Shown in pieces: positions 1-64,000 of a stretch of DNA of 64,000 bases. The DNA comes from Brachybacterium sacelli (GTDB taxonomy: Bacteria; Actinomycetota; Actinomycetes; Actinomycetales; Dermabacteraceae). Positions within the stretch are counted from its first letter, which is position 1. Each line of letters starts with the position of its first letter. A program made the translations under genes and the position numbers. The stretch is from the NCBI RefSeq assembly GCF_017876545.1, contig NZ_JAGIOD010000002.1:1116001-1180000 (forward strand), in the 5' to 3' direction. The notes beneath the pieces are model-generated. The model worked only from the letters and a program-made list of their open reading frames with translations. It was not told the origin of the DNA and did no database searches.

Positions 1-1
1 G

Positions 2-1564
2 CTCTACTCGTTGCCCAGCCGCGACATCATCGCCGACTCCATCGAGTACATGGTCAACGCCCATACGGCCGACGCCCTGGTGTGCATCTCCAACTGCGAC
101 AAGATCACCCCGGGCCATCTGATGGCCGCGATGCGGTTGAACATCCCGGTCATCTTCGTCTCGGGCGGTCCCTCCGAGTCCGGGAAGCCGGTCGAGGGCG
201 TCACCGAGAACCGCATCGACCTGGTCGACGCGATGGCGCTCAGCGCCGACGATTCCGTCACCGACGCGCAGCTCGCCGAGGTGGAGGAGAACGCCTGCCC
301 CACCTGCGGCTCGTGCTCCGGAATGTTCACGGCGAACTCGATGAACTGCCTCACCGAAGTGCTGGGGCTCTCCCTGCCCGGCAACGGCACCACGCTGGCC
401 ACCCACGCCTTCCGCAAGGAGCTCTTCCTCGAGGCCGGCCGGACGATCGTGAACCTGGCCACGCGCTACTACGAGGAGGGCGACGAGTCGGTGCTGCCGC
501 GCTCGGTCGCGTCCCGGGCCGCGTTCTCCAACGCCATGGCCATGGACGTCGCCATGGGTGGCTCCACCAACACGATCCTGCACATCCTGGCCGTCGCGAT
601 CGAGGCAGGGGTCGACTTCGGCCTCGAGGACATCGACCGGATCTCCCGCCTGGTGCCCACGCTCTCCAAGGTCGCCCCCAACGGCACCGCCCACGTCGAG
701 GACGTCCACCGCGCGGGCGGCATCCCCGCCATCCTCGGCGAGCTCGACCGTGCGGGACTGCTGGACCACACGGTGCACACGGTGCACTCGCCGGACCTCT
801 CCAGTTGGCTTGCCGAGTGGGACATCCGCGGAGGCTCCGCCTCCCCGAAGGCCGAGGCCCTGTTCCATGCCGCTCCCGGCGGCGTCCGCACCACGCAGGC
901 CTTCTCCACGACGAACACCTGGGACGACCTGGACACCGACAGCGAGAACGGCGTGGTCCGCGCGGTCCCGCACGCCTACACCAAGGACGGCGGACTCGCC
1001 GTGCTCACGGGCAACCTGGCCCATGACGGTGCGGTGTTCAAGACCGCCGGCGTCACCGAGGACCTGTTCCACTTCGAGGGCACCGCGGTGGTCTGCGATT
1101 CCCAGGAGGAGGCCGTCCAGAAGATCCTCGACAAGACGGTCCGGGCCGGGAACGTCGTGGTGATCCGCTACGAGGGGCCACAGGGCGGTCCCGGCATGCA
1201 GGAGATGCTCTACCCGACTTCGTTCCTCAAGGGGCGCGGGCTCGGCAAGACCTGCGCCCTGATCACCGACGGCCGCTTCTCCGGGGGCACCAGCGGAGTC
1301 TCCATCGGGCACATCTCCCCGGAGGCGGCCGAGGGCGGTCTCATCGGTCTCATCGAGGACGGCGATCCGATCATCATGGACGTCGACAAGCGCCTGCTGG
1401 AGCTCGACGTCGACGAGGAGGAGCTGGCGCGCCGTCGCGCGGCCAAGGGGTCCCTGCCGTGGCGCCCCGAGCACCGTGAGCGTGAGGTGACGCAGGCCCT
1501 CAAGGTCTACGCGCACCTGGTGCGGTCGGCGACCTACGGCGCCACCCGCCGGCCTCTGGACTGA
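2..1564 (+). CDS. ilvD: Dihydroxy-acid dehydratase, 3' part (5' end outside window)
   Basis: IlvD dehydrates 2,3-dihydroxy-isovalerate and 2,3-dihydroxy-3-methylvalerate to the 2-keto acids that precede valine, leucine and isoleucine. The frame is open from base 2, so the gene enters from the left edge; about 95 residues are missing compared with the usual 610-620. Visible family motifs are SNCDKITPG and [19 protein letters not shown], which carry the conserved cysteines of the iron-sulfur cluster, and near the C-terminus the glycine-rich GRFSGGTSG segment. It ends 16 bases from the end of the convergent siroheme gene, with no clear terminator hairpin between them. It belongs functionally with ilvBNC, which starts about 7 kb downstream beyond the sulfur operon. 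Confidence 0.97.
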
Positions 1565-1580
1565 TCCACGACGCGTCCGC

Positions 1581-3167
1581 TCAGCTGCCGAGGACCTGGC
1601 GGTAGCGCTCCACGGCGACCTCCGCCACGAGCGGATGGTCGCCGAGCGGCGCGGCCACCAGGTCCGCCCCGGCCGGGGCCAGCTGGTCGTGGAAGAACCC
1701 CGGCGCGAGCAGGTAGGTCGCCAGCGCCACCCGGGAACCGGTGCGCTCGCGGGCACAGGAGACCGCCTCGGGCAGGGAGGGCTCGGCGGCCGCGAGGAAC
1801 CCGACGATCACCTCGCGCCCCAGCGTCTCCGTGAGCAGCCGGCCCATCTCGTGGGCCATCGCCTGACCGGCCGGATCCCGCGTGCCCGCCGCAGCCAGGA
1901 CCACCGCGTCGCCGTCGCTCGCTCCGGCCTCGGCCAGACGCTGCGCGAGGACGAGCGCGAGCCGCGGATCGGGGCCGAGCGGCGCAGCGGCCACCGCTTC
2001 CCGGTCGGCCACCGCAGCGGAGATGTCCCGGTCGACGTGGACGCCGGTCGAGAGCAGCAGCGGCACCACCACGGCAGCGGCCGGGGCGTCGTCCTCTCGG
2101 GTCCGGACGGCCGCTCGCACCTCGGCCTGCTCGGCCACGACGGCGGCGACCTCCGGTGTCTGGACGTCGAGGTAGGCCTCGCGCACGGGGACGTCCGGGA
2201 TCTCGCGGGCGATCCGTCGCAGCAGCGCGCGCACCGTGTCGCGCCCTGCCCGCGAGCGGGTTCCGTGGGCGCAGCCGACGAGAACCGGCGGGTGCGGCGT
2301 GGAGGTCGGTTCGACCGCGCTGTCGTCGTCCGCTGCGGCGCTCGGGCGGGGCAGCGCCTCGCGGCCGGCGCCGCGGGGACTGCCGACGGGCTCGGGAGGG
2401 TGCAGGAAGCCCTCGGCGGCGGTGCGGCCGACGGTGATGACCGCCGGGAAGCCGACGCCCGCCTCGGCGGCGACCTGGTCGATGGTCCCGAGCCGCCCGT
2501 GGACGGTCCGCTGCTCCGGGAGGCTCGCATTCTGCACCACGGCGACCGGAGTGGCGGGGTCGACCCCGTTCAGCAGCGCCTGCGCCACCAGACGTGGCAG
2601 CCAGCCGACGCCCATCATGAGCACCGTCGTGGTGCCCGGGTCGCGCAGGGCGGCGAGGTCCGCGGGGCCGAGGTCGCCATGGGCATTGACCACGTGGAGC
2701 GCGACGGCGGTCCCGCGGTGGGTGACCGGCACGTCGCCGGCCCCGGGCCCCGCGATCGCCGAGGTCACTCCGGGCACGACCTGCACCGGGACGTCCGCTG
2801 CGCGACAGGCGAGGATCTCCTCGCCGCCCCGACCGAGCAGGAAGGGATCCCCTCCCTTGAGCCGGGCCACCCGATGCCCGGCCCGGGCACGGTCCACCAG
2901 CAGCGACTCGATGCCCTCCTGATCCACGGCGTGGCGGCCCGGCTGCTTGCCCACGTCGATCACCTCGATGCCGTTGCCCAGCAGTTCGGTGAGGCCTCGC
3001 GGGCCCAGCCGGTCCACCACCACCACGTCGGCCTGGCCCAGCAGAGCCAGCCCCCGCACGGTGATCAGGTCGAGCGCGCCCGGACCGCCGCCGATGAGGG
3101 CCACGGATCCTGCGGGGAGCACGGCGCCGCCGAGCCCGTCGACGAGGTCGGCCAGGGTCGGGGTCAT
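1581..3167 (-). CDS. cobA: Fused uroporphyrinogen-III C-methyltransferase / sirohydrochlorin chelatase (CbiX-like)
   Basis: A 528-residue two-domain protein for siroheme synthesis. Residues about 20-250 are a SUMT (CobA-type) SAM-dependent methyltransferase, with IGGGPGALDL at about 25-34 and LKGGDPFLLGRGGEE at about 103-117. After a proline-rich linker (about 255-292), residues 293-525 are a CbiX/SirB-like chelatase made of two related halves; conserved histidines are H301 in GCAHGTRSR and H377 in LLSTGVHVDRD, and the second half has AAAGTRDP and APGFFHDQL. It would methylate uroporphyrinogen III and insert iron. The CysG-type dehydrogenase domain (precorrin-2 to sirohydrochlorin) is not present and must be encoded elsewhere. 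It is last in the sir-cysHDN operon, 83 bases after cysN, so it supplies siroheme for the sulfite reductase at the operon's head. Confidence 0.88.
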   Translation of the reverse strand: MTPTLADLVDGLGGAVLPAGSVALIGGGPGALDLITVRGLALLGQADVVVVDRLGPRGLTELLGNGIEVIDVGKQPGRHAVDQEGIESLLVDRARAGHRVARLKGGDPFLLGRGGEEILACRAADVPVQVVPGVTSAIAGPGAGDVPVTHRGTAVALHVVNAHGDLGPADLAALRDPGTTTVLMMGVGWLPRLVAQALLNGVDPATPVAVVQNASLPEQRTVHGRLGTIDQVAAEAGVGFPAVITVGRTAAEGFLHPPEPVGSPRGAGREALPRPSAAADDDSAVEPTSTPHPPVLVGCAHGTRSRAGRDTVRALLRRIAREIPDVPVREAYLDVQTPEVAAVVAEQAEVRAAVRTREDDAPAAAVVVPLLLSTGVHVDRDISAAVADREAVAAAPLGPDPRLALVLAQRLAEAGASDGDAVVLAAAGTRDPAGQAMAHEMGRLLTETLGREVIVGFLAAAEPSLPEAVSCARERTGSRVALATYLLAPGFFHDQLAPAGADLVAAPLGDHPLVAEVAVERYRQVLGS

Positions 3168-3250
3168 GGGGTCTCGCGATCTGTGGAGCGGACAGGAGCC
3201 GGGACGGCGGCAGCAGCGGCGGAGACGGCCCGCGAGTCAGGCGTGGCCGC

Positions 3251-4558
3251 TCACTCCCGGCCCGGCACCTCGACCATGCCCGCCGCCAGCGTGGTGGCGT
3301 CCTGCGGGTCGAGCACGATGAACGCCCCGCCGTCGCGGGAGGAGGAGTAGGACTCCACCGGCAGCGGCTCCGCGAACTGCAGGTCCACCCGCACCAGGTC
3401 GTTGAGATCGGCGCTGGTGGTGGGGACCTGGGTGAGACGGGCGATGTCGAGGCGCTCGTGGATCGCGGTGACCAGCGCGTGCACGGTGCGGGTCCCGTGC
3501 TTGACCAGCACCCGGGCGCCCTCACGCAGCGGAGCCGGGGACAACCACGCCAGCACGGCGGAGGTGGTCTGGACGGGGGTGGGCACGACCCCGCTGCCGA
3601 GCAGGTCGCCGCGGGAGACATCGACCTCGTCGGCCAGCCGCAGCGTGACCGACAGCCCGGACTCGGCCCGGGAAACGGTCTCAGCGCCGAGATCGATGCC
3701 GGCGACGGTCGTGGTCCGTCCGGACGCGGCCACGACGACCTCGTCACCGACGGCGACGGCACCGGAGGTGATCAGCCCCGCATAGCCGCGGTAGTCGACG
3801 TGGGCGGCATCCCGCGCGCCCTGCTGAGGACGGATCACCAGCTGCACCGGCATCCGGAACCGATCGCGCGGGAGGTCCCGGCCCGGGGGCAGGGACTCCA
3901 GCAGCTCCAGCAGGGAGGGGCCCTGGTACCAGGGGGTCGCCGCGGAGGTCCTCACCACGTTGTCGCCGTGCAGGGCCGACAGCGGCACCACGGCCGGCAC
4001 CGGCACGGACAGCGCCTCGGCCACCGGGAGCAGCTGCGAGGAGACGTCGGCGTACACCTGCCGGGGGTCCTCGACGAGATCGATCTTGTTCAGGGCCACG
4101 ATCACGTGGGGGACCCGCAGGAGTGCGGCCAGGGCCAGGTGGCGCCGGGTCTGCTCGAGGACGCCGTGGCGCGCGTCGACCAGCACCACCACGACGTCGG
4201 CGGTGGAGGCGCCGGTGACCATGTTGCGCGTGTACTCGACGTGCCCGGGGGTGTCGGCCAGCACGTAGGAGCGCTCGGCGGTCGCGAAGTAGCGATAGGC
4301 GACGTCGATCGTGATGCCCTGCTCGCGCTCGGCGCGCAGCCCATCGGTCAGCAGGGCCAGATCGGCCAGCTCACCGGTCCAGCCGCGACGCCGGCTCGCG
4401 TCCTCGACCGCGGCCAGCTGATCGGCGAGCACGGACTTGGTGTCGTGCAGCAGCCGCCCGATGAGAGTCGACTTGCCGTCGTCGACGCTGCCGGCCGTCG
4501 CCAGGCGCAGCAGGGTGGGAGCGGCCTCGCGCCCCGGAGTCAGGGTGCTCGTGCCCAT
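3251..4558 (-). CDS. cysN: Sulfate adenylyltransferase subunit 1 (GTPase)
   Basis: CysN is the regulatory GTPase subunit of ATP sulfurylase; GTP hydrolysis drives CysD to form adenylyl sulfate from sulfate and ATP. The 435-residue product has the G-domain motifs GSVDDGKST at 23-31, DTPGHVEYTRNM, and ALNKIDLV, followed by EF-Tu-like beta-barrel domains. There is no fused C-terminal APS kinase (CysC) domain, which agrees with the APS-type reductase encoded upstream. The start ATG overlaps the cysD stop by one base (TGATG), so the two subunits are translationally coupled. Confidence 0.96.
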   Translation of the reverse strand: MGTSTLTPGREAAPTLLRLATAGSVDDGKSTLIGRLLHDTKSVLADQLAAVEDASRRRGWTGELADLALLTDGLRAEREQGITIDVAYRYFATAERSYVLADTPGHVEYTRNMVTGASTADVVVVLVDARHGVLEQTRRHLALAALLRVPHVIVALNKIDLVEDPRQVYADVSSQLLPVAEALSVPVPAVVPLSALHGDNVVRTSAATPWYQGPSLLELLESLPPGRDLPRDRFRMPVQLVIRPQQGARDAAHVDYRGYAGLITSGAVAVGDEVVVAASGRTTTVAGIDLGAETVSRAESGLSVTLRLADEVDVSRGDLLGSGVVPTPVQTTSAVLAWLSPAPLREGARVLVKHGTRTVHALVTAIHERLDIARLTQVPTTSADLNDLVRVDLQFAEPLPVESYSSSRDGGAFIVLDPQDATTLAAGMVEVPGRE

Positions 4559-5496
4559 CAGAAGTAGCCCTCCTTCTTGCGGTCCTCCATGGCGGCCTCG
4601 GAGAGACGGTCGTCGGCACGCGTGGCCCCGCGCTCGGTGATCGTGCTCGCGGCGACCTCGGCGATCACGGCCTCGACGTCGCGCGCGCTCGAGGGCACGG
4701 CGCCGGTGCAGGACATGTCGCCCACGGTGCGGTACCGGACCGTGCGCACGGTGGGATGCTCGTCCTCGCGCGGCCGGGCCCAGTCGCCGGGGGAGAGCAG
4801 CATGCCGTCGCGCTCGACCACTTCGCGCTCATGGGCGTAGTAGAGGGACGGCAGGGCGATGTCCTCCCGCGCGATGTAGCGCCATACGTCGAGCTCGGTC
4901 CAGTTCGACAGGGGGAAGACGCGCACGTGCTCCCCGGGACGCCGGCGGGTGTTGTACAGGTGCCACAGCTCGGGGCGCTGGTTCTTGGGATCCCAGTGTC
5001 CGAAGGCGTTGCGGAGGCTGACGATCCGCTCCTTGGCCCGGGCCTTGTCCTCGTCGCGACGCCCGCCGCCGAACACGGCGTCGAAGCGGTGCTCCGCGAT
5101 GGCGTCGAGCAGGGGGAGGGTCTGCAGCGGATTGCGGGTGCCGTCGGGCCGTTCGCTCAGCCGCCCGTCGTCGAGATAATCCTGCACCGAGGCGACGTGC
5201 AGGTCCACTCCGTAGCGGCCGACGGCCTCGTCCCGGAACTCCAGCACCTCGGGGAAGTTGTGCCCGGTGTCGACGTGCAGCACGGGGAAGGGGACCGGGG
5301 CGGGCCACAGCGCCTTCGCGGCGAGGTGCAGCATCACCACGGAGTCCTTGCCGCCGGAGAACAGCATCACGGGGCGCTCGAGCTCCCCGACCACCTCCCG
5401 GATGATGTGGACGGCCTCGGCCTCGAGCACGTCGAGCAGGCCGGGACGCTCGGGCTCCGTGGCGAGAGCCGACAGGTCCGGGGTCAGGGTCGTCAT
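4558..5496 (-). CDS. cysD: Sulfate adenylyltransferase subunit 2
   Basis: CysD is the catalytic ATP pyrophosphatase-type subunit that adenylates sulfate, working with CysN. The 312-residue protein has the PP-loop motif MLFSGGKDSVVMLHLA near residues 43-58, then LHVDTGHNFPEVLEFRD and GGGRRDEDKARAKER. The frame stays open for 35 codons upstream, but the ATG at 5496 is chosen because it has a strong AGGAGG ribosome binding site and overlaps the cysH stop in an ATGA junction. Product length then matches the family (about 300-310). It is third in the sulfur operon. Confidence 0.96.
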   Translation of the reverse strand: MTTLTPDLSALATEPERPGLLDVLEAEAVHIIREVVGELERPVMLFSGGKDSVVMLHLAAKALWPAPVPFPVLHVDTGHNFPEVLEFRDEAVGRYGVDLHVASVQDYLDDGRLSERPDGTRNPLQTLPLLDAIAEHRFDAVFGGGRRDEDKARAKERIVSLRNAFGHWDPKNQRPELWHLYNTRRRPGEHVRVFPLSNWTELDVWRYIAREDIALPSLYYAHEREVVERDGMLLSPGDWARPREDEHPTVRTVRYRTVGDMSCTGAVPSSARDVEAVIAEVAASTITERGATRADDRLSEAAMEDRKKEGYF

Positions 5497-6311
5497 CTCT
5501 CCTCCTGGGCGGGGTCGACGGTGAGCAGGGACAGGGGAGCGACCGTCGGGGGCGAGGACGGCTCCTGCGCCGCGGAGTCGTCGGCGGGGTGCAGCCCGCA
5601 CTCGGTCTTCGCCGAGCCGGACCAGCGCCCGGCCCGCGGGTCCTCCCCCGGGGCGACCGCGCGGGTGCAGGGAGCGCAGCCGATGCTCGGGAATCCCTGC
5701 TGCAGCAGCGGGTTCTCCGGGAGGCCGTGATCGTGCGAGTACCCCATGACCTGTCCGAAGGACCAGGAGACCAGGGGATTGATCTTCACCAGGTCGAAGG
5801 CCTCGTCATAGGTGACCAGCGGGGTGTCGGCCCGGGTGGGGCCCTCCTCGCGCCGCACGCCGGTGACCCAGGCGTCGTACCCGGACAGGGAGCGGCGCAG
5901 CGGCTCCACCTTGCGCAGCGCGCAGCAGGTCGAGGGGTCCCGGTCGTGCAGCCTCGCCCCGTGGTCCGCGTCCTGCTCGGCGACGGTGCGCTCGGGGAGC
6001 ACGTCGACCACGTGCACGTCGAGCTCGGCGGCGACCCGGTCGCGGGTGGCCAGCGTCTCCGGGAAGTGGTAGCCGGTCTCGAGGAACAGCACGTCCACCC
6101 CGGGGCGGTGGCGGGAGACCACGTGCGGGAGCACCGCGTCGGCCATGCTGCAGGCGACGGCCAGGGAGGAGCCGAAGACCTCCGCGGCCCAGGCGCTGAC
6201 GGCCTCGGTGACCTGATCGGGGCCCAGCTCGTCCTCGAGCGCCGCGAAGCGCGGCGCCGCCTCCGCGACCAGGGCCCGCAGTCGGGCGGTGCGCTCGGTG
6301 CTCGCGCTCAT
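5493..6311 (-). CDS. cysH: Assimilatory adenylylsulfate (APS) reductase, CysH family
   Basis: This 272-residue enzyme reduces activated sulfate to sulfite. It has the CysH signature LETGYHFPET at about 77-86, a cysteine pair C129-C130, a second pair C212-x2-C215 in SIGCAPCTRAV, and the catalytic ECGLH at 237-241. The CC...CxxC set binds a 4Fe-4S cluster and is characteristic of the APS-using branch of the family; PAPS reductases lack it. The lack of an APS kinase gene in the operon fits this. The C-terminal 30 residues beyond ECGLH are low-complexity and probably not catalytic. The start overlaps the sir stop (ATGA) and the stop overlaps the cysD start (ATGA), so it is tightly coupled on both sides. 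Confidence 0.93.
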   Translation of the reverse strand: MSASTERTARLRALVAEAAPRFAALEDELGPDQVTEAVSAWAAEVFGSSLAVACSMADAVLPHVVSRHRPGVDVLFLETGYHFPETLATRDRVAAELDVHVVDVLPERTVAEQDADHGARLHDRDPSTCCALRKVEPLRRSLSGYDAWVTGVRREEGPTRADTPLVTYDEAFDLVKINPLVSWSFGQVMGYSHDHGLPENPLLQQGFPSIGCAPCTRAVAPGEDPRAGRWSGSAKTECGLHPADDSAAQEPSSPPTVAPLSLLTVDPAQEER

Positions 6312-8035
6312 CGCAGCTCCTCGTCCTCGGCGCGGTGCGCCCAGGCGGCGAAGGTCTCGCCGGGGGCGCGGGAATCGAGGAAGCTGCGCAGGAGGCGCTC
6401 GACGTAGTCCGACAGGTCGCGGGCGGCGACCTTGTGTCCGCGCAGCGTGCGGCCGAGCTGGGGTTCCTCGAGCCCGGGGGCGGCGAGCGAGCCGCCCAGG
6501 TGGACCTGGAAGCCGGGAACCTGGTCACCGGCCTCGGTGGTGATGATCTGGCCCTTCAGCCCGATGTCTGCGGTCTGGATCCGGGCGCAGGAGTTCGGGC
6601 ATCCATTCACGTGCAGGCTGATCGGCTCCTCGAGCAGGGGCTCGAGGTCGGTGAGGCGATCCTCGAGCTCGTCGAGGGTCCGCTCCGTGGTGTCCTTGGT
6701 GTCGACGATCGCGAGCTTGCAGAACTCGAGGCCGGTGCAGGCCATGGTCGAGCGCCGCAGGAAGCCGGGCTTCACGCGCAGGCCGAGGCCCTCGAGGCCG
6801 GCGACCAGCTCGTCGGTGCGCTCGGCGGGGACGCCGAGCACGACCAGCGACTGGAACGGGGTCAGCCGCACGGCGTCGGCGCCGACGGATTCGACCAGGT
6901 CCGCGAGGTCGGTGAGCATCGAGCCGCCGACCCGTCCCACGGTGGTCGAGGCGCCGACGTAGTTGCGGCCGTCCTTCTGCCGGTGGACCCCGACGTGGTC
7001 GCCGCGGCCGGTGGGCGGGCCGGGGGCGGGCCCGTCGGCCAGGGCGTAGCCGAGGTACTCGGTCTCAAGCACCTCGCGGAAGCGCTCGGGGCCCCAGGCG
7101 GCCAGCAGGAACTTCAGCCGGGCCTTGTTCCGCAGCCGGCGGAACCCGTAGTCGCGGAAGATCTGCACCACGCCGTGCCAGACGTCGGCGGCCTGGTCCT
7201 CGCGCACGAAGGCACCGAGCCGTTCGGCCAGGCGCGGGCTGGTCGACAGCGCCCCGCCCACCCAGAGGTCGTAGCCGGGGCCGAGCTCTGGGTGAACCAC
7301 GCCGACCAGCGAGATGTCGTTGATCTCGTGGACGACGTCCTGGCTCGGGTGACCGGTGATGGCGGTCTTGAACTTGCGCGGCAGGTTCGCCAGCTCCGGG
7401 TCCCCGAGGTAGCGGTGGGTGATCTCGCTGATCACCGGGGTGGGATCGATGATCTCGTCGGCCGCGATCCCGGCCACCGGGCTGCCGAGGAAGCCACGGG
7501 GGGTGTCACCGCAGGCGGTGGTGGTCTCGAGGCCGACCTCCGCCAGACGCTCCCAGATCTCGGGGACGTCCTCGATCCTGACCCAGTGGTACTGGATGTT
7601 CTCGCGGTCGGAGACGTCGGCCGTGCTGCGGGCGAACTCGGTGGAGATGCCCCCGAGGGTCCGCAGCGCCGTCGGGCCCAGGGCCGCGCCGTCGGTCCGC
7701 ACCCGCATCATGAAGAAGCGGTCCTCGAGCTCGTGCGGCTCGAGCTGCGCGGTGCGGCCCCCGTCGATGCCCGGCTTGCGCTGGGTGTACAGGCCCCACC
7801 AGCGGAAGCGGCCGTGGAGGTCGTCGTCCGGGATCGAATCGAAGCCGCCGGGGGCGTAGACCTGCTCGATGCGCTCACGCACGTTGAGGCCGTTGTCGGC
7901 GGCCTTGACCTCCTCGTTCGAGTTCAGCGGCGTCGACCCGTCGACCTTCCACTGCCCCTGCGGCTTCCCGGAGCGGGAGGGGCGTGCGCGGTCGGCGCCG
8001 GTCGGCGGACGGGTCGGGGTCTCGGTGCTCGACAT
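6308..8035 (-). CDS. sir: Siroheme- and 4Fe-4S-containing sulfite reductase (ferredoxin type)
   Basis: A 575-residue nitrite/sulfite reductase family protein that should reduce sulfite to sulfide by six electrons. Two ferredoxin-like halves are visible; the cluster and siroheme cysteines lie in TMACTGLEFCKLAI (CxxxxxC) and NGCPNSCARIQ (CxxxC). It could be a nitrite reductase by family alone, but it heads an operon with cysH, cysD, cysN and a siroheme synthesis gene, so sulfite is the likely substrate. An ATG four codons upstream (8047) is also possible; neither start has a convincing Shine-Dalgarno. The gene begins the minus-strand operon and stands divergent from the ilvB leader region. Confidence 0.92.
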   Translation of the reverse strand: MSSTETPTRPPTGADRARPSRSGKPQGQWKVDGSTPLNSNEEVKAADNGLNVRERIEQVYAPGGFDSIPDDDLHGRFRWWGLYTQRKPGIDGGRTAQLEPHELEDRFFMMRVRTDGAALGPTALRTLGGISTEFARSTADVSDRENIQYHWVRIEDVPEIWERLAEVGLETTTACGDTPRGFLGSPVAGIAADEIIDPTPVISEITHRYLGDPELANLPRKFKTAITGHPSQDVVHEINDISLVGVVHPELGPGYDLWVGGALSTSPRLAERLGAFVREDQAADVWHGVVQIFRDYGFRRLRNKARLKFLLAAWGPERFREVLETEYLGYALADGPAPGPPTGRGDHVGVHRQKDGRNYVGASTTVGRVGGSMLTDLADLVESVGADAVRLTPFQSLVVLGVPAERTDELVAGLEGLGLRVKPGFLRRSTMACTGLEFCKLAIVDTKDTTERTLDELEDRLTDLEPLLEEPISLHVNGCPNSCARIQTADIGLKGQIITTEAGDQVPGFQVHLGGSLAAPGLEEPQLGRTLRGHKVAARDLSDYVERLLRSFLDSRAPGETFAAWAHRAEDEELR

Positions 8036-8056
8036 GGGGCCCAGCATGCAGGCTTA

Positions 8057-8095
8057 TGCCTCACATTACAAACGCTAAGAGACAATGTGTCGGAC
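8057..8095 (-). promoter_or_regulatory. Putative promoter and operator of the sulfur operon
   Basis: Upstream of sir, on the minus strand, TAATGT at 8063-8068 is a reasonable -10 element that would start transcription near 8056. A 6-bp inverted repeat, CACATT (8062-8067) and AATGTG (8084-8089), has its half-site centres 22 bases apart, about two helical turns, and the first half covers the -10. This is what a dimeric repressor site would look like. No known sulfur regulator motif was recognised. Confidence 0.3.
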
Positions 8096-8183
8096 TGCGT
8101 CCAGGGCTCTACGTCGGGGACGTCGAGGGGCGGGACCGATGTCTCGCCATGCGGACCGGTGGCGCATTGCGGCGGGAACGCTC

Positions 8184-8195
8184 TACTGTGTGGGC
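8184..8195 (+). promoter_or_regulatory. -10 element for the ilvBN leader transcript
   Basis: TACTGT at 8184-8189 lies 6 bases before the leader peptide ATG at 8196, so transcription is predicted to begin at or next to the A of ATG (leaderless leader peptide). No good -35 hexamer is seen 17 bases upstream. Confidence 0.45.
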
Positions 8196-8234
8196 ATGCA
8201 GACGATCCTTCTCGTAGTCATCGAGCGCGGCTGA
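8196..8234 (+). CDS. Branched-chain leader peptide of the ilvBN attenuator
   Basis: A 12-residue peptide, MQTILLVVIERG, ends in TGA at 8232-8234. Six consecutive residues, I-L-L-V-V-I, are the three branched-chain amino acids, which is the hallmark of ilv leader peptides. A hairpin and then an intrinsic terminator follow, and the acetolactate synthase gene starts at 8391. Ribosome stalling on these codons when charged Ile, Leu or Val tRNA is scarce would alter downstream folding and let transcription proceed into ilvB. The mechanism is known for ilv operons in enteric bacteria and Corynebacterium; here it is inferred from sequence layout. There is no ribosome binding site upstream, so it is probably translated from a leaderless mRNA. 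Confidence 0.85.
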   Translation: MQTILLVVIERG

Positions 8235-8242
8235 CGCCCGTT

Positions 8243-8300
8243 CGTCTCTTCGAGACGTCATCCGCGCCCCTCCCCGAGCCCCAGGCGGAGGGGCTTTTTC
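8243..8300 (+). terminator. Attenuator: pause-type hairpin and intrinsic terminator before ilvB
   Basis: Two stem-loops follow the leader peptide. The first is CGTCTC/GAGACG at 8243-8248 and 8252-8257 with a 3-base loop. The second is a perfect 8-bp GC-rich stem, GCCCCTCC at 8266-8273 with GGAGGGGC at 8287-8294, followed directly by TTTTT at 8295-8299, a textbook Rho-independent terminator. Its position, 61 bases after the leader stop to 90 bases before the ilvB start, marks it as the attenuator. Confidence 0.88.
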
Positions 8301-8390
8301 GTGTCCCGATCCAGGATCGACGGCAGGAGGGGATAAGCCGTGGAACGCATCGCAGTTCACCCCACCGTCCGAGACGACGAAGGAGTTCCG

Positions 8391-10148
8391 ATGACCGGAC
8401 AGCAGATGACCGGCGCCCAGGCGCTGATCGAGTCCCTCAAACACGCCGGGGCCGAGGTCGTCTTCGGCCTTCCCGGCGGGTGCATCCTGCCCACGTACGA
8501 CCCGCTGATGGACGCCGAGGACATCCGTCACATCCTGGTGCGCCATGAGCAGGGCGCCGGACATGCCGCGAGCGGGTACGCCCACGCCACCGGCAAGGTC
8601 GGGGTGTGCCTGGTGACCTCCGGGCCTGGCGCCACCAACCTCATCACCGCGATCGCCGATGCGCAGATGGACTCGATCCCGTTGGTCGCGATCACCGGGC
8701 AGGTCGGCTCCCAGTTCATCGGCACCGACGCCTTCCAGGAGGCGGACATCGTCGGGATGACGATGCCTGTTACCAAACACAACTTCCTGGTCTCCGATGC
8801 CGCCGACATCCCCAAGGTCATCAAGCAGGCCTTCCACATCGCCTCGACCGGCCGCCCCGGCGCCGTCCTGGTGGATGTCACCAAGGACGCCCAGCAGGCG
8901 ATGACCGAGTTCGTGTGGCCGGAGGCGCTGGACCTGCCCGGCTATCGCCCCGATCCGCGCCCCCACACCAAGCAGATCCGCGAGGCTGCGAAGCTCCTGC
9001 TCGAGGCCGAGCGCCCAGTCTTCCTGCTCGGCGGCGGGGTGTTGCGCGGCCGCGCGAGCAAGGAGGTCGGCGAACTGATCGACGTCTCCGGAGCGCCTTT
9101 CGTGACCACTCTGATGGCGCGCGGCGCCCTGCCGGACTCCCACCCCAACCACCTCGGTATGCCCGGCATGCACGGCACCGTCTCTGCCGTCTCCGCCCTG
9201 CAGCGATCCGACCTCATCGTGAACATCGGAGCGCGCTTCGATGATCGAGTCACCGGCGTCCTCGACTCCTTCGCGCCGGGGGCGAAGGTCGTCCATGCGG
9301 ACGTCGATCCGGCCGAGATCTCCAAGAACCGCGAAGCCGATGTGCCGATCGTGGGTCAGGCCGCCGACGTCGCCCGCGCCCTGGCCGCCGAGCTGCGCGA
9401 GCAGGTCTCCGGCGAGGACACCCGCAACTACGGGGCGTGGTGGAACACCTTGACGATGCTGCGGGAGAACTACCCTCTGGGATGGACCGAGACCGCCGAC
9501 GGCTTCACCGCCCCGCAGAAGGTGATCTCCCGGATCGGTGCCATCTCGGGGCCGGACTCGATCTACGTCGCCGGCGTGGGGCAGCACCAGATGTGGTCCA
9601 GCCAGTTCATCACGTACGAGCAGCCCTGCACCTGGATCAACTCCGGAGGTCTGGGCACCATGGGTTACTCGGTGCCGGCGGCGATGGGCGCGAAGGTCGG
9701 TCAGCCCTCCAAGGTCGTCTGGTCCATCGATGGCGACGGCTGCTTCCAGATGACCAATCAGGAGCTCGCCACCTGCGTCATCAACGACATCCCGATCAAG
9801 GTCGCGGTCATCAACAACTCCAGCCTCGGCATGGTGCGCCAGTGGCAGAACCTGTTCTATGAGCAGCGCTATTCCCATACCGACCTGAACACCGGGCACG
9901 GCACCCGCCGCGTCCCCGACTTCGTCAAGCTGGCCGAGGCCTACGGCGCCGTCGGCCTGCGCTGCGAGCGTGACGAGGACATCGACGAGACCATCCGCCA
10001 GGCGATGGAGATCAACGACCGACCCGTGGTCGTGGACTTCACGGTCAGCGCCGACGCCATGGTGTGGCCGATGGTGCCGGCAGGGGTCTCCAACGACGAG
10101 ATCCAGATCGCCCAGGGCATGAGCCCCGAGTGGGAGAGGGACATCTGA
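8391..10148 (+). CDS. ilvB: Acetolactate synthase large (catalytic) subunit
   Basis: The enzyme condenses two pyruvates to 2-acetolactate, or pyruvate with 2-ketobutyrate, as the first common step of branched-chain amino acid synthesis. The 585-residue product has the ThDP-family catalytic glutamate in [14 protein letters not shown] (Glu at about 53), the SGPGATNL motif, and the C-terminal ThDP/Mg site [14 protein letters not shown]. The ATG at 8391 is chosen because GAAGGAG stands 7 bases upstream; the frame is open 17 codons further but without such a signal. Expression is predicted to depend on readthrough of the leader attenuator. ilvN follows after 2 bases. Confidence 0.97.
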
Positions 10149-10150
10149 GA

Positions 10151-10714
10151 ATGAGCACGAACCAGTCCGCCGCGAACACCCCCGCCGCGGAGCACGTGAT
10201 GACCCCTGACAGCCAGACCCTCTCGGTGCTGGTCGAGAACAAGCCCGGCGTGCTCACCCGCGTCACCGCGCTGTTCTCGCGCCGCGGGTACAACATCTCC
10301 TCGCTCGCGGTCGGACCGACCGAGCACCCGGAGATCTCCCGCATCACCGTTGTCGTCGACGTGGACCAGCGTCGGCTCGAGCAGATCACCAAGCAGCTCA
10401 ACAAACTGGTGAACGTGCTCAAGATCGTCCAGCTCGACGCGCGGCAGACCGTCCAGCGCGAGCTGATCCTCATCAAGGTCACCGCGGACAACGCGACGCG
10501 TACCTCGGTGCTGGAGATCGTCCAGATGTTCCGGGCGAAGGTGGTCGATGCGGCTGCCGACTCCGTGACCATCGAAGCGACCGGCACGCAGGACAAGCTC
10601 GCCGCGCTGCTGGAGATGCTGGAGTCCTTCGGCGTCCGCGAGATCGTCAAGTCCGGCGAGGTCGCCATCGGCCGCGGCGGCCGAGCGATCACCGACCGGA
10701 GTCTGCTGGGCTGA
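10151..10714 (+). CDS. ilvN: Acetolactate synthase small (regulatory) subunit
   Basis: The 187-residue regulatory subunit activates IlvB and confers feedback inhibition by valine. An N-terminal ACT domain begins at SVLVENKPGVLTRVTALFSRRGYNISS (given in part: VENKPGVLTRVTALFSRRGY), and a second ACT-like half follows from about residue 95 (RELILIKVTADNATR). The start lies 2 bases after the ilvB stop, and its ribosome binding site is inside the ilvB 3' end, so the two subunits should be made in balance. Confidence 0.95.
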   Translation: MSTNQSAANTPAAEHVMTPDSQTLSVLVENKPGVLTRVTALFSRRGYNISSLAVGPTEHPEISRITVVVDVDQRRLEQITKQLNKLVNVLKIVQLDARQTVQRELILIKVTADNATRTSVLEIVQMFRAKVVDAAADSVTIEATGTQDKLAALLEMLESFGVREIVKSGEVAIGRGGRAITDRSLLG

Positions 10715-10768
10715 CCGACGTACTGCGAGCTCGCGAGCGGCAGGAGACCAGCAGTTACCACGGGCTGA

Positions 10769-11902
<1,134 letters not shown>

Positions 11903-11910
11903 GACCCCTC

Positions 11911-11968
11911 GGACAGCCAGGAGCCCCGCAGCGAACAGGATGGTTCGCTGCGGGGCTCCTGGCTGTCC
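11911..11968. terminator. 25-bp perfect hairpin between ilvC and the convergent ABC genes
   Basis: Bases 11911-11935 and 11944-11968 form a perfect 25-bp stem with an 8-base loop. There is no T-tract on either side. It starts 8 bases after the ilvC stop and lies just beyond the convergent ABC permease stop at 11993, so it probably serves both strands as a terminator or 3'-end stabiliser. Confidence 0.65.
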
Positions 11969-11992
11969 GGGACTCGGCAGTCCCGGCCTTCC

Positions 11993-12811
11993 TCAGCGGT
12001 CGCCGCTGCGCCGGAAGGCGAGCGCCGTGAGCACCATCGCGCCCGCGGTGATCCCGATGCTCCAGGCCAGGGGCGCCAGCAGCTGCGCCTCGCCGGCCCC
12101 GATCAGCAGTGCACGCAGGGCGTCCACCAGCGGCCCCATCGGCTGGTGCGTGGCGATCGGCTGCAGCCACTCGGGCATGGTCGCGATCGGCACGAAGGCG
12201 CTGGAGAGATAGGGCAGGAAGAGCAGGACGAAGCCGTAGCCGTTGGCGGCCTCCGGGCTCCCGGCGACCAGTCCGATGCAGGCGAACAACGCGGTGATCG
12301 CGAGGATCCACAGGGCGACCAGGCCCAGGACGGCGACCCACTCCAGCACGGTGGCGGTGGGCCGGAAGCCGATCAGGAGAGCCACCAGGATCACGATCAC
12401 GGTCGCCAGGAGGTTGCGCAGCACGCTCGCCACCACGTGCCCGGCCAGCACGGTGGCCGCGGTGATGGGCATGGTGCGGAACCGCCGCATGGCGCCGAGC
12501 GTGACATCGCGATTGACCGAGACGGCCACGGAGGCGGCGCCGTAGCCGGCGCAGGTGAGGATCACGCCGGGAACGACGAAGTCCACATAGCCCTCGGCGA
12601 TGATCGCGCCGCCGAAGACGTAGGTGAACAGCAGCAGGAGCATCACGGGCAGGGCGACGGCCATCAGCAGGCCTTCGCCGTCGCGCAGACTGTGGCGCAG
12701 GCTGCGGCCGATGAACACGGCGCTGGAGCGCAGGGCGCCCGTCCCGAGCGGACGGCGGGCCGCGGTGCGGGGCGGGGGCGTGCGCAGCGGGGCAGGGGCG
12801 AGGGAGGTCAT
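11993..12811 (-). CDS. ABC-2 type transporter permease
   Basis: A 272-residue membrane protein with about six hydrophobic segments, among them GEGLLMAVALPVMLLLLFTY, a second at VPGVILTCAGYGAASVAVSV and a third at LVALWILAITALFACIGLVA. It fits the ABC-2/DrrB-like permease family that exports drugs, lipids or polymers. The short loop LGAMRRFRTMPIT resembles the conserved coupling region (M-RFRxxPI) of this family. It forms an ATGA overlap with the ATPase gene upstream and would act with it. The substrate cannot be predicted. Confidence 0.9.
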   Translation of the reverse strand: MTSLAPAPLRTPPPRTAARRPLGTGALRSSAVFIGRSLRHSLRDGEGLLMAVALPVMLLLLFTYVFGGAIIAEGYVDFVVPGVILTCAGYGAASVAVSVNRDVTLGAMRRFRTMPITAATVLAGHVVASVLRNLLATVIVILVALLIGFRPTATVLEWVAVLGLVALWILAITALFACIGLVAGSPEAANGYGFVLLFLPYLSSAFVPIATMPEWLQPIATHQPMGPLVDALRALLIGAGEAQLLAPLAWSIGITAGAMVLTALAFRRSGDR

Positions 12812-13686
12812 GCCGCGGTCTCCTGTCGGTCCAAGGGCTCCTGGGTCAGAGCCGTGAAGGCGTCGTCGAGCGTGGGGGAGCGCAGCTCCGCGCGCAGGTC
12901 CTTTTCTTGGTCCTGGATCTGCGCCATGGCGCCGCGCAGCGAGGCGGCGGTGCCGTCGGTGTCGATCCCGCGCACCTCCGACCCGTCGTGGTCCAGCAGC
13001 ACCAGCCGCTGTCCGCCGACGGCGGCGGTGAGCTCCGCGGCGGTGCCGTCGGCGACGATGCGTCCGCCCCGCATCACAGCGATGCGCTCGGCGAGTGCCT
13101 CGGCCTCGTCCAGCGTCTGCGTGGTGAGGAAGACGGTGGTGCCCGAGCCGGCCAGGGTGCGCACGTCGTCCCAGACGCGGCGTCTGCTCACGGGGTCGAG
13201 CCCGGTGGTGGGCTCGTCCAGGAACAGGACGGCGGGCTGGGTGATGAGCGAGGCGGCCAGATCCAAGCGCCGCCGCATGCCGCCGGAGTAGGTGGCGACG
13301 GTGCGCCGCCCCGCCGGTGCGAGGTCGAACTGCTCGAGCAGCTCGTCCGCGCGGCGGGATGCCGTGCGTGCGAGGCCGAGGAGGCGGCCGAGCATGACGA
13401 GGTTCTCCCGACCCGTCAGGAGGTCGTCGAGCGTGGTCTCCTGTCCGGTGGCGGCGATGAGGCGCCGGGCCTCGCGCGGGGCGCGGACCACGTCCACGCC
13501 TGCGATGTGCGCGGTGCCGGAGTCCGGGCGCACGAGGGTGGTGAGGATCGAGACGAGGGTGGTCTTGCCGGCCCCGTTGGGGCCGAGCAGGGCGAACACG
13601 CCGCCGTCGAGGGTGAGGTCGAGATGATCCAGCACGGGATCGCGATAGGACTTCGTGATCCCGGAGATCTCGAGGGTGGGGCCCAT
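12808..13686 (-). CDS. ABC transporter ATP-binding protein (DrrA/CcmA-like)
   Basis: A 292-residue ATPase with Walker A LLGPNGAGKTTL, signature YSGGMRRRLDLAASL, Walker B AVLFLDEPTTGLDP and a downstream H-loop region in which TTQTLDEAE replaces the usual TTHYLEEAE (Gln where most homologues have His). The C-terminal extension after about residue 215 (SPTLDDAFTALT) is the DrrA-type tail. It should energise the permease encoded just downstream in the ATGA-overlapped pair. The gene is divergent from a TetR-family gene, the usual arrangement for an efflux pump and its repressor. Confidence 0.92.
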   Translation of the reverse strand: MGPTLEISGITKSYRDPVLDHLDLTLDGGVFALLGPNGAGKTTLVSILTTLVRPDSGTAHIAGVDVVRAPREARRLIAATGQETTLDDLLTGRENLVMLGRLLGLARTASRRADELLEQFDLAPAGRRTVATYSGGMRRRLDLAASLITQPAVLFLDEPTTGLDPVSRRRVWDDVRTLAGSGTTVFLTTQTLDEAEALAERIAVMRGGRIVADGTAAELTAAVGGQRLVLLDHDGSEVRGIDTDGTAASLRGAMAQIQDQEKDLRAELRSPTLDDAFTALTQEPLDRQETAA

Positions 13687-13715
13687 GGTCACTCCGATCT
13701 GTGTGCGTCGCACGC

Positions 13716-13730
13716 TGTATGCAACATAAA
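13716..13730. promoter_or_regulatory. Candidate operator between the ABC pair and the TetR gene
   Basis: In the 147-base divergent gap, TGTATG-CAA-CATAAA (13716-13730) is an imperfect palindrome, and CAGTATG at 13731-13737 repeats one half-site. It lies where it could cover the minus-strand ABC promoter. The link to the adjacent TetR protein is inferred from position only. Confidence 0.25.
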
Positions 13731-13833
13731 CAGTATGGAGTGTACGCAGTGACGGCGCAACAGGGTGGACGCGAGAACTGTGTGTGACGTACGCTGAGAG
13801 GCGAGCACGCGGCGAGCAGGAGGAGGAGCGAGG

Positions 13834-14823
13834 ATGGCAGGGCAGGATCATGAAGGGGCCTCTCGGCTGGTGGCGATGGCCTGGGGCCTCGCGGCGGCAC
13901 CGCAGCGCGGCCCCCGGCGCGAGCTGAGTCACGAGCGCATCGTCGAGGCCGCGATCGAGATCGCCGATGCCGAAGGCCTCGCCGCGGTGACGATGCAGCG
14001 CGTCGCCCGGGCCTTCGACTTCACGACCATGGCGCTGTACCGCTACGTCTCCTCGAAGGACGATCTCCAGCGGCTCATGCTCGACGGGATCGCCGCGGGC
14101 GAGACGTGGGCGGTCGACGACGAGGACTGGCGCGCCGGCCTCGAGCAGTGGACGCGGATCATGGTGGGGACCTACCGGAGCCATCCGTGGTCCCTGGAGA
14201 TCCCGCTGGCCCGCGAGACCATGCTCATGCCGGGTCAGGTCCGTGCCGTGGACGCCGGGATGCGGGCGATGCGCTCGCTGCCCGCCACTGCCGGCGACAA
14301 GCTGGGGGTGCTGATGCTGCTGGCGGTCAACGCCCGCGGATTCGCCTCGCTGGACCGGGAGATGGCGCGGGCGGAGGCTGACGACGTCCTGGCGACGCGG
14401 CACCTGCTGCAGGAGATCGTCGCCGACGGGCGGTTCCCCGATGCCCAGGCCGTCATCGAATCCGGCGAGTACTTCGGGGAGGAGGGATCGGAAGGAGAGG
14501 GAGCAGATGGTCTCGAGGACGTCGCCGTCGCCCTCTCGCTGCTGATGCCGGGCATCGAGAGGGTGTTCGAGGCGGACGACCACGCGGCAGGGGGGCAGGC
14601 ATCCGAGCCGGACGACCCCGCCCGGAGCCCCGAGTGGGAGCTCGCGGCGGCCGAGGCCGACCTCACCTCGGTGATCGCGCTGCGCAAGGCCACCCAGCGA
14701 CGTGCGCGGGACCTGGAGAAGCGGGAGGGTCGCCTCCGCTCGGACCGGGATCGTGCGAAGGTGCGGGCGAAGGAGGCGGCCAAGGCCGCGGCGAAGCAGG
14801 CGGCGGAGGAGGACCGGGACTGA
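13834..14823 (+). CDS. TetR-family transcriptional regulator with a long charged C-terminal tail
   Basis: A 329-residue regulator. The N-terminal HTH is at about residues 30-75 (HERIVEAAIEIADAEGLAAV, then MALYRYVSSKDDLQRLML); residues 80-230 resemble the TetR_C C-terminal ligand domain. The last 65 residues are unusual for the family: after an acidic, glycine-rich linker, a strongly charged, alanine-rich stretch (ATQRRARDLEKREGRLRSDR onwards) looks like a basic coiled coil. A strong purine-rich site (AGGAGGAGGAG) precedes the ATG. It is divergent from the ABC-2 exporter and probably represses it. Confidence 0.88.
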   Translation: MAGQDHEGASRLVAMAWGLAAAPQRGPRRELSHERIVEAAIEIADAEGLAAVTMQRVARAFDFTTMALYRYVSSKDDLQRLMLDGIAAGETWAVDDEDWRAGLEQWTRIMVGTYRSHPWSLEIPLARETMLMPGQVRAVDAGMRAMRSLPATAGDKLGVLMLLAVNARGFASLDREMARAEADDVLATRHLLQEIVADGRFPDAQAVIESGEYFGEEGSEGEGADGLEDVAVALSLLMPGIERVFEADDHAAGGQASEPDDPARSPEWELAAAEADLTSVIALRKATQRRARDLEKREGRLRSDRDRAKVRAKEAAKAAAKQAAEEDRD

Positions 14824-14920
14824 ATGACCTGGATCGGGGCCTGCCGCAAGCGGTTCCTCGCATCCCCGGAAGGGGCTGTCTCGGATCCTGGCCTGTGTGA
14901 CCGCATGGCGGACAGCGGCG

Positions 14921-14926
14921 TAGTCT
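14921..14926 (+). promoter_or_regulatory. -10 element upstream of serA
   Basis: TAGTCT at 14921-14926 would place the transcription start near 14933. A GTG at 14934, 7 bases after it and in frame with serA, could give a leaderless, 17-residue-longer SerA; the GTG at 14985 with a CGGAGG site is preferred. Confidence 0.35.
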
Positions 14927-14984
14927 TTTCTCGGTGCGGGCGACGGCACGCCCGGCACCGCCACCCGACCCGGAGGTACATCCC

Positions 14985-16592
14985 GTGACGCGACCCGTCG
15001 TGCTGCTCGCCGAAGAACTCTCGCCCGCCACCATCGAGGTCTTCGGCGACGATGCCGATGTCCGCCATGTCGACGGCACGGACCGTGACGCCCTCCTCAG
15101 CGCTGTCGGTCAGGCCGACGCGCTGCTGGTCCGCTCCGCCACGCAGGTTGACGCGGAGGTGTTCGCCGCCGCGAAAGGACTGAAGGTCATCGCGCGTGCG
15201 GGCGTGGGGCTGGACAATGTCGACGTCGCGGCCGCCACCGCCGCCGGCGTCATGGTCATCAATGCCCCCACCTCGAACATCGTCTCGGCGGCGGAGCTCG
15301 CCGTGACGCTGATCCTGACCTCCCTGCGCAATGTCGCCCGTGCCGACGCCTCCGTGAAGGCGGGTCGCTGGGAGCGCAAGCAGCTCAGCGGTGTCGAGCT
15401 GCTGGGCAAGACCGTCGGTGTGGTCGGCTTCGGCCGGATCGGGCAGCTGGTCGCCGAACGGCTCGCCCCCTTCGACGTGCAGCTGCTCGCCTACGACCCC
15501 TACGTCAGCCATACCCGGGCCGCCGAGCTCGGCGCCCGCGTGGTCGAGCTCGACGAGCTCATGGCCGAAGCCGACGTGGTCACGGTCCACATGCCCAAGA
15601 CCCCCGAGACCACGGGTCTCATCGGCACCGAGCAGTTCGCACTGGCCAAGCCCTCCCTGCACATCGTCAACGCCGCCCGCGGCGGCCTGATCGACGAGGA
15701 CGCCCTGTACGAGGCACTGTCCACGGGCCGTATCGCCGGTGCTGGCCTGGACGTGTACACCTCGGAGCCGCCCGCGAGCTCGGAGAGCGCCGCGCGCCTG
15801 CTCGAGCTCGAGAACATCACGCTCACCCCGCACCTGGGCGCCTCCACGGCCGAAGCGCAGGAGAAGGCCGGCGTCGCCGTCGCCAAGTCCGTGCGCCTGG
15901 CGCTGGGCGGGGAGCTCGTGCCCGACGCCGTGAACGTCGCCGGCGGTGCGATCGACGACCTGGTCCGCCCCGGCGTGGCCCTCGCCGACCGCCTCGGCCA
16001 GCTGTTCACCGCTCTGGCCGGGGAGTCGCCCGAGCTGCTCGACATCGAGGTGCACGGCGAGATCGCCTCCCGCGACGTCACCGCCCTGAAGCTCTCCGCG
16101 CTGCGCGGCGCCTTCCGCGGCGTGGTGACCGAGCAGGTCAGCTACGTCAACGCCCCGGTCCTCGCCGAGGAGCGCGGCATCACCGTGCAGCTGGTGACCG
16201 ACGAGACCTCCGAGCGGTTCCGCAATGTCGTCACCCTCCGCGGAACCCTGCGCGACGGCACGGTCGTCTCCGTCTCCGGCACCCTCAGCGGCGTAGACCA
16301 GGAGCACAAGCTCACCGAGGTCGCCGGCCATGCCCTGGAGGTGCCGCTGAGCGACCACCTGCTGCTGATCCGCTATGACGACGGACCCGGCCTGATCGGC
16401 CAGTACGGCGCCGGGCTCGGCGAGGCCGGGGTGAACATCGCCGGTATGCAGGTCTCGCGCAAGGGCAACGAGCGCGGGGCCGAGGCGCTCGTGGTGCTCG
16501 ACCTCGACGAGTCGGTCGACCGTGACCTGGCCGAACGGATCGGCGAGCGCATCGGCGCCCACTCGATCCACGCCGTCGACCTCGTGTACTGA
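14985..16592 (+). CDS. serA: D-3-phosphoglycerate dehydrogenase
   Basis: SerA oxidises 3-phosphoglycerate to 3-phosphohydroxypyruvate, the first step of serine synthesis. The 535-residue protein is the long actinobacterial form: catalytic and Rossmann domains (VVGFGRIGQLVAERL, ARGGLIDEDAL, HLGASTAEAQEKAG), an intervening domain from about 320 to 450, and a C-terminal ACT domain (from about LLIRYDDGPGLIGQYGAGLG) for serine feedback. The GTG at 14985 is preferred, with CGGAGG 9 bases upstream. It is followed by leuB after 33 bases; serA next to leuB after ilvBNC is the conserved actinobacterial order, here interrupted by the ABC-TetR block. Confidence 0.95.
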   Translation: MTRPVVLLAEELSPATIEVFGDDADVRHVDGTDRDALLSAVGQADALLVRSATQVDAEVFAAAKGLKVIARAGVGLDNVDVAAATAAGVMVINAPTSNIVSAAELAVTLILTSLRNVARADASVKAGRWERKQLSGVELLGKTVGVVGFGRIGQLVAERLAPFDVQLLAYDPYVSHTRAAELGARVVELDELMAEADVVTVHMPKTPETTGLIGTEQFALAKPSLHIVNAARGGLIDEDALYEALSTGRIAGAGLDVYTSEPPASSESAARLLELENITLTPHLGASTAEAQEKAGVAVAKSVRLALGGELVPDAVNVAGGAIDDLVRPGVALADRLGQLFTALAGESPELLDIEVHGEIASRDVTALKLSALRGAFRGVVTEQVSYVNAPVLAEERGITVQLVTDETSERFRNVVTLRGTLRDGTVVSVSGTLSGVDQEHKLTEVAGHALEVPLSDHLLLIRYDDGPGLIGQYGAGLGEAGVNIAGMQVSRKGNERGAEALVVLDLDESVDRDLAERIGERIGAHSIHAVDLVY

Positions 16593-16625
16593 TCCGCCCC
16601 CAGTCATCCCAGAACCGGAGTTCCC

Positions 16626-17702
16626 GTGAGCGATATCGACGCATCCGTCCCGCCCGTCCTCAAGCTCGCCGTCATCGAGGGCGACGGCATCGGCCAGGAG
16701 GTCGTCCCCCAGGGCGTGCGCGCCCTGCGCGCCGCCCTGGAGCCCGTCGGCGTCACCGTCGCGACCACCGAGTTCGACCTCGGTGCCGGCCGGTGGCACC
16801 GCACGGGGGAGACCCTCACCGACGAGGACATGGCCCGTCTGGCGGAGCACGACGCGATCCTGCTCGGCGCCGTCGGCGACCCCGACGTCCCCTCGGGCGT
16901 TCTCGAGCGGGGCATGCTGCTGAAGCTCCGCTTCGGCTTCGACCATTACGTGAACCTGCGCCCCACCAAGCTGCTGCCGGGCGTGCCCTCCCCGCTCGCC
17001 GATCCAGGTGACATGGACTTCCTGGTGGTGCGCGAGGGCACCGAGGGCCCGTACGTCGGCAACGGAGGCTCGATGCGCACCGGCACCGAGCTCGAGGTCG
17101 CCACCGAGGTCTCCCTGAACACCGCCGTCGGCGTCGAGCGCGTGGTCCGCTACGCCTTCGAGCAGGCCGAGAAGCGGCGCGGGAAGCTGACCCTGGTCCA
17201 CAAGCACAACGTGCTGGTCCACGCCGGCCACCTGTGGCAGCGGATCGTCGACCGGGTCGGTGCCGAGCACCCCGACGTCACCGTGGACTACGCCCACGTC
17301 GATGCCGCGATGATCTACCTCGCGACCGATCCGGGCCGCTTCGATGTCATCGTCACGGACAACCTCTTCGGCGACATCGTCACCGACCTGGCCGCGGCCG
17401 TCGGCGGCGGCATCGGCCTCGCCGCGAGCGGCAACCTCAACCCCTCCGGCGACTACCCCTCGATGTTCGAGCCCGTCCACGGCTCCGCCCCGGACATCGC
17501 AGGGAAGGACCTGGCCGACCCCACGGCCACGGTGCTCTCGGTCGCGCTGCTGCTGGACCATCTCGGCCAGCTCGAGCCCGCCGCCGCGGTGCGCGCCGCC
17601 GTCGAATCCGACCTCGCCGCCCGGACCGGCTCCGAGATCCTCGCCGCGCGGGGGACCACGCAGATCGGCGACGATCTGGTGGCCGCGATCTCCGGTCGCT
17701 GA
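16626..17702 (+). CDS. leuB: 3-isopropylmalate dehydrogenase
   Basis: LeuB oxidatively decarboxylates 3-isopropylmalate in leucine synthesis. The 358-residue protein has the N-terminal [14 protein letters not shown], the substrate region [18 protein letters not shown] (arginines), KHNVL for the catalytic lysine region, and the metal and nucleotide segments [15 protein letters not shown] and [19 protein letters not shown]. It starts with GTG after CCGGAG. Together with leuC and leuD 28 kb away it accounts for the leucine branch except leuA, which is not in the window. Confidence 0.96.
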
Positions 17703-17741
17703 CACACTTGCCCTGACCACCCCTGCCTCGAGGAGCATCCC

Positions 17742-18833
17742 ATGAGTGCGCTCGCCTTCACCCAGACCGACCAGGCCCGTCGCATCGGCGAGGACGAGCG
17801 CGCCCGTATCCTCGCCGATCCCGGATTCGGCCAGTACTACACCGACTTCATGGCCCATGCGTCCTGGCGCGAGGCGTGCGGCTGGGACCGCGGAGAGGTG
17901 GTGCCCTTCGGCCCGCTCTACCTCTCGCCCGCCGCCGCGGTGCTGCACTACGGCCAGGAGATCTTCGAGGGCCTCAAGGCGTTCCGTCACGCCGACGGCT
18001 CGGTGTGGACCTTCCGTCCCGAGCGCAACGCCGAACGCCTGCAGCGCTCCGCGCGCCGGCTCGCGCTGCCGGAGCTGCCGACCGAGGCCTTCCTGGACTC
18101 GCTGCGGGCGGTCGTCACGGCCGACGAGCCCTGGGTCCCCGAGGCCACCAGCGAGGAGTCGCTGTACCTGCGGCCCTTCATGTTCGCCTCCGAGGAGTTC
18201 CTGGGGGTGCGGGCGGCGCACGCCGTGGAGTACTACGTCATCGCGTCCCCGGCCGGTCCCTACTTCCCCCGCGGCGTCCAGCCGCTGGTCGTGTGGATCA
18301 CCGATGAGTACGCCCGCGCCGGGGCCGGCGGCACCGGTGCCGCCAAGTGCGGCGGGAACTACGCCTCCTCGCTGCTGGGCAAGCGGGAGGCCGCCGAGCA
18401 CGGGGCCGACGAGATCCTGTTCCTGGACTCCGAGACCCACACGAGCATCGACGAGCTGTCGGGGATGAACGTCTTCGCGATCACCGCCGACGGGCGCCTC
18501 CTGACGCCGGCGCTGACCGGCTCGATCCTCGAGGGAGTCACCCGGGAGTCGATCCTGCGCCTGGCCGCTGACCGCGGTCTGGAGCCGCTCGAGCAGAAGC
18601 TCGAGATGAGCGAGATCCTCGCCCAGCTCGGCTCCGGGGAGATCACCGAGATGTTCGCCTGCGGCACCGCGGCCGTCATCAACCCGATCGGTGAGTTCCG
18701 GGCCCACGGCGGCAGCTGGAGAGTCGGTGACGGCGGCTCCGGCGAGATCACCCTGGCGCTGCGTCAGGAGCTCACCGACATCCAGTACGGCCGCGTCCCG
18801 GACCGTCACGGCTGGCTCACCCGACTGGTCTGA
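17742..18833 (+). CDS. ilvE: Branched-chain amino acid aminotransferase
   Basis: IlvE transfers an amino group from glutamate to the branched-chain 2-keto acids as the last step of Val, Leu and Ile synthesis. The 363-residue fold-type IV PLP enzyme has the PLP lysine in GAAKCGGNYASSLLG, the substrate motif EIFEGLKAFRH, and the C-terminal FACGTAAVINPIGE segment. AGGAG lies 7 bases before the ATG. It is 39 bases after leuB and 7 before cimA, likely one transcript. Confidence 0.96.
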   Translation: MSALAFTQTDQARRIGEDERARILADPGFGQYYTDFMAHASWREACGWDRGEVVPFGPLYLSPAAAVLHYGQEIFEGLKAFRHADGSVWTFRPERNAERLQRSARRLALPELPTEAFLDSLRAVVTADEPWVPEATSEESLYLRPFMFASEEFLGVRAAHAVEYYVIASPAGPYFPRGVQPLVVWITDEYARAGAGGTGAAKCGGNYASSLLGKREAAEHGADEILFLDSETHTSIDELSGMNVFAITADGRLLTPALTGSILEGVTRESILRLAADRGLEPLEQKLEMSEILAQLGSGEITEMFACGTAAVINPIGEFRAHGGSWRVGDGGSGEITLALRQELTDIQYGRVPDRHGWLTRLV

Positions 18834-18840
18834 GCGCACG

Positions 18841-20466
18841 ATGTCCATGACGCAGCACAACGCTCCGGAACCCGCCTTCCATGTCTACGACACGACCCTG
18901 CGGGACGGCTCCCAGCAGGAGGGCCTGACCCTGTCGGTCACCGACAAGCTCGCCGTCGCCCGACTCCTGGACGAGCTGGGGGTGACCTACATCGAGGGCG
19001 GCTGGCCCGGTGCGGTGCCTCGCGACACCGAATTCTTCGCCCGCGCGGCGAGCGAGCTCGAGCTGACCACCGCGCGCCTGGCCGCCTTCGGCGCCACCCG
19101 CAAGGCCGGGGTCCCGGTCGCCGAGGACTCCCAGGTGGCGGCGCTGCTGGGTTCCGGCGCACCGACCATCACCCTGGTCGCCAAGTCGGATCTCCGCCAT
19201 GTCCACGCAGCGCTGCGCACCACGGGGGAGGAGAACCTCGCCATGGTGCGCGAGACCGTGGCGCATTTGGTGCGTCAGGGTCGGGAGGTCTTCGTCGACG
19301 CCGAGCACTTCTTCGACGGCTTCGGACACGACCCCGACTACACCACTGCCGTCGTCCTGGCCGCCTATGAGGCAGGGGCTGAGGTCGTGGCCCTGTGCGA
19401 CACGAACGGGGGGATGCTCCCGCACCAGGTCACCGAGATCGTCGAGGACCTGCGCTCCCGCCTGGAGGTGGCGGGCCACGCCGACGCCCGCCTGGGTGTG
19501 CACACCCACAACGACTCCGGCTGCGCGGTCGCCAACGCGCTGACCGCCGTGCGGGCAGGGATCACCCACGTCCAGGGCTGTGTGAACGGCTACGGGGAGC
19601 GCACCGGCAATGCCGACCTGCTCACCCTGCTCGCCGACCTGCAGCTGAAGATGGGCATGGAGCTGGTGCCCGAGGAGGCCTTCGCCGAGACCACGCGCAT
19701 CGCGCACGCGATCGGCGAGATCGTGAACATGCCGGTCACCCCGCGCGCCCCCTACGTCGGGGCGAGCGCCTTCGCGCACAAGGCGGGTCTGCACGCGAGC
19801 GCGATCCGGGTGGACCCGGACCTCTACCAGCACATCGATCCGCGCGCCATCGGCAACGACATGCGCATGATCATCTCCGACATGGCCGGTCGCGCCTCCA
19901 TCGAGCTCAAGGGGCGCGAGCTCGGCTTCGACCTCGCCGGCGATCCCGACCTGCTCTCCCGCCTGGCCTCCTCGGTCAAGCAGCGCGAGGCGGTGGGCTA
20001 TTCCTACGAGGCGGCCGACGCCTCCTTCGAGCTGCTGCTGCTGGACCAGCTCGGCGAGGTGCCCCGCTACGTCGAGGTCGAGTCCTGGCGCGCCACCTCC
20101 CAGCAGGGCCGTGACGGATCGCTGGAGACCGAGGCGACCGTGAAGCTGGTGGGCGACGTCCACGGCGAGCGCGAGCGGAAGGTGGCCATCGCCGAGGGCA
20201 ACGGGCCCGTCAATGCTCTGGACCTCGCCCTGCGCGCGGCGCTGCGAGAACGGTTCCCGATGGTCGACGAGTTCGAGCTGCAGGACTTCAAGGTGCGCAT
20301 CCTCGACGCGCACCATGGCACCGACGCCACCACCCGGGTGCTCGTGCGCACCTCGGGCCGGGGCCTCGAGTTCCAGACGGTGGGCGTGGGTCCGAACGTC
20401 ATCGAGGCTTCCTGGGAGGCGGTCTTCGACGCCTACACTTACGGGCTGTACAAGACGGGCGTCTGA
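18841..20466 (+). CDS. cimA: Citramalate synthase
   Basis: CimA condenses pyruvate and acetyl-CoA to citramalate, giving 2-ketobutyrate for isoleucine without threonine. The 541-residue protein has the HMGL/LeuA-type catalytic start YDTTLRDGSQQEGLTLS, HTHNDSGCAVANALTAVRAG, and the GCVNGYGERTGNADL metal region, followed by a C-terminal LeuA-dimer regulatory domain (about 400-541). Length and the YDTTLRDGSQQEG variant match the CimA group rather than 2-isopropylmalate synthase. ATGs at 18841 and 18847 are both possible. Placement right after ilvE supports the role in isoleucine supply. Confidence 0.88.
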   Translation: MSMTQHNAPEPAFHVYDTTLRDGSQQEGLTLSVTDKLAVARLLDELGVTYIEGGWPGAVPRDTEFFARAASELELTTARLAAFGATRKAGVPVAEDSQVAALLGSGAPTITLVAKSDLRHVHAALRTTGEENLAMVRETVAHLVRQGREVFVDAEHFFDGFGHDPDYTTAVVLAAYEAGAEVVALCDTNGGMLPHQVTEIVEDLRSRLEVAGHADARLGVHTHNDSGCAVANALTAVRAGITHVQGCVNGYGERTGNADLLTLLADLQLKMGMELVPEEAFAETTRIAHAIGEIVNMPVTPRAPYVGASAFAHKAGLHASAIRVDPDLYQHIDPRAIGNDMRMIISDMAGRASIELKGRELGFDLAGDPDLLSRLASSVKQREAVGYSYEAADASFELLLLDQLGEVPRYVEVESWRATSQQGRDGSLETEATVKLVGDVHGERERKVAIAEGNGPVNALDLALRAALRERFPMVDEFELQDFKVRILDAHHGTDATTRVLVRTSGRGLEFQTVGVGPNVIEASWEAVFDAYTYGLYKTGV

Positions 20467-20513
20467 GCGGACCTCCCTTCCCGTCGGCCGGCTCCTGACG
20501 CGCGAGGACGCGC

Positions 20514-20525
20514 TAGCCTGGGCGT
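20514..20525 (+). promoter_or_regulatory. -10 element giving a leaderless start for the ACT-domain gene
   Basis: TAGCCT at 20514-20519 is 6 bases before the ATG at 20526. There is no Shine-Dalgarno, so the mRNA probably starts at the ATG. Confidence 0.5.
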
Positions 20526-21068
20526 ATGACGACCTACGTGCTCACCGCCATCGGGGACGACCGGCCCGGACTCGTCGCCGCCCTCGCCGCAGCCGTCGAC
20601 GAGCACGGCGGGAACTGGGTGGACAGCCAGCTCGCCCTGCTGGCCGGGAAGTTCGCCGGCATCGTCCAGGTCGACCTGCCCGATGCCGAGGTCGAGAACT
20701 TCCTCACGGCGCTGCCCGCCCTCGCCGATGCGGTGGGACTGGCCGTGGAGGCCACCGCTGCGGAGGCGGGGGCATCCCCGACGACCGGGGCCTCCGGGTC
20801 CGTGGGGCTCCCCTTCCAGCTGCGCCTGCTGGGCCAGGACCGCACCGGCATGGTCCGCGAGGTCACCTCCGCCCTGACTTCCCAGGGCGCCACCATCGAC
20901 GCTCTGCGCAGCTGGACCCGCGAGGCTCCCGAGGGCGGTGGGATGCTGTTCGAGGCCGAGGCCGAGGTGCGTCTGCCCGGCGACGCCGCGGCCGAGAAGG
21001 TCCGTGAGGCGCTCGAGCGCATCGGCGCGGAGCTGATGGTCGACCTCGAGCTCGACGCCGCCGACTGA
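20526..21068 (+). CDS. Tandem ACT-domain protein, GcvR-like
   Basis: A 180-residue protein with two ACT domains: residues 1-75 (YVLTAIGDDRPGLVAALAAA) and about 95-175 (FQLRLLGQDRTGMVREVTSA). The layout matches the glycine cleavage system transcriptional repressor (GcvR) family, whose members bind amino acids and act through other proteins; it has no DNA-binding domain. Being next to serine and branched-chain genes suggests amino acid sensing, but the partner is unknown. The start is set by a -10 element 6 bases upstream. Confidence 0.75.
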   Translation: MTTYVLTAIGDDRPGLVAALAAAVDEHGGNWVDSQLALLAGKFAGIVQVDLPDAEVENFLTALPALADAVGLAVEATAAEAGASPTTGASGSVGLPFQLRLLGQDRTGMVREVTSALTSQGATIDALRSWTREAPEGGGMLFEAEAEVRLPGDAAAEKVREALERIGAELMVDLELDAAD

Positions 21069-21075
21069 GCCGGCC

Positions 21076-21090
21076 AGGGGCGATGCCCCT
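21076..21090 (+). terminator. Weak hairpin after the ACT-domain gene
   Basis: AGGGGC and GCCCCT (21076-21081, 21085-21090) form a short 6-bp stem with a 3-base loop, 7 bases after the stop. No T-tract follows, so termination here is uncertain. Confidence 0.3.
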
Positions 21091-21094
21091 CCCA

Positions 21095-21120
21095 ATTATG
21101 GAACATCGACGTTTCGTAAT
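21095..21120. promoter_or_regulatory. Candidate operator upstream of narK
   Basis: A 26-bp imperfect palindrome: left half ATTATGGAACATC and right half GACGTTTCGTAAT, 10 of 13 positions symmetric. TAATGT (21117-21122) at its right edge could be a -10. A second -10-like TAGTGT lies at 21218-21223, nearer narK. A 7-bp hairpin (21141-21158) stands between. The site is well placed for an oxygen- or nitrate-responsive regulator, but no known consensus was recognised. Confidence 0.4.
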
Positions 21121-21323
21121 GTGTTTTCCTTCGGTATTCCCCGGGACTCAGGTCCCGGAGTGCGGGGCGGGAGGAGAATCTGCGGGAGAATGCGTGCTTT
21201 CTGGGACCGAAGTCCTCTAGTGTGGGGCCACGGGTCCTGGATGCTGGCTCCAGCCGATCCCTGAGTCGCGCGGCGTCAGGATGTCCCGGGCCCCGCACTC
21301 GCCCCGAGCGTGGAGAACCGCCG

Positions 21324-22565
21324 ATGACATCGCCCCTCTCGTCCTCGTCGACACCGACCACCGATCCTGCCGCTGTGCCTGCTGGCGCTTGGCGTGCATT
21401 GGTCCTGGTCACCATCGGGTTCGGCATCAATTTCTGGGCCTGGGCGCTGCTCAGCCCGCTGGGACCGGTCTACGTCGAGCGCGGTCTGACCGCGGATGCC
21501 TCGCTGATCGTCGCGATCCCCGTGCTGGTGGGATCCCTGGGCCGCATCCTCATGGGAGCGCTCTCGGACCGTTTCGGTGCGCACGCCATGTTCCCCCTGG
21601 TCTCCCTGATCACCGTCATTCCTGTGCTGTTCCTGGGGTTCGTCGGGCAATACACCTACCCCACCCTGCTGGTGGGCGGATTCTTCCTCGGAATCGCCGG
21701 GACCACCTTCGCGATCGGCGTCCCGTACGTGAACTCCTGGTTCCCGCCCGCCAATCGCGGGATGGCCACCGGCCTGTACGGCGTCGGCATGGGAGGCACC
21801 GCGATCAGCGCCTTCACCACCGTCCCGCTGGTCGGCGCGGTGGGGGACCGCACCCCCTTCGTCCTCACCGCCGCGGCGCTGATCGCCTTCGCCGTGGTCG
21901 GCTGGCTGATGATGCGCAACGCCCCCACCTGGGAGCCCTCGCACAAGTCCATCGTGGCCCAGTCCGTGGCGGTCATGAAGCTCACGGTGACCTGGCAGGC
22001 CTGCTACCTGTACGCACTGTCCTTCGGGGGATACGTCGCCTTCTCGGTCTTCCTGCCCACGATGCTGCAGAACTGGTACGGGCTGCAGGCCACCGACGCC
22101 TCCTTCCGGATGGCCGGGTTCGTGATCGTCGCGGTGATCATGCGCCCCCTCGGCGGCATCCTCTCCGATCGCCTCGGCGCCTCCCGGACGCTGCTGATCT
22201 CCTACAGCGTGGTCGCCCTGGCGGCCCTCATGCTCGCCTTCCAGCCCCCGCTGATGCCGGTGGGGACCGTCGACTTCATCGTCATGGCGGCAGGGCTCGG
22301 CCTCGGCTCCGGTGCCGTGTTCGCCCTGGTGTCCCAGACCAGTGATCCCTCGGTCGTCGGCTCGGTCACGGGCTTCGTCGGCGCCGCAGGCGGCCTGGGC
22401 GGATTCGTCCCGCCGCTGGCGATGGCCGCGGTCTACAGCTTCAGCGGCAGCTACTCCATCGGGATCCTGCTGCTGCTGGTGGCGACCCTCGGCGCCGTCG
22501 GCGTGACCGTCATGGTCTCGCGCGGTGCCCGGGCGTCCGTCACAGACGCGTCGAGCACCACCTAG
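21324..22565 (+). CDS. narK: Nitrate/nitrite transporter, NarK family (MFS)
   Basis: A 413-residue major facilitator with about 12 hydrophobic segments. The NarK-family glycine-rich signatures are GIAGTTFAIGVPYVNSWFPP followed by MATGLYGVGMGGTAISAF in the N-terminal half and GFVGAAGGLGGFVPPLA in the C-terminal half; GRILMGALSDRFG is the usual MFS loop. It should import nitrate or exchange it for nitrite at the cytoplasmic membrane. The ATG at 21324 has TGGAGAA upstream; the frame is open for 34 more codons but lacks such a site. It leads narGHJI, the order seen in corynebacteria. Confidence 0.9.
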   Translation: MTSPLSSSSTPTTDPAAVPAGAWRALVLVTIGFGINFWAWALLSPLGPVYVERGLTADASLIVAIPVLVGSLGRILMGALSDRFGAHAMFPLVSLITVIPVLFLGFVGQYTYPTLLVGGFFLGIAGTTFAIGVPYVNSWFPPANRGMATGLYGVGMGGTAISAFTTVPLVGAVGDRTPFVLTAAALIAFAVVGWLMMRNAPTWEPSHKSIVAQSVAVMKLTVTWQACYLYALSFGGYVAFSVFLPTMLQNWYGLQATDASFRMAGFVIVAVIMRPLGGILSDRLGASRTLLISYSVVALAALMLAFQPPLMPVGTVDFIVMAAGLGLGSGAVFALVSQTSDPSVVGSVTGFVGAAGGLGGFVPPLAMAAVYSFSGSYSIGILLLLVATLGAVGVTVMVSRGARASVTDASSTT

Positions 22566-22614
22566 CGCGCCCTCCGCTCGCGCCCGTCGCCCCGTCCCGC
22601 AGAGGAGATCACCC

Positions 22615-25600
22615 ATGACAGTCCACGATCCCGACACCCGCCGGACACCGCAGGATGCCGACCAGGGGGAGAAGGCCGCTGCCGGGGTCGACTCCCCGTT
22701 GTTCGACGCCCTCATCGGCGCACGGAAGATGTTCAGCCGCTCGGAGAAGATCTCCGAGGACAGTCGCGAGACCCACCGCGTGGGCGGCCGCAGCGGGGAC
22801 TCCTTCTACCGCGAGCGCTGGAGCCATGACAAGGTCGTGCGCTCCACCCACGGCGTGAACTGCACCGGCTCCTGCTCCTGGAAGGTCTACGTCAAGGACG
22901 GTGTGATCACCTGGGAGTCGCAGGAGACCGATTACCCCTCGGCCGGGCCGGACAAGCCGGAGTACGAGCCCCGCGGCTGCCCCCGCGGCGCCTCCTTCTC
23001 CTGGTACACCTACTCGCCGACGCGGGTGCGCTACCCGTACGTGCGCTCCGAGCTGCTGCGGCTGTTCCGCGAGGAGAAGGCGAAGGCTCCGGGGCACGAC
23101 CCCGTCGAGGCGTGGAAGGCGATCGTCTCGGACCCCGGCAAGGCCATGCGCTACAAGCGGGCGCGCGGCAAGGGCGGCCTGGTGCGGGCCTCCTGGGACG
23201 AGGCGGTCGAGATGGTCGCCGCGGCCTACGTCCACACCGTCAAGGAGCACGGGCCCGACCGGGCCACCGGGTTCTCGCCGATCCCTGCGATGAGCCAGGT
23301 CTCCTTCTCCTCCGGCGCCCGCTTCCACCAGCTCATCGGCGCCTCGATGCTGTCCTTCTACGACTGGTACGCCGACCTGCCGCCCGCCTCCCCGCAGGTG
23401 TTCGGGGACCAGACCGACGTGCCGGAGTCCGGCGACTGGTGGGATGCCGCCTACCTGATCATGTGGGGCTCCAACGTCCCCCAGACGCGCACCCCCGACG
23501 CGCACTGGATGACCGAGGCGCGATATCGCGGGCAGAAGGTCATCTCGGTGGCCCCCGACTACGCCGAATCCGTCAAGTTCGCCGACGAGTGGCTCGCCCC
23601 GCACCCCGGGACCGACGCCGCGCTGGCGATGTCCATGGGGCACACGATCCTGCGCGAGTTCTACGTCGACTCTCCGGTGCCCTACTTCGTGGCGTACTCC
23701 ACGCAGTACACCGACCTGCCCTTCCTGGTCCAGCTCGAGAGCCGTGAGGACGGCACGCTGGTGCCCGGGAAGTTCCTGGTCGCGACCGACCTCGGCAGCG
23801 GGCACACCCCGGAGGCCGATACCGAGCACGCCGACTTCAAGCCGATGCTCTATGACCTGGCCTCCCAGGCGGCCGCCGTGCCGAACGGGACCCTCGGACA
23901 CCGCTTCTCGGCCGACGGCGAAGGCCGCTGGAACCTCGAACTGGGAGAGCTCGACCCGGCGCTGAGCCTGCTGGGCCATCACGAGGACGTCGCCGAGGTG
24001 CTGCTGCCCCGCTTCGACACGGCGGGCCAGGGCGGCCGCGGCGACGTCCCCCGCGGCGTGCCCGTACGCAGGATCGACGGGCACCTCGTCACCACCGTCT
24101 TCGACCTGCTGCTGGCCGAGTACGGTGTGGGACGCGAGGGTCTGCCGGGCCGGTGGGCGCGCGGCCTCGACGACGCCGACGCGCTCTACACGCCGGCCTG
24201 GCAGGAGGGCATCACGGGCGTCCCCGGTCCGGCCGCGGCCCGCATCGCCCGGGAGCTCGCCCAGAACGCGATCGACTCCGGCGGTCGCTCGATGATCATC
24301 ATGGGCGCGGGGACCAACCACTGGTTCCACTCCGACACGATCTACCGCTCCTTCCTCACGCTGACCAACCTCTGCGGCACCCAGGGCGTCAACGGCGGCG
24401 GTTGGGCCCACTACGTCGGCCAGGAGAAGGTGCGCCCGATCACCGGTTGGTCGCACCTGGCCAATGCCCTGGACTGGTCGCGGCCGCCCCGGCAGATGTG
24501 CCAGACCACGTACTGGTACATGCATGCCGACCAGTGGCGGTACGACCGCTTCGGCGCGGACACCCTGGCCGCGACCACGGGCGCCGGCTCCTTCGCGGAC
24601 ATGACCTCCGCCGACGCCGTCGCGCTCTCGCAGCGGCTGGGCTGGCAGCCCTTCTACCCGCAGTTCGACATCAGCTCGCTGGACGTCGCCGACCGCGCGG
24701 CAGAGGCAGGGCGGGAGACGGTGCCGTGGCTCGTGGACTCCCTGAAGGACGGGACCGTCAGCTTCTCGGCCGAGGACCCCGACGCCCCGGAGAACTTCCC
24801 GCGGATCTGGTCGATCTGGCGCGCGAACACGCTGGGCTCCTCCGCGAAGGGCGATCAGTACTTCTTCCGCCATCTGCTGGGCGTGGACAGCGCCGCCGCG
24901 GAGGAGGAGACGCCCGAGCAGTTCCGCCCTCGCAGCGTGCGCTGGCGGGACGAGGCCCCGATCGGAAAGGTCGACCTGCTGCTCACCCTCGACTTCCGGA
25001 TGACCAGCCACACGCTGCATTCCGACGTGGTGCTGCCGGCCTCCACCTGGTACGAGAAGCACGACCTCTCCACCACCGACATGCATCCCTTCGTGCACTC
25101 CTTCAACCCCGCCATCTCCAATCCGTGGGAGTCGCGCACCGACTGGGAGACGTGGTCGGCGATCGCGGAGCGCTTCAGCGCCCTCGCCGAGACCCACCTG
25201 GGCACGCGCACCGATGTTGTCGCCTATCCGCTGCAGCACGACTCCCCGGGGGCGATGGCCACGCCGCACGGGCGGGTGCGGGACTGGAAGAAAGGGGAGT
25301 GCGAGGCGATCCCTGGTCTCACCATGCCCGCCCTGGTGGAGGTCGAACGCGACTACACCCGGATCCACGCCAAGTACACCTCGATCGGCCCGCTCCTGGA
25401 GGAGAAGGGCATGGCCACCAAGGGGCTCACCTACGACGTGAAGGAGTTCGTCCAGGAGCTCGGCCGGCTCAACGGCGTCCACCGCACCGGGCCCGCCGCG
25501 GGCCGCCCGAAGCTGGAGACGGATCTGCAGGCCTGCGAATACATCCTGGGGCTGTCGGGGACGACCAACGGTCGCATGGCCACGGAGGGGTTCAAGACCC

Positions 25601-26388
25601 TCGAGAAGCGCACCGGCACCCGCCTGCACGACCTCGCGGCCGAGCACGAGGGCAAGCAGATCCACTTCGCCGACACCAAGGCGGCACCGGTCCCGGTGAT
25701 CACCAGCCCCGAATGGTCGGGATCCGAGAGCGGAGGGCGCCGCTACAGCCCGTTCACGATCAACGTCGAGCGCAAGAAGCCCTGGCACACCCTCACCGGA
25801 CGCCAGCACTACTACCTCGACCACGACTGGATGCTCGAGATGGGGGAGGCCCTGCCGGTCTTCCGCCCGCCGCTGGACATGACCGCGCTGTTCGGCGAGC
25901 AGCCGGTCGGTGCGAAGGACGAGGCGGGGACGTCCATCTCCGTGCGTTACCTGACTCCCCACAACAAGTGGGCGATCCACTCGATGTACATGGAGAACTT
26001 CTTCATGATGAACCTGTCCCGCGGCGGACAGACCATCTGGATGAGCGTCGAGGACGCGGAGTCCGTGGGCATCACGGACAACGACTGGATCGAGGCCGTC
26101 AACCGCAACGGCGTCGTCGCGGCCCGGGCGGTGGTCAGCCACCGCATGCCCCGGGGCACGGCGTTCATGCACCACGCCCAGGACCGCACGGTCAACGTGC
26201 CGCTGACCGAGCGGGACGGCAAGCGCGGAGGCATCCACAACTCGCTGACCAGGATCATGATCAAGCCCTCGCATCTGATCGGCGGGTACGCGCAGCTGTC
26301 GTTCGCCTTCAACTACTACGGACCGACGGGGAACCAGCGCGACGAGGTCACGATGATCCGTCGGCGCACCGCCCCCGTCGAGTACTGA
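22615..26388 (+). CDS. narG: Respiratory nitrate reductase alpha subunit
   Basis: The 1257-residue catalytic subunit reduces nitrate to nitrite at a molybdenum bis-MGD centre on the inner face of the membrane. The FS0 cluster ligands are H79, C83, C87 and C122, with the same spacing as in E. coli NarG (His, +4, +4, +35); the His ligand marks membrane-bound respiratory nitrate reductases. The molybdenum-ligand region MLSFYDWYADLPPASPQVFG is intact. There is no twin-arginine signal, as expected for an inside-facing NarG. AGAGGAG precedes the ATG. It is 49 bases after narK and 37 before narH. Confidence 0.97.
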   Translation: MTVHDPDTRRTPQDADQGEKAAAGVDSPLFDALIGARKMFSRSEKISEDSRETHRVGGRSGDSFYRERWSHDKVVRSTHGVNCTGSCSWKVYVKDGVITWESQETDYPSAGPDKPEYEPRGCPRGASFSWYTYSPTRVRYPYVRSELLRLFREEKAKAPGHDPVEAWKAIVSDPGKAMRYKRARGKGGLVRASWDEAVEMVAAAYVHTVKEHGPDRATGFSPIPAMSQVSFSSGARFHQLIGASMLSFYDWYADLPPASPQVFGDQTDVPESGDWWDAAYLIMWGSNVPQTRTPDAHWMTEARYRGQKVISVAPDYAESVKFADEWLAPHPGTDAALAMSMGHTILREFYVDSPVPYFVAYSTQYTDLPFLVQLESREDGTLVPGKFLVATDLGSGHTPEADTEHADFKPMLYDLASQAAAVPNGTLGHRFSADGEGRWNLELGELDPALSLLGHHEDVAEVLLPRFDTAGQGGRGDVPRGVPVRRIDGHLVTTVFDLLLAEYGVGREGLPGRWARGLDDADALYTPAWQEGITGVPGPAAARIARELAQNAIDSGGRSMIIMGAGTNHWFHSDTIYRSFLTLTNLCGTQGVNGGGWAHYVGQEKVRPITGWSHLANALDWSRPPRQMCQTTYWYMHADQWRYDRFGADTLAATTGAGSFADMTSADAVALSQRLGWQPFYPQFDISSLDVADRAAEAGRETVPWLVDSLKDGTVSFSAEDPDAPENFPRIWSIWRANTLGSSAKGDQYFFRHLLGVDSAAAEEETPEQFRPRSVRWRDEAPIGKVDLLLTLDFRMTSHTLHSDVVLPASTWYEKHDLSTTDMHPFVHSFNPAISNPWESRTDWETWSAIAERFSALAETHLGTRTDVVAYPLQHDSPGAMATPHGRVRDWKKGECEAIPGLTMPALVEVERDYTRIHAKYTSIGPLLEEKGMATKGLTYDVKEFVQELGRLNGVHRTGPAAGRPKLETDLQACEYILGLSGTTNGRMATEGFKTLEKRTGTRLHDLAAEHEGKQIHFADTKAAPVPVITSPEWSGSESGGRRYSPFTINVERKKPWHTLTGRQHYYLDHDWMLEMGEALPVFRPPLDMTALFGEQPVGAKDEAGTSISVRYLTPHNKWAIHSMYMENFFMMNLSRGGQTIWMSVEDAESVGITDNDWIEAVNRNGVVAARAVVSHRMPRGTAFMHHAQDRTVNVPLTERDGKRGGIHNSLTRIMIKPSHLIGGYAQLSFAFNYYGPTGNQRDEVTMIRRRTAPVEY

Positions 26389-26425
26389 GCCCCGGACCGA
26401 AGACGCTGAGAGAAGGAGAGCCGCG

Positions 26426-28063
26426 ATGAGAGTCATGGCCCAGATGTCGATGGTGATGAACCTCGACAAGTGCATCGGCTGCCACACCTGCTCCGTCACC
26501 TGCAAGCAGGCATGGACCAACCGCTCCGGGACCGAGTACATCTGGTTCAACAACGTCGAGACGCGCCCCGGCCAGGGATATCCGCGCGGGTACGAGGACC
26601 AGGAGAAGTGGAAGGGTGGCTGGGAGCTCGGGAAGAACGGCCGGCTCAAGCTCAAGGCGGGCGGCCGCCTCACCAAGCTGATGCAGCTGTTCTCCAACCC
26701 GAAGCTGCCGGGCATCGAGGACTACTACGAGCCCTGGACCTACGAGTACGACAACCTGCTCCACGCCCCGGCGCAGCAGGACACCATCCCCACCGCGCCC
26801 CCGAAGTCCCTGATCACGGGCGAACGCACCCAGATCCAGTGGTCGGGGAACTGGGACGACGACCTCGGCGGCACCTATCTGCACAAGGACAAGGACCCGA
26901 TGCTCAAGGGCATCGAGGAGAAGGTGCAGTTCGAGTTCGACCAGACCTTCATGTTCTACCTGCCGCGCATCTGCGAGCACTGCCTGAACCCCACCTGCGT
27001 CGCCTCCTGCCCCTCCGGCGCGATCTACAAGCGCGAGGAGGACGGGGTGGTCCTGGTCGATCAGGACGGATGCCGCGGCTGGCGCATGTGCATCACCGGC
27101 TGCCCGTACAAGAAGATCTACTTCAACCACCGCACCGGAAAGGCCGAGAAGTGCACCTTCTGCTACCCCCGCCTCGAGCAGGGGGAGCCGACGGTCTGCG
27201 CGGAGACCTGCGTGGGGCGCCTGCGCTACATCGGACTGGTGCTGTACGACGCCGACCGCGTCACCGAGGCGGCCTCGACCAGCGACGAGAAGGATCTCTA
27301 CCGCGCCCAGCGCGACATCATCCTGGACCCGCATGACCCCGAGGTCGTGCGCGGGGCCGAGGCCGCAGGCATCCCGCACGACTGGATCCTGTCCGCGCAG
27401 AGATCCCCGACCTACCGGCTGATCAAGGACTACGAGGTCGCCCTCCCGCTGCACCCGGAGTACCGGACCATGCCGATGGTCTGGTACATCCCGCCGCTGT
27501 CGCCGGTGGTGGACGTGGTGCGGGACACCGGCTACGACGCGGAGGACGCCGAGAGCCTGTTCGCCGCGATCGACGCGCTGCGTATCCCCGTGGAGTACCT
27601 CGCGAACCTGTTCACCGCCGGGGACGTGCCCACCGTCGAACGGGTGCTGTACCGGATGGCGGCCATGCGCTCCTACATGCGCGACATCAACCTCGAGCGG
27701 GAGCCGAAGGAGGGTATCGCCAACGCCGTGGGCATGAGCGGCGAGGAGATGCAGGAGATGTACCGTCTGCTGGCGATCGCGAAGTACGAGGACCGCTACG
27801 TGATCCCGGTGGGGCATCACGAGTCCGCCCACGATCTCGAGTCCACCGGCACCGACTGCCCGCTGAACGAGCCGGGCGGGCCCGGGATGAACATGTCGCT
27901 GCCGGAGGAGTCGTTGGGGATGGCCGGGCCGGGGTACGCCACCAAGCGCCAGGAGGACGGGCCGGTCGACCGGCCCGAGGGCGTGCGCATCAACCTGCTG
28001 AACTGGGACGGCAAGGGCAGGCCCGAGGGGCTGTTCCCGGAGCCCTCCCCGGGGAGTGCGTGA
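26426..28063 (+). CDS. narH: Respiratory nitrate reductase beta subunit (iron-sulfur)
   Basis: A 545-residue electron-transfer subunit linking NarI heme to NarG. Four cysteine groups are seen: CIGCHTCSVTC near the N-terminus, CEHCLNPTCVASCPSGAIYK, then CRGWRMCITGCPYKK, where Trp replaces one cysteine of the standard ferredoxin group (the 3Fe-4S centre), and CTFCYPRLEQGEPTVCAETC. GAAGGAG stands upstream of the ATG. The stop overlaps the narJ start. Confidence 0.97.
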   Translation: MRVMAQMSMVMNLDKCIGCHTCSVTCKQAWTNRSGTEYIWFNNVETRPGQGYPRGYEDQEKWKGGWELGKNGRLKLKAGGRLTKLMQLFSNPKLPGIEDYYEPWTYEYDNLLHAPAQQDTIPTAPPKSLITGERTQIQWSGNWDDDLGGTYLHKDKDPMLKGIEEKVQFEFDQTFMFYLPRICEHCLNPTCVASCPSGAIYKREEDGVVLVDQDGCRGWRMCITGCPYKKIYFNHRTGKAEKCTFCYPRLEQGEPTVCAETCVGRLRYIGLVLYDADRVTEAASTSDEKDLYRAQRDIILDPHDPEVVRGAEAAGIPHDWILSAQRSPTYRLIKDYEVALPLHPEYRTMPMVWYIPPLSPVVDVVRDTGYDAEDAESLFAAIDALRIPVEYLANLFTAGDVPTVERVLYRMAAMRSYMRDINLEREPKEGIANAVGMSGEEMQEMYRLLAIAKYEDRYVIPVGHHESAHDLESTGTDCPLNEPGGPGMNMSLPEESLGMAGPGYATKRQEDGPVDRPEGVRINLLNWDGKGRPEGLFPEPSPGSA

Positions 28064-28893
28064 TGGGTGCGCTGGCCAGACTCCTCTCCCGGCGCTCCGA
28101 CACCGAGGCGGGGCCGAGGAAGCCCGGTCCGCTCCGGGCGCGGGGCCCGCGTGACCTTCTGCACGCCTCGGGGATGACCACCGAGCAGCTGCGGGTCACG
28201 TGGATCGCCGTGTCCTGGCTGCTGACGTACCCCGACCCGGGCGCGCTCGAGCGCTACGGCGCGCTGCGGGAGCTCGCCGCCTCGCTGCCGGAGCCGGCGC
28301 GCTCCGGTGTGCGGGGCACCCTCGCGGCGCTCGAGGGGAGGGACGCGGTGAGCATCCAGGAGGACTACGTGGACACCTTCGACACCCGCCGCCGGGGATG
28401 CCTGCACCTGACCTACTTCAGCCACGGCGACACCCGCCGCCGCGGCATGGCTCTGCTGCGCATCAAGCAGGACTTCCGCGCCGCGGGCCTGGAGATCGGC
28501 GCCGACGAGCTGCCCGATCACCTGCCCGTGGTGCTCGAGTTCGCGGCCGGCCACGACGCCGAGCGCGGCGCGAAGATCCTGCGCGCGAACCGTCCCGGCG
28601 TGGAACTGCTGCGCCTGCACCTCGAGGAGATCGGCTCTCCCTGGCACGGGGCGCTGGTGGCCCTGTGCGCGACGCTGCCGCGACTGGACGCCGAGGACCG
28701 CGCTGCCGTGCTGAAGCTCGCCCAGGAGGGGCCCGAGGAGGAGACGGTGGGGCTGGACGGTTACGGCCTGGACAGCGACGCGGCGGACCTGGCCGGCCAG
28801 ACCTCCGCCGCGTCCCCTCCCGATTCCTGCGGGTCCCATGCGGCGGCGCCCGGACCTGTGCCGGTGGACCTGATGAGAGGACGACCCTCATGA
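28063..28893 (+). CDS. narJ: Nitrate reductase assembly chaperone
   Basis: NarJ is the dedicated cytoplasmic chaperone that holds apo-NarGH for cofactor insertion and membrane attachment. The 276-residue protein has the core SWLLTYPDPGALERYGALRE, the DYVDTFDTRRRGCLHLTYFSHGDTRRRG region (part shown: DTRRRGCLHLTYFSHGDTRR), and DELPDHLPVVLEF, all typical of NarJ. It is longer than E. coli NarJ because of a basic N-terminal 35 residues and a disordered C-terminal tail. The ATG at 28063 overlaps the narH stop by one base; a GTG one codon earlier is equally possible. It overlaps narI by ATGA. Confidence 0.93.
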   Translation: MGALARLLSRRSDTEAGPRKPGPLRARGPRDLLHASGMTTEQLRVTWIAVSWLLTYPDPGALERYGALRELAASLPEPARSGVRGTLAALEGRDAVSIQEDYVDTFDTRRRGCLHLTYFSHGDTRRRGMALLRIKQDFRAAGLEIGADELPDHLPVVLEFAAGHDAERGAKILRANRPGVELLRLHLEEIGSPWHGALVALCATLPRLDAEDRAAVLKLAQEGPEEETVGLDGYGLDSDAADLAGQTSAASPPDSCGSHAAAPGPVPVDLMRGRPS

Positions 28894-29621
28894 ACGACGC
28901 GACGACCCTCCAGCTGCTGCTGTGGGTGGTGTATCCCTACATGGTGCTCGCCGTGTTCGTCCTCGGGCACGTCTGGCGCTTCCGCACCGACCGCTTCGGC
29001 TGGACCACCCGATCCAGCCAGATCTACGAGTCGAAGCTGCTGTCCATCGGATCGCCGATGTTCCACTACGGGATCATCGGGATCTTCGTCGGGCACGTCG
29101 TGGGGCTGGGGATCCCGAAGTCCTGGACCCGGTTCCTCGGGATCTCGGATCACATGTACCACCTGATGGCGGTGACCATCGGCCTGGCGGCGGCGGTGGC
29201 GTGCGTCGGCGGGCTGCTGATCCTGCTCTACCGGCGCCGCACCAACACCAGGGTGTTCGGAGCCACCACCGCCGGGGACAAGCTCATGTACCTGCTGCTG
29301 GCGCTGACCATCGTGTGCGGCGTGCTCGCCACGGTCGTGCACACCACCTTCGGCGCGTACGACTACCGCGAGGGCGTCTCGATCTGGTTCCGTCAGTTCT
29401 GGACCCTGCGGCCCTCCACCGAACTGATGTCTGCGGCCCCGATCTTCTTCCAGCTGCACATCCTGACCGCCCTGACACTGTTCGCGATCTGGCCGTTCAC
29501 GCGCCTGGTGCACGTCTTCGCGGCACCGGTGGGCTACCTGACCCGGCCGTACATCGTCTACCGCAGCAAGGACCCCCGCAAGGAGGCCCAGCGCCGCGGC
29601 TGGGAGAAGGTGAAGTTCTGA
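28890..29621 (+). CDS. narI: Respiratory nitrate reductase gamma subunit (cytochrome b)
   Basis: A 243-residue membrane subunit with five hydrophobic segments that oxidises menaquinol and passes electrons to NarH. Four heme-ligand histidines are at H59, H69, H190 and H208; the spacings (10 and 18) equal those in E. coli NarI. The start overlaps the narJ stop (ATGA) and the stop overlaps the next gene by one base (TGATG), so narGHJI and the DUF6457 gene form one translational unit. Confidence 0.96.
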   Translation: MNDATTLQLLLWVVYPYMVLAVFVLGHVWRFRTDRFGWTTRSSQIYESKLLSIGSPMFHYGIIGIFVGHVVGLGIPKSWTRFLGISDHMYHLMAVTIGLAAAVACVGGLLILLYRRRTNTRVFGATTAGDKLMYLLLALTIVCGVLATVVHTTFGAYDYREGVSIWFRQFWTLRPSTELMSAAPIFFQLHILTALTLFAIWPFTRLVHVFAAPVGYLTRPYIVYRSKDPRKEAQRRGWEKVKF

Positions 29622-29899
29622 TGGCGGCCAAGCCCCCGGTGACTCTCCAGGACGACTGGGGGACCGCGCTGCTGCCCTGGCTGCGACGGGTCGCGGACGA
29701 GCTGGACGTCGGAGGCGTCGATCTGGACGTGGACCGGGTCCACGAGATGACCGGCGTCGTGGCCGAGGACCTGCAGCGCTCCATGGCCCCGATCTCGGCC
29801 TTCCTGGTCGGGGCCGCCGTGGCGCGCGGTGCCGGTCTCGAGGAGGCGTGCCGGGCAGTCGAACAGCTGACGCACGCGGACGTCGCCACCGGCCGCTGA
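29621..29899 (+). CDS. DUF6457-like small protein at the end of the nar operon
   Basis: A 92-residue soluble protein. The sequence WLRRVADELDVGGVDLDVDR and the segment APISAFLVGAAVARGAG resemble DUF6457, a small domain in Actinobacteria that is often attached to or beside molybdenum cofactor genes such as mobA. That link is recalled from the family and was not searched. TGATG coupling to narI suggests a role in maturing or inserting the molybdenum cofactor of NarG. Confidence 0.65.
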   Translation: MAAKPPVTLQDDWGTALLPWLRRVADELDVGGVDLDVDRVHEMTGVVAEDLQRSMAPISAFLVGAAVARGAGLEEACRAVEQLTHADVATGR

Positions 29900-29920
29900 G
29901 ACAGCACCAGGAGGATCGTC

Positions 29921-30136
29921 ATGACCGCACGCCGCTCCGAGGACGCCGACCGCGATCGCAGCCGGGACGGCGCCGACGCGGCGGCCTACTGGACGCCGCA
30001 GCGGCGCCGGGAGGCGCGGCCGGCCCCGTGGGAGAAGGTGCCCTCGCCCGAACCGGAGCACGAGGAGCCGGAGCAGGGCGAGGCAGGCACCAGCGGTGAA
30101 GCTTCGCGGAAGGAGCGCTCGCCCCGATCGAAGTGA
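29921..30136 (+). CDS. Small hydrophilic protein of unknown function
   Basis: A 71-residue product, very rich in Arg, Glu, Asp, Pro and Ala, with no signal peptide or membrane segment. It appears intrinsically disordered; the only distinctive patch is AAYWTPQRRREARPAPWEKV. A good ribosome binding site (AGGAGG, 7 bases before the ATG) and its position 21 bases after the DUF6457 gene support it as a real last gene of the nar operon. Function unknown. Confidence 0.6.
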   Translation: MTARRSEDADRDRSRDGADAAAYWTPQRRREARPAPWEKVPSPEPEHEEPEQGEAGTSGEASRKERSPRSK

Positions 30137-30148
30137 CCGGGAGGTCAC
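30133..30148. promoter_or_regulatory. Short palindrome before the protease gene
   Basis: GTGACC and GGTCAC (30133-30138, 30143-30148) form a 6-bp inverted repeat over the end of the small gene. It may be a terminator stem or an operator for the protease; TAGCGT near 30190-30195 is the best -10 for the protease gene. Confidence 0.3.
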
Positions 30149-30245
30149 CCGGTACTTTCGTCCCATGGTGTGAACGGGATCACTGCGCCTAGCGTGGCCC
30201 CCCGGTTCTTGAACCGCTCCCGTTCCCCTCCGAAAGGACCTCACG

Positions 30246-31262
30246 GTGATCCCTTCCCCGGAATCCCAGGACGACCGCACACCCCTCCTCGGCCGCTGCG
30301 CCCGGACCGTCGGCGGCGTCGCCTTCGTGGCGGCGCTGACGCTCGGCGGAGCCGGTCTCGCCACCGCCGAGCCCGCCGATGACGGCGATCTCGAGAGAAC
30401 GACCCTGTCCTCCGGCGCACAGGAGGGCGCCGTCGAGTACTGGACGGCCGAGCGCATGGAATCGGCGACCCCGGCGGATGAGCTCATCGCCGACCAGGCG
30501 GCCCCGGACGGGCAGGTCGCCGCCTCCGCGACCGAGAGCATTCCTGCCGTCGGCGCCGACTCCGAGGTCCGGACCGCACAGCGCAGCGCCTCGGGAGCGG
30601 TCGACGCCGCTCAGCCCGCAGCGGGCACCGACCACATCGGCAAGGTCTTCTTCACCGTCGAAGGCGTCGACTACGTGTGCTCCGGCAATGCGGTGGCCTC
30701 CTCCAACGGCTCCACCGTCTCGACGGCAGGCCATTGCGTGCACGAGGCCGGCACCTGGGCGGACAACTGGGTCTTCGCCCCGGGCTACGCGCAGGGGTCG
30801 ACCCCGTACGGCCTGTGGGGCGCCTCGGACCTCTACGCCACCGACCAATGGGTCGCCACGGAGGACATGAACTACGACGTGGCCTTCGCGATCGTCGAGC
30901 CGGAGAGCGGTGCCGCGACCCTGACCGAGGCCGTGGGCGGGTCCGGCATCGAGTTCAACACCGAACGCGGAGCGCTCTACACCTCCTACGGCTACCCGGC
31001 GGGGGCCCCCTTCGACGGCGAGAGCCTCGAGCAGTGTCAGGGCCAGGGTGTCGATGACACCATCGGCGGCACGGATGACCAGGGAATCGACTGCGACATG
31101 ACCGGTGGCTCCTCGGGCGGCCCGTGGTTCGCGGGCGACGGCCCCTCCGGGATGCAGGTCTCGGTCAACAGCTTCGGCTACTCCTCGCAGCCGAACGTCA
31201 TGTACGGGCCGTACCTGGGTGACGTGGCGCAGGAGATCTACGAGGCCGCCGCGGCCGCCTGA
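30246..31262 (+). CDS. Secreted trypsin-like serine protease
   Basis: A 338-residue exported protein. An N-terminal signal region (RTVGGVAFVAALTLGGAGLA) ends near ATA-EP at about 41. A poorly conserved pro-region of about 85 residues follows, then a chymotrypsin-fold domain from about 130. The catalytic triad is visible: H163 in STAGHCVH, D211 in MNYDVAF, S290 in GGSSGGP. C145-C164 and C264-C283 are likely disulfides. It resembles V8/glutamyl endopeptidase-like secreted proteases of actinobacteria; specificity is not readable. It starts at GTG after GAAAGGA. The next gene encodes a tiny secreted protein with nearly the same signal sequence. Confidence 0.9.
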   Translation: MIPSPESQDDRTPLLGRCARTVGGVAFVAALTLGGAGLATAEPADDGDLERTTLSSGAQEGAVEYWTAERMESATPADELIADQAAPDGQVAASATESIPAVGADSEVRTAQRSASGAVDAAQPAAGTDHIGKVFFTVEGVDYVCSGNAVASSNGSTVSTAGHCVHEAGTWADNWVFAPGYAQGSTPYGLWGASDLYATDQWVATEDMNYDVAFAIVEPESGAATLTEAVGGSGIEFNTERGALYTSYGYPAGAPFDGESLEQCQGQGVDDTIGGTDDQGIDCDMTGGSSGGPWFAGDGPSGMQVSVNSFGYSSQPNVMYGPYLGDVAQEIYEAAAAA

Positions 31263-31338
31263 GCGGAATCATCCGGCTCCCGCCGCGCCCGGACCGACCG
31301 CGATGCGATGCCACTGGTGCGAACCGGACAAAAGCGGG

Positions 31339-31344
31339 TATTCT
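31339..31344 (+). promoter_or_regulatory. -10 element of the hexad-repeat peptide gene
   Basis: TATTCT at 31339-31344 is a strong -10, giving a 5' UTR of about 45 bases before the ATG at 31395. No clear -35 was seen. It means the small gene is transcribed independently of the protease. Confidence 0.45.
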
Positions 31345-31394
31345 CGTCTCCGTTGGTGCTGGATCCGATACCAGGCCTGTGAAAGGTGCCGAAG

Positions 31395-31655
31395 ATGTCC
31401 CCTCTGAGTGTGACCACGTCCCCCCGTTCCTCCGTCCCGACCCGGCTGAGCCGTAGCGCACGCGTCCTCGGCGGCGCTGCTCTCGCTGCCGGCCTGACCT
31501 TCGGTGGGGCGGGCCTGGCCTCCGCGGTGGAGGTGAATCCGCAGTCGGCCTCGCAGCGCTTCGTCGAGGTCACCCCGCAGGTCGAGGTGAACCCGCAGGT
31601 CGAGGTGAACCCGCAGTCCACCGTGACACCCATGGTGGAGGTGAACCCGCAGTAA
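31395..31655 (+). CDS. Small secreted hexad-repeat protein (VEVNPQ repeats)
   Basis: An 86-residue precursor. Residues 1-44 are a signal peptide with a basic N-terminus (RLSRSARVLGG), a hydrophobic core and an ASA cleavage site at 42-44. The predicted mature part is exactly 42 residues, seven consecutive six-residue units: VEVNPQ, SASQRF, VEVTPQ, VEVNPQ, VEVNPQ, STVTPM, VEVNPQ. Units 4 and 5 are identical at the DNA level (31581-31598, 31599-31616). GAAAGG lies 8 bases upstream of the ATG; a GTG at 31386 is an alternative. Signal residues 22-44 match 15 of 23 positions of the protease signal upstream. No family was recognised; it may be a surface peptide, protease substrate or signal. Confidence 0.78.
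   Translation: MSPLSVTTSPRSSVPTRLSRSARVLGGAALAAGLTFGGAGLASAVEVNPQSASQRFVEVTPQVEVNPQVEVNPQSTVTPMVEVNPQ
31527..31652 (+). repeat. Seven 18-base coding units (VEVNPQ hexads)
   Basis: The mature part of the small secreted protein is built from 18-base units. Four encode VEVNPQ exactly and one encodes VEVTPQ; units 2 and 6 have diverged to SASQRF and STVTPM but keep the six-residue period. Confidence 0.85.
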
Positions 31656-31669
31656 CCGGCCCCAGCCGT

Positions 31670-34228
31670 TCAGCGATCCGCGAGGTCACCGACGTGAGTG
31701 ATGGCGAGCACCGGCTCGCCCGCCTCGTCGGTGGCCTCGAGGTCGAGTTCGGCCTCGATCGCCCAGTCGTGGTTGTCCTCGGGGTCGGCGAGCACCTGAC
31801 GGATCCGCCAGAGCTTCGATTCCTCCGTGATCTGCAGGAGCTGCGGTGAACGCGCCGGGCCGTCGATGCCCACGTCGTCGTAGGTGTCGTAGTAGCTGTC
31901 CATGGCCTCCGCCCACCGCGCACGGTCCCAGCCGGCGGCGCCGTCGAGCTCGGCGAGGCGCTGCTCGCGCTCGAAGGCGAAGTGCTCCACGCGCTGCCAC
32001 ATGGCAGCCCTCACCATGGTGCGCAGCACCTTGGTCTGTGCCGACAGGCCGCGGGGAGAGCTCGGGCGGATCTCGCTCGCCCCGTCGGCCTCCACGTCCT
32101 CAGGATGGGAGAGGGCCTCCCACTCGTCCAGCAGCGAGGAGTCGATGCCGCGCACCAGCACGCCGAGCCATTCGATGAGGTCCTCGAGCTCCTCGGTGCG
32201 CAGGTCCTGGGGGATGGTGCGCCGCAGGGCCTGATAGGCGTCGGAGAGGTAGCGCAGCACGACGCCCTCGGAGCGCTGGAGCCCGTAGCGCTGGACGAAC
32301 TCGCTGAAGGTCTGACCGGTCTCGTGGATCTCCCGGACCACCGACTTGGGGGAGAGGTCCTCGACCCTCACCCAGGGACGAGTGCGGGCGTAGATCTCCA
32401 ACGCGGCCTCGAGGTCCTCCTCGAGGGGCTTGGGCCAGGTGACCTCGTCGAGCTGGGCCATGCGCTCGGTGTACTCGACCCCGTCGGCCTTCAGCTCGGC
32501 CAGCAGCTCGCCCTTGGCGGCATTCTGCTGGGCGAGCAGGATCTGTCGCGGGTCCTCCAGGATCGCCTCGAGGATCGAGACGGTGTCCATCGTGAGGGTG
32601 GAGGATTCCTCGTCGAGCGTGTCGATCATGGCGATCGCGAAGGGGGCCAGCGGCTGGTTCATGGTGAAATCGAGCTGCAGGTCCGAGGTCAGGACGATGC
32701 GTCGGCCGAGATGGTCCGGCTCCGCCAGCACCTCGATGATCTCGGCGTCCCGCAGGCCCTTGAGGATCGCGAGGGCGTCCCGCAGGAGCTTCAGCTTCTG
32801 GGTACGAGTCTGGTGGCTGGTCATGATCAGGTGGCGGCCCGCGGCGACCGCGTCGCCGGGCCGCGAGATCAGGGCCAGCGCCATGCCGGCGGTGATCTTC
32901 AGATGGGGCCGCAGTGCCTCGGGGCCGTTCTCGACCAGCTTGGTCATGTTCGCCTCGGACCAGGTGACCGCGCCGTCGGGGATCCGGGGCTTGGGCTCCT
33001 TCTTGCGCTTCTTCGCATTGTTGGGGGCCGCGCCGGCTTCTTCGCGCGCCCGGTGCTTGGCCCGCTCGCGCTCGAACTCGATGGTCCACGTCGGCGCCTG
33101 CACCACGACGTGGCCGATGGTGTCGAAGCCCGCGCGGCCCGCGCGGCCCGCGATCTGGTGGAACTCGCGGGCGTTGAGCAGCCGCGACCGGGAACCGTCG
33201 AACTTGACCAGCCCCGTCAGCAGCACGGTGCGGATGGGCACGTTGATGCCCACCCCGAGGGTGTCGGTCCCGCAGATGATCCTCAGCAGACCGGACTGGG
33301 CCAGCTTCTCGACCAGGCGGCGGTACTTGGGGAGCATGCCGGCGTGATGGACGCCGATGCCCTCGCGCACGAGCCTGGACAGGATCTGCCCGAAGCCCTT
33401 GGAGAAGCGGAAGTCGCCGATGATCTCGCGGATCCGCTCCTTCTCCTCGCCGCTCAGGATCTTCTGACCCAGCAGCGCCTGAGCCTGCTCGAGGGCGTCC
33501 TTCTGGGTGAAGTGGACGATGTAGACCGGGGAGTCACGGTCCTGCAGGATCGTGGAGATGGTGTCCGGCAGCGGTTCGAGCGACCAGCGGAAGTCCAAGG
33601 GGACCGGGCGGGGTGCGTCGTCGATGACCGACACGTCGCGCGCGGTCCTCTCGGTGAGGTCCTCGACGAAGAAGGACACGTCACCGAGGGTCGCGCTCAT
33701 CAGCACGAACTGGCAGTCGGGCAGCTCGACGAGGGGGACCTGCCAGGCCCATCCGCGCTGGGGGTCGCCGTAGTAGTGGAACTCGTCCATCACCGCCAGG
33801 CCCACATCGGAGGCGGGCCCGTCGCGCAGCGCGTGGTTGGCGAGGATCTCCGCGGTGCACACGATGATCGGGGCATCGTGGTTCACGCTGGAGTCGCCGG
33901 TCATCATGCCCACGTTCTCGGCCCCGAACTGGCCGACCAGGTCGAAGAACTTCTCGGAGACCAGGGCCTTGATGGGCGCGGTGTAGTACGAGCGCTCCCC
34001 GCGGGCCATGGCGGCGAAGAGCGCGGCATAGGCGATCGTGGTCTTGCCGGAGCCGGTGGGGGTCGCCGCGATGACGTGGTCGCCGGCGGCGATCGCCAGT
34101 AGCGCTTCCTCCTGGTGCGGGTACAGCGCGCGCCCGACGGACTCCTGCGCCGCGACGAATCCTTCGACGATCGCGTCCTGTCCGTCAGCGGAAGCGGTCT
34201 CGGGCAGGAACGGCGTCAGGATCGGCAT
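31670..34228 (-). CDS. DEAD/DEAH-box (Ski2-like) RNA/DNA helicase with DUF3516-type C-terminus
   Basis: An 852-residue superfamily 2 helicase. Motifs in order: Walker A ATPTGSGKTT, TAPIKALVSEKFF (Ia), DEFHYYGDP (DEFH box), MSATLGD (III), GVGINVPIRTVLL (V), HQIAGRAGRAGFD (VI). A basic insert (NNAKKRKKEPKPR) follows the helicase core, and the C-terminal 350 residues fit the DUF3516 domain found with actinobacterial helicases. The start at 34228 is chosen because CAGACT lies 6 bases upstream, a leaderless arrangement; an upstream in-frame ATG exists at 34300. It probably acts in RNA turnover or genome maintenance. Confidence 0.88.
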   Translation of the reverse strand: MPILTPFLPETASADGQDAIVEGFVAAQESVGRALYPHQEEALLAIAAGDHVIAATPTGSGKTTIAYAALFAAMARGERSYYTAPIKALVSEKFFDLVGQFGAENVGMMTGDSSVNHDAPIIVCTAEILANHALRDGPASDVGLAVMDEFHYYGDPQRGWAWQVPLVELPDCQFVLMSATLGDVSFFVEDLTERTARDVSVIDDAPRPVPLDFRWSLEPLPDTISTILQDRDSPVYIVHFTQKDALEQAQALLGQKILSGEEKERIREIIGDFRFSKGFGQILSRLVREGIGVHHAGMLPKYRRLVEKLAQSGLLRIICGTDTLGVGINVPIRTVLLTGLVKFDGSRSRLLNAREFHQIAGRAGRAGFDTIGHVVVQAPTWTIEFERERAKHRAREEAGAAPNNAKKRKKEPKPRIPDGAVTWSEANMTKLVENGPEALRPHLKITAGMALALISRPGDAVAAGRHLIMTSHQTRTQKLKLLRDALAILKGLRDAEIIEVLAEPDHLGRRIVLTSDLQLDFTMNQPLAPFAIAMIDTLDEESSTLTMDTVSILEAILEDPRQILLAQQNAAKGELLAELKADGVEYTERMAQLDEVTWPKPLEEDLEAALEIYARTRPWVRVEDLSPKSVVREIHETGQTFSEFVQRYGLQRSEGVVLRYLSDAYQALRRTIPQDLRTEELEDLIEWLGVLVRGIDSSLLDEWEALSHPEDVEADGASEIRPSSPRGLSAQTKVLRTMVRAAMWQRVEHFAFEREQRLAELDGAAGWDRARWAEAMDSYYDTYDDVGIDGPARSPQLLQITEESKLWRIRQVLADPEDNHDWAIEAELDLEATDEAGEPVLAITHVGDLADR

Positions 34229-34682
34229 GGGTCCAGTCTGCCAGGGGGAGCCGACGCCCCGTGAGCGGACGCCGTCGGGCAGATGGGTAGTGCTCCCCAT
34301 CGCGAAGGTGCACTCTGCACCATAGGCTCATCCCGAGAACCAGCGGCACGGGCCGCAGGACGGGGGACTTGACATGGCTTTCCTGGGGGCGGACACCTCC
34401 TTCGACCTCGCGCTGCTCGAGCTGTGCGAGAGCGGATTCAGGGGCGAGGAACCCCCGACTTATCAGTGACCTGGCTGCCGAGAGCCGGGCGTCCTCGCGG
34501 GAGAAGCCCTCGGGTCTGCTTTCGCGGGCGACTACCCAGGGCAGGTCGAAGCCCGCGCCGTTCTCGGTGAGGGCGAGGATCTCCTCGTCCGTGATGCTGA
34601 GGAGAGCTTGAGGGTCCCCCTCGGAGTGGGGCGCCAGAGCGGCTGCCGCGGCGAGCTGCCGGGGAGGGGTGGCAGATTCCAT
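34185..34682 (-). CDS. Hypothetical protein, possibly truncated, overlapping the helicase start
   Basis: A 165-codon frame with a very good ribosome binding site (GGAGG, 5 bases before the ATG). Residues 1-95 look like real protein (LLSITDEEILALTENGAGFD, then LPWVVARESRPEGFSREDAR), but after about residue 97 the sequence becomes arginine- and proline-rich with no pattern, and the frame runs 44 bases into the helicase gene, across its predicted promoter. The gene may be the 5' part of a longer one that was cut or frameshifted near 34390. No family was recognised. It lies 42 bases downstream of the PH-domain-like membrane protein gene. Confidence 0.5.
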   Translation of the reverse strand: MESATPPRQLAAAAALAPHSEGDPQALLSITDEEILALTENGAGFDLPWVVARESRPEGFSREDARLSAARSLISRGFLAPESALAQLEQREVEGGVRPQESHVKSPVLRPVPLVLGMSLWCRVHLRDGEHYPSARRRPLTGRRLPLADWTHADPDAVPARDRFR

Positions 34683-34724
34683 CGTGACCTCCGAGGTCGG
34701 ATTCGCGGGTGATGCAGACCATCC

Positions 34725-35273
34725 TCACACGCGCCCGGTGTGAGCACTCGGGAAGTCGGGAGGGCGGTGACCGCGATGAAGGAACCATCTGTGCCCATCG
34801 ATCGCGGCCACGGTGGGACGAGCCGGGCGCAGGAGATCGGGCCCGTGGTCGGCGGTTCGCTCCCCGCGCCTCAGTGCCGCCCGCGCCTGGGTGATGCCGG
34901 ACCGGATGCGTCGACCGTCGGTGTGCACGAGGACGGTGCCGCCACGACCCACGGCACGACGGTCGACCTCCACGACGGCGACCTGCTCCCAGCGAATGTG
35001 CCGTGTTTGCAGGAACCCCCGCACTCGGACGCCTTCCGTGGACACGGTGAACCGCATCAAGTTCCCGAGCACGACGATCGTGGGTACTGCCGCCAGTGCG
35101 GGAAGCACGATAAGGACAGCGATCCAGGCTGGCTCCTTCCCACCGAACACTCCGATCGCCACGCTCGTGCCGAGCATCGCGGTGACGGCCGCGCCGATGA
35201 CGATCGTGAGGATTCGGAACCAGAGAGCAGGGGCAGCTGTGTACAGGATCGTCGGTCTGCGGTCCGTGTCCAT
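34725..35273 (-). CDS. Small membrane protein with PH-domain-like C-terminal half
   Basis: A 182-residue protein with two adjacent hydrophobic segments (FRILTIVIGAAVTAMLGTSV and AWIAVLIVLPALAAVPTIVV) and a cytoplasmic part beginning LMRFTVSTEGVRVRGFLQTR, HIRWEQVAVVEVDRR, as in bacterial PH-domain (bPH) membrane proteins. The last 50 residues are low-complexity. The ATG at 35273 is preferred because CAGACT is 6 bases upstream (leaderless) and because the frame further upstream is remnant of another gene. Function unknown. Confidence 0.65.
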   Translation of the reverse strand: MDTDRRPTILYTAAPALWFRILTIVIGAAVTAMLGTSVAIGVFGGKEPAWIAVLIVLPALAAVPTIVVLGNLMRFTVSTEGVRVRGFLQTRHIRWEQVAVVEVDRRAVGRGGTVLVHTDGRRIRSGITQARAALRRGERTADHGPDLLRPARPTVAAIDGHRWFLHRGHRPPDFPSAHTGRV

Positions 35274-35284
35274 GGCAGAAGTCT

Positions 35285-35565
35285 GCCAGTCGGCCGTGCC
35301 CTGTGACGTCTCGATCGATACCACCGGATCGTCCGACGGTCCCACGTCGTAGGGTCTCGTCTCCCTATCAGGCGCGGTCGCGGGTGCATGCTTGCAGCAT
35401 GACGGGTCCATCCCTACGTGCTGGTACGCGGATTGTCGCGGTCGATGTGCTGCTCCGTGTGAGCTGCAGCGCATCGCGCGGCCCGGATGCCGGAGTGAAA
35501 AGCGCAGCACGTCGAGGTGCTGGCACATCAGCTTCTCCCGCTCCTCACCACCGCGTACGTCTGGC
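35285..35565 (-). pseudogene. Decayed copy of the gene at 37138-38097
   Basis: This stretch aligns base by base with the 3' part of the intact gene at 37138-38097. At the protein level EREKLMCQHLDVLRF matches EREKLVCSHLDAFRF; HVGMD, PYDV and the SIETSQG/PIETAQG segment are also shared, but in broken register. About 50 bases present in the intact gene (around 37341-37392) are missing here and the frame is disturbed; the 5' two-thirds of the gene is absent. It lies directly upstream of the PH-domain-like gene and supplies its promoter region. The two copies flank the GntP permease, suggesting an old duplication. Confidence 0.75.
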
Positions 35566-35597
35566 ACATGTCGCCGTACGCCCTCGCCGGCCTGCGC

Positions 35598-36959
35598 TCA
35601 GGCGAGGAGGCCCACGATCATCACCAGCGGGAGGGAGACGACGGAGCCGAGGGCGGTGACGACGGTCAGGGTCTTCAGCGTGCCCTGCGTCGTCAGTCCC
35701 ACCAGTGACTTGAACATCCAGAAGAAGTTGCTGTTGACCTGGAGGGCGAACATGGCGCCCGAGGCGACCGCGAGGCCGATCGCGATGGGGGAGACGTCGA
35801 TCGAGCCGAGCACCGGCCCGATGATCCCGGCCGCGGCGATGGCCGCCACCGACACGGAGCCGATCGCCAGGTGCAGCACGGCGGCGATCACCCAGGCCAG
35901 CAGAATGCTGATGAGCACCGGCGCACCGGCGTCGGCGGTGAACAGGCCCGCGAGGATCGCGTCGAGTCCGGTCTCCGCGATGACGGCCCCCAGGGAGCCG
36001 CCGATCCCGGTGATCAGCAGGATCTCGCCGGTGGTGTGGAAGCCCTCGCCGAGCGCTCGGTTCGTCCCCTCGGACCCCAGGGCGCGACGGCACAGAAGAT
36101 AGGCGCCGAGCAGGCCGACGAAGAGCGCGACGTTCGCATCCCCGATGAAGGCGATGACGTCATGGGAGAACCCGAACAGCTTGGCGAAGGCTCCTCCGCC
36201 GATCATCACCAGCGGCACCAGGATCGGCAGCAGGCAGACCAGCAGTGGAGGCGTGGTGGTCCGTTCCCGCACGGTCGCGCCTTCCTCCCGCGCGTTCGCC
36301 TCCTGCTCGACGGGCTCGGCCTCGTCGATGGCCTCGTCGGCGGCGGGCTTCCAGTAGCCCGACCGGAGTATCTGGCGGAAGACCAGGGTGGTCAGGATCG
36401 CGGTCACAGGGCCCAGGACGATCCCGTACAGGATCCAGCTCCCCAGGGAAATGTTCATGAGCCCGGCGATGGAGACCGCGGCCAGGCCGGGGACGACGAA
36501 GACGTACCCGGCGAAGATCCCCGTGCCCAGGGCCCCGGCCATCAGCGGCAGGCCCCGTCGGCCGATCATCGGACCTGCCGAGCGCACCACCGGTGCCGCC
36601 AGCACGACCTGCACATCCACGTAGATCGCGGGGAAGATCGTGGACATCGCGGCCGTCAGGGCGTAGGGCAGACGACGTCCGCCGACGCCGTCGACGAGCA
36701 GCGTCACCATCTTCTGGAACGCTCCCATCGCGTGCAGGAGGGCTCCGATGAGGACCCCGAAGCCGATCAGCAGGCCGACCTCGGCCATGATGTCCCCGAA
36801 GCCGCCCGTGATCGCTGCGACGGTGCTGGTGAATCCGACACCCGTGGCGAGGCCGAGATAGAGCGAGCCGATGATCAGGGCGATCACCGGGTCGACCTTC
36901 GCCTTGAGGATGAGGGCCACGATCCCGACGATTGCGATCGTGGTGTGGAGGATGAGCAC
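35598..36959 (-). CDS. GntP-family organic acid permease
   Basis: A 453-residue membrane protein with 12 or more hydrophobic segments in the GntP pattern: ILHTTIAIVGIVALILKAKV at the N-terminus, GFGVLIGALLHAMGAF, IYVDVQVVLAAPVVRS, and the C-terminal VNSNFFWMFKSLVGLTTQGT region. GntP members import gluconate or related sugar acids with protons; the exact substrate is not predictable and no gluconate kinase is nearby. The GTG start at 36959 has CAGGAG 7 bases upstream. A hydrophilic, acidic loop lies near residue 240 (DEAIDEAEPVEQEANAREEG). Confidence 0.88.
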   Translation of the reverse strand: MLILHTTIAIVGIVALILKAKVDPVIALIIGSLYLGLATGVGFTSTVAAITGGFGDIMAEVGLLIGFGVLIGALLHAMGAFQKMVTLLVDGVGGRRLPYALTAAMSTIFPAIYVDVQVVLAAPVVRSAGPMIGRRGLPLMAGALGTGIFAGYVFVVPGLAAVSIAGLMNISLGSWILYGIVLGPVTAILTTLVFRQILRSGYWKPAADEAIDEAEPVEQEANAREEGATVRERTTTPPLLVCLLPILVPLVMIGGGAFAKLFGFSHDVIAFIGDANVALFVGLLGAYLLCRRALGSEGTNRALGEGFHTTGEILLITGIGGSLGAVIAETGLDAILAGLFTADAGAPVLISILLAWVIAAVLHLAIGSVSVAAIAAAGIIGPVLGSIDVSPIAIGLAVASGAMFALQVNSNFFWMFKSLVGLTTQGTLKTLTVVTALGSVVSLPLVMIVGLLA

Positions 36960-37021
36960 GGAGCGCTCCTGTTCTCTCGCGGGGCGACGGAGCGACCATG
37001 CCCCGACGCGATGACCACCAC

Positions 37022-37059
37022 AGTGTGGAGTACGGGAGGTGTCGCTCACGGGACGTGTC
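37022..37059 (-). promoter_or_regulatory. GntP promoter with 12-bp direct repeats
   Basis: On the minus strand CACACT (37022-37027) is a likely -10. Immediately upstream, two 12-bp direct repeats differing at one base, read on plus as ACGGGAGGTGTC (37032-37043) and ACGGGACGTGTC (37048-37059), are spaced 16 bases apart and overlap the -35 region. They look like tandem operator sites for a regulator of the permease. Confidence 0.45.
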
Positions 37060-37137
37060 CGGAATCTGTCGCAATAGTCGAGATCGTCCGGGACCCAGCG
37101 GACGGCGTGACCCGGCCGGGCCGACGCACGGAATCGG

Positions 37138-38097
37138 TCAGGAGGTCGCCGCCGGCAGGTTCTCCAGTATCCGCTGACGCAGGTCGTCGGCCGCTTCGGC
37201 CAGCGTCCGCTGCCGTCGCACGTACTCGGACTTGCCCTGTGCAGTCTCGATCGGCACCATGCCGTAACCCAGCGGCCGCACGTCGTACGGGCTTGCCTCC
37301 ATGTCGAGAACTCGGGTGTCGCGGGCATGCTCGAAGCAGTCCAGCACCAGCTCGGACGGCAGCAGCGGGGTCAGCTTCATCGCCCATTTGTACAGGTCCA
37401 TCCCCACGTGCAGGCACGCCGGGTTGTCGAGGTCGACCTGCTGGTCCCGTGTGGGCTCCAGGGCATTGCGCGGCGCGGCCGTGGGGGTGAAGAAGCGGAA
37501 GGCGTCCAGGTGCGAGCACACCAGCTTCTCCCGTTCGACCACCTCGTCGGTCTCGGACTGGGACAGCCGCAGCGGCAGATCCTCATGGCGCTGCCGGCCG
37601 GGCCGCAGCCGATGGACCATCGCCCATTCGTGCAGCCCGAAGCATCCGAATTCCGGGCGGCGGCTGCCGAGCGAGGACGCCGAGAGCAGACGCGTCATGA
37701 AGGAGAAGGCGTCGGCCCGCTCCGCCAGATACCTCTCGACATCGGCCCGCCGACTCGTCGGGGGCGCGCCGACGGACGTTCCCGCGGGAACGTCGCGGTA
37801 CCAGGAGCGGCGCCCGGAGTCGTCGACGTCGGTGATCACGGGCCGTCCGTTCGGCTCGAGGTCGGCTGCAGCGTCGTAGGCCACCCGCCACCCCGGGTGC
37901 CAGCGGCGCAGCTTCGCGGGGGAGAAGGGGTAGTAGGTGAACAGGAAGTCCTCGACGGGGTGCTTCTGCCCGCGCTGCCTGCGCTCACGGTGACCCGCTG
38001 TGAGTGCGTCGGCTCGTTCCTCGTGATCCCGACGGGCGTGAGAGGCCTCCGTCTCCGACATCATCTGCACCGGGGCGTCCGGGCTCGGGATGCTCAC
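37138..38097 (-). CDS. Conserved actinobacterial protein, annotated in relatives as 3-methyladenine DNA glycosylase
   Basis: A 319-residue soluble protein. Proteins with the segments HPVEDFLFTYYPFSPAKLRR, FGCFGLHEWAMVHR, EREKLVCSHLDAFRF and ACLHVGMDLYKWAMKL are widespread in Actinobacteria and often carry the name 3-methyladenine DNA glycosylase. No helix-hairpin-helix or AlkA/Tag motif is visible, so that activity is doubtful. The conserved His, Cys and Asp residues suggest a metal enzyme. The GTG at 38097 is preferred because AGGAG lies 7 bases upstream. A -10 (TAGGAT) is at 38136-38141 on this strand. Confidence 0.72.
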   Translation of the reverse strand: MSIPSPDAPVQMMSETEASHARRDHEERADALTAGHRERRQRGQKHPVEDFLFTYYPFSPAKLRRWHPGWRVAYDAAADLEPNGRPVITDVDDSGRRSWYRDVPAGTSVGAPPTSRRADVERYLAERADAFSFMTRLLSASSLGSRRPEFGCFGLHEWAMVHRLRPGRQRHEDLPLRLSQSETDEVVEREKLVCSHLDAFRFFTPTAAPRNALEPTRDQQVDLDNPACLHVGMDLYKWAMKLTPLLPSELVLDCFEHARDTRVLDMEASPYDVRPLGYGMVPIETAQGKSEYVRRQRTLAEAADDLRQRILENLPAATS

Positions 38098-38135
38098 GGC
38101 GGGCTCCTGGTGCGGGTCGGGGATCGGGCCGAACC

Positions 38136-38141
38136 ATCCTA
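38136..38141 (-). promoter_or_regulatory. -10 element of the 37138-38097 gene
   Basis: TAGGAT on the minus strand at 38136-38141 would start transcription near 38129, about 32 bases before the GTG. No clear -35. Confidence 0.4.
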
Positions 38142-38278
38142 CGAGGTGGCCTGTCCCTCCTCCCCACCGGGTACTCGTCCACAGCGGCGCCGAGCGTCCG
38201 GCGCTCGGCCCCTCCGCGTCCCTACGGTGAGGCGCACCAGAGAGCATGGACCGCCGCGACCGGTGAGGAGCATCAGAG

Positions 38279-38821
38279 ATGGCCGGCATAGATTTCGACT
38301 GCGCGTACTGCGGAGAGCACCATCGCGACACCGACGGGAGTGCTTCCAGCCCGTGGCCCGCGCTCGCCTTCCGCCGCCCTGACCCGTACCTGGATCTTGA
38401 CACGCACGCCCGCCGCTTCCACGCCCGGGCCACCGACGACCTGTGCGTGATCGACCGCGACCGGGGCCCCGACTGCTACGTGCGCGTGACCCTCTCGATA
38501 CCGATCCGGGACGAGGAGATCACGCTCGAGTACGGTCCGTGGGCCTCGGTGGGCGAAGGCAGCTATCTCGATTACGTCGAGCACTACGAGGATCCCGACC
38601 ATCGCGAGCACTACGCCGGGCAGCTGGCCACCGCGATCCCGGGGTACTCCCATCCCTTCTCCGTGCCGGTGCAGGTCATCACGCGCGGCATGCAGCGCCC
38701 CGTCATCGTGCCGGACTCGACCTTCGGTCATGCTCTGGTGCGCGACTTCTACGATGGGATCAGCCGGACGGAGGCAGAGCTGCGCATCCGCTCGATGCTC
38801 CTGCCCTCGACCCCGCTCTGA
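38279..38821 (+). CDS. DUF2199 domain-containing protein
   Basis: A 180-residue soluble protein with an N-terminal CxxC-H pattern (FDCAYCGEHH), PWPALAFRRPDPYLDL, and DRGPDCYVRVTLSIPI followed by LEYGPWASVGEGSYLDYVE, which match DUF2199. The family has a zinc-ribbon-like start; its function is unknown. GAGGAG precedes the ATG and TACGGT at 38223-38228 is a possible -10. It is divergent from the 37138-38097 gene and convergent with the SDR gene. Confidence 0.8.
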   Translation: MAGIDFDCAYCGEHHRDTDGSASSPWPALAFRRPDPYLDLDTHARRFHARATDDLCVIDRDRGPDCYVRVTLSIPIRDEEITLEYGPWASVGEGSYLDYVEHYEDPDHREHYAGQLATAIPGYSHPFSVPVQVITRGMQRPVIVPDSTFGHALVRDFYDGISRTEAELRIRSMLLPSTPL

Positions 38822-38863
38822 CACCTGGCGGGCAGGACTCAGCCACGGCCGATGCGGCAGCCG

Positions 38864-39625
38864 TCATCCCGGTGTCATCCTGATCGCGCCGTCGAGACGG
38901 ATGACCTCGCCGTTGAGCATCGGGTTCTCCACGATGTGCTGGACGAGCGCCGCGAACTCCGCGGGCCTGCCCAGTCGGCTCGGATGCGGCACCTGGGAGG
39001 CGAGGGAGGTGCGGACCTCATCGCTCATGCCGGCCATCATCGGGGTCTCGAAGGTGCCGGGGGCGATCGCCATGACCCGGATGCAGGACCGTGCCAGTTC
39101 CCTCGCTGCGGGGAGCGTGAGTCCGGCGACCGCGGCCTTCGACGCGGCGTAGGCGGTCTGTCCGATCTGTCCGTCGAACGCGGCCACCGACGCGGTGTTG
39201 ACGATGACTCCCCGTTCCTCACCGTCGACGGGGACGTCCTGCATCACGTCGGCGGCGAGTCGCATCACGTTGACCGTTCCCAGCAGGTTGATGTGGAGGA
39301 CCCGCTCGACGTCGGACAGCGGGATCGGGCCGCTCCGACCCACGAGCCGCTTGCCGACCACGATCCCGGCACAGTTCACGACGATGCGGAGATGACCGAG
39401 GGACGTGGCGAGCTCCACGGCCGCGCGGACATCGTCCTCGCTGGTGACGTCCGCGGACGCGAAGTGTGCCGTGCTGCCGAGAGCTGCGGCCGCTTCCCGT
39501 CCGTCGGACCGTGGCAGATCGAGGAGCACGACCTTCACCCCTGCCGCAGTGAGCCGGGTCGCGGTGGCCAGACCGAGCCCGGAGGCGCCGCCGGTGACGA
39601 GGGCGACCTCTCCCCGCGCGTCCAT
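38864..39625 (-). CDS. Short-chain dehydrogenase, 3-hydroxyacyl-CoA dehydrogenase type 2-like
   Basis: A 253-residue SDR. The cofactor motif is TGGASGLG near residues 11-18 with LLDLPRS (Asp suggests NAD), then NCAGI, and the catalytic Ser-Tyr-Lys in NTASVAAFDGQIGQTAYAASK (Tyr and Lys within YAASK). The segments GKRLVGRSGPIPLSDVERVL and APGTFETPMMAGM are typical of HSD17B10-like 3-hydroxyacyl-CoA or 3-hydroxy-2-methylbutyryl-CoA dehydrogenases. It follows a thiolase gene by 5 bases, so it likely supplies the thiolase substrate in fatty acid or isoleucine breakdown. Confidence 0.87.
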   Translation of the reverse strand: MDARGEVALVTGGASGLGLATATRLTAAGVKVVLLDLPRSDGREAAAALGSTAHFASADVTSEDDVRAAVELATSLGHLRIVVNCAGIVVGKRLVGRSGPIPLSDVERVLHINLLGTVNVMRLAADVMQDVPVDGEERGVIVNTASVAAFDGQIGQTAYAASKAAVAGLTLPAARELARSCIRVMAIAPGTFETPMMAGMSDEVRTSLASQVPHPSRLGRPAEFAALVQHIVENPMLNGEVIRLDGAIRMTPG

Positions 39626-39630
39626 GTCTC

Positions 39631-40815
39631 TCAGAGCCTTTCGATGATGAGTGCGTTCGCCATGCCCTGGCCCTCGCAGATCGTCTCGAGCCCGAAGCGG
39701 GCGCCGGACTCCTCGAGCTGGGTGAGCAGGGTCGCCAGCAGTCGGGTGCCCGAGGAGCCGAGCGCATGTCCGAGGGCGATGGCGCCGCCGCGCTGATTGA
39801 GCAGCGCGGGATCCGCACCCGTCCCCCGCGCCCAGGCGAGTGGCACGGGCGCGAACGCCTCGTTCACCTCGTAGGCGTCCATGTCCCCGATGGTCAGGCC
39901 TGCCCGCTCCAGGACGCGCCGGGTGGCGGGGATGACACCGGTGAGCATCTCGATCGGGTCGGACCCGACGACGGCGTGGGAGACGATTCTCGCCCGCGGC
40001 CGCAGCCCGAGAGTGCCCGCGAGCTCCTCGCTCATGAGGAGTATCGCACTGGCGCCGTCGGTGAGCGGAGAGGAGTTTCCCGGCGTGATCACCCACCCCA
40101 GCTGCGGGAACCTGGCAACCATCTCGTCGGTGCGGAACACGGGCTCGAGCCCGGCGAGCGCGTCGACGCTCGTGCCCGGCCTGACCGTCTCGTCGGCGCG
40201 GTGCGCAGCCTCCGAGCCCGGCGCCGTCACCGGGATGATCTCGTCGTCGAAGGCCCCGCGCGCTGCGGCCGCGGCCGCGCGAGCGTGCGACCCGGCGGAG
40301 TACTCGTCCAGCGAGTCCCGGTCGAGGTTCCATCGCTGCGCGACGATCTCCGCGGAGACGCCCTGTCCGACGAGCCCTCCGGGGAACCTTTCTGCGACCT
40401 TCGAGCCGAAGGGGTCCTCGCCGAGAGTGGCGTGGTTGATCGGCACCTTGCTCATCATCTCGACGCCGCCGGCGATGACGGCGTCGTAGAGGCCGGCAGT
40501 GACGCCGGCGGCGGCGAAGCTCACGGCTTGCAGGCCGGAGCCGCACTGCCGATCGATCGTGACTCCCGCCGTGGTGACCGGGAGGCCGGCGGCGAGCGCG
40601 GCGTTGCGGGCGATGTTCACCGACTGCTCACCGACCTGGCCGAGGCAGCCGATCAGGACGTCGTCGATCGCTGCCGGGTCGAGGTCGTTGCGGTCCACGA
40701 GGGCGGTGATCGCTTCCGAGAGCAGGTCGACCGGGTGGAAGGTCGAGAGCGCGCCCCCGGGTTTCCCCTTGCCGGAGGCCGTCCGCACGACGTCGACGAT
40801 GACCGGTGCGCTCAT
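39631..40815 (-). CDS. Acetyl-CoA acetyltransferase (thiolase)
   Basis: A 394-residue thiolase that cleaves 3-ketoacyl-CoA or condenses acetyl-CoA. The nucleophile cysteine is in TIDRQCGSGLQAVSFAA; NEAFAPVPLAW, GGAIALGHALGSSGTR and the second active-site cysteine in CEGQGMANALI are present (most homologues have CxGGG; here a Gln). AGGAC precedes the ATG. It is first in a two-gene operon with the SDR, divergent from the FAH-family gene. Confidence 0.92.
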   Translation of the reverse strand: MSAPVIVDVVRTASGKGKPGGALSTFHPVDLLSEAITALVDRNDLDPAAIDDVLIGCLGQVGEQSVNIARNAALAAGLPVTTAGVTIDRQCGSGLQAVSFAAAGVTAGLYDAVIAGGVEMMSKVPINHATLGEDPFGSKVAERFPGGLVGQGVSAEIVAQRWNLDRDSLDEYSAGSHARAAAAAARGAFDDEIIPVTAPGSEAAHRADETVRPGTSVDALAGLEPVFRTDEMVARFPQLGWVITPGNSSPLTDGASAILLMSEELAGTLGLRPRARIVSHAVVGSDPIEMLTGVIPATRRVLERAGLTIGDMDAYEVNEAFAPVPLAWARGTGADPALLNQRGGAIALGHALGSSGTRLLATLLTQLEESGARFGLETICEGQGMANALIIERL

Positions 40816-40901
40816 CGGCTGGTACGTCCTGCCCCTGCGGCGGCAGCGATCCCGGATACCTCGACTTCGTGCACGGCACGACCCCGTCCCTGCGGTGCGG
40901 T

Positions 40902-40943
40902 GTGCGCATCCCTGCGCACCCATCTCGTCCTGGATCCATGATA
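40902..40943. promoter_or_regulatory. Divergent control region of the thiolase and FAH genes
   Basis: The 280-base gap has a perfect 7-bp inverted repeat GTGCGCA-TCCC-TGCGCAC (40902-40919), then the palindrome TGGATCCA (40931-40938) adjoining a minus-strand TATCAT (40938-40943) that could be the thiolase -10. The repeats may be operators; no regulator gene is adjacent. Confidence 0.3.
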
Positions 40944-41082
40944 TCTCTCCCCGGGGTCGGTGTCCCGGACTGCCCGAGGGTCTCGCCATCCGGGTCCACC
41001 GCGACAGCCACTGCGGGAGTAGATCGGAGAAGGCAGCGGTGTGCGGGCGCACGGTCGAGAACGGCGGGCCAGGTCGACGGCC

Positions 41083-41095
41083 TAGACTGCGTGCC
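41083..41095 (+). promoter_or_regulatory. -10 element giving a leaderless start for the FAH gene
   Basis: TAGACT at 41083-41088 is 7 bases before the ATG at 41096, with no Shine-Dalgarno in between. Confidence 0.5.
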
Positions 41096-41881
41096 ATGCG
41101 TATCGCCCGATTCACCACCGGCGAAGATCCCATGTACGGCATCGTCCAGGAGAAGGACGGCCAGGACATGGTCTATGGGATCGCCGGTGACCCCCTGTAC
41201 ACCGAGATCCGTCCGACCGGCACCGTCGTCCCCCTCGAGGACGTTCGTCTGCTGGCCCCCGTCATCCCCCGCTCGAAGGTGGTGTGCGTCGGTCGCAACT
41301 ACGCGGCGCACGCCGCGGAGATGGGCGGCGAGGTGCCCGAGCAGGCACTGTTCTTCCTCAAGCCCAACACGGCCGTCGTCGGCCCCGGCGACCCGGTGAC
41401 GATCCCTCCCTACAGTCACGAGGTCAGCCTCGAGGCCGAGCTCGCCGTGGTCATGAAGCGGATGGCCAAGGACGTCGCCCCCGAGGACGTGCCCGAGGCG
41501 GTCCTCGGCTACACCTGCGCGAACGACCTCACCGCGCGCGACTCCCAGCGCGCGGAGGACCAGTGGTTCCGTGCCAAGGCCTTCGACACCTCCTGCCCCA
41601 TCGGCCCCTGGATCGAGACCGATCTCGAGGTCGCGGCTCCCGCTGGGCTCTCGATCTCCTCCAGCGTCGACGGCGAAGTCGCCCAGGACGGCACCACGTC
41701 CGACATGGTCCGCTCCGTCGCCGAGCTGATCGCCGAGATCTCCACCGTGGTCACCCTCCTGCCCGGCGACCTGGTCCTGACCGGCACGCCCGCCGGGGTG
41801 CGCACCGTGGAGGCCGGCTCCAGCATCGACATCACCATCGAGGGGATCGGCACGCTGACCAATCCCGTCGTGCGGCGCTGA
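41096..41881 (+). CDS. Fumarylacetoacetate hydrolase family protein
   Basis: A 261-residue FAH-superfamily enzyme. The substrate and metal regions are VVCVGRNYAAHAAEMGG, FLKPNTAVVGPGDPV, the acidic metal ligands in SLEAELAVVMKR, GYTCANDLTARD, and the C-terminal GDLVLTGTPAGV. Members include 2-hydroxyhepta-2,4-diene-1,7-dioate isomerases, acylpyruvases and oxaloacetate decarboxylases; which one cannot be told. The small size with a short N-terminal domain fits the acylpyruvase-like group. The start is set by the -10 element 7 bases upstream. Confidence 0.85.
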   Translation: MRIARFTTGEDPMYGIVQEKDGQDMVYGIAGDPLYTEIRPTGTVVPLEDVRLLAPVIPRSKVVCVGRNYAAHAAEMGGEVPEQALFFLKPNTAVVGPGDPVTIPPYSHEVSLEAELAVVMKRMAKDVAPEDVPEAVLGYTCANDLTARDSQRAEDQWFRAKAFDTSCPIGPWIETDLEVAAPAGLSISSSVDGEVAQDGTTSDMVRSVAELIAEISTVVTLLPGDLVLTGTPAGVRTVEAGSSIDITIEGIGTLTNPVVRR

Positions 41882-41929
41882 GGCGCCCGTCCCGAGCCTT
41901 CACCCCTTGCGATCCCAGGAGCATCCCGC

Positions 41930-43459
41930 GTGACCACCACCTCGAGCCCGACCACCACCCCTGCAGCACCTGCTGGTGAGGTCCGGGTGCGATTCTGCCC
42001 CAGCCCCACCGGCACCCCGCACGTGGGCCTGGTGCGCACCGCTCTGTTCAATTGGGCCCACGCCCGCCACCACGGCGGCAAGTTGATCTTCCGTATCGAG
42101 GACACTGACGCCGCGCGCGACAGCGAGGAGTCCTACCACCAGCTGCTCGAGGCCATGCGCTGGCTCGGCATCGACTGGGACGAGGGCGTCGAGGTCGGCG
42201 GCCCCCACGGTCCCTACCGCCAGTCCCAGCGCGCCGAGATCTATCAGGACGTCATCGCGACGCTGAAGGAAGCCGGCCACATCTACGAGTCCTTCTCCAC
42301 CGCGGAGGAGATCTCGCAGCGTCATCGCGACGCCGGCCGCGACCCCCAGCTCGGCTACGACGGGTACGACCGTGATCTCACCGACCAGCAGAAGGCCGCT
42401 TTCCGCGCCGAGGGCCGCGAGCCCAGCTGGCGCCTGCGGATGCCCGATGCCGATCTCTCCTTCGACGACCTCGTGCGCGGGGAGATCACCTTCAAGGCCG
42501 GCTCCACCCCCGATTTCGTGGTGGTCCGCGCCAACGGTCAGCCGCTGTACACCCTGGTCAACCCCATCGACGATGCTCTCATGCGCATCACCCACGTGCT
42601 GCGTGGCGAGGACATCCTCTCCTCCACCCCCCGGCAGATCGCGCTGTACCGGGCCCTGATGGACATCGGCATCGCCGAGCGGATCCCCGCGTTCGGCCAC
42701 CTGCCCTACGTGATGGGTGAGGGCAACAAGAAGCTCTCCAAGCGCGATCCTCAGGCGAACCTCTTCCTCTACCGGGATCAGGGTTTCCTGCCCGAGGGCA
42801 TGGTCAACTACCTCGCCCTGCTGGGCTGGGGTTACAGCGCCGATGAAGACATCTTCAGCCGCGAGCAGCTCGTCGAGCGCTTCGATGCTTCGGACGTGAA
42901 TCCCAATCCGGCGCGTGTGGATCTCAAGAAGGCCACCGCCATCAACGCCGATCACATCCGCCTGCTGCCGGAGGCGGAGCTGACCGAGCGTCTGATCCCG
43001 TACCTGCAGCAGGGCGGGGTGCTGGGGGAGGACGTCACCGAGGAGCAGCACGCCCTGGTCGCCGCCGCCACCGGGCTGATCCACACCCGGATGAACCTGC
43101 TCGGCGAGGCCGTGGACCTGCTGGGCTTCCTCTTCGTGGACGACGAGGACCTCGTCGTCGCCGACGATGCGCTGAAGAAGCTCGGCGAGGATCCCGTCGG
43201 GGTGCTCGATCGGGCGATCACGGAGGTCGAGGCCGTCCCGGAGGACTCCTTCGCGGCCGCTCGGCTCGAGGCTGTGCTGCGTGCGGCCATCGTCGAGGAC
43301 ATGGGGATCAAGCCCCGCCTGGCCTTCGGTCCGCTGCGCAGCGCCGTCTCCGGCCGCCGCATCTCCCCTCCGCTGTTCGAGTCCATGGAGCTGCTCGGCC
43401 GGGCCTCGAGCCTGGCCCGGCTGCGAGCGCTGCGAGACCGTCTGGCCGCTCAGGCGTGA
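41930..43459 (+). CDS. gltX: Glutamyl-tRNA synthetase
   Basis: A 509-residue class I synthetase that charges tRNA-Glu; in Actinobacteria it normally also mischarges tRNA-Gln for later amidation by GatCAB. The HIGH-type motif is in [20 protein letters not shown] (HVGL) and the KMSKS-type motif in [13 protein letters not shown]. The GTG start follows CAGGAG. It is preceded by the FAH gene (48 bases) and followed by a terminator-like hairpin and the tRNA-Gln and tRNA-Glu genes, its own substrates. Confidence 0.96.
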
Positions 43460-43465
43460 GCGTTC

Positions 43466-43505
43466 GGAGCGCTGTGGGGCGAGGTGCTCAGCCTCACAGC
43501 GCTCC
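43466..43505 (+). terminator. Hairpin after gltX
   Basis: GGAGCGCTGTG (43466-43476) pairs perfectly with CACAGCGCTCC (43495-43505), and inner bases extend the stem by about four pairs. It begins 6 bases after the stop; no T-tract follows. Confidence 0.6.
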
Positions 43506-43519
43506 GGGCCCCTCTCGCT

Positions 43520-43548
43520 TTGTCATGGGCCCGCGGACCCGGTAGAGT
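43520..43548 (+). promoter_or_regulatory. Promoter of the tRNA-Gln/tRNA-Glu cluster
   Basis: TTGTCA (43520-43525), a 17-base spacer and TAGAGT (43543-43548) form the best sigma-70-type promoter in the window. It is about 95 bases before tRNA-Gln and directs transcription away from gltX. Confidence 0.75.
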
Positions 43549-43643
43549 CTTACCTCGGTACGGCAACCGCGGCTCAGCCCGAAAAGCCCTTGGAAACCAC
43601 CGGGGAGCGATTTGGAAGAGACACGGAAAACGTACTGTCATCA

Positions 43644-43715
43644 TGGGGTATGGTGTAATTGGCAACACAGCGGTTTCTGGTACCGTCGTTCTAGGTTCGA
43701 GTCCTGGTACCCCAG
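43644..43715 (+). tRNA. tRNA-Gln (anticodon CTG)
   Basis: A 72-base cloverleaf: acceptor stem TGGGGTA/TACCCCA, short D arm GTGT/ACAC, anticodon stem GCGGT/ACCGT with loop TTCTGGT (anticodon CTG), T arm CTAGG/CCTGG with TTCGAGT. CCA is not encoded. Confidence 0.93.
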
Positions 43716-43749
43716 CGCTTCACGACTTCTCGGAAGTCGTGCGGTCCGC

Positions 43750-43822
43750 GCCCCGTTCGTCTAGCGGCCCAGGACGTCGCCCTCTCACGGCGGTAACACC
43801 GGTTCAAATCCGGTACGGGGTA
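43750..43822 (+). tRNA. tRNA-Glu (anticodon CTC), copy 1
   Basis: A 73-base cloverleaf: acceptor GCCCCGT/ACGGGGT, anticodon stem TCGCC/GGCGG (one mismatch-tolerant pair) with loop CTCTCAC (anticodon CTC), T arm CCGGT/ACCGG-like with TTCAAAT. CCA is not encoded. It lies 34 bases after tRNA-Gln. Confidence 0.93.
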
Positions 43823-43850
43823 CGACGCAGGATCTCCGGATCGTGCGCAG

Positions 43851-43923
43851 GCCCCGTTCGTCTAGCGGCCTAGGACGTCGCCCTCTCACGGCGGTAACAC
43901 CGGTTCAAATCCGGTACGGGGTA
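43851..43923 (+). tRNA. tRNA-Glu (anticodon CTC), copy 2
   Basis: Identical to copy 1 except for one D-loop base (C to T in AGCGGCCYAGGA). It is 28 bases downstream, a tandem duplicate in the same transcript. Confidence 0.93.
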
Positions 43924-43930
43924 CGGAGCA

Positions 43931-43965
43931 GGAGTCGATGCCAGCGGGCATCGACTCCTTTTCTG
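43931..43965 (+). terminator. Intrinsic terminator of the tRNA cluster
   Basis: A perfect 12-bp stem, GGAGTCGATGCC (43931-43942) with GGCATCGACTCC (43947-43958), AGCG loop, followed by TTTTC. It starts 8 bases after the last tRNA. Confidence 0.9.
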
Positions 43966-43994
43966 TTTCCTGGGCTTTCGGCCACCCGAGGGAG

Positions 43995-44006
43995 TATCGT
44001 CGTGAC
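43995..44006 (+). promoter_or_regulatory. -10 element giving a leaderless start for the universal stress gene
   Basis: TATCGT (43995-44000) is 6 bases before the ATG at 44007; no Shine-Dalgarno. Confidence 0.5.
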
Positions 44007-44846
44007 ATGACGCACCTCACGCCGCAGATGCCGCAGAGCACGTCGCCGACCATCACCGTGGGTGTCTTCGACGCCGACGAGTCCGACCTCGCCGTCCGTT
44101 GGGCGGCCCGCCACGCGGAGCGCGTCGGCGGCACCCTCCATCTGATCCACGCCTTCATGTGGACCGAACTCGATGTGAACACCGACCCGATCCCCGGCAT
44201 GACCGGCTCGGGCATCCGCAATGCGGCCCACAGGCTGGTCGAGGATGCCCGGGACCTCGCCCGCGAGGGCCATCCCGATCTGCCGATCACCTCCGAGATC
44301 GTCGACGGCAACGCCGTGCCGGTGCTGGTCGACGCCAGCGGCGCTTCCGACGTGATGGTGGTCGGAGGGCGGGGACTGGGCCGGCTGCTGACCCTCATCG
44401 TCGGCTCGAAATCCCTCGCGCTGGCCGCCCGCTCCCACTGTCCCGTGGTCGTGGTGCGCGGGGACATCGAGCATGAGGGGCCGATCGGCCTGGTCCATCA
44501 CGAGACCGCCACCGAGGTGGTCACCCGGGCGGCGGACCTCGCCGTCGCCTACGAGCGGGACGTCCATCTGGTGGTCCGCGCCGACACCAGCCCCGACGAG
44601 GCCGAGGAGATCCGCGCGCGCACCGCGGAACGGATCGCGCTGTCCCATCCGAGCGTGGTCGTCGGCGATGTGAGGATCGCCGCCTCGGGCACCGCCAAGG
44701 AACTGGTCCACGCCAGCGAGGTGGCGAGCATGATGGTGGTCGCCGGGGAGCGGACGCACGGCCCGGACAAGTCCGTCTCCGCCCCGCGCCAACTGGTCAC
44801 GGTGCTCCGTTTCGCCAACACCCCGGTCTGGATCGAACGGGACTGA
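44007..44846 (+). CDS. Universal stress protein, two tandem UspA domains
   Basis: A 279-residue cytoplasmic protein. Domain 1 (about 12-146) has the ATP-binding pattern G-x2-G-x9-G-S in VGGRGLGRLLTLIVGSKSLA and ends with HCPVVVVRG. Domain 2 (about 150-279) keeps the fold (AVAYERDVHLVVRADTS, EVASMMVVAGERTHG) but its phosphate loop is degenerate. Such proteins are usually induced by hypoxia, starvation or dormancy in Actinobacteria. It is convergent with the IclR gene, 18 bases apart. Confidence 0.88.
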   Translation: MTHLTPQMPQSTSPTITVGVFDADESDLAVRWAARHAERVGGTLHLIHAFMWTELDVNTDPIPGMTGSGIRNAAHRLVEDARDLAREGHPDLPITSEIVDGNAVPVLVDASGASDVMVVGGRGLGRLLTLIVGSKSLALAARSHCPVVVVRGDIEHEGPIGLVHHETATEVVTRAADLAVAYERDVHLVVRADTSPDEAEEIRARTAERIALSHPSVVVGDVRIAASGTAKELVHASEVASMMVVAGERTHGPDKSVSAPRQLVTVLRFANTPVWIERD

Positions 44847-44864
44847 GGCAGGTGGGGGAGCGCT

Positions 44865-45599
44865 TCAGGCGCCGGCGCGCCGCAGCAGCTCGGTGAGGTG
44901 GTTCGCCGAGCTCATGACGGAGGCCGCGTGCAGACGTCCGGGCTGGCGGGTGATGCGCTCGATCGGTCCGGAGATGCTCAGGGCCGCGACCACCCGGCCG
45001 TTGGGCCCACGCACGGGGGCGGAGACGGAGCCCACGCCCGGTTCTCGCTCCCCGATGGACTGCGCCCAGCCGCGGCGGCGCACCGCCGAGAGCTGGGTAG
45101 CGGTGAAGCGCGCGCCGAGCAGACCCCGGTGCAGGCGGTCCGGCTCCTCCCAGGCCAGCAGGATCTGGGCGGCGGACCCGGCGCGCATGGTCAGGGCCGA
45201 GCCCAGTGGCACGGAGTCGCGCAGGCCGATCGGACGCTCGGCGGCGGCCACGCAGATGCGGTGGTCGCCCTGGCGACGGTAGAGCTGGGCGGACTCGCCG
45301 GTGTGATCGCGCAGTGCGGCCAGCACGGGGCCGGCGGCGGCCAGGAGCCGGTCCTCACCCGCGGCGGCGGCGAGCTCCCCCAGGCGCGGGCCCAGGATGA
45401 ACCGGCCCTGCATGTCGCGGGTGACCAGATGGTGGTACTCGAGCGCCACCGCCAGCCGATGGGCGGTGGGCCGGGCCAGGTCGGTCGACTGCACGAGCTG
45501 GGCCAGGGTCGCCGGCCCGGCCTCCAGGGCGCCGAGCACGACGGCCGCCTTGTCGAGCACGCCGACCCCGCTGCCGTTCTCCTCCGAGATCTTGTCCAT
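44865..45599 (-). CDS. ndgR: IclR-family regulator, NdgR/LtbR-like
   Basis: A 244-residue regulator with an N-terminal winged HTH (LDKAAVVLGALEAGPATLAQ, then LARPTAHRLAVALEYHHLVT) and a C-terminal IclR effector domain. An IclR gene divergent from leuCD is the conserved position of NdgR of Streptomyces and LtbR of Corynebacterium, which control leucine and other amino acid genes. The start is supported by CAGTAT 6 bases upstream with TTGCGT at 17-base spacing, giving a leaderless mRNA. Autoregulation is likely because a palindrome covers that -35. Confidence 0.88.
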   Translation of the reverse strand: MDKISEENGSGVGVLDKAAVVLGALEAGPATLAQLVQSTDLARPTAHRLAVALEYHHLVTRDMQGRFILGPRLGELAAAAGEDRLLAAAGPVLAALRDHTGESAQLYRRQGDHRICVAAAERPIGLRDSVPLGSALTMRAGSAAQILLAWEEPDRLHRGLLGARFTATQLSAVRRRGWAQSIGEREPGVGSVSAPVRGPNGRVVAALSISGPIERITRQPGRLHAASVMSSANHLTELLRRAGA

Positions 45600-45605
45600 G
45601 CTCCG

Positions 45606-45641
45606 ATACTGCCGTCTTATTTAGTGAGACGCAAGTGCGTC
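45606..45641. promoter_or_regulatory. ndgR promoter and candidate operator shared with leuCD
   Basis: On the minus strand TTGCGT (45629-45634), 17 bases, and CAGTAT (45606-45611) form a promoter for the IclR gene. The perfect palindrome GACGCA-AG-TGCGTC (45628-45641) overlaps the -35. It is about 100 bases upstream of leuC and is the best candidate binding site for the regulator. Confidence 0.5.
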
Positions 45642-45738
45642 GCATCGTGGACCGGCACACGATGGACCCGTGCTCGCACCCCGAGCGCGTTCAGCATGCA
45701 GACACGCGTTCCCGAACGGGACGCAGGGAAGGATCGAC

Positions 45739-47178
45739 ATGGCGGGGACCCTCGCGGAGAAGGTGTGGGCGGATCACGTGGTCCGCCGCGGTGAGAACGG
45801 CGAGCCGGACCTGCTGTACATCGATCTCCAGCTGCTGCACGAGGTGACCAGCCCGCAGGCCTTCGACGGTCTCCGTCAGGAGGGCCGCGCCCCGCGCCGT
45901 CTCGACCAGACCCTGGCCACCGAGGATCACAACACTCCCACGATCGACATCGACAAGCCGATCGCGGACATCACCTCGCGCACCCAGATCGACACCCTGC
46001 GCCGCAACGCCGAGGAGTTCGGCGTGCGCATCCACAGCCTGGGCGACAAGGATCAGGGCATCGTCCACGTCGTCGGCCCCCAGCTGGGACTGACGATGCC
46101 CGGCATCACCGTCGTGTGCGGCGACTCCCACACCTCGACCCACGGCGCCTTCGGCGCGCTGGCATTCGGCATCGGCACCAGCGAGGTCGAGCACGTGCTT
46201 GCCACCCAGACCCTGCCGCTGAACCCCTTCAAGACCATGGCGATCACGGTGAACGGGTCGCTGCGACCGGGCGTGACCGCGAAGGACATCATCCTCGCGG
46301 TGATCGCGAAGATCGGCACCGGTGGCGGCGCGGGCTATGTGCTCGAGTACCGCGGCGAGGCCATCCGCCGGCTCTCCATGGAGGGCCGGATGACGATCTG
46401 CAACATGTCCATCGAGGCCGGTGCGCGTGCGGGCATGATCGCGCCCGACGAGACCACCTTCGCGTACGTCGAGGGCCGCCCGCACGCGCCCGTCGGCGCG
46501 GACTGGGACGAGGCCGTCGCCCACTGGAGGACCCTGCGCAGCGAGGACGACGCGACTTTCGACGCCGAGGTCGTCATCGAAGCGGAGGAGCTCGAGCCCT
46601 TCGTCACCTGGGGCACCAACCCCGGTCAGGGTCTGCCGCTGTCCGCCGCCGTCCCCGCCCCCGAGGACTTCACCGACGACAACTCGCGGGTCGCTGCCGA
46701 GCGCGCCCTGGAGTACATGGACCTGGTGCCGGGCACCCCCCTCAAGGAGATCCCGGTCGACACCGTCTTCATGGGGTCGTGCACCAACGGCCGCATCGAG
46801 GACCTGCGGGCCTTTGCCTCCGTGCTGGAGGGGCGCCACAAGCATCCCGACGTGCGCGTCATGGTGGTGCCGGGCTCGGCCCGCGTGCGCCTGCAGGCCG
46901 AGCAGGAGGGTCTGGACCAGGTCTTCCTCGCCTTCGGCGCCGAGTGGCGCGAGGCCGGCTGCTCGATGTGCCTGGGGATGAACCCGGATCAGCTGGCACC
47001 CGGGGAGCGCGCCGCCTCCACCTCGAACCGCAATTTCGAGGGTCGCCAGGGCAAGGGCGGGCGCACCCACCTGGTCTCCCCGGTGGTGGCCGCCGCCACG
47101 GCCGTGCGCGGCACGCTGTCCTCCCCGTCGGACCTCGGCGTGCCCAGCGCACCCTCCGACCTCCAGCCCGTCGCCTGA
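45739..47178 (+). CDS. leuC: 3-isopropylmalate dehydratase large subunit
   Basis: LeuC with LeuD isomerises 2-isopropylmalate to 3-isopropylmalate. The 479-residue aconitase-family protein has [20 protein letters not shown], the first cluster cysteine in FMGSCTNGR, the [10 protein letters not shown] pair, and the [16 protein letters not shown] segment. The ATG at 45739 follows GGGAAGGA. It heads leuCD and is divergent from the IclR regulator. Confidence 0.97.
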
Positions 47179-47192
47179 TCAGGAGCATCCCC

Positions 47193-47807
47193 ATGGAAGC
47201 CTTCACCACTCACACCGGCATCGGCGTCCCGCTGCGGCGCAGCAACGTCGACACCGACCAGATCATCCCGGCCGTGTACCTCAAACGGGTCACCAAGACC
47301 GGCTTCGACGACGGCCTGTTCAACGCCTGGCGCACCAGCGATCCCGATTTCGTGCTGAACCGCCCCGCCTACTCGAAGGGCTCAGTGCTGGTCGCCGGCC
47401 CGGACTTCGGCACCGGCTCCTCCCGCGAGCACGCCGTCTGGGCGCTGCGCGACTACGGCTTCCAGGCGGTGCTCTCGAACCGCTTCGCGGACATCTTCCG
47501 CGGCAACGCGGGTAAGCAGGGCCTGGTCGCGGGCGTGCTCGCCCAGGACGACATCGAGCAGCTGTGGAAGATCCTCGAGGAGGCCCCGGGCACCGAGGTG
47601 ACCATCGATCTCGAGAACCGCCAGGTGCACGCGGCCGATGCGACCTTCCGCTTCGACCTCGACGACTACACCCGCTGGCGGCTGATGGAGGGGCTCGACG
47701 ACATCGGTCTCACCCTGCGCCACGAGCAGCAGATCACCGACTTCGAGGCGACGCGCCCGGGCTGGCTGCCCAAGACCCTGCCGGCCCGCACCGCCGACTC
47801 CCGCTGA
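47193..47807 (+). CDS. leuD: 3-isopropylmalate dehydratase small subunit
   Basis: A 204-residue partner of LeuC that supplies the swivel domain. Motifs: [40 protein letters not shown], and [22 protein letters not shown] stands 8 bases upstream of the ATG, 14 bases after leuC. Confidence 0.97.
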
Positions 47808-47832
47808 GCAGGATCCCCGCAGGGTGCTCCGG

Positions 47833-47892
47833 TAAGGTGACCCGGTGTCAGCAGGCGCCCGACGTCTGTCCAGCGAGGCAAGGACACCATGA
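47833..47892 (+). promoter_or_regulatory. murA promoter with possible leaderless upstream ORF
   Basis: TAAGGT (47833-47838) is 6 bases before a GTG at 47845 that opens a 15-codon frame (VSAGARRLSSEARTP). Its TGA stop (47890-47892) overlaps the murA ATG in an ATGA junction. If transcription starts at 47845, this is a leaderless uORF coupled to murA. Otherwise the 44 bases are a plain 5' UTR. Confidence 0.4.
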
Positions 47893-49205
47893 GCTCGACA
47901 TTCCACGTGCGCGGAGGACGGCCCCTCGACGGTGAGATCACCGTCCGCGGGGCGAAGAACCTCGTCTCCAAGGCGATGGTCGCCTCTCTGCTGGGGGAGG
48001 GCCCGAGCGTGCTGCACTCGGTCCCGGACATTAGCGACGTGCGGATCGTCTCCGAGCTCCTGTCCATCCACGGGGTCAAGGTCGAGCGCGACGTCGCCGG
48101 CGGCACCCTGCGCATGGATCCTTCGAACGTCGAGCGTGCGCACGTGGCAGACATCGACGCCCATGCCGGCAGCTCCCGTATCCCGATCCTGTTCTGCGGC
48201 CCGCTGCTGCACCGTCTGGGCGAGGCGATCATCCCCGACCTCGGCGGCTGCCGGATCGGGGACCGCCCCATCAACTACCATCTCGACGTCCTGCGCAACT
48301 TCGGCGCCGTCGTCGACAAGCGCGAGATGGGCATCTACATCACCGCGCCCCACGGGCTGCGGGGCACCCGGATCCACCTGGAGTACCCGAGCGTCGGCAC
48401 GACCGAGCAGGTGCTGCTGACCGCGGTGCGGGCGCAGGGCGTCACCGAGCTCACCAATGCCGCGGTCGAGCCCGAGATCGAGGACCTGATCGCGGTGCTG
48501 CAGAAGATGGGTGCGCTGATCTCGGTGCAGACCGACCGCACCATCACCATCGAGGGCGTCCAGGAGCTGGGCGGGTACGAGCACGTGGCGCTGCCCGACC
48601 GGATCGAGGCGGCCTCCTGGGCCTGCGCGGCGCTGGTCAGCAAGGGATCCGTCTTCGTGCGCGGCGCCCAGCAGAAGCCGATGGCGACCTTCCTGAACAC
48701 CTTCCGCAAGATCGGCGGGGGGATGGACATCACCGAGGCCGGGATCCACTTCCACCATCCCGGCACTCCGCTGCGGGCGATCGCGGTCGAGACCGACGTC
48801 CACCCCGGGCTGATGACCGACTGGCAGCAGCCTCTGGTGGTCGCCCTCACCCAGGCCGACGGCATCTCCATCGTCCACGAGACCGTCTACGAGAACCGTC
48901 TGGGCTTCACCTCCGCGCTGAACGACATGGGCGCCCACACCCAGGTCTATCGGGAGTGCCTGGGCGGCTCGAGCTGCCGCTTCGGGCGCAGCAACTACAA
49001 CCACTCCGCCGTGATCTCCGGCCCCAAGACGCTGCGCGCCGCGGACATCACCGTCCCCGATCTGCGCGGGGGCTTCTCGTACCTGATCGCGGCGCTCGGC
49101 GCCGAGGGGGTCTCCACCATCCGCGGCATCGATCTCATCGACCGCGGCTACGAGTCCTTCCGCGAGAAGCTCACGGCGCTCGGCGCCGAGTACTGGGAGG
49201 ACTGA
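47889..49205 (+). CDS. murA: UDP-N-acetylglucosamine 1-carboxyvinyltransferase
   Basis: MurA transfers enolpyruvate from PEP to UDP-GlcNAc, the first committed step of peptidoglycan synthesis. The 438-residue protein has K23-N24 in GAKNLVSKAM and a cysteine in the mobile loop, C121 in GGCRIGDRPINYH. This is the position of the fosfomycin-reactive Cys, in contrast to the Asp of mycobacterial MurA. DVHPGLMTDWQQP and the C-terminal SLI-like region GGFSYLIAALGAEG are intact. GCAAGG lies upstream of the ATG. Confidence 0.94.
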   Translation: MSSTFHVRGGRPLDGEITVRGAKNLVSKAMVASLLGEGPSVLHSVPDISDVRIVSELLSIHGVKVERDVAGGTLRMDPSNVERAHVADIDAHAGSSRIPILFCGPLLHRLGEAIIPDLGGCRIGDRPINYHLDVLRNFGAVVDKREMGIYITAPHGLRGTRIHLEYPSVGTTEQVLLTAVRAQGVTELTNAAVEPEIEDLIAVLQKMGALISVQTDRTITIEGVQELGGYEHVALPDRIEAASWACAALVSKGSVFVRGAQQKPMATFLNTFRKIGGGMDITEAGIHFHHPGTPLRAIAVETDVHPGLMTDWQQPLVVALTQADGISIVHETVYENRLGFTSALNDMGAHTQVYRECLGGSSCRFGRSNYNHSAVISGPKTLRAADITVPDLRGGFSYLIAALGAEGVSTIRGIDLIDRGYESFREKLTALGAEYWED

Positions 49206-49207
49206 GG

Positions 49208-49768
49208 ATGGCCGACGACATCTCGCCCCCGACCGTGGGCGGTTCCCTGGCCCTGCGCGACATCCCCATCCCGGACTACTGCGATGTGGTCATCGTCCCC
49301 ACCGCCGGGGTCGAGGAGCCCGATCCGCGGGTGTGGGCCGACGCGATCTTCTCGCACGAGAATACGCCCCTGTCCAAGCGCGGGGCTCGTGCCCTGCGCG
49401 ACGAGGCGATCCGGCTGTTCGACATGGTGCCGCCCCCGGAGAAGGAGTACGTGGCCGACGAGGTCGTGGGCTCCGAGGCGCTGATCATCGACGACGACGC
49501 GAACCTGCGCCTGCGCATCGGTGTTGCGCTGCTGCCCGGCGGGGAGCTGCTGCAGGTGACCACCGCCGTGAAGTACCGCTCCGTGCGCGGACGCCTCGCC
49601 TTCGCCCCGCGACGGCTGATGCACGCGGCCGCCGTCAACACCCTCGCCCGTCGCGCCCCCACGACGCTCCGCCGCCGCACCATGGTCGGCGGCACCTCGG
49701 GTGGGAGGTCCCTGACCGGCCAGGCCACCCGCCGGGCCCTCGGCCGCTCGTCCGACGCGCCACGGTGA
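49208..49768 (+). CDS. DUF2867-like protein
   Basis: A 186-residue soluble protein. The core GSEALIIDDDANLRLRIGVA, LLPGGELLQVTTAVKYRSVRGRL (first 20: LLPGGELLQVTTAVKYRSVR) and FAPRRLMHAAAVNTLARRA resemble DUF2867, a family with a steroidogenic-like beta fold. It starts 2 bases after the murA stop and ends in a GTGA overlap with plsC, so it is co-translated with envelope genes. Function unknown; a lipid-related role fits the context. Confidence 0.7.
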   Translation: MADDISPPTVGGSLALRDIPIPDYCDVVIVPTAGVEEPDPRVWADAIFSHENTPLSKRGARALRDEAIRLFDMVPPPEKEYVADEVVGSEALIIDDDANLRLRIGVALLPGGELLQVTTAVKYRSVRGRLAFAPRRLMHAAAVNTLARRAPTTLRRRTMVGGTSGGRSLTGQATRRALGRSSDAPR

Positions 49769-50568
49769 GCACCGGGCTGCTGCGCAGCTGGGACGTGGGC
49801 ACCGCGCGCCCTCCGTCCCGCCGCGCCGGGGCGGTGATCGGCCTCGCCCAGCTCCCGCTGCGCCCGCTGCTGAGCCTGCTGACCCGACCCACCTGGATCG
49901 GCACCGAGAACCTGCCCGCGACCGGAGCGGTGATCGCCTGCGGGAACCACCAGGGGCCCCTGGACGCCTTCGCCTACGGCCACCTGCTGCAGGCCTCGGG
50001 CCTCGCCCCGCGGTTCCTGGCCAAGGAGGCCATGTTCCGGGTGCCCGTCCTGGGCACGGCGCTGCGGCTGGCCCGCCAGATCCCGGTCCGTCGCGGTTCC
50101 TCGCGCGGCACGGACGCCCTGGACGACGCCCGGGAGGCGCTCGGCCGCGGCGAGCTGCTGATGCTCTTCCCCGAGGGCACCTATACCCGTGACCCGCAGC
50201 TGTGGCCGATGCAGGCCCGGCTCGGAGCGGCCCGCCTCGCCCTGGACACCGGGGCGCCGTTGCTGCCGCTCGCCGGTTGGGGCGGCCGCAGGCTGTGGCC
50301 CGTCGGCTCACCGCTGCCGCATCCCGGCCCGGGCCGCCGCTTCGAGATGCGGGTCGGGCAGCCGTACACCGTCGCGCACGAGGAGGGCGAGACCACCCAC
50401 CAGGCCGCCCTCCGCGTCACCGCGGACCTCATGGCCCGCATCGCCGCGCTGCTGGGCGAGATCCGCGGCGAGCGGCCGCCGGCGGTCCTGCACGACGGGC
50501 GGCGCGACGACCACCGGCCCGAGATCGGCAGGCCGCAGCGCGGCTACCGGGCGGTGAGGCAACGATGA
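49765..50568 (+). CDS. plsC: 1-acyl-sn-glycerol-3-phosphate acyltransferase
   Basis: A 267-residue membrane-associated acyltransferase that makes phosphatidic acid. The HX4D catalytic motif is NHQGPLDAF, followed by FRVPVLGTALRLARQIPVRR and the FPEGTYTRD motif that binds glycerol phosphate. The N-terminus has an amphipathic or hydrophobic stretch (AVIGLAQLPLRPLLSLLT). The GTG start overlaps the preceding stop (GTGA), and the stop overlaps gpsA (ATGA). The gene works with gpsA in phospholipid synthesis. Confidence 0.9.
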   Translation: MSTGLLRSWDVGTARPPSRRAGAVIGLAQLPLRPLLSLLTRPTWIGTENLPATGAVIACGNHQGPLDAFAYGHLLQASGLAPRFLAKEAMFRVPVLGTALRLARQIPVRRGSSRGTDALDDAREALGRGELLMLFPEGTYTRDPQLWPMQARLGAARLALDTGAPLLPLAGWGGRRLWPVGSPLPHPGPGRRFEMRVGQPYTVAHEEGETTHQAALRVTADLMARIAALLGEIRGERPPAVLHDGRRDDHRPEIGRPQRGYRAVRQR

Positions 50569-51554
50569 CCCGTCTCGCCGTGCTGGGGGCCGGGAGCTGG
50601 GGCACCACCTTCGCGCAGGTCCTCGCCGACGGTGGCAACGAGGTCGTGCTCTGGGCGCGCCGCGAGGAGATCGCCCGCGAGATCCGCCGCGAGCATCGCA
50701 ACAGCACCTATCTCGGCGACCGGATGCTGCCCGAGGCCGTCCACGCCACCTCCTCGCCGGAGGAGGCCCTCGAGGGGGCCGAGGGGATCGTCCTGGCGAT
50801 CCCCGCCCAGTCGATGCGGGCCACCCTCAGCGCATGGCCGGCGCTGCCGCCCGTCCCGGTCCTCTCGCTGACCAAGGGCATCGAACGCGGCACCGACTCC
50901 CGCATCAGCCAGATCATCACAGAGGCCGGGGGAGTGGACCGCGAGCGCGTCGGGGCGCTGTCGGGACCGAACCTCTCGGCCGAGATCGCCGAGCGCCGCC
51001 CCTGCGCAAGTGTCGTCGCCGCCGAGACCGAGGGGCTGGCCTCCGCCCTGGCGACCTGGTGCGAGGCGCCCTACCTGCGCGCCTACACCTCCACCGACGT
51101 GGTCGGCGTCGAGATCGCGGGGGCCGTGAAGAACGTCATCGCGATCGCGGTGGGCGCTGCCACGGGACTCGGGCACGGGCACAACACGACCGCCAGCCTC
51201 ATCACCCGGGGCCTGGCCGAGACCACCCGGCTCGGCGTCGCCCTCGGCGGCCGCCGCGAGACCTTCGCGGGACTCGCCGGGATGGGCGACCTGGTGGCCA
51301 CCTGCGCCTCGCCGCTGAGCCGCAACCATCGTCTCGGCCTCGCCCTGGGCCACGGCCTGGACGTGCGCGAGGCCGCCGCCGAGGTGGGACAGACCGCCGA
51401 GGGCGTCGCGACCGCGCGGGCCGTGGCGGACCTCGCCGCCCGGCTCGGCGTGGACATGCCCATCACCGCCGCCGTGGTCGATGTCGTCGATCACGATGCC
51501 CGCATCGACGAGGTCACGACAGCGCTTCTGGCACGCGGCGTGCGGCCCGAATGA
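50565..51554 (+). CDS. gpsA: Glycerol-3-phosphate dehydrogenase, NAD(P)+
   Basis: GpsA reduces dihydroxyacetone phosphate to sn-glycerol 3-phosphate for lipid synthesis. The 329-residue protein has the Rossmann motif LGAGSWGTTFAQVLADGG, LSLTKGIE, SGPNLSAEIA, the catalytic lysine in GAVKNVIAIAVGAATGLG, and GLAGMGDLVATC. It is overlapped by plsC and 13 bases before ddl, the usual gpsA-ddl order in Actinobacteria. Confidence 0.96.
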   Translation: MTRLAVLGAGSWGTTFAQVLADGGNEVVLWARREEIAREIRREHRNSTYLGDRMLPEAVHATSSPEEALEGAEGIVLAIPAQSMRATLSAWPALPPVPVLSLTKGIERGTDSRISQIITEAGGVDRERVGALSGPNLSAEIAERRPCASVVAAETEGLASALATWCEAPYLRAYTSTDVVGVEIAGAVKNVIAIAVGAATGLGHGHNTTASLITRGLAETTRLGVALGGRRETFAGLAGMGDLVATCASPLSRNHRLGLALGHGLDVREAAAEVGQTAEGVATARAVADLAARLGVDMPITAAVVDVVDHDARIDEVTTALLARGVRPE

Positions 51555-51567
51555 CTACCCTGCGAGC

Positions 51568-52683
51568 ATGAGAACCTCCGTCGCCCTCCTGTTCGGCGGC
51601 CGCAGCGGCGAGCACGGCATCTCGTGCGTCACCGCCGGCGGCATCCTGGCCGCGATCGACCGCGAGCGCTTCGACGTGACCGCCGTCGGCATCACTCGCG
51701 AGGGCCGCTGGGTGCACGTCTCCGACGACCCCTCGGACTGGACCCTGGTCGACGGCCGCACCCCCGAGGTGAGGGCGGAGGGCCCCGAGGTGCTGCTGCC
51801 CGCGACCCGGCACCGGGCGGGGGAGCGCAGCGTGCTCCGCCGGGTCGAGGACGGGGTCGTGACGGCGCTGGCGGAGATCGACGTCGTCCTGCCGCTGCTG
51901 CACGGCTCCTACGGGGAGGACGGCACCATCCAGGGCATGCTCGAGATGTTCGACATCCCCTACGTGGGCAGCGGGGTGCTCGCCTCGGCAACCTGCATGG
52001 ACAAGGCCGCCACGAAGGCGGCCCTGCGCGCGGCCGGACTGGAGTGCGCGCCCGGGATCGTGGTCCACGAGGACCGCTGGGCCGAGGGCGCCGACGAGGT
52101 GCTGGCCCATCTGCGGCGCCATCATCGACCTCCCTGGTTCGTCAAGCCTGCCCGCGCCGGCTCCAGCCTCGGCGTCACCCGGGTCGACGACCCCGCAGAG
52201 CTCGAGCACGCGATGAAGTCCGCCTTCGTCGAGGACCCCAAGGTGCTGATCGAGGAGTCCGTTACGGGCCGGGAGGTCGAGTGCGGCGTGCTGCAGGGCG
52301 TCGACGACCGCGGACCGCGCACCACCCTGCCCGGGGAGGTCCTCGTCGGCGAGGACCTCGAGTTCTACGACTACGAGGCGAAGTACTTCGGCAAGGGCAC
52401 GGTGAGCATCGACGTGCCCGCCGGGCTCCCGGACGCCGTGCTCGAGGAGGTGCGCGAGGTCGCCGCGCGGGCGTTCACGGTGCTGGGCCTGGAAGGCCTG
52501 GCAAGGGTGGACGTGTTCGTCACCGCCGAGGGGCGAGTGGTGGTCAACGAGGTCAACACGATGCCCGGCTTCACGCCCTACTCGATGTTCCCGGTGCTGT
52601 GGGAGAACATGGGGCTGCCCTACGCGGACCTCGTCGCCGATCTGCTCGAGCGGGCGCGCAGCCGCCGGCTCGGGCCCCGCTGA
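51568..52683 (+). CDS. ddl: D-alanine--D-alanine ligase
   Basis: Ddl joins two D-alanines for the peptidoglycan stem. The 371-residue ATP-grasp protein begins VALLFGGRSGEHGISC, has LHGSYGEDGTIQGML, PARAGSSLGVTRVD, the omega-loop region YDYEAKYFGKGTVSIDVPA, and the metal-binding NEVNTMPGFTPYSMFP. TACCCT (51556-51561) is 6 bases upstream of the ATG, so ddl has a leaderless promoter of its own inside the operon. It is convergent with the DUF3515 gene. Confidence 0.96.
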   Translation: MRTSVALLFGGRSGEHGISCVTAGGILAAIDRERFDVTAVGITREGRWVHVSDDPSDWTLVDGRTPEVRAEGPEVLLPATRHRAGERSVLRRVEDGVVTALAEIDVVLPLLHGSYGEDGTIQGMLEMFDIPYVGSGVLASATCMDKAATKAALRAAGLECAPGIVVHEDRWAEGADEVLAHLRRHHRPPWFVKPARAGSSLGVTRVDDPAELEHAMKSAFVEDPKVLIEESVTGREVECGVLQGVDDRGPRTTLPGEVLVGEDLEFYDYEAKYFGKGTVSIDVPAGLPDAVLEEVREVAARAFTVLGLEGLARVDVFVTAEGRVVVNEVNTMPGFTPYSMFPVLWENMGLPYADLVADLLERARSRRLGPR

Positions 52684-52693
52684 GGCGTTCCCC

Positions 52694-53191
52694 TCAGGAC
52701 TGCTCGGCGTCCCCGGGGCCGACGCAGTGGTCCGTCGCCTCCAGATTGCGGTCGATGACCTGCGCGAGGTCGAGGGCGGCCGCCGACGGCTGGTCGGGGG
52801 CGGCGGACCGCGGCACGGTCACGTCGATCGCGGGCTCGCGCCCGTAGGTCGTGTACAGGAACGTGTCCCCCTCGAGCTCGCGGACGATCCAGTCGATCTG
52901 CACCCCGCTGCCGTCCTCGAGGGTGGTGCAGATGTCCGTGGTGGGTCCGGGCGGGGTGACGCCGCAGCGCATCACCACGGTGTCCTCGCCCTCGCCCCAG
53001 GCGGCCGTGCCCTGACTCGAGGTCTCGACCCGGTCCATGCCCAGCACCTGCGGCGGGGCACCCAGGATGATGTCGGCGCAGAGGGGATCGGTGGCCGCGG
53101 GGCCGGCGGGCACCTGCACGGTGCCGCAGGAGGCGAGCGTAAGCGTCATCAGGCCCGCGACGGCCAGGGCGGGAAGGCGGGAGCGGAGCAC
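52694..53191 (-). CDS. DUF3515 family lipoprotein
   Basis: A 165-residue exported lipoprotein. The signal peptide LRSRLPALAVAGLMTLTLAS ends in the lipobox LASC (Cys at about 23). The mature part has paired cysteines (PLCADIILG, MRCGVTPPGPTTDICTT, DHCVGPGD) as in DUF3515. DUF3515 next to thiL and ddl is a common actinobacterial arrangement. The GTG at 53191 is chosen because TACCCT lies 6 bases upstream. Function unknown, probably envelope-related. Confidence 0.85.
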   Translation of the reverse strand: MLRSRLPALAVAGLMTLTLASCGTVQVPAGPAATDPLCADIILGAPPQVLGMDRVETSSQGTAAWGEGEDTVVMRCGVTPPGPTTDICTTLEDGSGVQIDWIVRELEGDTFLYTTYGREPAIDVTVPRSAAPDQPSAAALDLAQVIDRNLEATDHCVGPGDAEQS

Positions 53192-53197
53192 GCCAGC

Positions 53198-53254
53198 AGG
53201 GTACCGCCCGAACCTCCACCCGGAACCGAAGGGGTGCTCCGGCACACTGGGGGC
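53198..53254. promoter_or_regulatory. Divergent leaderless promoters of the DUF3515 gene and thiL
   Basis: TACCCT on minus (53198-53203) is 6 bases from the GTG of the lipoprotein gene, and CACACT on plus (53243-53248) is 6 bases from the thiL ATG. Both genes lack a Shine-Dalgarno. Confidence 0.5.
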
Positions 53255-54253
53255 ATGATCGATGACGCGCCCCAGGGGGAGGCCGGGCTCCTGGCCCGCA
53301 TGCTCCCGCACCTGTCCGCCTCCGACCGCCTCGAGGTCGGCCCCGGGGACGATGCGGCGGTGGTGCGCCTGCCCTCGCCGCGAGTGGTGGTCACCACCGA
53401 CTCCCTCGTCGCGGGCCACGACTTCCTGCCCGCCACGACCACCCCGCGCTGGATCGGCCACAAGGCCGCCGTGCAGAACCTCGCCGATGTCGCCGCCATG
53501 GGCGCCCGCCCCCTCGCCCTCGTCGCCGCCCTCTCCGCGCCCGCCGAGACCCCGGCCTCCGTGTTCGAGGAGCTCACGATCGGTCTCGCACGACGGGCCG
53601 AGGCCGATGGCGCCCACGTCGTCGGCGGCGACCTGGGCCGCGCGGAGCAGCTCACGGTGACCGTCACCGCCCTCGGCACCCTCGAGGAAGGACAGGCGCC
53701 GGTGCTGCGCTCCGGCGCCCGCCCCGGCGACGTCCTCGCGATCGGTGCACCGCGCCTGGGCCGCTCCGCCGCGGGGCTCGCGCTCGTGCTGTCCGGGCGG
53801 GTCGAGGTCCGCGACGGCGCGGTCCACGGCGCCGGAGACCATGCGGACCTGGTGACCTGGCACGACGCCCCCGATCCGGTGCTGAGCCGGGGGTGGACCG
53901 TCGGCCGCACCGCGAGCGCCATGATGGACCTCTCCGACGGGCTGGTGCGTGACGGGACCCGGCTCGCGCGCGCCTCCGGAGTGCTGCTCGACCTGGACTC
54001 CGACGCCCTCGCCCCCGACGTGGAGCAGCTGGCCCCCGTTGCCCGCCTGCTCGCGACGGACCCCTGGCCGTGGGTGCTGCACGGCGGCGAGGAGCATGCG
54101 ATGCTCGCGACCTTCGCCACCCGCGAGGTCCCGGCCGGCTTCCGCAGGATCGGGCGCGTGCTGCCCGCCGAGGGAGAGAAGGACCACCGCGTGCTCCTGG
54201 CCGGGGCGGGGATACCCGGAGCCGGCTTCGACCACTTCGAGGCGTCGGTCTAG
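53255..54253 (+). CDS. thiL: Thiamine-monophosphate kinase
   Basis: ThiL phosphorylates thiamine monophosphate to the active diphosphate. The 332-residue AIR-synthase-family protein has the metal motif GPGDDAAVVRLPS, TTDSLVAGHDFLP, the KAAVQNLADVAAMGARPLA stretch, GGDLGRAEQLTVTVTALG, and MMDLSDGLVRDGTRLARASG. The start is set by CACACT 6 bases upstream. The product is the cofactor of IlvB, a functional though not regulatory link. Confidence 0.92.
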   Translation: MIDDAPQGEAGLLARMLPHLSASDRLEVGPGDDAAVVRLPSPRVVVTTDSLVAGHDFLPATTTPRWIGHKAAVQNLADVAAMGARPLALVAALSAPAETPASVFEELTIGLARRAEADGAHVVGGDLGRAEQLTVTVTALGTLEEGQAPVLRSGARPGDVLAIGAPRLGRSAAGLALVLSGRVEVRDGAVHGAGDHADLVTWHDAPDPVLSRGWTVGRTASAMMDLSDGLVRDGTRLARASGVLLDLDSDALAPDVEQLAPVARLLATDPWPWVLHGGEEHAMLATFATREVPAGFRRIGRVLPAEGEKDHRVLLAGAGIPGAGFDHFEASV

Positions 54254-54272
54254 GCTGGGGGCAACCCCCAGC
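54254..54272 (+). terminator. 8-bp hairpin between thiL and the dehydrogenase gene
   Basis: GCTGGGGG and CCCCCAGC (54254-54261, 54265-54272) with a CAA loop begin immediately after the thiL stop. No T-tract follows. It overlaps TAGGCT (54251-54256), which could be a -10 of the next gene, so it may instead lie at that transcript's 5' end. Confidence 0.4.
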
Positions 54273-54288
54273 TCCGAAGGAGATCCCC

Positions 54289-55365
54289 ATGTCGATCACG
54301 GTCAAGGCACTGCAGAAGACCGGCCCGGACCAGCCGTTCCGTGTCGCCACCCTCGAGCGTCGGGACCCCCGGCCCGACGACGTCGTCATCGACATCAAGG
54401 CCGCCGGGATCTGCCACAGCGACATCCACACGATCCGCAACGAATGGGGCGAGGCGCACTTCCCGCTCACCGTGGGTCACGAGATCGCCGGCGTCGTCGA
54501 GGCCGTGGGCGAGGAGGTCACCGACTGGGCCGTCGGCGACCGCGTCGGCGTGGGCTGCCTGGTCGACTCGTGCGGGACCTGCGTGGAGTGCCGTGCGGGA
54601 CAGGAGCAGAACTGCCTCAGCGGCAACGTCGGCACCTACAACGCCCCCGACGTCGACGGCTCGATCACCCAGGGCGGCTACGCCCAGAAGGTCGTGGTCA
54701 ACGAGCGCTTCGTGTGCCGGATCCCCGACCAGCTCGACTTCGACGTCGCCGCTCCGCTGCTGTGCGCCGGGATCACCACCTACGCGCCGCTGGCTCGCTG
54801 GGGCGCCGCGGAGCCGAAGGACGGCTCCCCGAAGAAGGTCGCCGTGCTGGGCCTGGGCGGCCTCGGCCACATGGGGGTGCAGATCGCGGCCGCCATGGGG
54901 GCCGAGGTCACGGTCCTGTCCCGCTCCCGCAAGAAGGAGCAGCTGGCCATCGACCTCGGCGCGCAGCAGATGCTCGCCACCACCGAGGACGGCTTCTTCG
55001 CCGACCACCGCGGCGAGTTCGACCTCATCCTGAACACCATCAGCGCCGACATCCCCGTCGATCAGTACCTGCGCCTGCTGGCGCCCCGCGGCGTGCTGGC
55101 AGTGGTGGGCCTTCCCCCCGAGCAGCAGGGGCTGGGCTTCGGCTCGCTGATCGGCGGCGGCAAGGTCCTGGCGGGCTCGAACATCGGCGGCATCGCCGAG
55201 ACCCAGGAGATGCTCGACTTCTGCGCCGAGCACGGCATCGCGGCGCAGATCGAGACCATCGGGATCGAGGAGGCCGACGCCGCCTACGAGCGTGTGGTCG
55301 CCGGCGAGGTGTTCTTCCGCGCGGTGATCGACACCTCTACCTTCGAGGGCGCCGAGGTCGCCTGA
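54289..55365 (+). CDS. Zinc-dependent alcohol dehydrogenase, cinnamyl alcohol dehydrogenase-like (YahK type)
   Basis: A 358-residue MDR-family enzyme that should interconvert alcohols and aldehydes with NADP(H). The catalytic zinc ligands are in AAGICHSDIHT and GHEIAGVVE; the structural zinc cysteines are in CGTCVECRAGQEQNC; the Rossmann motif is LGLGGLGHMGVQIA. The segments GNVGTYNAPDVDG and GGYAQKVVV are typical of the broad-specificity aldehyde-reductase (CAD/YahK) group. GAAGGAG precedes the ATG. Its stop is 3 bases from the stop of the convergent peptidase gene. Confidence 0.92.
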   Translation: MSITVKALQKTGPDQPFRVATLERRDPRPDDVVIDIKAAGICHSDIHTIRNEWGEAHFPLTVGHEIAGVVEAVGEEVTDWAVGDRVGVGCLVDSCGTCVECRAGQEQNCLSGNVGTYNAPDVDGSITQGGYAQKVVVNERFVCRIPDQLDFDVAAPLLCAGITTYAPLARWGAAEPKDGSPKKVAVLGLGGLGHMGVQIAAAMGAEVTVLSRSRKKEQLAIDLGAQQMLATTEDGFFADHRGEFDLILNTISADIPVDQYLRLLAPRGVLAVVGLPPEQQGLGFGSLIGGGKVLAGSNIGGIAETQEMLDFCAEHGIAAQIETIGIEEADAAYERVVAGEVFFRAVIDTSTFEGAEVA

Positions 55366-55374
55366 GCCTCAGGC
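55360..55374. terminator. Short hairpin spanning the two convergent stop codons
   Basis: GCCTGA-GCC-TCAGGC (55360-55374) contains the stop of the dehydrogenase gene and, on the other strand, the stop of the peptidase gene. It is too short to be a confident terminator. Confidence 0.3.
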
Positions 55375-56115
55375 CAGGGAACGCACCGGGAGCTCGCGCT
55401 CGACCACCTCGCCGGCGTGGTCGAGCGCGATCCGGGAGGCCTGCGCACCGTCCACCTCGGTGACCGCCTCCACCAGGTCGGTGCCCCGGTACAGCAGCCC
55501 TGCACCGTCGTCGGTGCAGACCGCCGGCCCGAGCGTGCCCTCGGCGACCAGCTCACGGATCAGCGGGCGTCGGCGCTCCTCGGAGTCCATGTGGACCCCG
55601 TTCGCGCCCGGGAGGAAGCCCAGGCCGTTGGTGACCGGCGCGAGGTGCGGTCCGAAGGAGTCCGTCACCCCCGCCTCGAACCAGCAGAGGGACCCCGCGG
55701 AGATGCCCGCGAGCACCACCCCGTCCTGCCAGAGACGATGCAGGATCTGGTCCAGCCCGTGGGCGCGCCAGATGGCCAGCAGGTTCACCACCGAACCGCC
55801 GCCCACCCAGATCACGTCGAAGCTGCGCAGATAGCTCTCCACGTCCGCCACGTTCGGCATGGAGAACAGGCTCAGGTGGTGCAGCTCGTAACGGGCGTCC
55901 CGCGCGGCTTCCCACATGTCCCGCTGGACACCGAGATGGTCACCGGAGGCGGTGCCGAGGTGGCAGGTCCGCGGCGGCCGGTCGAGGTCGCTGCCGAGCC
56001 CCTCCCGCCCGAGCTCGACGGCGAAGGCCATCATCGGCCCGAAACCGAAGCGCAGGCGCGGGTGGGGGAGGTACCCGGCACTGGTCGCCAGGATGGTCGG
56101 TGCCGATGCAGGCAA
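55369..56115 (-). CDS. Peptidase E (S51 family dipeptidase)
   Basis: A 248-residue peptidase of the class I glutamine amidotransferase-like fold that cleaves N-terminal Asp dipeptides. The nucleophile serine is in LAGISAGSLCWF, preceded by the WVGGGSVVNLLAIWRAHG oxyanion region; TNGLGFLPG and the C-terminal DDGAGLLY also fit S51. It begins with TTG, supported by GAGGAG 6 bases upstream; the nearby ATG at 56120 is out of frame. Confidence 0.85.
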   Translation of the reverse strand: MPASAPTILATSAGYLPHPRLRFGFGPMMAFAVELGREGLGSDLDRPPRTCHLGTASGDHLGVQRDMWEAARDARYELHHLSLFSMPNVADVESYLRSFDVIWVGGGSVVNLLAIWRAHGLDQILHRLWQDGVVLAGISAGSLCWFEAGVTDSFGPHLAPVTNGLGFLPGANGVHMDSEERRRPLIRELVAEGTLGPAVCTDDGAGLLYRGTDLVEAVTEVDGAQASRIALDHAGEVVERELPVRSLA

Positions 56116-56204
56116 GGCATGCTCCTCAGGCCGTGGACCACACGGTGTGCACCGCGCCGTGCACAGAGACGTACCTGTTCTCGTGGCACCTTCCGAGACG
56201 CACG

Positions 56205-56233
56205 AGAGCCCCCACCCGAGGGGTGAGGGCTCT
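56205..56233 (-). terminator. Hairpin downstream of rpmB
   Basis: A 13-position stem with one mismatch (56205-56217 with 56221-56233) and a 3-base loop lies 35 bases after the rpmB stop. There is no T-tract in the minus direction. Confidence 0.45.
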
Positions 56234-56268
56234 GTGGGGCGAGACTCGGCGGTCTCGTGGGGACCCGC

Positions 56269-56463
56269 TCAGGCGCCGAGCGCGCTGACCTTGCCTGCCT
56301 TGAGGCAGGAGGTGCACACGTTCACGCGCTTGCTGGTGCCGTTGATCACAGTGCGCACGGACTGGATGTTCGGGTTCCAGCGACGCGAGGTGCGGCGATG
56401 CGAGTGAGACACGTTCTTGCCGAAGCTCGGGCCCTTGGCGCAGATGTCACACGTGGAAGCCAC
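56269..56463 (-). CDS. rpmB: 50S ribosomal protein L28
   Basis: A 64-residue L28 with two CxxC pairs (C5/C8 in TCDICAKGP and C50/C53 in VCTSCLKAG), the zinc-binding version of the protein, and the basic [19 protein letters not shown] segment. It begins with GTG after AGGAG. Genomes with a zinc L28 often have a zinc-independent paralog for zinc starvation; none is in this window. It is divergent from recG. Confidence 0.96.
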
Positions 56464-56706
56464 TGTCGTCTCCTGAAAAGTCGAATTCTGGTCGAGTGCC
56501 CGCCCGTTCCCGCGACGTCACGTCGGAGGCGGTGACCGTGGGTGAGCGCGGGGGCGCCGGCCCCCGGAGGTCAGGGCAACCTCGGAATCATATCGCAGGT
56601 GGCCGTCGGCCTGAAGAGCGGGGACCGCCCGCGCCCTGTGGATTCCGACACAGCGTCGTACCCCGATGGCACCATGGTCCTCGGACCAGGGACGAGGAGG
56701 ACGGAC

Positions 56707-58920
56707 ATGGCCAGGAGACGGGAATCCGCCCGAGGCTCGATGCCGCTGTCGGAACTGCTCGAGCGCCGCGAATCCCGTGCCATGGCGTCCTTCGGGGTCC
56801 GGGACCTCGACACCATGATGCGCTTCGCACCCCGGCGCTACACCACCCCCGCCCCGCTGCGCTCCCTGCACGAGGTCCACGAAGGTGAGGAGATGAGTGC
56901 GATCGTCTCCGTCCTGACGCTGCGCGAACGCCGTATGCGCAGCCGTCAGGGCACCATCCTCGAGGTCGATGTCTCCGATGCCGTCGAGGAGATCACCCTG
57001 ACCTTCTTCCTGGCCAAGCAGCACCTGGTCGACTGGCACCGCAAGCATCTCCAGGTCGGCGCGCACATCGTGGTGCACGGCATCGTCAGCCGCAACAAGC
57101 ACACCGATCAGCCGCAGATCACCCACCCCGCCTACGAGGCCTACGAGGACACCCCCGAGGGGCGCCTGCGCGCCCAGCGGCCCCTGCCCGTCTACCCGCT
57201 GCGCAAGAACATCGCCCAGCGCACCATGCGCTCGGCCACCGAGAAGGGGGTCGAGTTCGCCGACTCCCTGGCCCGTCCCGTGCCCGAGGAGATCGTCGCC
57301 GCCCGCGGCCTGGCACCCCTGCCGCAGGCGGTCACCGGCGTCCACCTGCCGACGACGGTGCAGGACACCCGCGAGGGCATGGCGCACCTCGTGTTCGAGG
57401 AGGCCTTCGTGCTGCAGGCGATCTTCGCCCAGCGCCGCGCCCTGGACGCCCGCACCCCCGCTCCTGTCCTGGGGGCCGAAGGGCCCCTCCAGGGCGCCTT
57501 CGAGCAGCGCCTGCCCTTCGAGCTCACCGCCGGTCAGCGCGAGATCGGCGACGGGATCATCGAGCGGGTGCGACGAGAGCATCCCACCAGCGTGCTGCTG
57601 CAGGGCGACGTCGGCTCCGGCAAGACCGTCATCGCCCTGCGCGCCATGCTGCGCGCGGTCGATTCCGGTCACCAGGCCGCTCTGCTGGCCCCCACCGAGG
57701 TCCTCGCCGAGCAGCATCACCGCACGGTCACCGGCCTGCTCGGGGACCTCGCCCGCGCCGGTCAGCTCGACGGGCACGCCGACGCCACCCGGGTGCGCCT
57801 GCTGACCGGCTCGCAGAAGACGTCCGAGCGCCGCGCGACGCTGCTGGATGTCACCTCCGGCGAGGCCGGGATCGTGATCGGCACCCACGCCCTGCTCACC
57901 GAGTCCGTCGAGTTCGCCTCCCTGGGCCTGGTCGTGGTCGACGAGCAGCACCGCTTCGGCGTCGACCACCGCCGCCGCCTGCGCACCAAAGGGCCCGCCG
58001 GCACCAGCCCGCACGTCGTGGTGATGACCGCGACCCCGATCCCGCGCACCGCGGCCCTGGCGACCGTCGGCGACCTCGACGTGCTCACCCTGCGCGAGAG
58101 CCCCGGCCGGAGGGCGGGCGTGACCAGCTTCGTGGTCCCCGAGACCCTCCGGAACTGGGAGACGCGCATGTGGGCACGAGCCGGCGAGGAGATCGCCGCG
58201 AGCCGACAGGTGTTCGTGGTCTGTGCCCGGATCGACGAGACCGACGAAGCTCCTCCCGCCCCCGCGGTCCTCGACGCCGACGGACAGGTCGCCGAGACCC
58301 GGCTCGAGGAGGCGCGCGGGGTCACCGCGACCGCCGAGCGCCTCGCGCTCCGACCCGAGCTGGCCGGAGCCCGGATCGGCGTGCTGCACGGCCGGATGGC
58401 CGCCGAGGAGAAGCAGCGGACCATGGACAGCGTGCTCGCCGGAGAGATCGACCTGCTGGTCTCCACCACGGTCATCGAGGTCGGGGTCGACGTCCCGAAC
58501 GCCTCGGTGATGATCGTGCTGGACGCCGAGCGCTTCGGCGTCTCCCAGCTCCACCAGCTGCGCGGTCGCGTCGGGCGCGGCGAGCACGCAGGCATCGCCT
58601 TCCTGGACACCCGCCTCGCTCCGGGCAGCCCCGCGTTCACGCGCCTCGACGGCATCGCCGGAGCGGCCGACGGCTTCGCCCTGGCGGAGCTGGACCTGCA
58701 GGTGCGCGGCGCCGGGGACCTGGTGGGGGAGGAGCAGTCCGGCCTGCAGCGCACCCTGAGGTACCTCGACGTGATCCGTGACGCCCGTGTCATCGAGCAG
58801 GCCCGCGAGGACGCCTTCGCCGTGATCGCGGCGGACCCCGACCTCGACGGTCACCCCGATCTCTCCGGTGCCATCGACAATCGACTGCGCGACGCCGACC
58901 CCGACGTGGAGAGGAGCTGA
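56707..58920 (+). CDS. recG: ATP-dependent DNA helicase RecG
   Basis: RecG reverses stalled forks and branch-migrates Holliday junctions. The 737-residue protein has an N-terminal wedge/OB region (FGVRDLDTMMRFAPRRYTTP), Walker A LQGDVGSGKTVIA, the DEQH box VVVDEQHRFGVDHR, MTATPIPRTAAL, and the C-terminal GRVGRGEHAG and TRAP-like end. The ATG follows GAGGAGG. It is followed by rsmD (1 base) and then a GNAT gene. Confidence 0.95.
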   Translation: MARRRESARGSMPLSELLERRESRAMASFGVRDLDTMMRFAPRRYTTPAPLRSLHEVHEGEEMSAIVSVLTLRERRMRSRQGTILEVDVSDAVEEITLTFFLAKQHLVDWHRKHLQVGAHIVVHGIVSRNKHTDQPQITHPAYEAYEDTPEGRLRAQRPLPVYPLRKNIAQRTMRSATEKGVEFADSLARPVPEEIVAARGLAPLPQAVTGVHLPTTVQDTREGMAHLVFEEAFVLQAIFAQRRALDARTPAPVLGAEGPLQGAFEQRLPFELTAGQREIGDGIIERVRREHPTSVLLQGDVGSGKTVIALRAMLRAVDSGHQAALLAPTEVLAEQHHRTVTGLLGDLARAGQLDGHADATRVRLLTGSQKTSERRATLLDVTSGEAGIVIGTHALLTESVEFASLGLVVVDEQHRFGVDHRRRLRTKGPAGTSPHVVVMTATPIPRTAALATVGDLDVLTLRESPGRRAGVTSFVVPETLRNWETRMWARAGEEIAASRQVFVVCARIDETDEAPPAPAVLDADGQVAETRLEEARGVTATAERLALRPELAGARIGVLHGRMAAEEKQRTMDSVLAGEIDLLVSTTVIEVGVDVPNASVMIVLDAERFGVSQLHQLRGRVGRGEHAGIAFLDTRLAPGSPAFTRLDGIAGAADGFALAELDLQVRGAGDLVGEEQSGLQRTLRYLDVIRDARVIEQAREDAFAVIAADPDLDGHPDLSGAIDNRLRDADPDVERS

Positions 58921-58921
58921 C

Positions 58922-59491
58922 ATGCCGCGGATCATCGCCGGAGACCTCGGAGGGCGCACCGTCCCCGGACCCCCCGGGAAGGGGACGCGACCCACCTCCG
59001 AGCGCGTGCGGGAGGCGCTGTTCTCCCGCCTGGACGGCTGGGACGCTCTGGACGGGGCCCGGGTGCTGGACCTGTACGCGGGCACCGGGGCGCTCGCCCT
59101 CGAAGCGCTCTCGCGCGGCGCCGCGCACGCCCTCCTGGTCGAGCTGCACGGGCCGACCGCCAAGCAGCTGCGCCGCAACGCCGCGGACCTCGGCCTCGCG
59201 GACCGCTGCGAGGTGCGCGCCGGGAAGGCCGAGAACGTCGCCGCCCAGCTCGAGGGCCAGGAGTTCTCCCTGGCCTTCCTCGACCCGCCCTACGACGTGA
59301 CCACCGAGGCCCTCGAGTCCCTCCTGCACACGCTGCATCCGGCGCTGACCGACGATGCGCTGGTCGTCGTCGAGCGCTCGCGCCGCTCCCGCCCGATCAC
59401 CTGGCCCACCGACTGGGCCGACGACGGCACCAGGATCTACGGCGAGACCGTGCTCCAGTTCGGGGGGCCCGTCCGCGAGGAGGAGGCATGA
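58922..59491 (+). CDS. rsmD: 16S rRNA (guanine966-N2)-methyltransferase
   Basis: A 189-residue SAM-dependent methyltransferase that modifies G966 of 16S rRNA. SAM motif LDLYAGTGALALEALSRG, the catalytic LDPPYD, and the N-terminal RIIAGDLGGR with RPTSERVREALF, which is typical of RsmD. It begins 1 base after recG, with its ribosome binding site (GAGAGGAG) inside recG. In many actinobacteria recG-rsmD-coaD are adjacent; here about 2.3 kb of other genes separates rsmD from coaD. Confidence 0.95.
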   Translation: MPRIIAGDLGGRTVPGPPGKGTRPTSERVREALFSRLDGWDALDGARVLDLYAGTGALALEALSRGAAHALLVELHGPTAKQLRRNAADLGLADRCEVRAGKAENVAAQLEGQEFSLAFLDPPYDVTTEALESLLHTLHPALTDDALVVVERSRRSRPITWPTDWADDGTRIYGETVLQFGGPVREEEA

Positions 59492-60060
59492 CCCCCACAC
59501 TCGCCGACCTCGACTGGCCGCTGCGCACCGAGCACCTCGTGCTGCGCCCCGGACGCGTGGAGGACGCCGAGGCGGTCTGGCCCTGGTACCGCTTGCCGGA
59601 GGTCCAGGAGTGGACCACCACCCTCAGCCCCACCCTCGACGACCACCGTCAGAGGTGGGCGAGGGGCCTGGAGGACTGCGTCGTCGGCCTGTGCGGGGAC
59701 CGGGTCGTGGCGGCCGGGAAGGTCGCACGGGGCACCGCCTGGTCACAGGCGGACATGGCCGCGCAGGCCCGCGGTCGCCAGGCCGAGCTGGGCTGGGTGC
59801 TCGACCCGGGCGTCCAGGGCCGGGGCCTGGGCACCGAGTTCGCCGCGGCCCTGCGCGATCTCGCCTTCGACGGGCTCGGGGTGCGTCGCGTCGAGGCGCA
59901 GTGCTTCGCCGACAACGTCGCCTCCCGGCGGGTGATGGAGAAGATCGGGCTGCGCCTGGAGGGCGTGTTCGTCGAGGAGTCCCTGCACCGCAGCGGACGG
60001 TGGCTGGACGGGATGAGCTGGGCCCTGCTGGAGCGCGAGCACCGCGCCCGCCGGGGCTGA
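59488..60060 (+). CDS. GNAT-family N-acetyltransferase (RimJ/RimL-like)
   Basis: A 190-residue acetyltransferase. The substrate-side start LRTEHLVLRPGRVEDAEAVW, the acetyl-CoA loop ELGWVLDPGVQGRGLGTEFA (Q/R-x-x-G-x-G/A form) and CFADNVASRRVMEKIGLRLE are the RimJ/RimL pattern. The target could be a protein N-terminus, an antibiotic or a small molecule. ATGA overlap with rsmD. Confidence 0.85.
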   Translation: MTPTLADLDWPLRTEHLVLRPGRVEDAEAVWPWYRLPEVQEWTTTLSPTLDDHRQRWARGLEDCVVGLCGDRVVAAGKVARGTAWSQADMAAQARGRQAELGWVLDPGVQGRGLGTEFAAALRDLAFDGLGVRRVEAQCFADNVASRRVMEKIGLRLEGVFVEESLHRSGRWLDGMSWALLEREHRARRG

Positions 60061-60064
60061 GCGC

Positions 60065-60454
60065 TCAGCCCCAGGCGGCGGAGTCGGTGAGGCAGAAGGC
60101 GTGCCCGGCGGGGTCGCGCAGCACGATCCAGGTCTCCCCGGGCTGTGGTGCCACTCGTTCGGCGCCGAGCTCCACGCAGCGCGCGGCGGCGGCCTCGAGG
60201 TCCGCCACGGCGAGGTCGAGATGGAACTGCTTGCGGCCGTCGTCCGGCCACGAAGGCCGCTGATGATCACCGATCGCACCGATGCCGAGAGCGTGCGAAG
60301 GGCCCTGCAGCATCGCGTACTCCTCGCTCAGGTGCAGGATCGGCCAGCCCAGCACGGCGTGCCAGAAGCGTGCGATCGGCTCCGTCTCGGCGGCATCGAG
60401 GGTGATCATGGCCAGGCGGGCCACGGGGGCTGGGGCAGCTGAGGTGTCGGTCAT
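60065..60454 (-). CDS. VOC (glyoxalase/bleomycin-resistance-like) family protein
   Basis: A 129-residue single-module VOC protein: LAMITLDAAETEPIARFWHA, QFHLDLAVADLEAAAARCVE, WIVLRDPAGHAFCLTD. It may bind a metal and a small molecule; the exact function is unknown. The ATG at 60454 is 18 bases from the ATG of the divergent AraC-type gene. GAGTCT (7 bases upstream) is a possible -10, and an AGGGGAG purine stretch also lies upstream. Confidence 0.82.
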   Translation of the reverse strand: MTDTSAAPAPVARLAMITLDAAETEPIARFWHAVLGWPILHLSEEYAMLQGPSHALGIGAIGDHQRPSWPDDGRKQFHLDLAVADLEAAAARCVELGAERVAPQPGETWIVLRDPAGHAFCLTDSAAWG

Positions 60455-60460
60455 GTCTGC

Positions 60461-60472
60461 CAGACTCCCCTC
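60461..60472 (+). promoter_or_regulatory. Overlapping divergent -10 elements of the AraC-type and VOC genes
   Basis: CAGACT on plus (60461-60466) is 6 bases before the AraC ATG at 60473; on minus GAGTCT (60462-60467) is 7 bases before the VOC ATG. If both are used, the two RNA polymerases cannot bind together. Confidence 0.4.
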
Positions 60473-61354
60473 ATGGACGAGGGTGGCGATAGGACGAACG
60501 CGACAGCCCCAGCCGCGCCTCGGCACATGTACGGGCACGTCCTGGACCCGGAGGAGTTCCTCACGCGCGCCCGCTACGACAGCGCCGCCCCGGAGCCTCG
60601 CCTGCGTCGCTGGGTGGAGCGGTACTGGTCCGTCTCCTGGGAGCTCGGCCCCGACCGGGCCTGCCAGGTCGCCACCCTCGATGAGCCCTCCGTGCACCTC
60701 ACCCGGGAATGGGGAGGCATCCGCCGTGACGGCGTCGACGGTGCCGGCACCTGGATCACCGGACCGGTCACCCGCGGACGTTTCGACGTCACTCAGCTCG
60801 GTTCCGGAGGCGTCCTCGGCGTGAGGTTCCGCCCCGGCGGCACCACCGCCTTCGCCGACGCGGACCTCAGCGCCCTGCGCGATGCCGCGGTGCCCGCCGC
60901 CGCCTGGTTCGGCGACGACCTGCCCCCAGCAGATCTCCCCGGCACGGCCACACGCGCCGCCGGCGCGCTGGATGTCTGGCTGCTCGCCCGTGCCCCCCGC
61001 GAGGACCCCGGATACGCGGCCTTCTGCGACCTGCTCGCCCTGCTCGAGGAGCCCGAGATCACCGGCACCGCACTGCTCGAGCAACGCTCCGGTCTCAGCA
61101 TCCGCTCCCTGCAGCGCAGGTTCCGCCGTTTCGTCGGCGTCGGCCCCAAGCACATGCTCCTGCGGTCACGGGTGATGGACGCCGTGGCCGCGATCGACGG
61201 CGGCGATCCCCGCGGGATCGGCGACCTGGCCCAGGACCTCGGCTGGTTCGACCAGTCCCATTTCCTGCGCGATTTCCGGGCGGTGACGGGACGCACCCCG
61301 TCCTCGTACGCCGGTTCCCGCGGGGACGGCGGAGCTGGGATACTGCTCCCATGA
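60473..61354 (+). CDS. AraC-family transcriptional regulator
   Basis: A 293-residue regulator. The N-terminal half (about 20-165) resembles the DUF6597-type sensing domain (RLRRWVERYWSVSWELGPDR, VLGVRFRPGGTTAF). The C-terminal AraC HTH (about 185-285) has SIRSLQRRFRRFVGVGPKHM and DLAQDLGWFDQSHFLRDFRA. It may control the divergent VOC gene and the overlapping DUF3224 gene (ATGA). Confidence 0.87.
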   Translation: MDEGGDRTNATAPAAPRHMYGHVLDPEEFLTRARYDSAAPEPRLRRWVERYWSVSWELGPDRACQVATLDEPSVHLTREWGGIRRDGVDGAGTWITGPVTRGRFDVTQLGSGGVLGVRFRPGGTTAFADADLSALRDAAVPAAAWFGDDLPPADLPGTATRAAGALDVWLLARAPREDPGYAAFCDLLALLEEPEITGTALLEQRSGLSIRSLQRRFRRFVGVGPKHMLLRSRVMDAVAAIDGGDPRGIGDLAQDLGWFDQSHFLRDFRAVTGRTPSSYAGSRGDGGAGILLP

Positions 61355-61731
61355 CGAGCATCACCGCCGCTTTCACCGTCGACCTGCGTCCCGGCGAGGA
61401 CCTGCCCGGGGCGGCCGGCCGCTTCGAGCTGACCAAGACCTGGACCGGCGCGCTGGAGGGGACCAGCCGCGGCACCATGCTCACGGCGGGCGATCCCGCC
61501 ACCGGCGATGCCGGATACATCGCGAGCGAGGTCTTCGAGGGCACCCTCCAGGGCCGCTCCGGGACCGTCGCCCTCCAGCAGCTGGGCACCATGGCGGGCG
61601 GGGAGCCCGCTCTCGAGTACGTTCTCGTGCCCGGCTCCGGCACGGAGGCGCTCGCCGGGACCCGCGGCACCCTCACCATCGACGGCATCGACGACGACGG
61701 CGTGCATCGCGTGAGCATCTCGCTGGTCTGA
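61351..61731 (+). CDS. DUF3224 domain-containing protein
   Basis: A 126-residue beta-rich soluble protein (GRFELTKTWTGALEGTSRGT, SEVFEGTLQGRSGTVALQQ, GSGTEALAGTRGTLTI) that matches DUF3224, an allene-oxide-cyclase-like barrel of unknown function in Actinobacteria. It overlaps the AraC gene by ATGA, and also has its own GATACT (61339-61344) 6 bases upstream of the ATG, so it may be expressed both ways. Confidence 0.85.
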   Translation: MTSITAAFTVDLRPGEDLPGAAGRFELTKTWTGALEGTSRGTMLTAGDPATGDAGYIASEVFEGTLQGRSGTVALQQLGTMAGGEPALEYVLVPGSGTEALAGTRGTLTIDGIDDDGVHRVSISLV

Positions 61732-61738
61732 GCCGCAC

Positions 61739-61750
61739 TACAGTGGCGCC
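61739..61750 (+). promoter_or_regulatory. -10 element giving a leaderless start for coaD
   Basis: TACAGT (61739-61744) is 6 bases before the coaD ATG; no Shine-Dalgarno. Confidence 0.5.
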
Positions 61751-62242
61751 ATGAGCACCGTCGTCCTGCCCGGCTCGTTCGACCCCTTCACCCTGGGCCA
61801 CCTCGACCTCACCCGTCGGGCCGCCGCGCTCGGGCACCGGGTGATCATCGCGGTGTCCCACAACCCCTCCAAGCAGGGGACCCTCGATCTGGACACCCGG
61901 AAGGCCGCGATCTCCGCCAGCGTCGACCACGCGGGCCTGTCCGCGGACGTCGAGGTGCGCACCCTGCCCAAGGGCCTGCTGGTCGACTTCTGCCGGGAGA
62001 TCGGGGCGGGCGCCGTGGTGCGAGGGCTGCGCTCCCAGCTCGACCTCGCCTACGAGGAGCCGATGTCGCGGATGAACCACCACCTCGCCGGTCTCGAGAC
62101 CGTCTTCCTGCTCACCGATTCCGCCTACGCCCACATCTCCTCGTCCCTGGTGCGGGAGGTGCACGCCCTCGGCGGTGACGTCTCCGACATGCTCCCGTCA
62201 CCGTCCCTGGACGCACTGCGCGCCGCCTCGCCCGTATCCTGA
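61751..62242 (+). CDS. coaD: Phosphopantetheine adenylyltransferase
   Basis: CoaD adenylates 4'-phosphopantetheine to dephospho-CoA. The 163-residue nucleotidyltransferase has the T/HXGH start PGSFDPFTLGHLDLTRRAA, VVRGLRSQLDLAYEEPMSRMN (first 20: VVRGLRSQLDLAYEEPMSRM) and the HISSSLVREV ISSTxVR-type motif. It is 4 bases before the DUF177 gene. Confidence 0.96.
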   Translation: MSTVVLPGSFDPFTLGHLDLTRRAAALGHRVIIAVSHNPSKQGTLDLDTRKAAISASVDHAGLSADVEVRTLPKGLLVDFCREIGAGAVVRGLRSQLDLAYEEPMSRMNHHLAGLETVFLLTDSAYAHISSSLVREVHALGGDVSDMLPSPSLDALRAASPVS

Positions 62243-62246
62243 GCTC
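62235..62246 (+). promoter_or_regulatory. -10 element giving a leaderless start for the DUF177 gene
   Basis: TATCCT (62235-62240) is 6 bases before the ATG at 62247, overlapping the end of coaD. Confidence 0.5.
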
Positions 62247-62843
62247 ATGTCTGCCGACACCCCGCCCGTCTCCCCGCTCGATGTCGACCTGCGCGTCGAC
62301 GCCGTCGACCTCATCGGCCGCACCGGTTCGCACCGGCATCTCGAGCGCACCGTCCCGGCCCCCGCCCGCGAGGTTGGCGGCGGCGCGATGCAGGCCCCCG
62401 AGGGCCAGCCGCTCGCCGTCGAGGTCGAGCTCGAATCGGTCGTCGAGGGCATCTTCGCCCACGGCACCGTGACCGCCCATCTCGAGGGGGAGTGCTCGCG
62501 CTGCCTCGACCCGGTCGAGCAGGACGTCACCGCGCGCCTGGACGAACTGTTCATGTACCCCGAGAAGGTCAAGGCCGACGAGCGCGAGGACACCATCATG
62601 CTCACCGGCGACGCCGTCGAGCTGGGCACGCTGGTGCGGGACGCGCTCGCCGAGGAGGCCGATGACCGGCCCCTGTGCCGCGAGGACTGCCCGGGACTGT
62701 GCGCCCAGTGCGGGTTCCGCATGGAGGACGACCCCGAGCATCACCACGACGTCATCGACGACCGCTTCGCCGCCCTGCAGGGCCTGTTCGAGGAGACCGA
62801 GGAGAGCTCCGAGCAGGGCGCCTCCGAGGACGAGGAGCGCTGA
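62247..62843 (+). CDS. DUF177/YceD family protein
   Basis: A 198-residue protein with conserved cysteines in GECSRCLDPVEQDV and CREDCPGLCAQCGF, which may bind zinc. YceD/DUF177 proteins are linked to rRNA accumulation and usually precede rpmF. Here rpmF is absent and rnc follows directly with a TGATG overlap. The C-terminal tail is acidic. Confidence 0.9.
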   Translation: MSADTPPVSPLDVDLRVDAVDLIGRTGSHRHLERTVPAPAREVGGGAMQAPEGQPLAVEVELESVVEGIFAHGTVTAHLEGECSRCLDPVEQDVTARLDELFMYPEKVKADEREDTIMLTGDAVELGTLVRDALAEEADDRPLCREDCPGLCAQCGFRMEDDPEHHHDVIDDRFAALQGLFEETEESSEQGASEDEER

Positions 62844-63595
62844 TGGGTCGCCGGCGCCGCGCCACCGAGGCCACCGACCCCGCCGGCCTGCTCCGGGACC
62901 TTCCGCTGGACGGCGCCCAGGCCGAGGACCTGCGCTCCTCCGAGCTGCTCGATCTCGCCCTGACCCACCGCTCCTTCTCCTACGAGCACGACGGGATCGC
63001 GCACAACGAACGCCTCGAGTTCCTCGGGGACGCCGTGCTGCAGCTGGCGATCACCGAGCAGCTGTACGCCACCCACCCCACGCTGCCCGAGGGCGATCTG
63101 GCCCGTCGCCGTGCCGCGACCGTGAGCACCCGCGCGCTCGCCGTGATCGCCTCCAAGCTCGACCTGGGCGCCTACGTGAAGCTGGGGCGGGGAGAGGACC
63201 TCACCGGCGGCCGCGCCAAGGCCTCCATCCTCGCCGACACCACCGAGGCCGTGATCGGCGCCGTCCACCTCGCCCTCGGCCAGAGCATCTCGCGCCGCTT
63301 CGTGCTCGACCTCATGGCCCCGCTGCTGGATTCCGACGAGTTCCTCGAGACCAGCTACGACTTCAAGTCCCGCCTGCAGGAGATCGCCGCGGCCGCGGGC
63401 GCCCGCCCCACCTACCGCCTCACCGAGGACGGCCTCGAGCACGCGAAGGTCTTCACCGCGACCGTGAGCGTCGAGGGCGTGGTCACCGCGCAGGGCGAAG
63501 GGGCCTCCAAGAAGGACGCCGAGCTCGCCGCGGCCCAGTCCGCGGTGCGCACCGTCCTGGCCGAGCGCGGCGAGTCGCTCATCCCCCGGGGCTGA
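62843..63595 (+). CDS. rnc: Ribonuclease III
   Basis: A 250-residue endoribonuclease for double-stranded RNA that processes rRNA and mRNA. The signature NERLEFLGDAVLQLAITEQL and the second acidic site DTTEAVIGAVHLALG form the catalytic centre. The C-terminal dsRNA-binding domain (about 175-243) has the GEGASKKDAELAAAQSAV motif. The start overlaps the DUF177 stop by one base. Confidence 0.97.
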   Translation: MGRRRRATEATDPAGLLRDLPLDGAQAEDLRSSELLDLALTHRSFSYEHDGIAHNERLEFLGDAVLQLAITEQLYATHPTLPEGDLARRRAATVSTRALAVIASKLDLGAYVKLGRGEDLTGGRAKASILADTTEAVIGAVHLALGQSISRRFVLDLMAPLLDSDEFLETSYDFKSRLQEIAAAAGARPTYRLTEDGLEHAKVFTATVSVEGVVTAQGEGASKKDAELAAAQSAVRTVLAERGESLIPRG

Positions 63596-63599
63596 CGGC

Positions 63600-64000
63600 G
63601 TGCCCGAGCTGCCCGAGGTCGAGGTGGTCCGGCGCGGCCTCGAGCCCCGCACCGTCGGCCGCCGGATCGAGGACCTCGAGGTGCTCGATCCTCGGATCCT
63701 GCGCCGCCAGAGCGGGGGCGTCGACCGTCTGCGAGGGGCGCTGGCCGGCACCCGCATGACCGCCGCGGTGCGGCGCGGGAAGTTCCTGTGGTGGCGGCTG
63801 GCCGACGAGACCGGTCAGGACACCGGCGAGGCGCTGATGGCCCACCTGGGCATGAGCGGCCAGCTGCGCGTGCGCACCCCCGCCGAGGCGACCGCACCCG
63901 CAGCCTCCGAGGGCCCCGCCCCGGACCCGCTGCGCCACCGCCGCCTCAGCCTCCACCTCGATGACGGCACCGCGATCGACCTGATCGACCAGCGGATCTT
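63600..64000 (+). CDS. mutM: Formamidopyrimidine-DNA glycosylase, 5' part (runs off window)
   Basis: MutM (Fpg) removes 8-oxoguanine and other oxidised purines. The first 133 codons are present: PELPEVEVVRRGLEPRTVGR with Pro2 (the Schiff-base nucleophile after Met removal) and Glu3, then KFLWWRL and MAHLGMSGQLRV. It begins with GTG 4 bases after rnc, the conserved rnc-mutM order. The zinc finger and H2TH region lie beyond the right edge. Confidence 0.96.
   Translation, partial: MPELPEVEVVRRGLEPRTVGRRIEDLEVLDPRILRRQSGGVDRLRGALAGTRMTAAVRRGKFLWWRLADETGQDTGEALMAHLGMSGQLRVRTPAEATAPAASEGPAPDPLRHRRLSLHLDDGTAIDLIDQRI

Follow-up and report, generated by a model that had tools for sequence, protein, structure and literature searches.

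What does a small exported protein do when most of its mature chain is one hexapeptide written several times over? The question is raised by a gene on the plus strand at 31395..31655 of the window, the stretch of 64,000 nucleotides of Brachybacterium sacelli DNA analysed here, to which all positions refer. Its open reading frame has both start and stop and encodes 86 amino acids, and homologues are present in relatives. The first-pass annotation described a signal peptide followed by 42 mature residues, and this is also what we see: a signal-peptide-like leader of 44 residues (31395..31526), judged by eye and ending ...GGAGLASA, and then 42 residues that would begin directly behind ASA. The mature chain comprises, all on the plus strand, a first unit VEVNPQ (31527..31544), a six-residue spacer SASQRF (31545..31562), the units VEVTPQ (31563..31580), VEVNPQ (31581..31598) and again VEVNPQ (31599..31616), a second six-residue spacer STVTPM (31617..31634) and a fifth unit VEVNPQ (31635..31652) flush with the stop codon. 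A VEVNPQ unit thus stands at both its start and its end. The earlier count of four VEVNPQ and one VEVTPQ is correct, as is the observation that two adjacent units, the third and the fourth, are identical in DNA. Five non-overlapping hexamers lie within one mismatch of the unit, whereas 20,000 shuffles of the residues never gave more than three. Tandem Repeats Finder reported nine arrays in the window, among which this one (score 99) is second to a duplicated tRNA-Glu stretch (347). The latter holds two tandem tRNA-Glu genes (ctc; 43750-43924) within a repeat whose unit is 101 bases long, with 96% matches, and a tRNA-Gln gene adjoins it.

The gene looks real. Its likely start is ATG 31395, as first annotated, because the GTG at 31386 given as the start in the ORF listing overlaps a ribosome-binding string, GAAAGG (31381..31386, plus strand). 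This string stands eight bases ahead of the ATG and is present in five of five aligned upstream regions, the window included, and the similar GAGAGG precedes the start in several other relatives. Further upstream, an alignment of five genomes shows a partly conserved block on the plus strand (31339..31362), a possible promoter region in which TATTCT (31339-31344) is retained in three genomes and GTGCTGG (31356-31362) in all five. A separate, putative promoter is plausible on these grounds. As for the -10 element previously assigned to the gene, a consensus scan found no sigma-70-like promoter.

The gene belongs to a family that is narrow in range. We found it in 19 of 38 Brachybacterium genomes, 17 in the first searches and two more (G058 and G059) beside the helicase gene described below; homologues with preserved units, whose absence was to have counted against the annotation, are therefore present in the genus. 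One profile of the family, A2, was built on 18 of the 19 members, omitting G016 as nearly identical to G014. A profile search of 47 genomes of the family Dermabacteraceae gave matches in 21 at E 1e-4. These were the 19 carriers plus G011 and G020, where the matches fall in other proteins (the protease discussed below and a 393-residue frame), and none of the nine genomes from other genera matched. In samples of 396 genomes of the order and 394 of the class, no further gene that combines a leader with an array was recognised at the loci that were read, in a search that scored only 13 candidates per genome and could miss distant relatives; order-wide occurrence, which the annotation had proposed to check, was not seen in the genomes sampled. 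The order search matched 17 genomes outside the genus, 14 with a readable locus and three with weak matches that gave none. Arrays occur in four of those 14 loci, each within a frame 523-530 residues long (a subtilase in three cases, a WYL protein in one), and in none of the six loci from the five genomes matched in the class search. The subtilase (L094, L095 and L098, also L132-L134), a Peptidase_S8 protein of another genus in the order, has four to five tandem (F/L)IETNP units before its catalytic domain, and a gene that by eye resembles a sigma factor lies upstream of it. Its unit is nearly the same as that of the Brachybacterium genome G027, a likeness that is probably convergent. The WYL-domain protein (L096:574-2163) has a VETNPE array beside other simple repeats and looks low-complexity. 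Array-only profile matches in G021, G018 contig 26 and G032 were rejected by eye as low-complexity stretches in unrelated frames without a leader.

Within the genus, the constant anchor of the locus is a DUF3516 DEAD-box helicase (31670..34300, minus strand), which is convergent with the peptide gene in all 19 loci and is the sole neighbour common to all of them. No functional link is implied. The helicase occurs in 37 of 38 genomes with or without the peptide gene, and the helicase-side regions of genomes without the gene contained an array in 0 of 18 cases. In a helicase tree of 37 of the 38 genomes (G001 had no helicase match), made with FastTree, midpoint-rooted and with some rows carrying untrimmed ends, all 19 carriers fall in one clade of 21 whose other two members, G020 and G021, do not have the gene. 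One gain and two losses of the peptide gene would be the simplest account of this distribution.

The annotation's statement that no described family has this repeat agrees with what we found. No Pfam or NCBIfam model matches the window protein, and literature searches, which covered mostly papers outside subscription, returned neither the string VEVNPQ nor, among the titles and abstracts listed, a description of the family; matches to IETNP came from picornavirus or 2A contexts and unrelated text. The best match of the peptide among solved structures had E 1.3. A viral origin was considered and set aside: IMG/VR matched two stretches, neither of which was confirmed, and PHROGs matches were weak, the best (E 1.3e-4, for L043) being of unknown function.

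Across the family, the unit rather than the hexad phase is what persists. The 19 homologous genes hold 122 units of the pattern [VI][EQ]xNP[QWL], not counting a diverged IWGNPQ in G014 and G016. Position 1 is V in 93, I in 24 and another residue in five; position 2 is E in 107 and Q in 15; position 3 is V in 63, I in 35, T in 15, G in six and another residue in three; position 4 is N in 117 and position 5 P in all 122; and position 6 is Q in 95, W in 16, L in nine and another residue in two, the whole set being Q, W, L, M or R. E/Q at position 2 and P at position 5 were required by the search expression, so these two columns are conserved partly by construction, and a relaxed expression that fixed only them again gave 122 units. 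The 103 junctions between units hold 0 (49 junctions), 1 (25), 2 (5), 4 (3), 6 (18) or 7 (3) residues, and spacing varies even inside single genes. A common layout starts with the leader and a single unit; next comes a spacer of six residues, in many cases opening with K or R and closing with F (KSTLRF, KPSVQF, RSLRSF and AYSAKF in relatives), and the remaining units follow. In 18 of 19 genes the first unit directly adjoins the presumed cleavage site, and in 14 the last unit runs up to the stop codon. SASQRF and STVTPM had been taken for diverged units. SASQRF shares no position with VEVNPQ and STVTPM two of six, and random hexamers of the same composition match at 1.03 on average, with 27% matching at two or more; because family units follow one pattern with 0-7 residues between them, both are better called spacers. 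The description of the mature part as exactly seven hexads therefore stands for the six-residue phase of the window gene and fails as a family rule. On the sequences compared, the unit is evidently the constant of the family, and the seven-hexad phase describes the window gene alone.

Copy number ranges from 3 to 13 units over the 19 genes, and species whose helicases are 93.6-94.4% identical have nine, eight and five, in keeping with the earlier suggestion that the array can grow or shrink. Within genes, pS was 0.327 and pN 0.028; between genes, pS was 0.423 and pN 0.176. The share of difference that lies between genes was 0.84 for nonsynonymous change (bootstrap 0.77-0.89) and 0.23 for synonymous change (0.10-0.34), and all 200 bootstraps over genes gave the larger share to nonsynonymous change; a ten-gene subset spread over the tree gave 0.84 versus 0.30. 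Inside genes, silent sites differ about three quarters as much as they do between genes; not all copies are therefore fresh duplicates, although they spell the same peptide. From lineage to lineage, the spelling differs in all units at once (VEINPQ, VQINPQ, VEVNPW, IETNPL, IQGNPQ). The units are thus under purifying selection, and their spellings differ as a block between lineages. Uniformity is complete in G006 and G023 (five VEVNPW units each; pN 0, pS 0.60) and lower in G022 (pN 0.077), G002 (0.111) and G018 (0.127). The clearest case of block change is G022, which has Q at position 2 in nine of nine units; its sister G024, with a helicase 96.0% identical, has E in eight of eight, silent variation is present in both, and the rest of the G022 group (G004, G059 and G058) has E at this position throughout. 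G022 also holds two degraded units, EQISPQ and AQNKPQ.

What is new here is that amino-acid agreement within genes is far above silent-codon agreement and is accompanied by block change between lineages. In the survey by Persi and colleagues (PMC5120217), divergence among repeats was usually faster inside one protein than from one orthologue to another. Among the Brachybacterium repeats, agreement is much closer at the amino-acid level than at silent codons and also exceeds that between orthologues, so these arrays are well suited to testing whether selection keeps the copies of an array alike.

We read the repeat protein as the precursor of a short peptide, which would probably be a signal matched to a partner. 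In this explanation, which we favour tentatively and would place somewhat below an even chance, an exported precursor carries 3 to 13 copies of a hexapeptide that is itself the functional element. The leader would direct export through the Sec pathway and would be removed by signal peptidase between ASA and VEVNPQ; the mature chain would be an unfolded string of units; extracellular proteases would most likely cleave this string to short peptides the size of a unit; and these would act as a signal on a lineage-specific partner. The edge-to-edge layout, the irregular joints and selection at the level of the unit fit units that work one by one, and it is by analogy with duplicated pheromone propeptides of Bacillota that we propose proteolytic release and a signalling role. 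The residue ahead of a unit is variable (Q, W, L, F, R, K, A, H, S, Y or M), and no single cleavage motif is kept. Processing by a glutamyl endopeptidase, considered because there is one E per unit, was rejected, as G022 and G007 carry Q for E in all units. Against the signal reading, no receptor-like gene was seen at the loci, and a TPR receptor was not among the Pfam matches of 11 proteins of the window, one of them the peptide itself (the scans identified the protease, the helicase, nitrate reductase, a permease and an IclR regulator 13 kb away, among others); the absent adjacent receptor is the main gap in the argument. The lower uniformity of G022, G002 and G018 also counts against it, and much of the agreement among units could have arisen without lineage-matched partners, had each lineage duplicated a changed unit early and ordinary purifying selection then acted. 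A more specific version, which we regard as possible but doubtful, is a quorum-type signal of Actinobacteria with up to 13 units, whose array is respelled together for each signal type (VEVNPQ, VEINPQ, VQINPQ, VEVNPW, IETNPL or IQGNPQ) and whose receptor is encoded elsewhere. Should the units be released, the family would represent a multi-copy peptide signal from bacteria among which limited literature searches listed none, and its signal types would be readable, synthesisable and directly testable.

A fairly unlikely alternative is that the chain stays whole and works as a multivalent binder or coat (an adhesin, a cell-wall coat or an assembling peptide), its identical units binding one repetitive surface or each other. 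The units would then be alike because all bind the same lattice, and uniform units, an export leader and a copy number that differs between close species, as in avidity arrays, speak for it. However, no wall anchor, lipobox or fold was seen in the family, the spacers are irregular, and some chains are as short as 28 and 32 residues, with four and three units (G018 and G033). The short beta strands with turns proposed earlier were not supported either. AlphaFold2 models, made from four sequences each, were of very low confidence (mean pLDDT 52.7 and 42.0 for the window protein and the 13-unit L038, respectively), with one helix in the leader and no strands; from so few sequences, they say only that no fold is predicted.

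It is improbable, in our judgement, that the uniformity arises from duplication and gene conversion under ordinary purifying selection, the lineage spellings being founder effects and no lineage-matched partner existing. Duplication has clearly occurred: adjacent identical units, two in the window and four in the middle of the G022 array, point to recent events, duplication evidently helped shape that array, and about 30% of repeat proteins are reported to be significantly homogenised, mostly by recent duplication (PMC5120217). But such a process should homogenise silent sites too, yet the between-gene shares of synonymous and nonsynonymous difference are far apart. In G022, moreover, the first, eighth and last units differ at silent sites from the identical middle four, though all have Q, and the last keeps a CCC codon that G004 and G058 also have in their last units.

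We consider it quite improbable that the peptide is a decoy substrate, inhibitor or chaperone-like propeptide of the neighbouring protease. This exported, trypsin-like serine protease (30246..31262, plus strand), a relative of AL20 (PDB 3wy8, 3cp7), lies directly upstream of the peptide gene in nine of 19 loci; a further five have it on the far side of the helicase, no more than 4 kb away (14 of 19). The leaders of the two proteins (30246-30400 and 31395-31526) are alike (E 4.6e-5) and possibly derive from a duplicated leader. Over the 38 genomes, however, a hand tally gave 14 with both genes, five with the peptide only, eight with the protease only and 11 with neither, G001 being counted as protease only on a partial hit in a 74% complete assembly. 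Because the five peptide-only genomes have no protease match at E 1e-10, the protease is not a required processor, and we regard it as a candidate rather than an obligate processing enzyme. In G023, the peptide frame has no start codon and the protease is split over two frames; the assembly is rated 85% complete, and the locus may be damaged or misread. Of the 19 loci, in the extent retrieved, 12 have a nitrate reductase cluster upstream, and between its genes and the protease the window has a highly charged 71-residue ORF (29921-30136) with relatives in two close genomes (L041 and L042).

Last, a left-handed beta-helix of hexapeptide repeats is very improbable: the units share a six-residue period and an aliphatic first residue with Hexapep (PF00132), and weak Pfam matches to three of 18 members (best E 7.4e-6) alone favour a regular structure, but the best score of 25.9 bits is below the curated cut-off of 27, the window protein is unmatched, the period is interrupted where 1, 2 or 4 residues are inserted, the chains of some members are very short, and the two low-confidence models contain no strands.

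How does the family compare with known systems? A sortase signal of the NPQTN type does not correspond, as no TN follows NPQ and there is no membrane tail. The AL20-type secreted serine proteases are clear relatives of the neighbouring gene rather than of the peptide, similar leaders aside. The viral 2A motif, given as (G/H)D(V/I)ExNPGP (PMC8623073), has the string [VI]ExNP in common with the unit; G follows NP in 0 of 122 bacterial units and G022 and G007 have Q for E, so translational skipping of the 2A type is unsupported; nor did the literature search list any paper on 2A with prokaryotic ribosomes. Fungal KEX2-processed repeat proteins, as described in PMC6339444, are likewise secreted proteins of near-identical repeats thought to release peptides. 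These are cut at dibasic KEX2 sites, whereas the units abut directly at 49 of 103 Brachybacterium junctions; KR is confined to spacers of G027 and G012, and RK or KK is found in those of G058 and G033.

The likeness on which our reading draws is to the RRNPPA pheromone propeptides of Bacillota, described as exported proteins of 50-120 residues that are cut by extracellular proteases (PMC11343458), with up to six pheromone copies reported in duplicated forms (PMC9765709). According to these accounts, the propeptides have a Sec leader and several identical or nearly identical peptides of 5-10 residues, one of them usually C-terminal. The Brachybacterium precursors, at 72-129 residues by the starts used, are similarly short, a leader is seen by eye in 19 of 19 genes, and the flush last unit matches the C-terminal copy. 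In RRNPPA systems the cleaved peptide is re-imported and binds its receptor, whose gene (TPR) is adjacent, with PrgX as an exception; because no such adjacent gene, a defining feature, was seen at the loci studied here, we do not file the gene under RRNPPA. The Brachybacterium precursors also differ in scale, with up to 13 copies and with units making up almost the entire mature chain.
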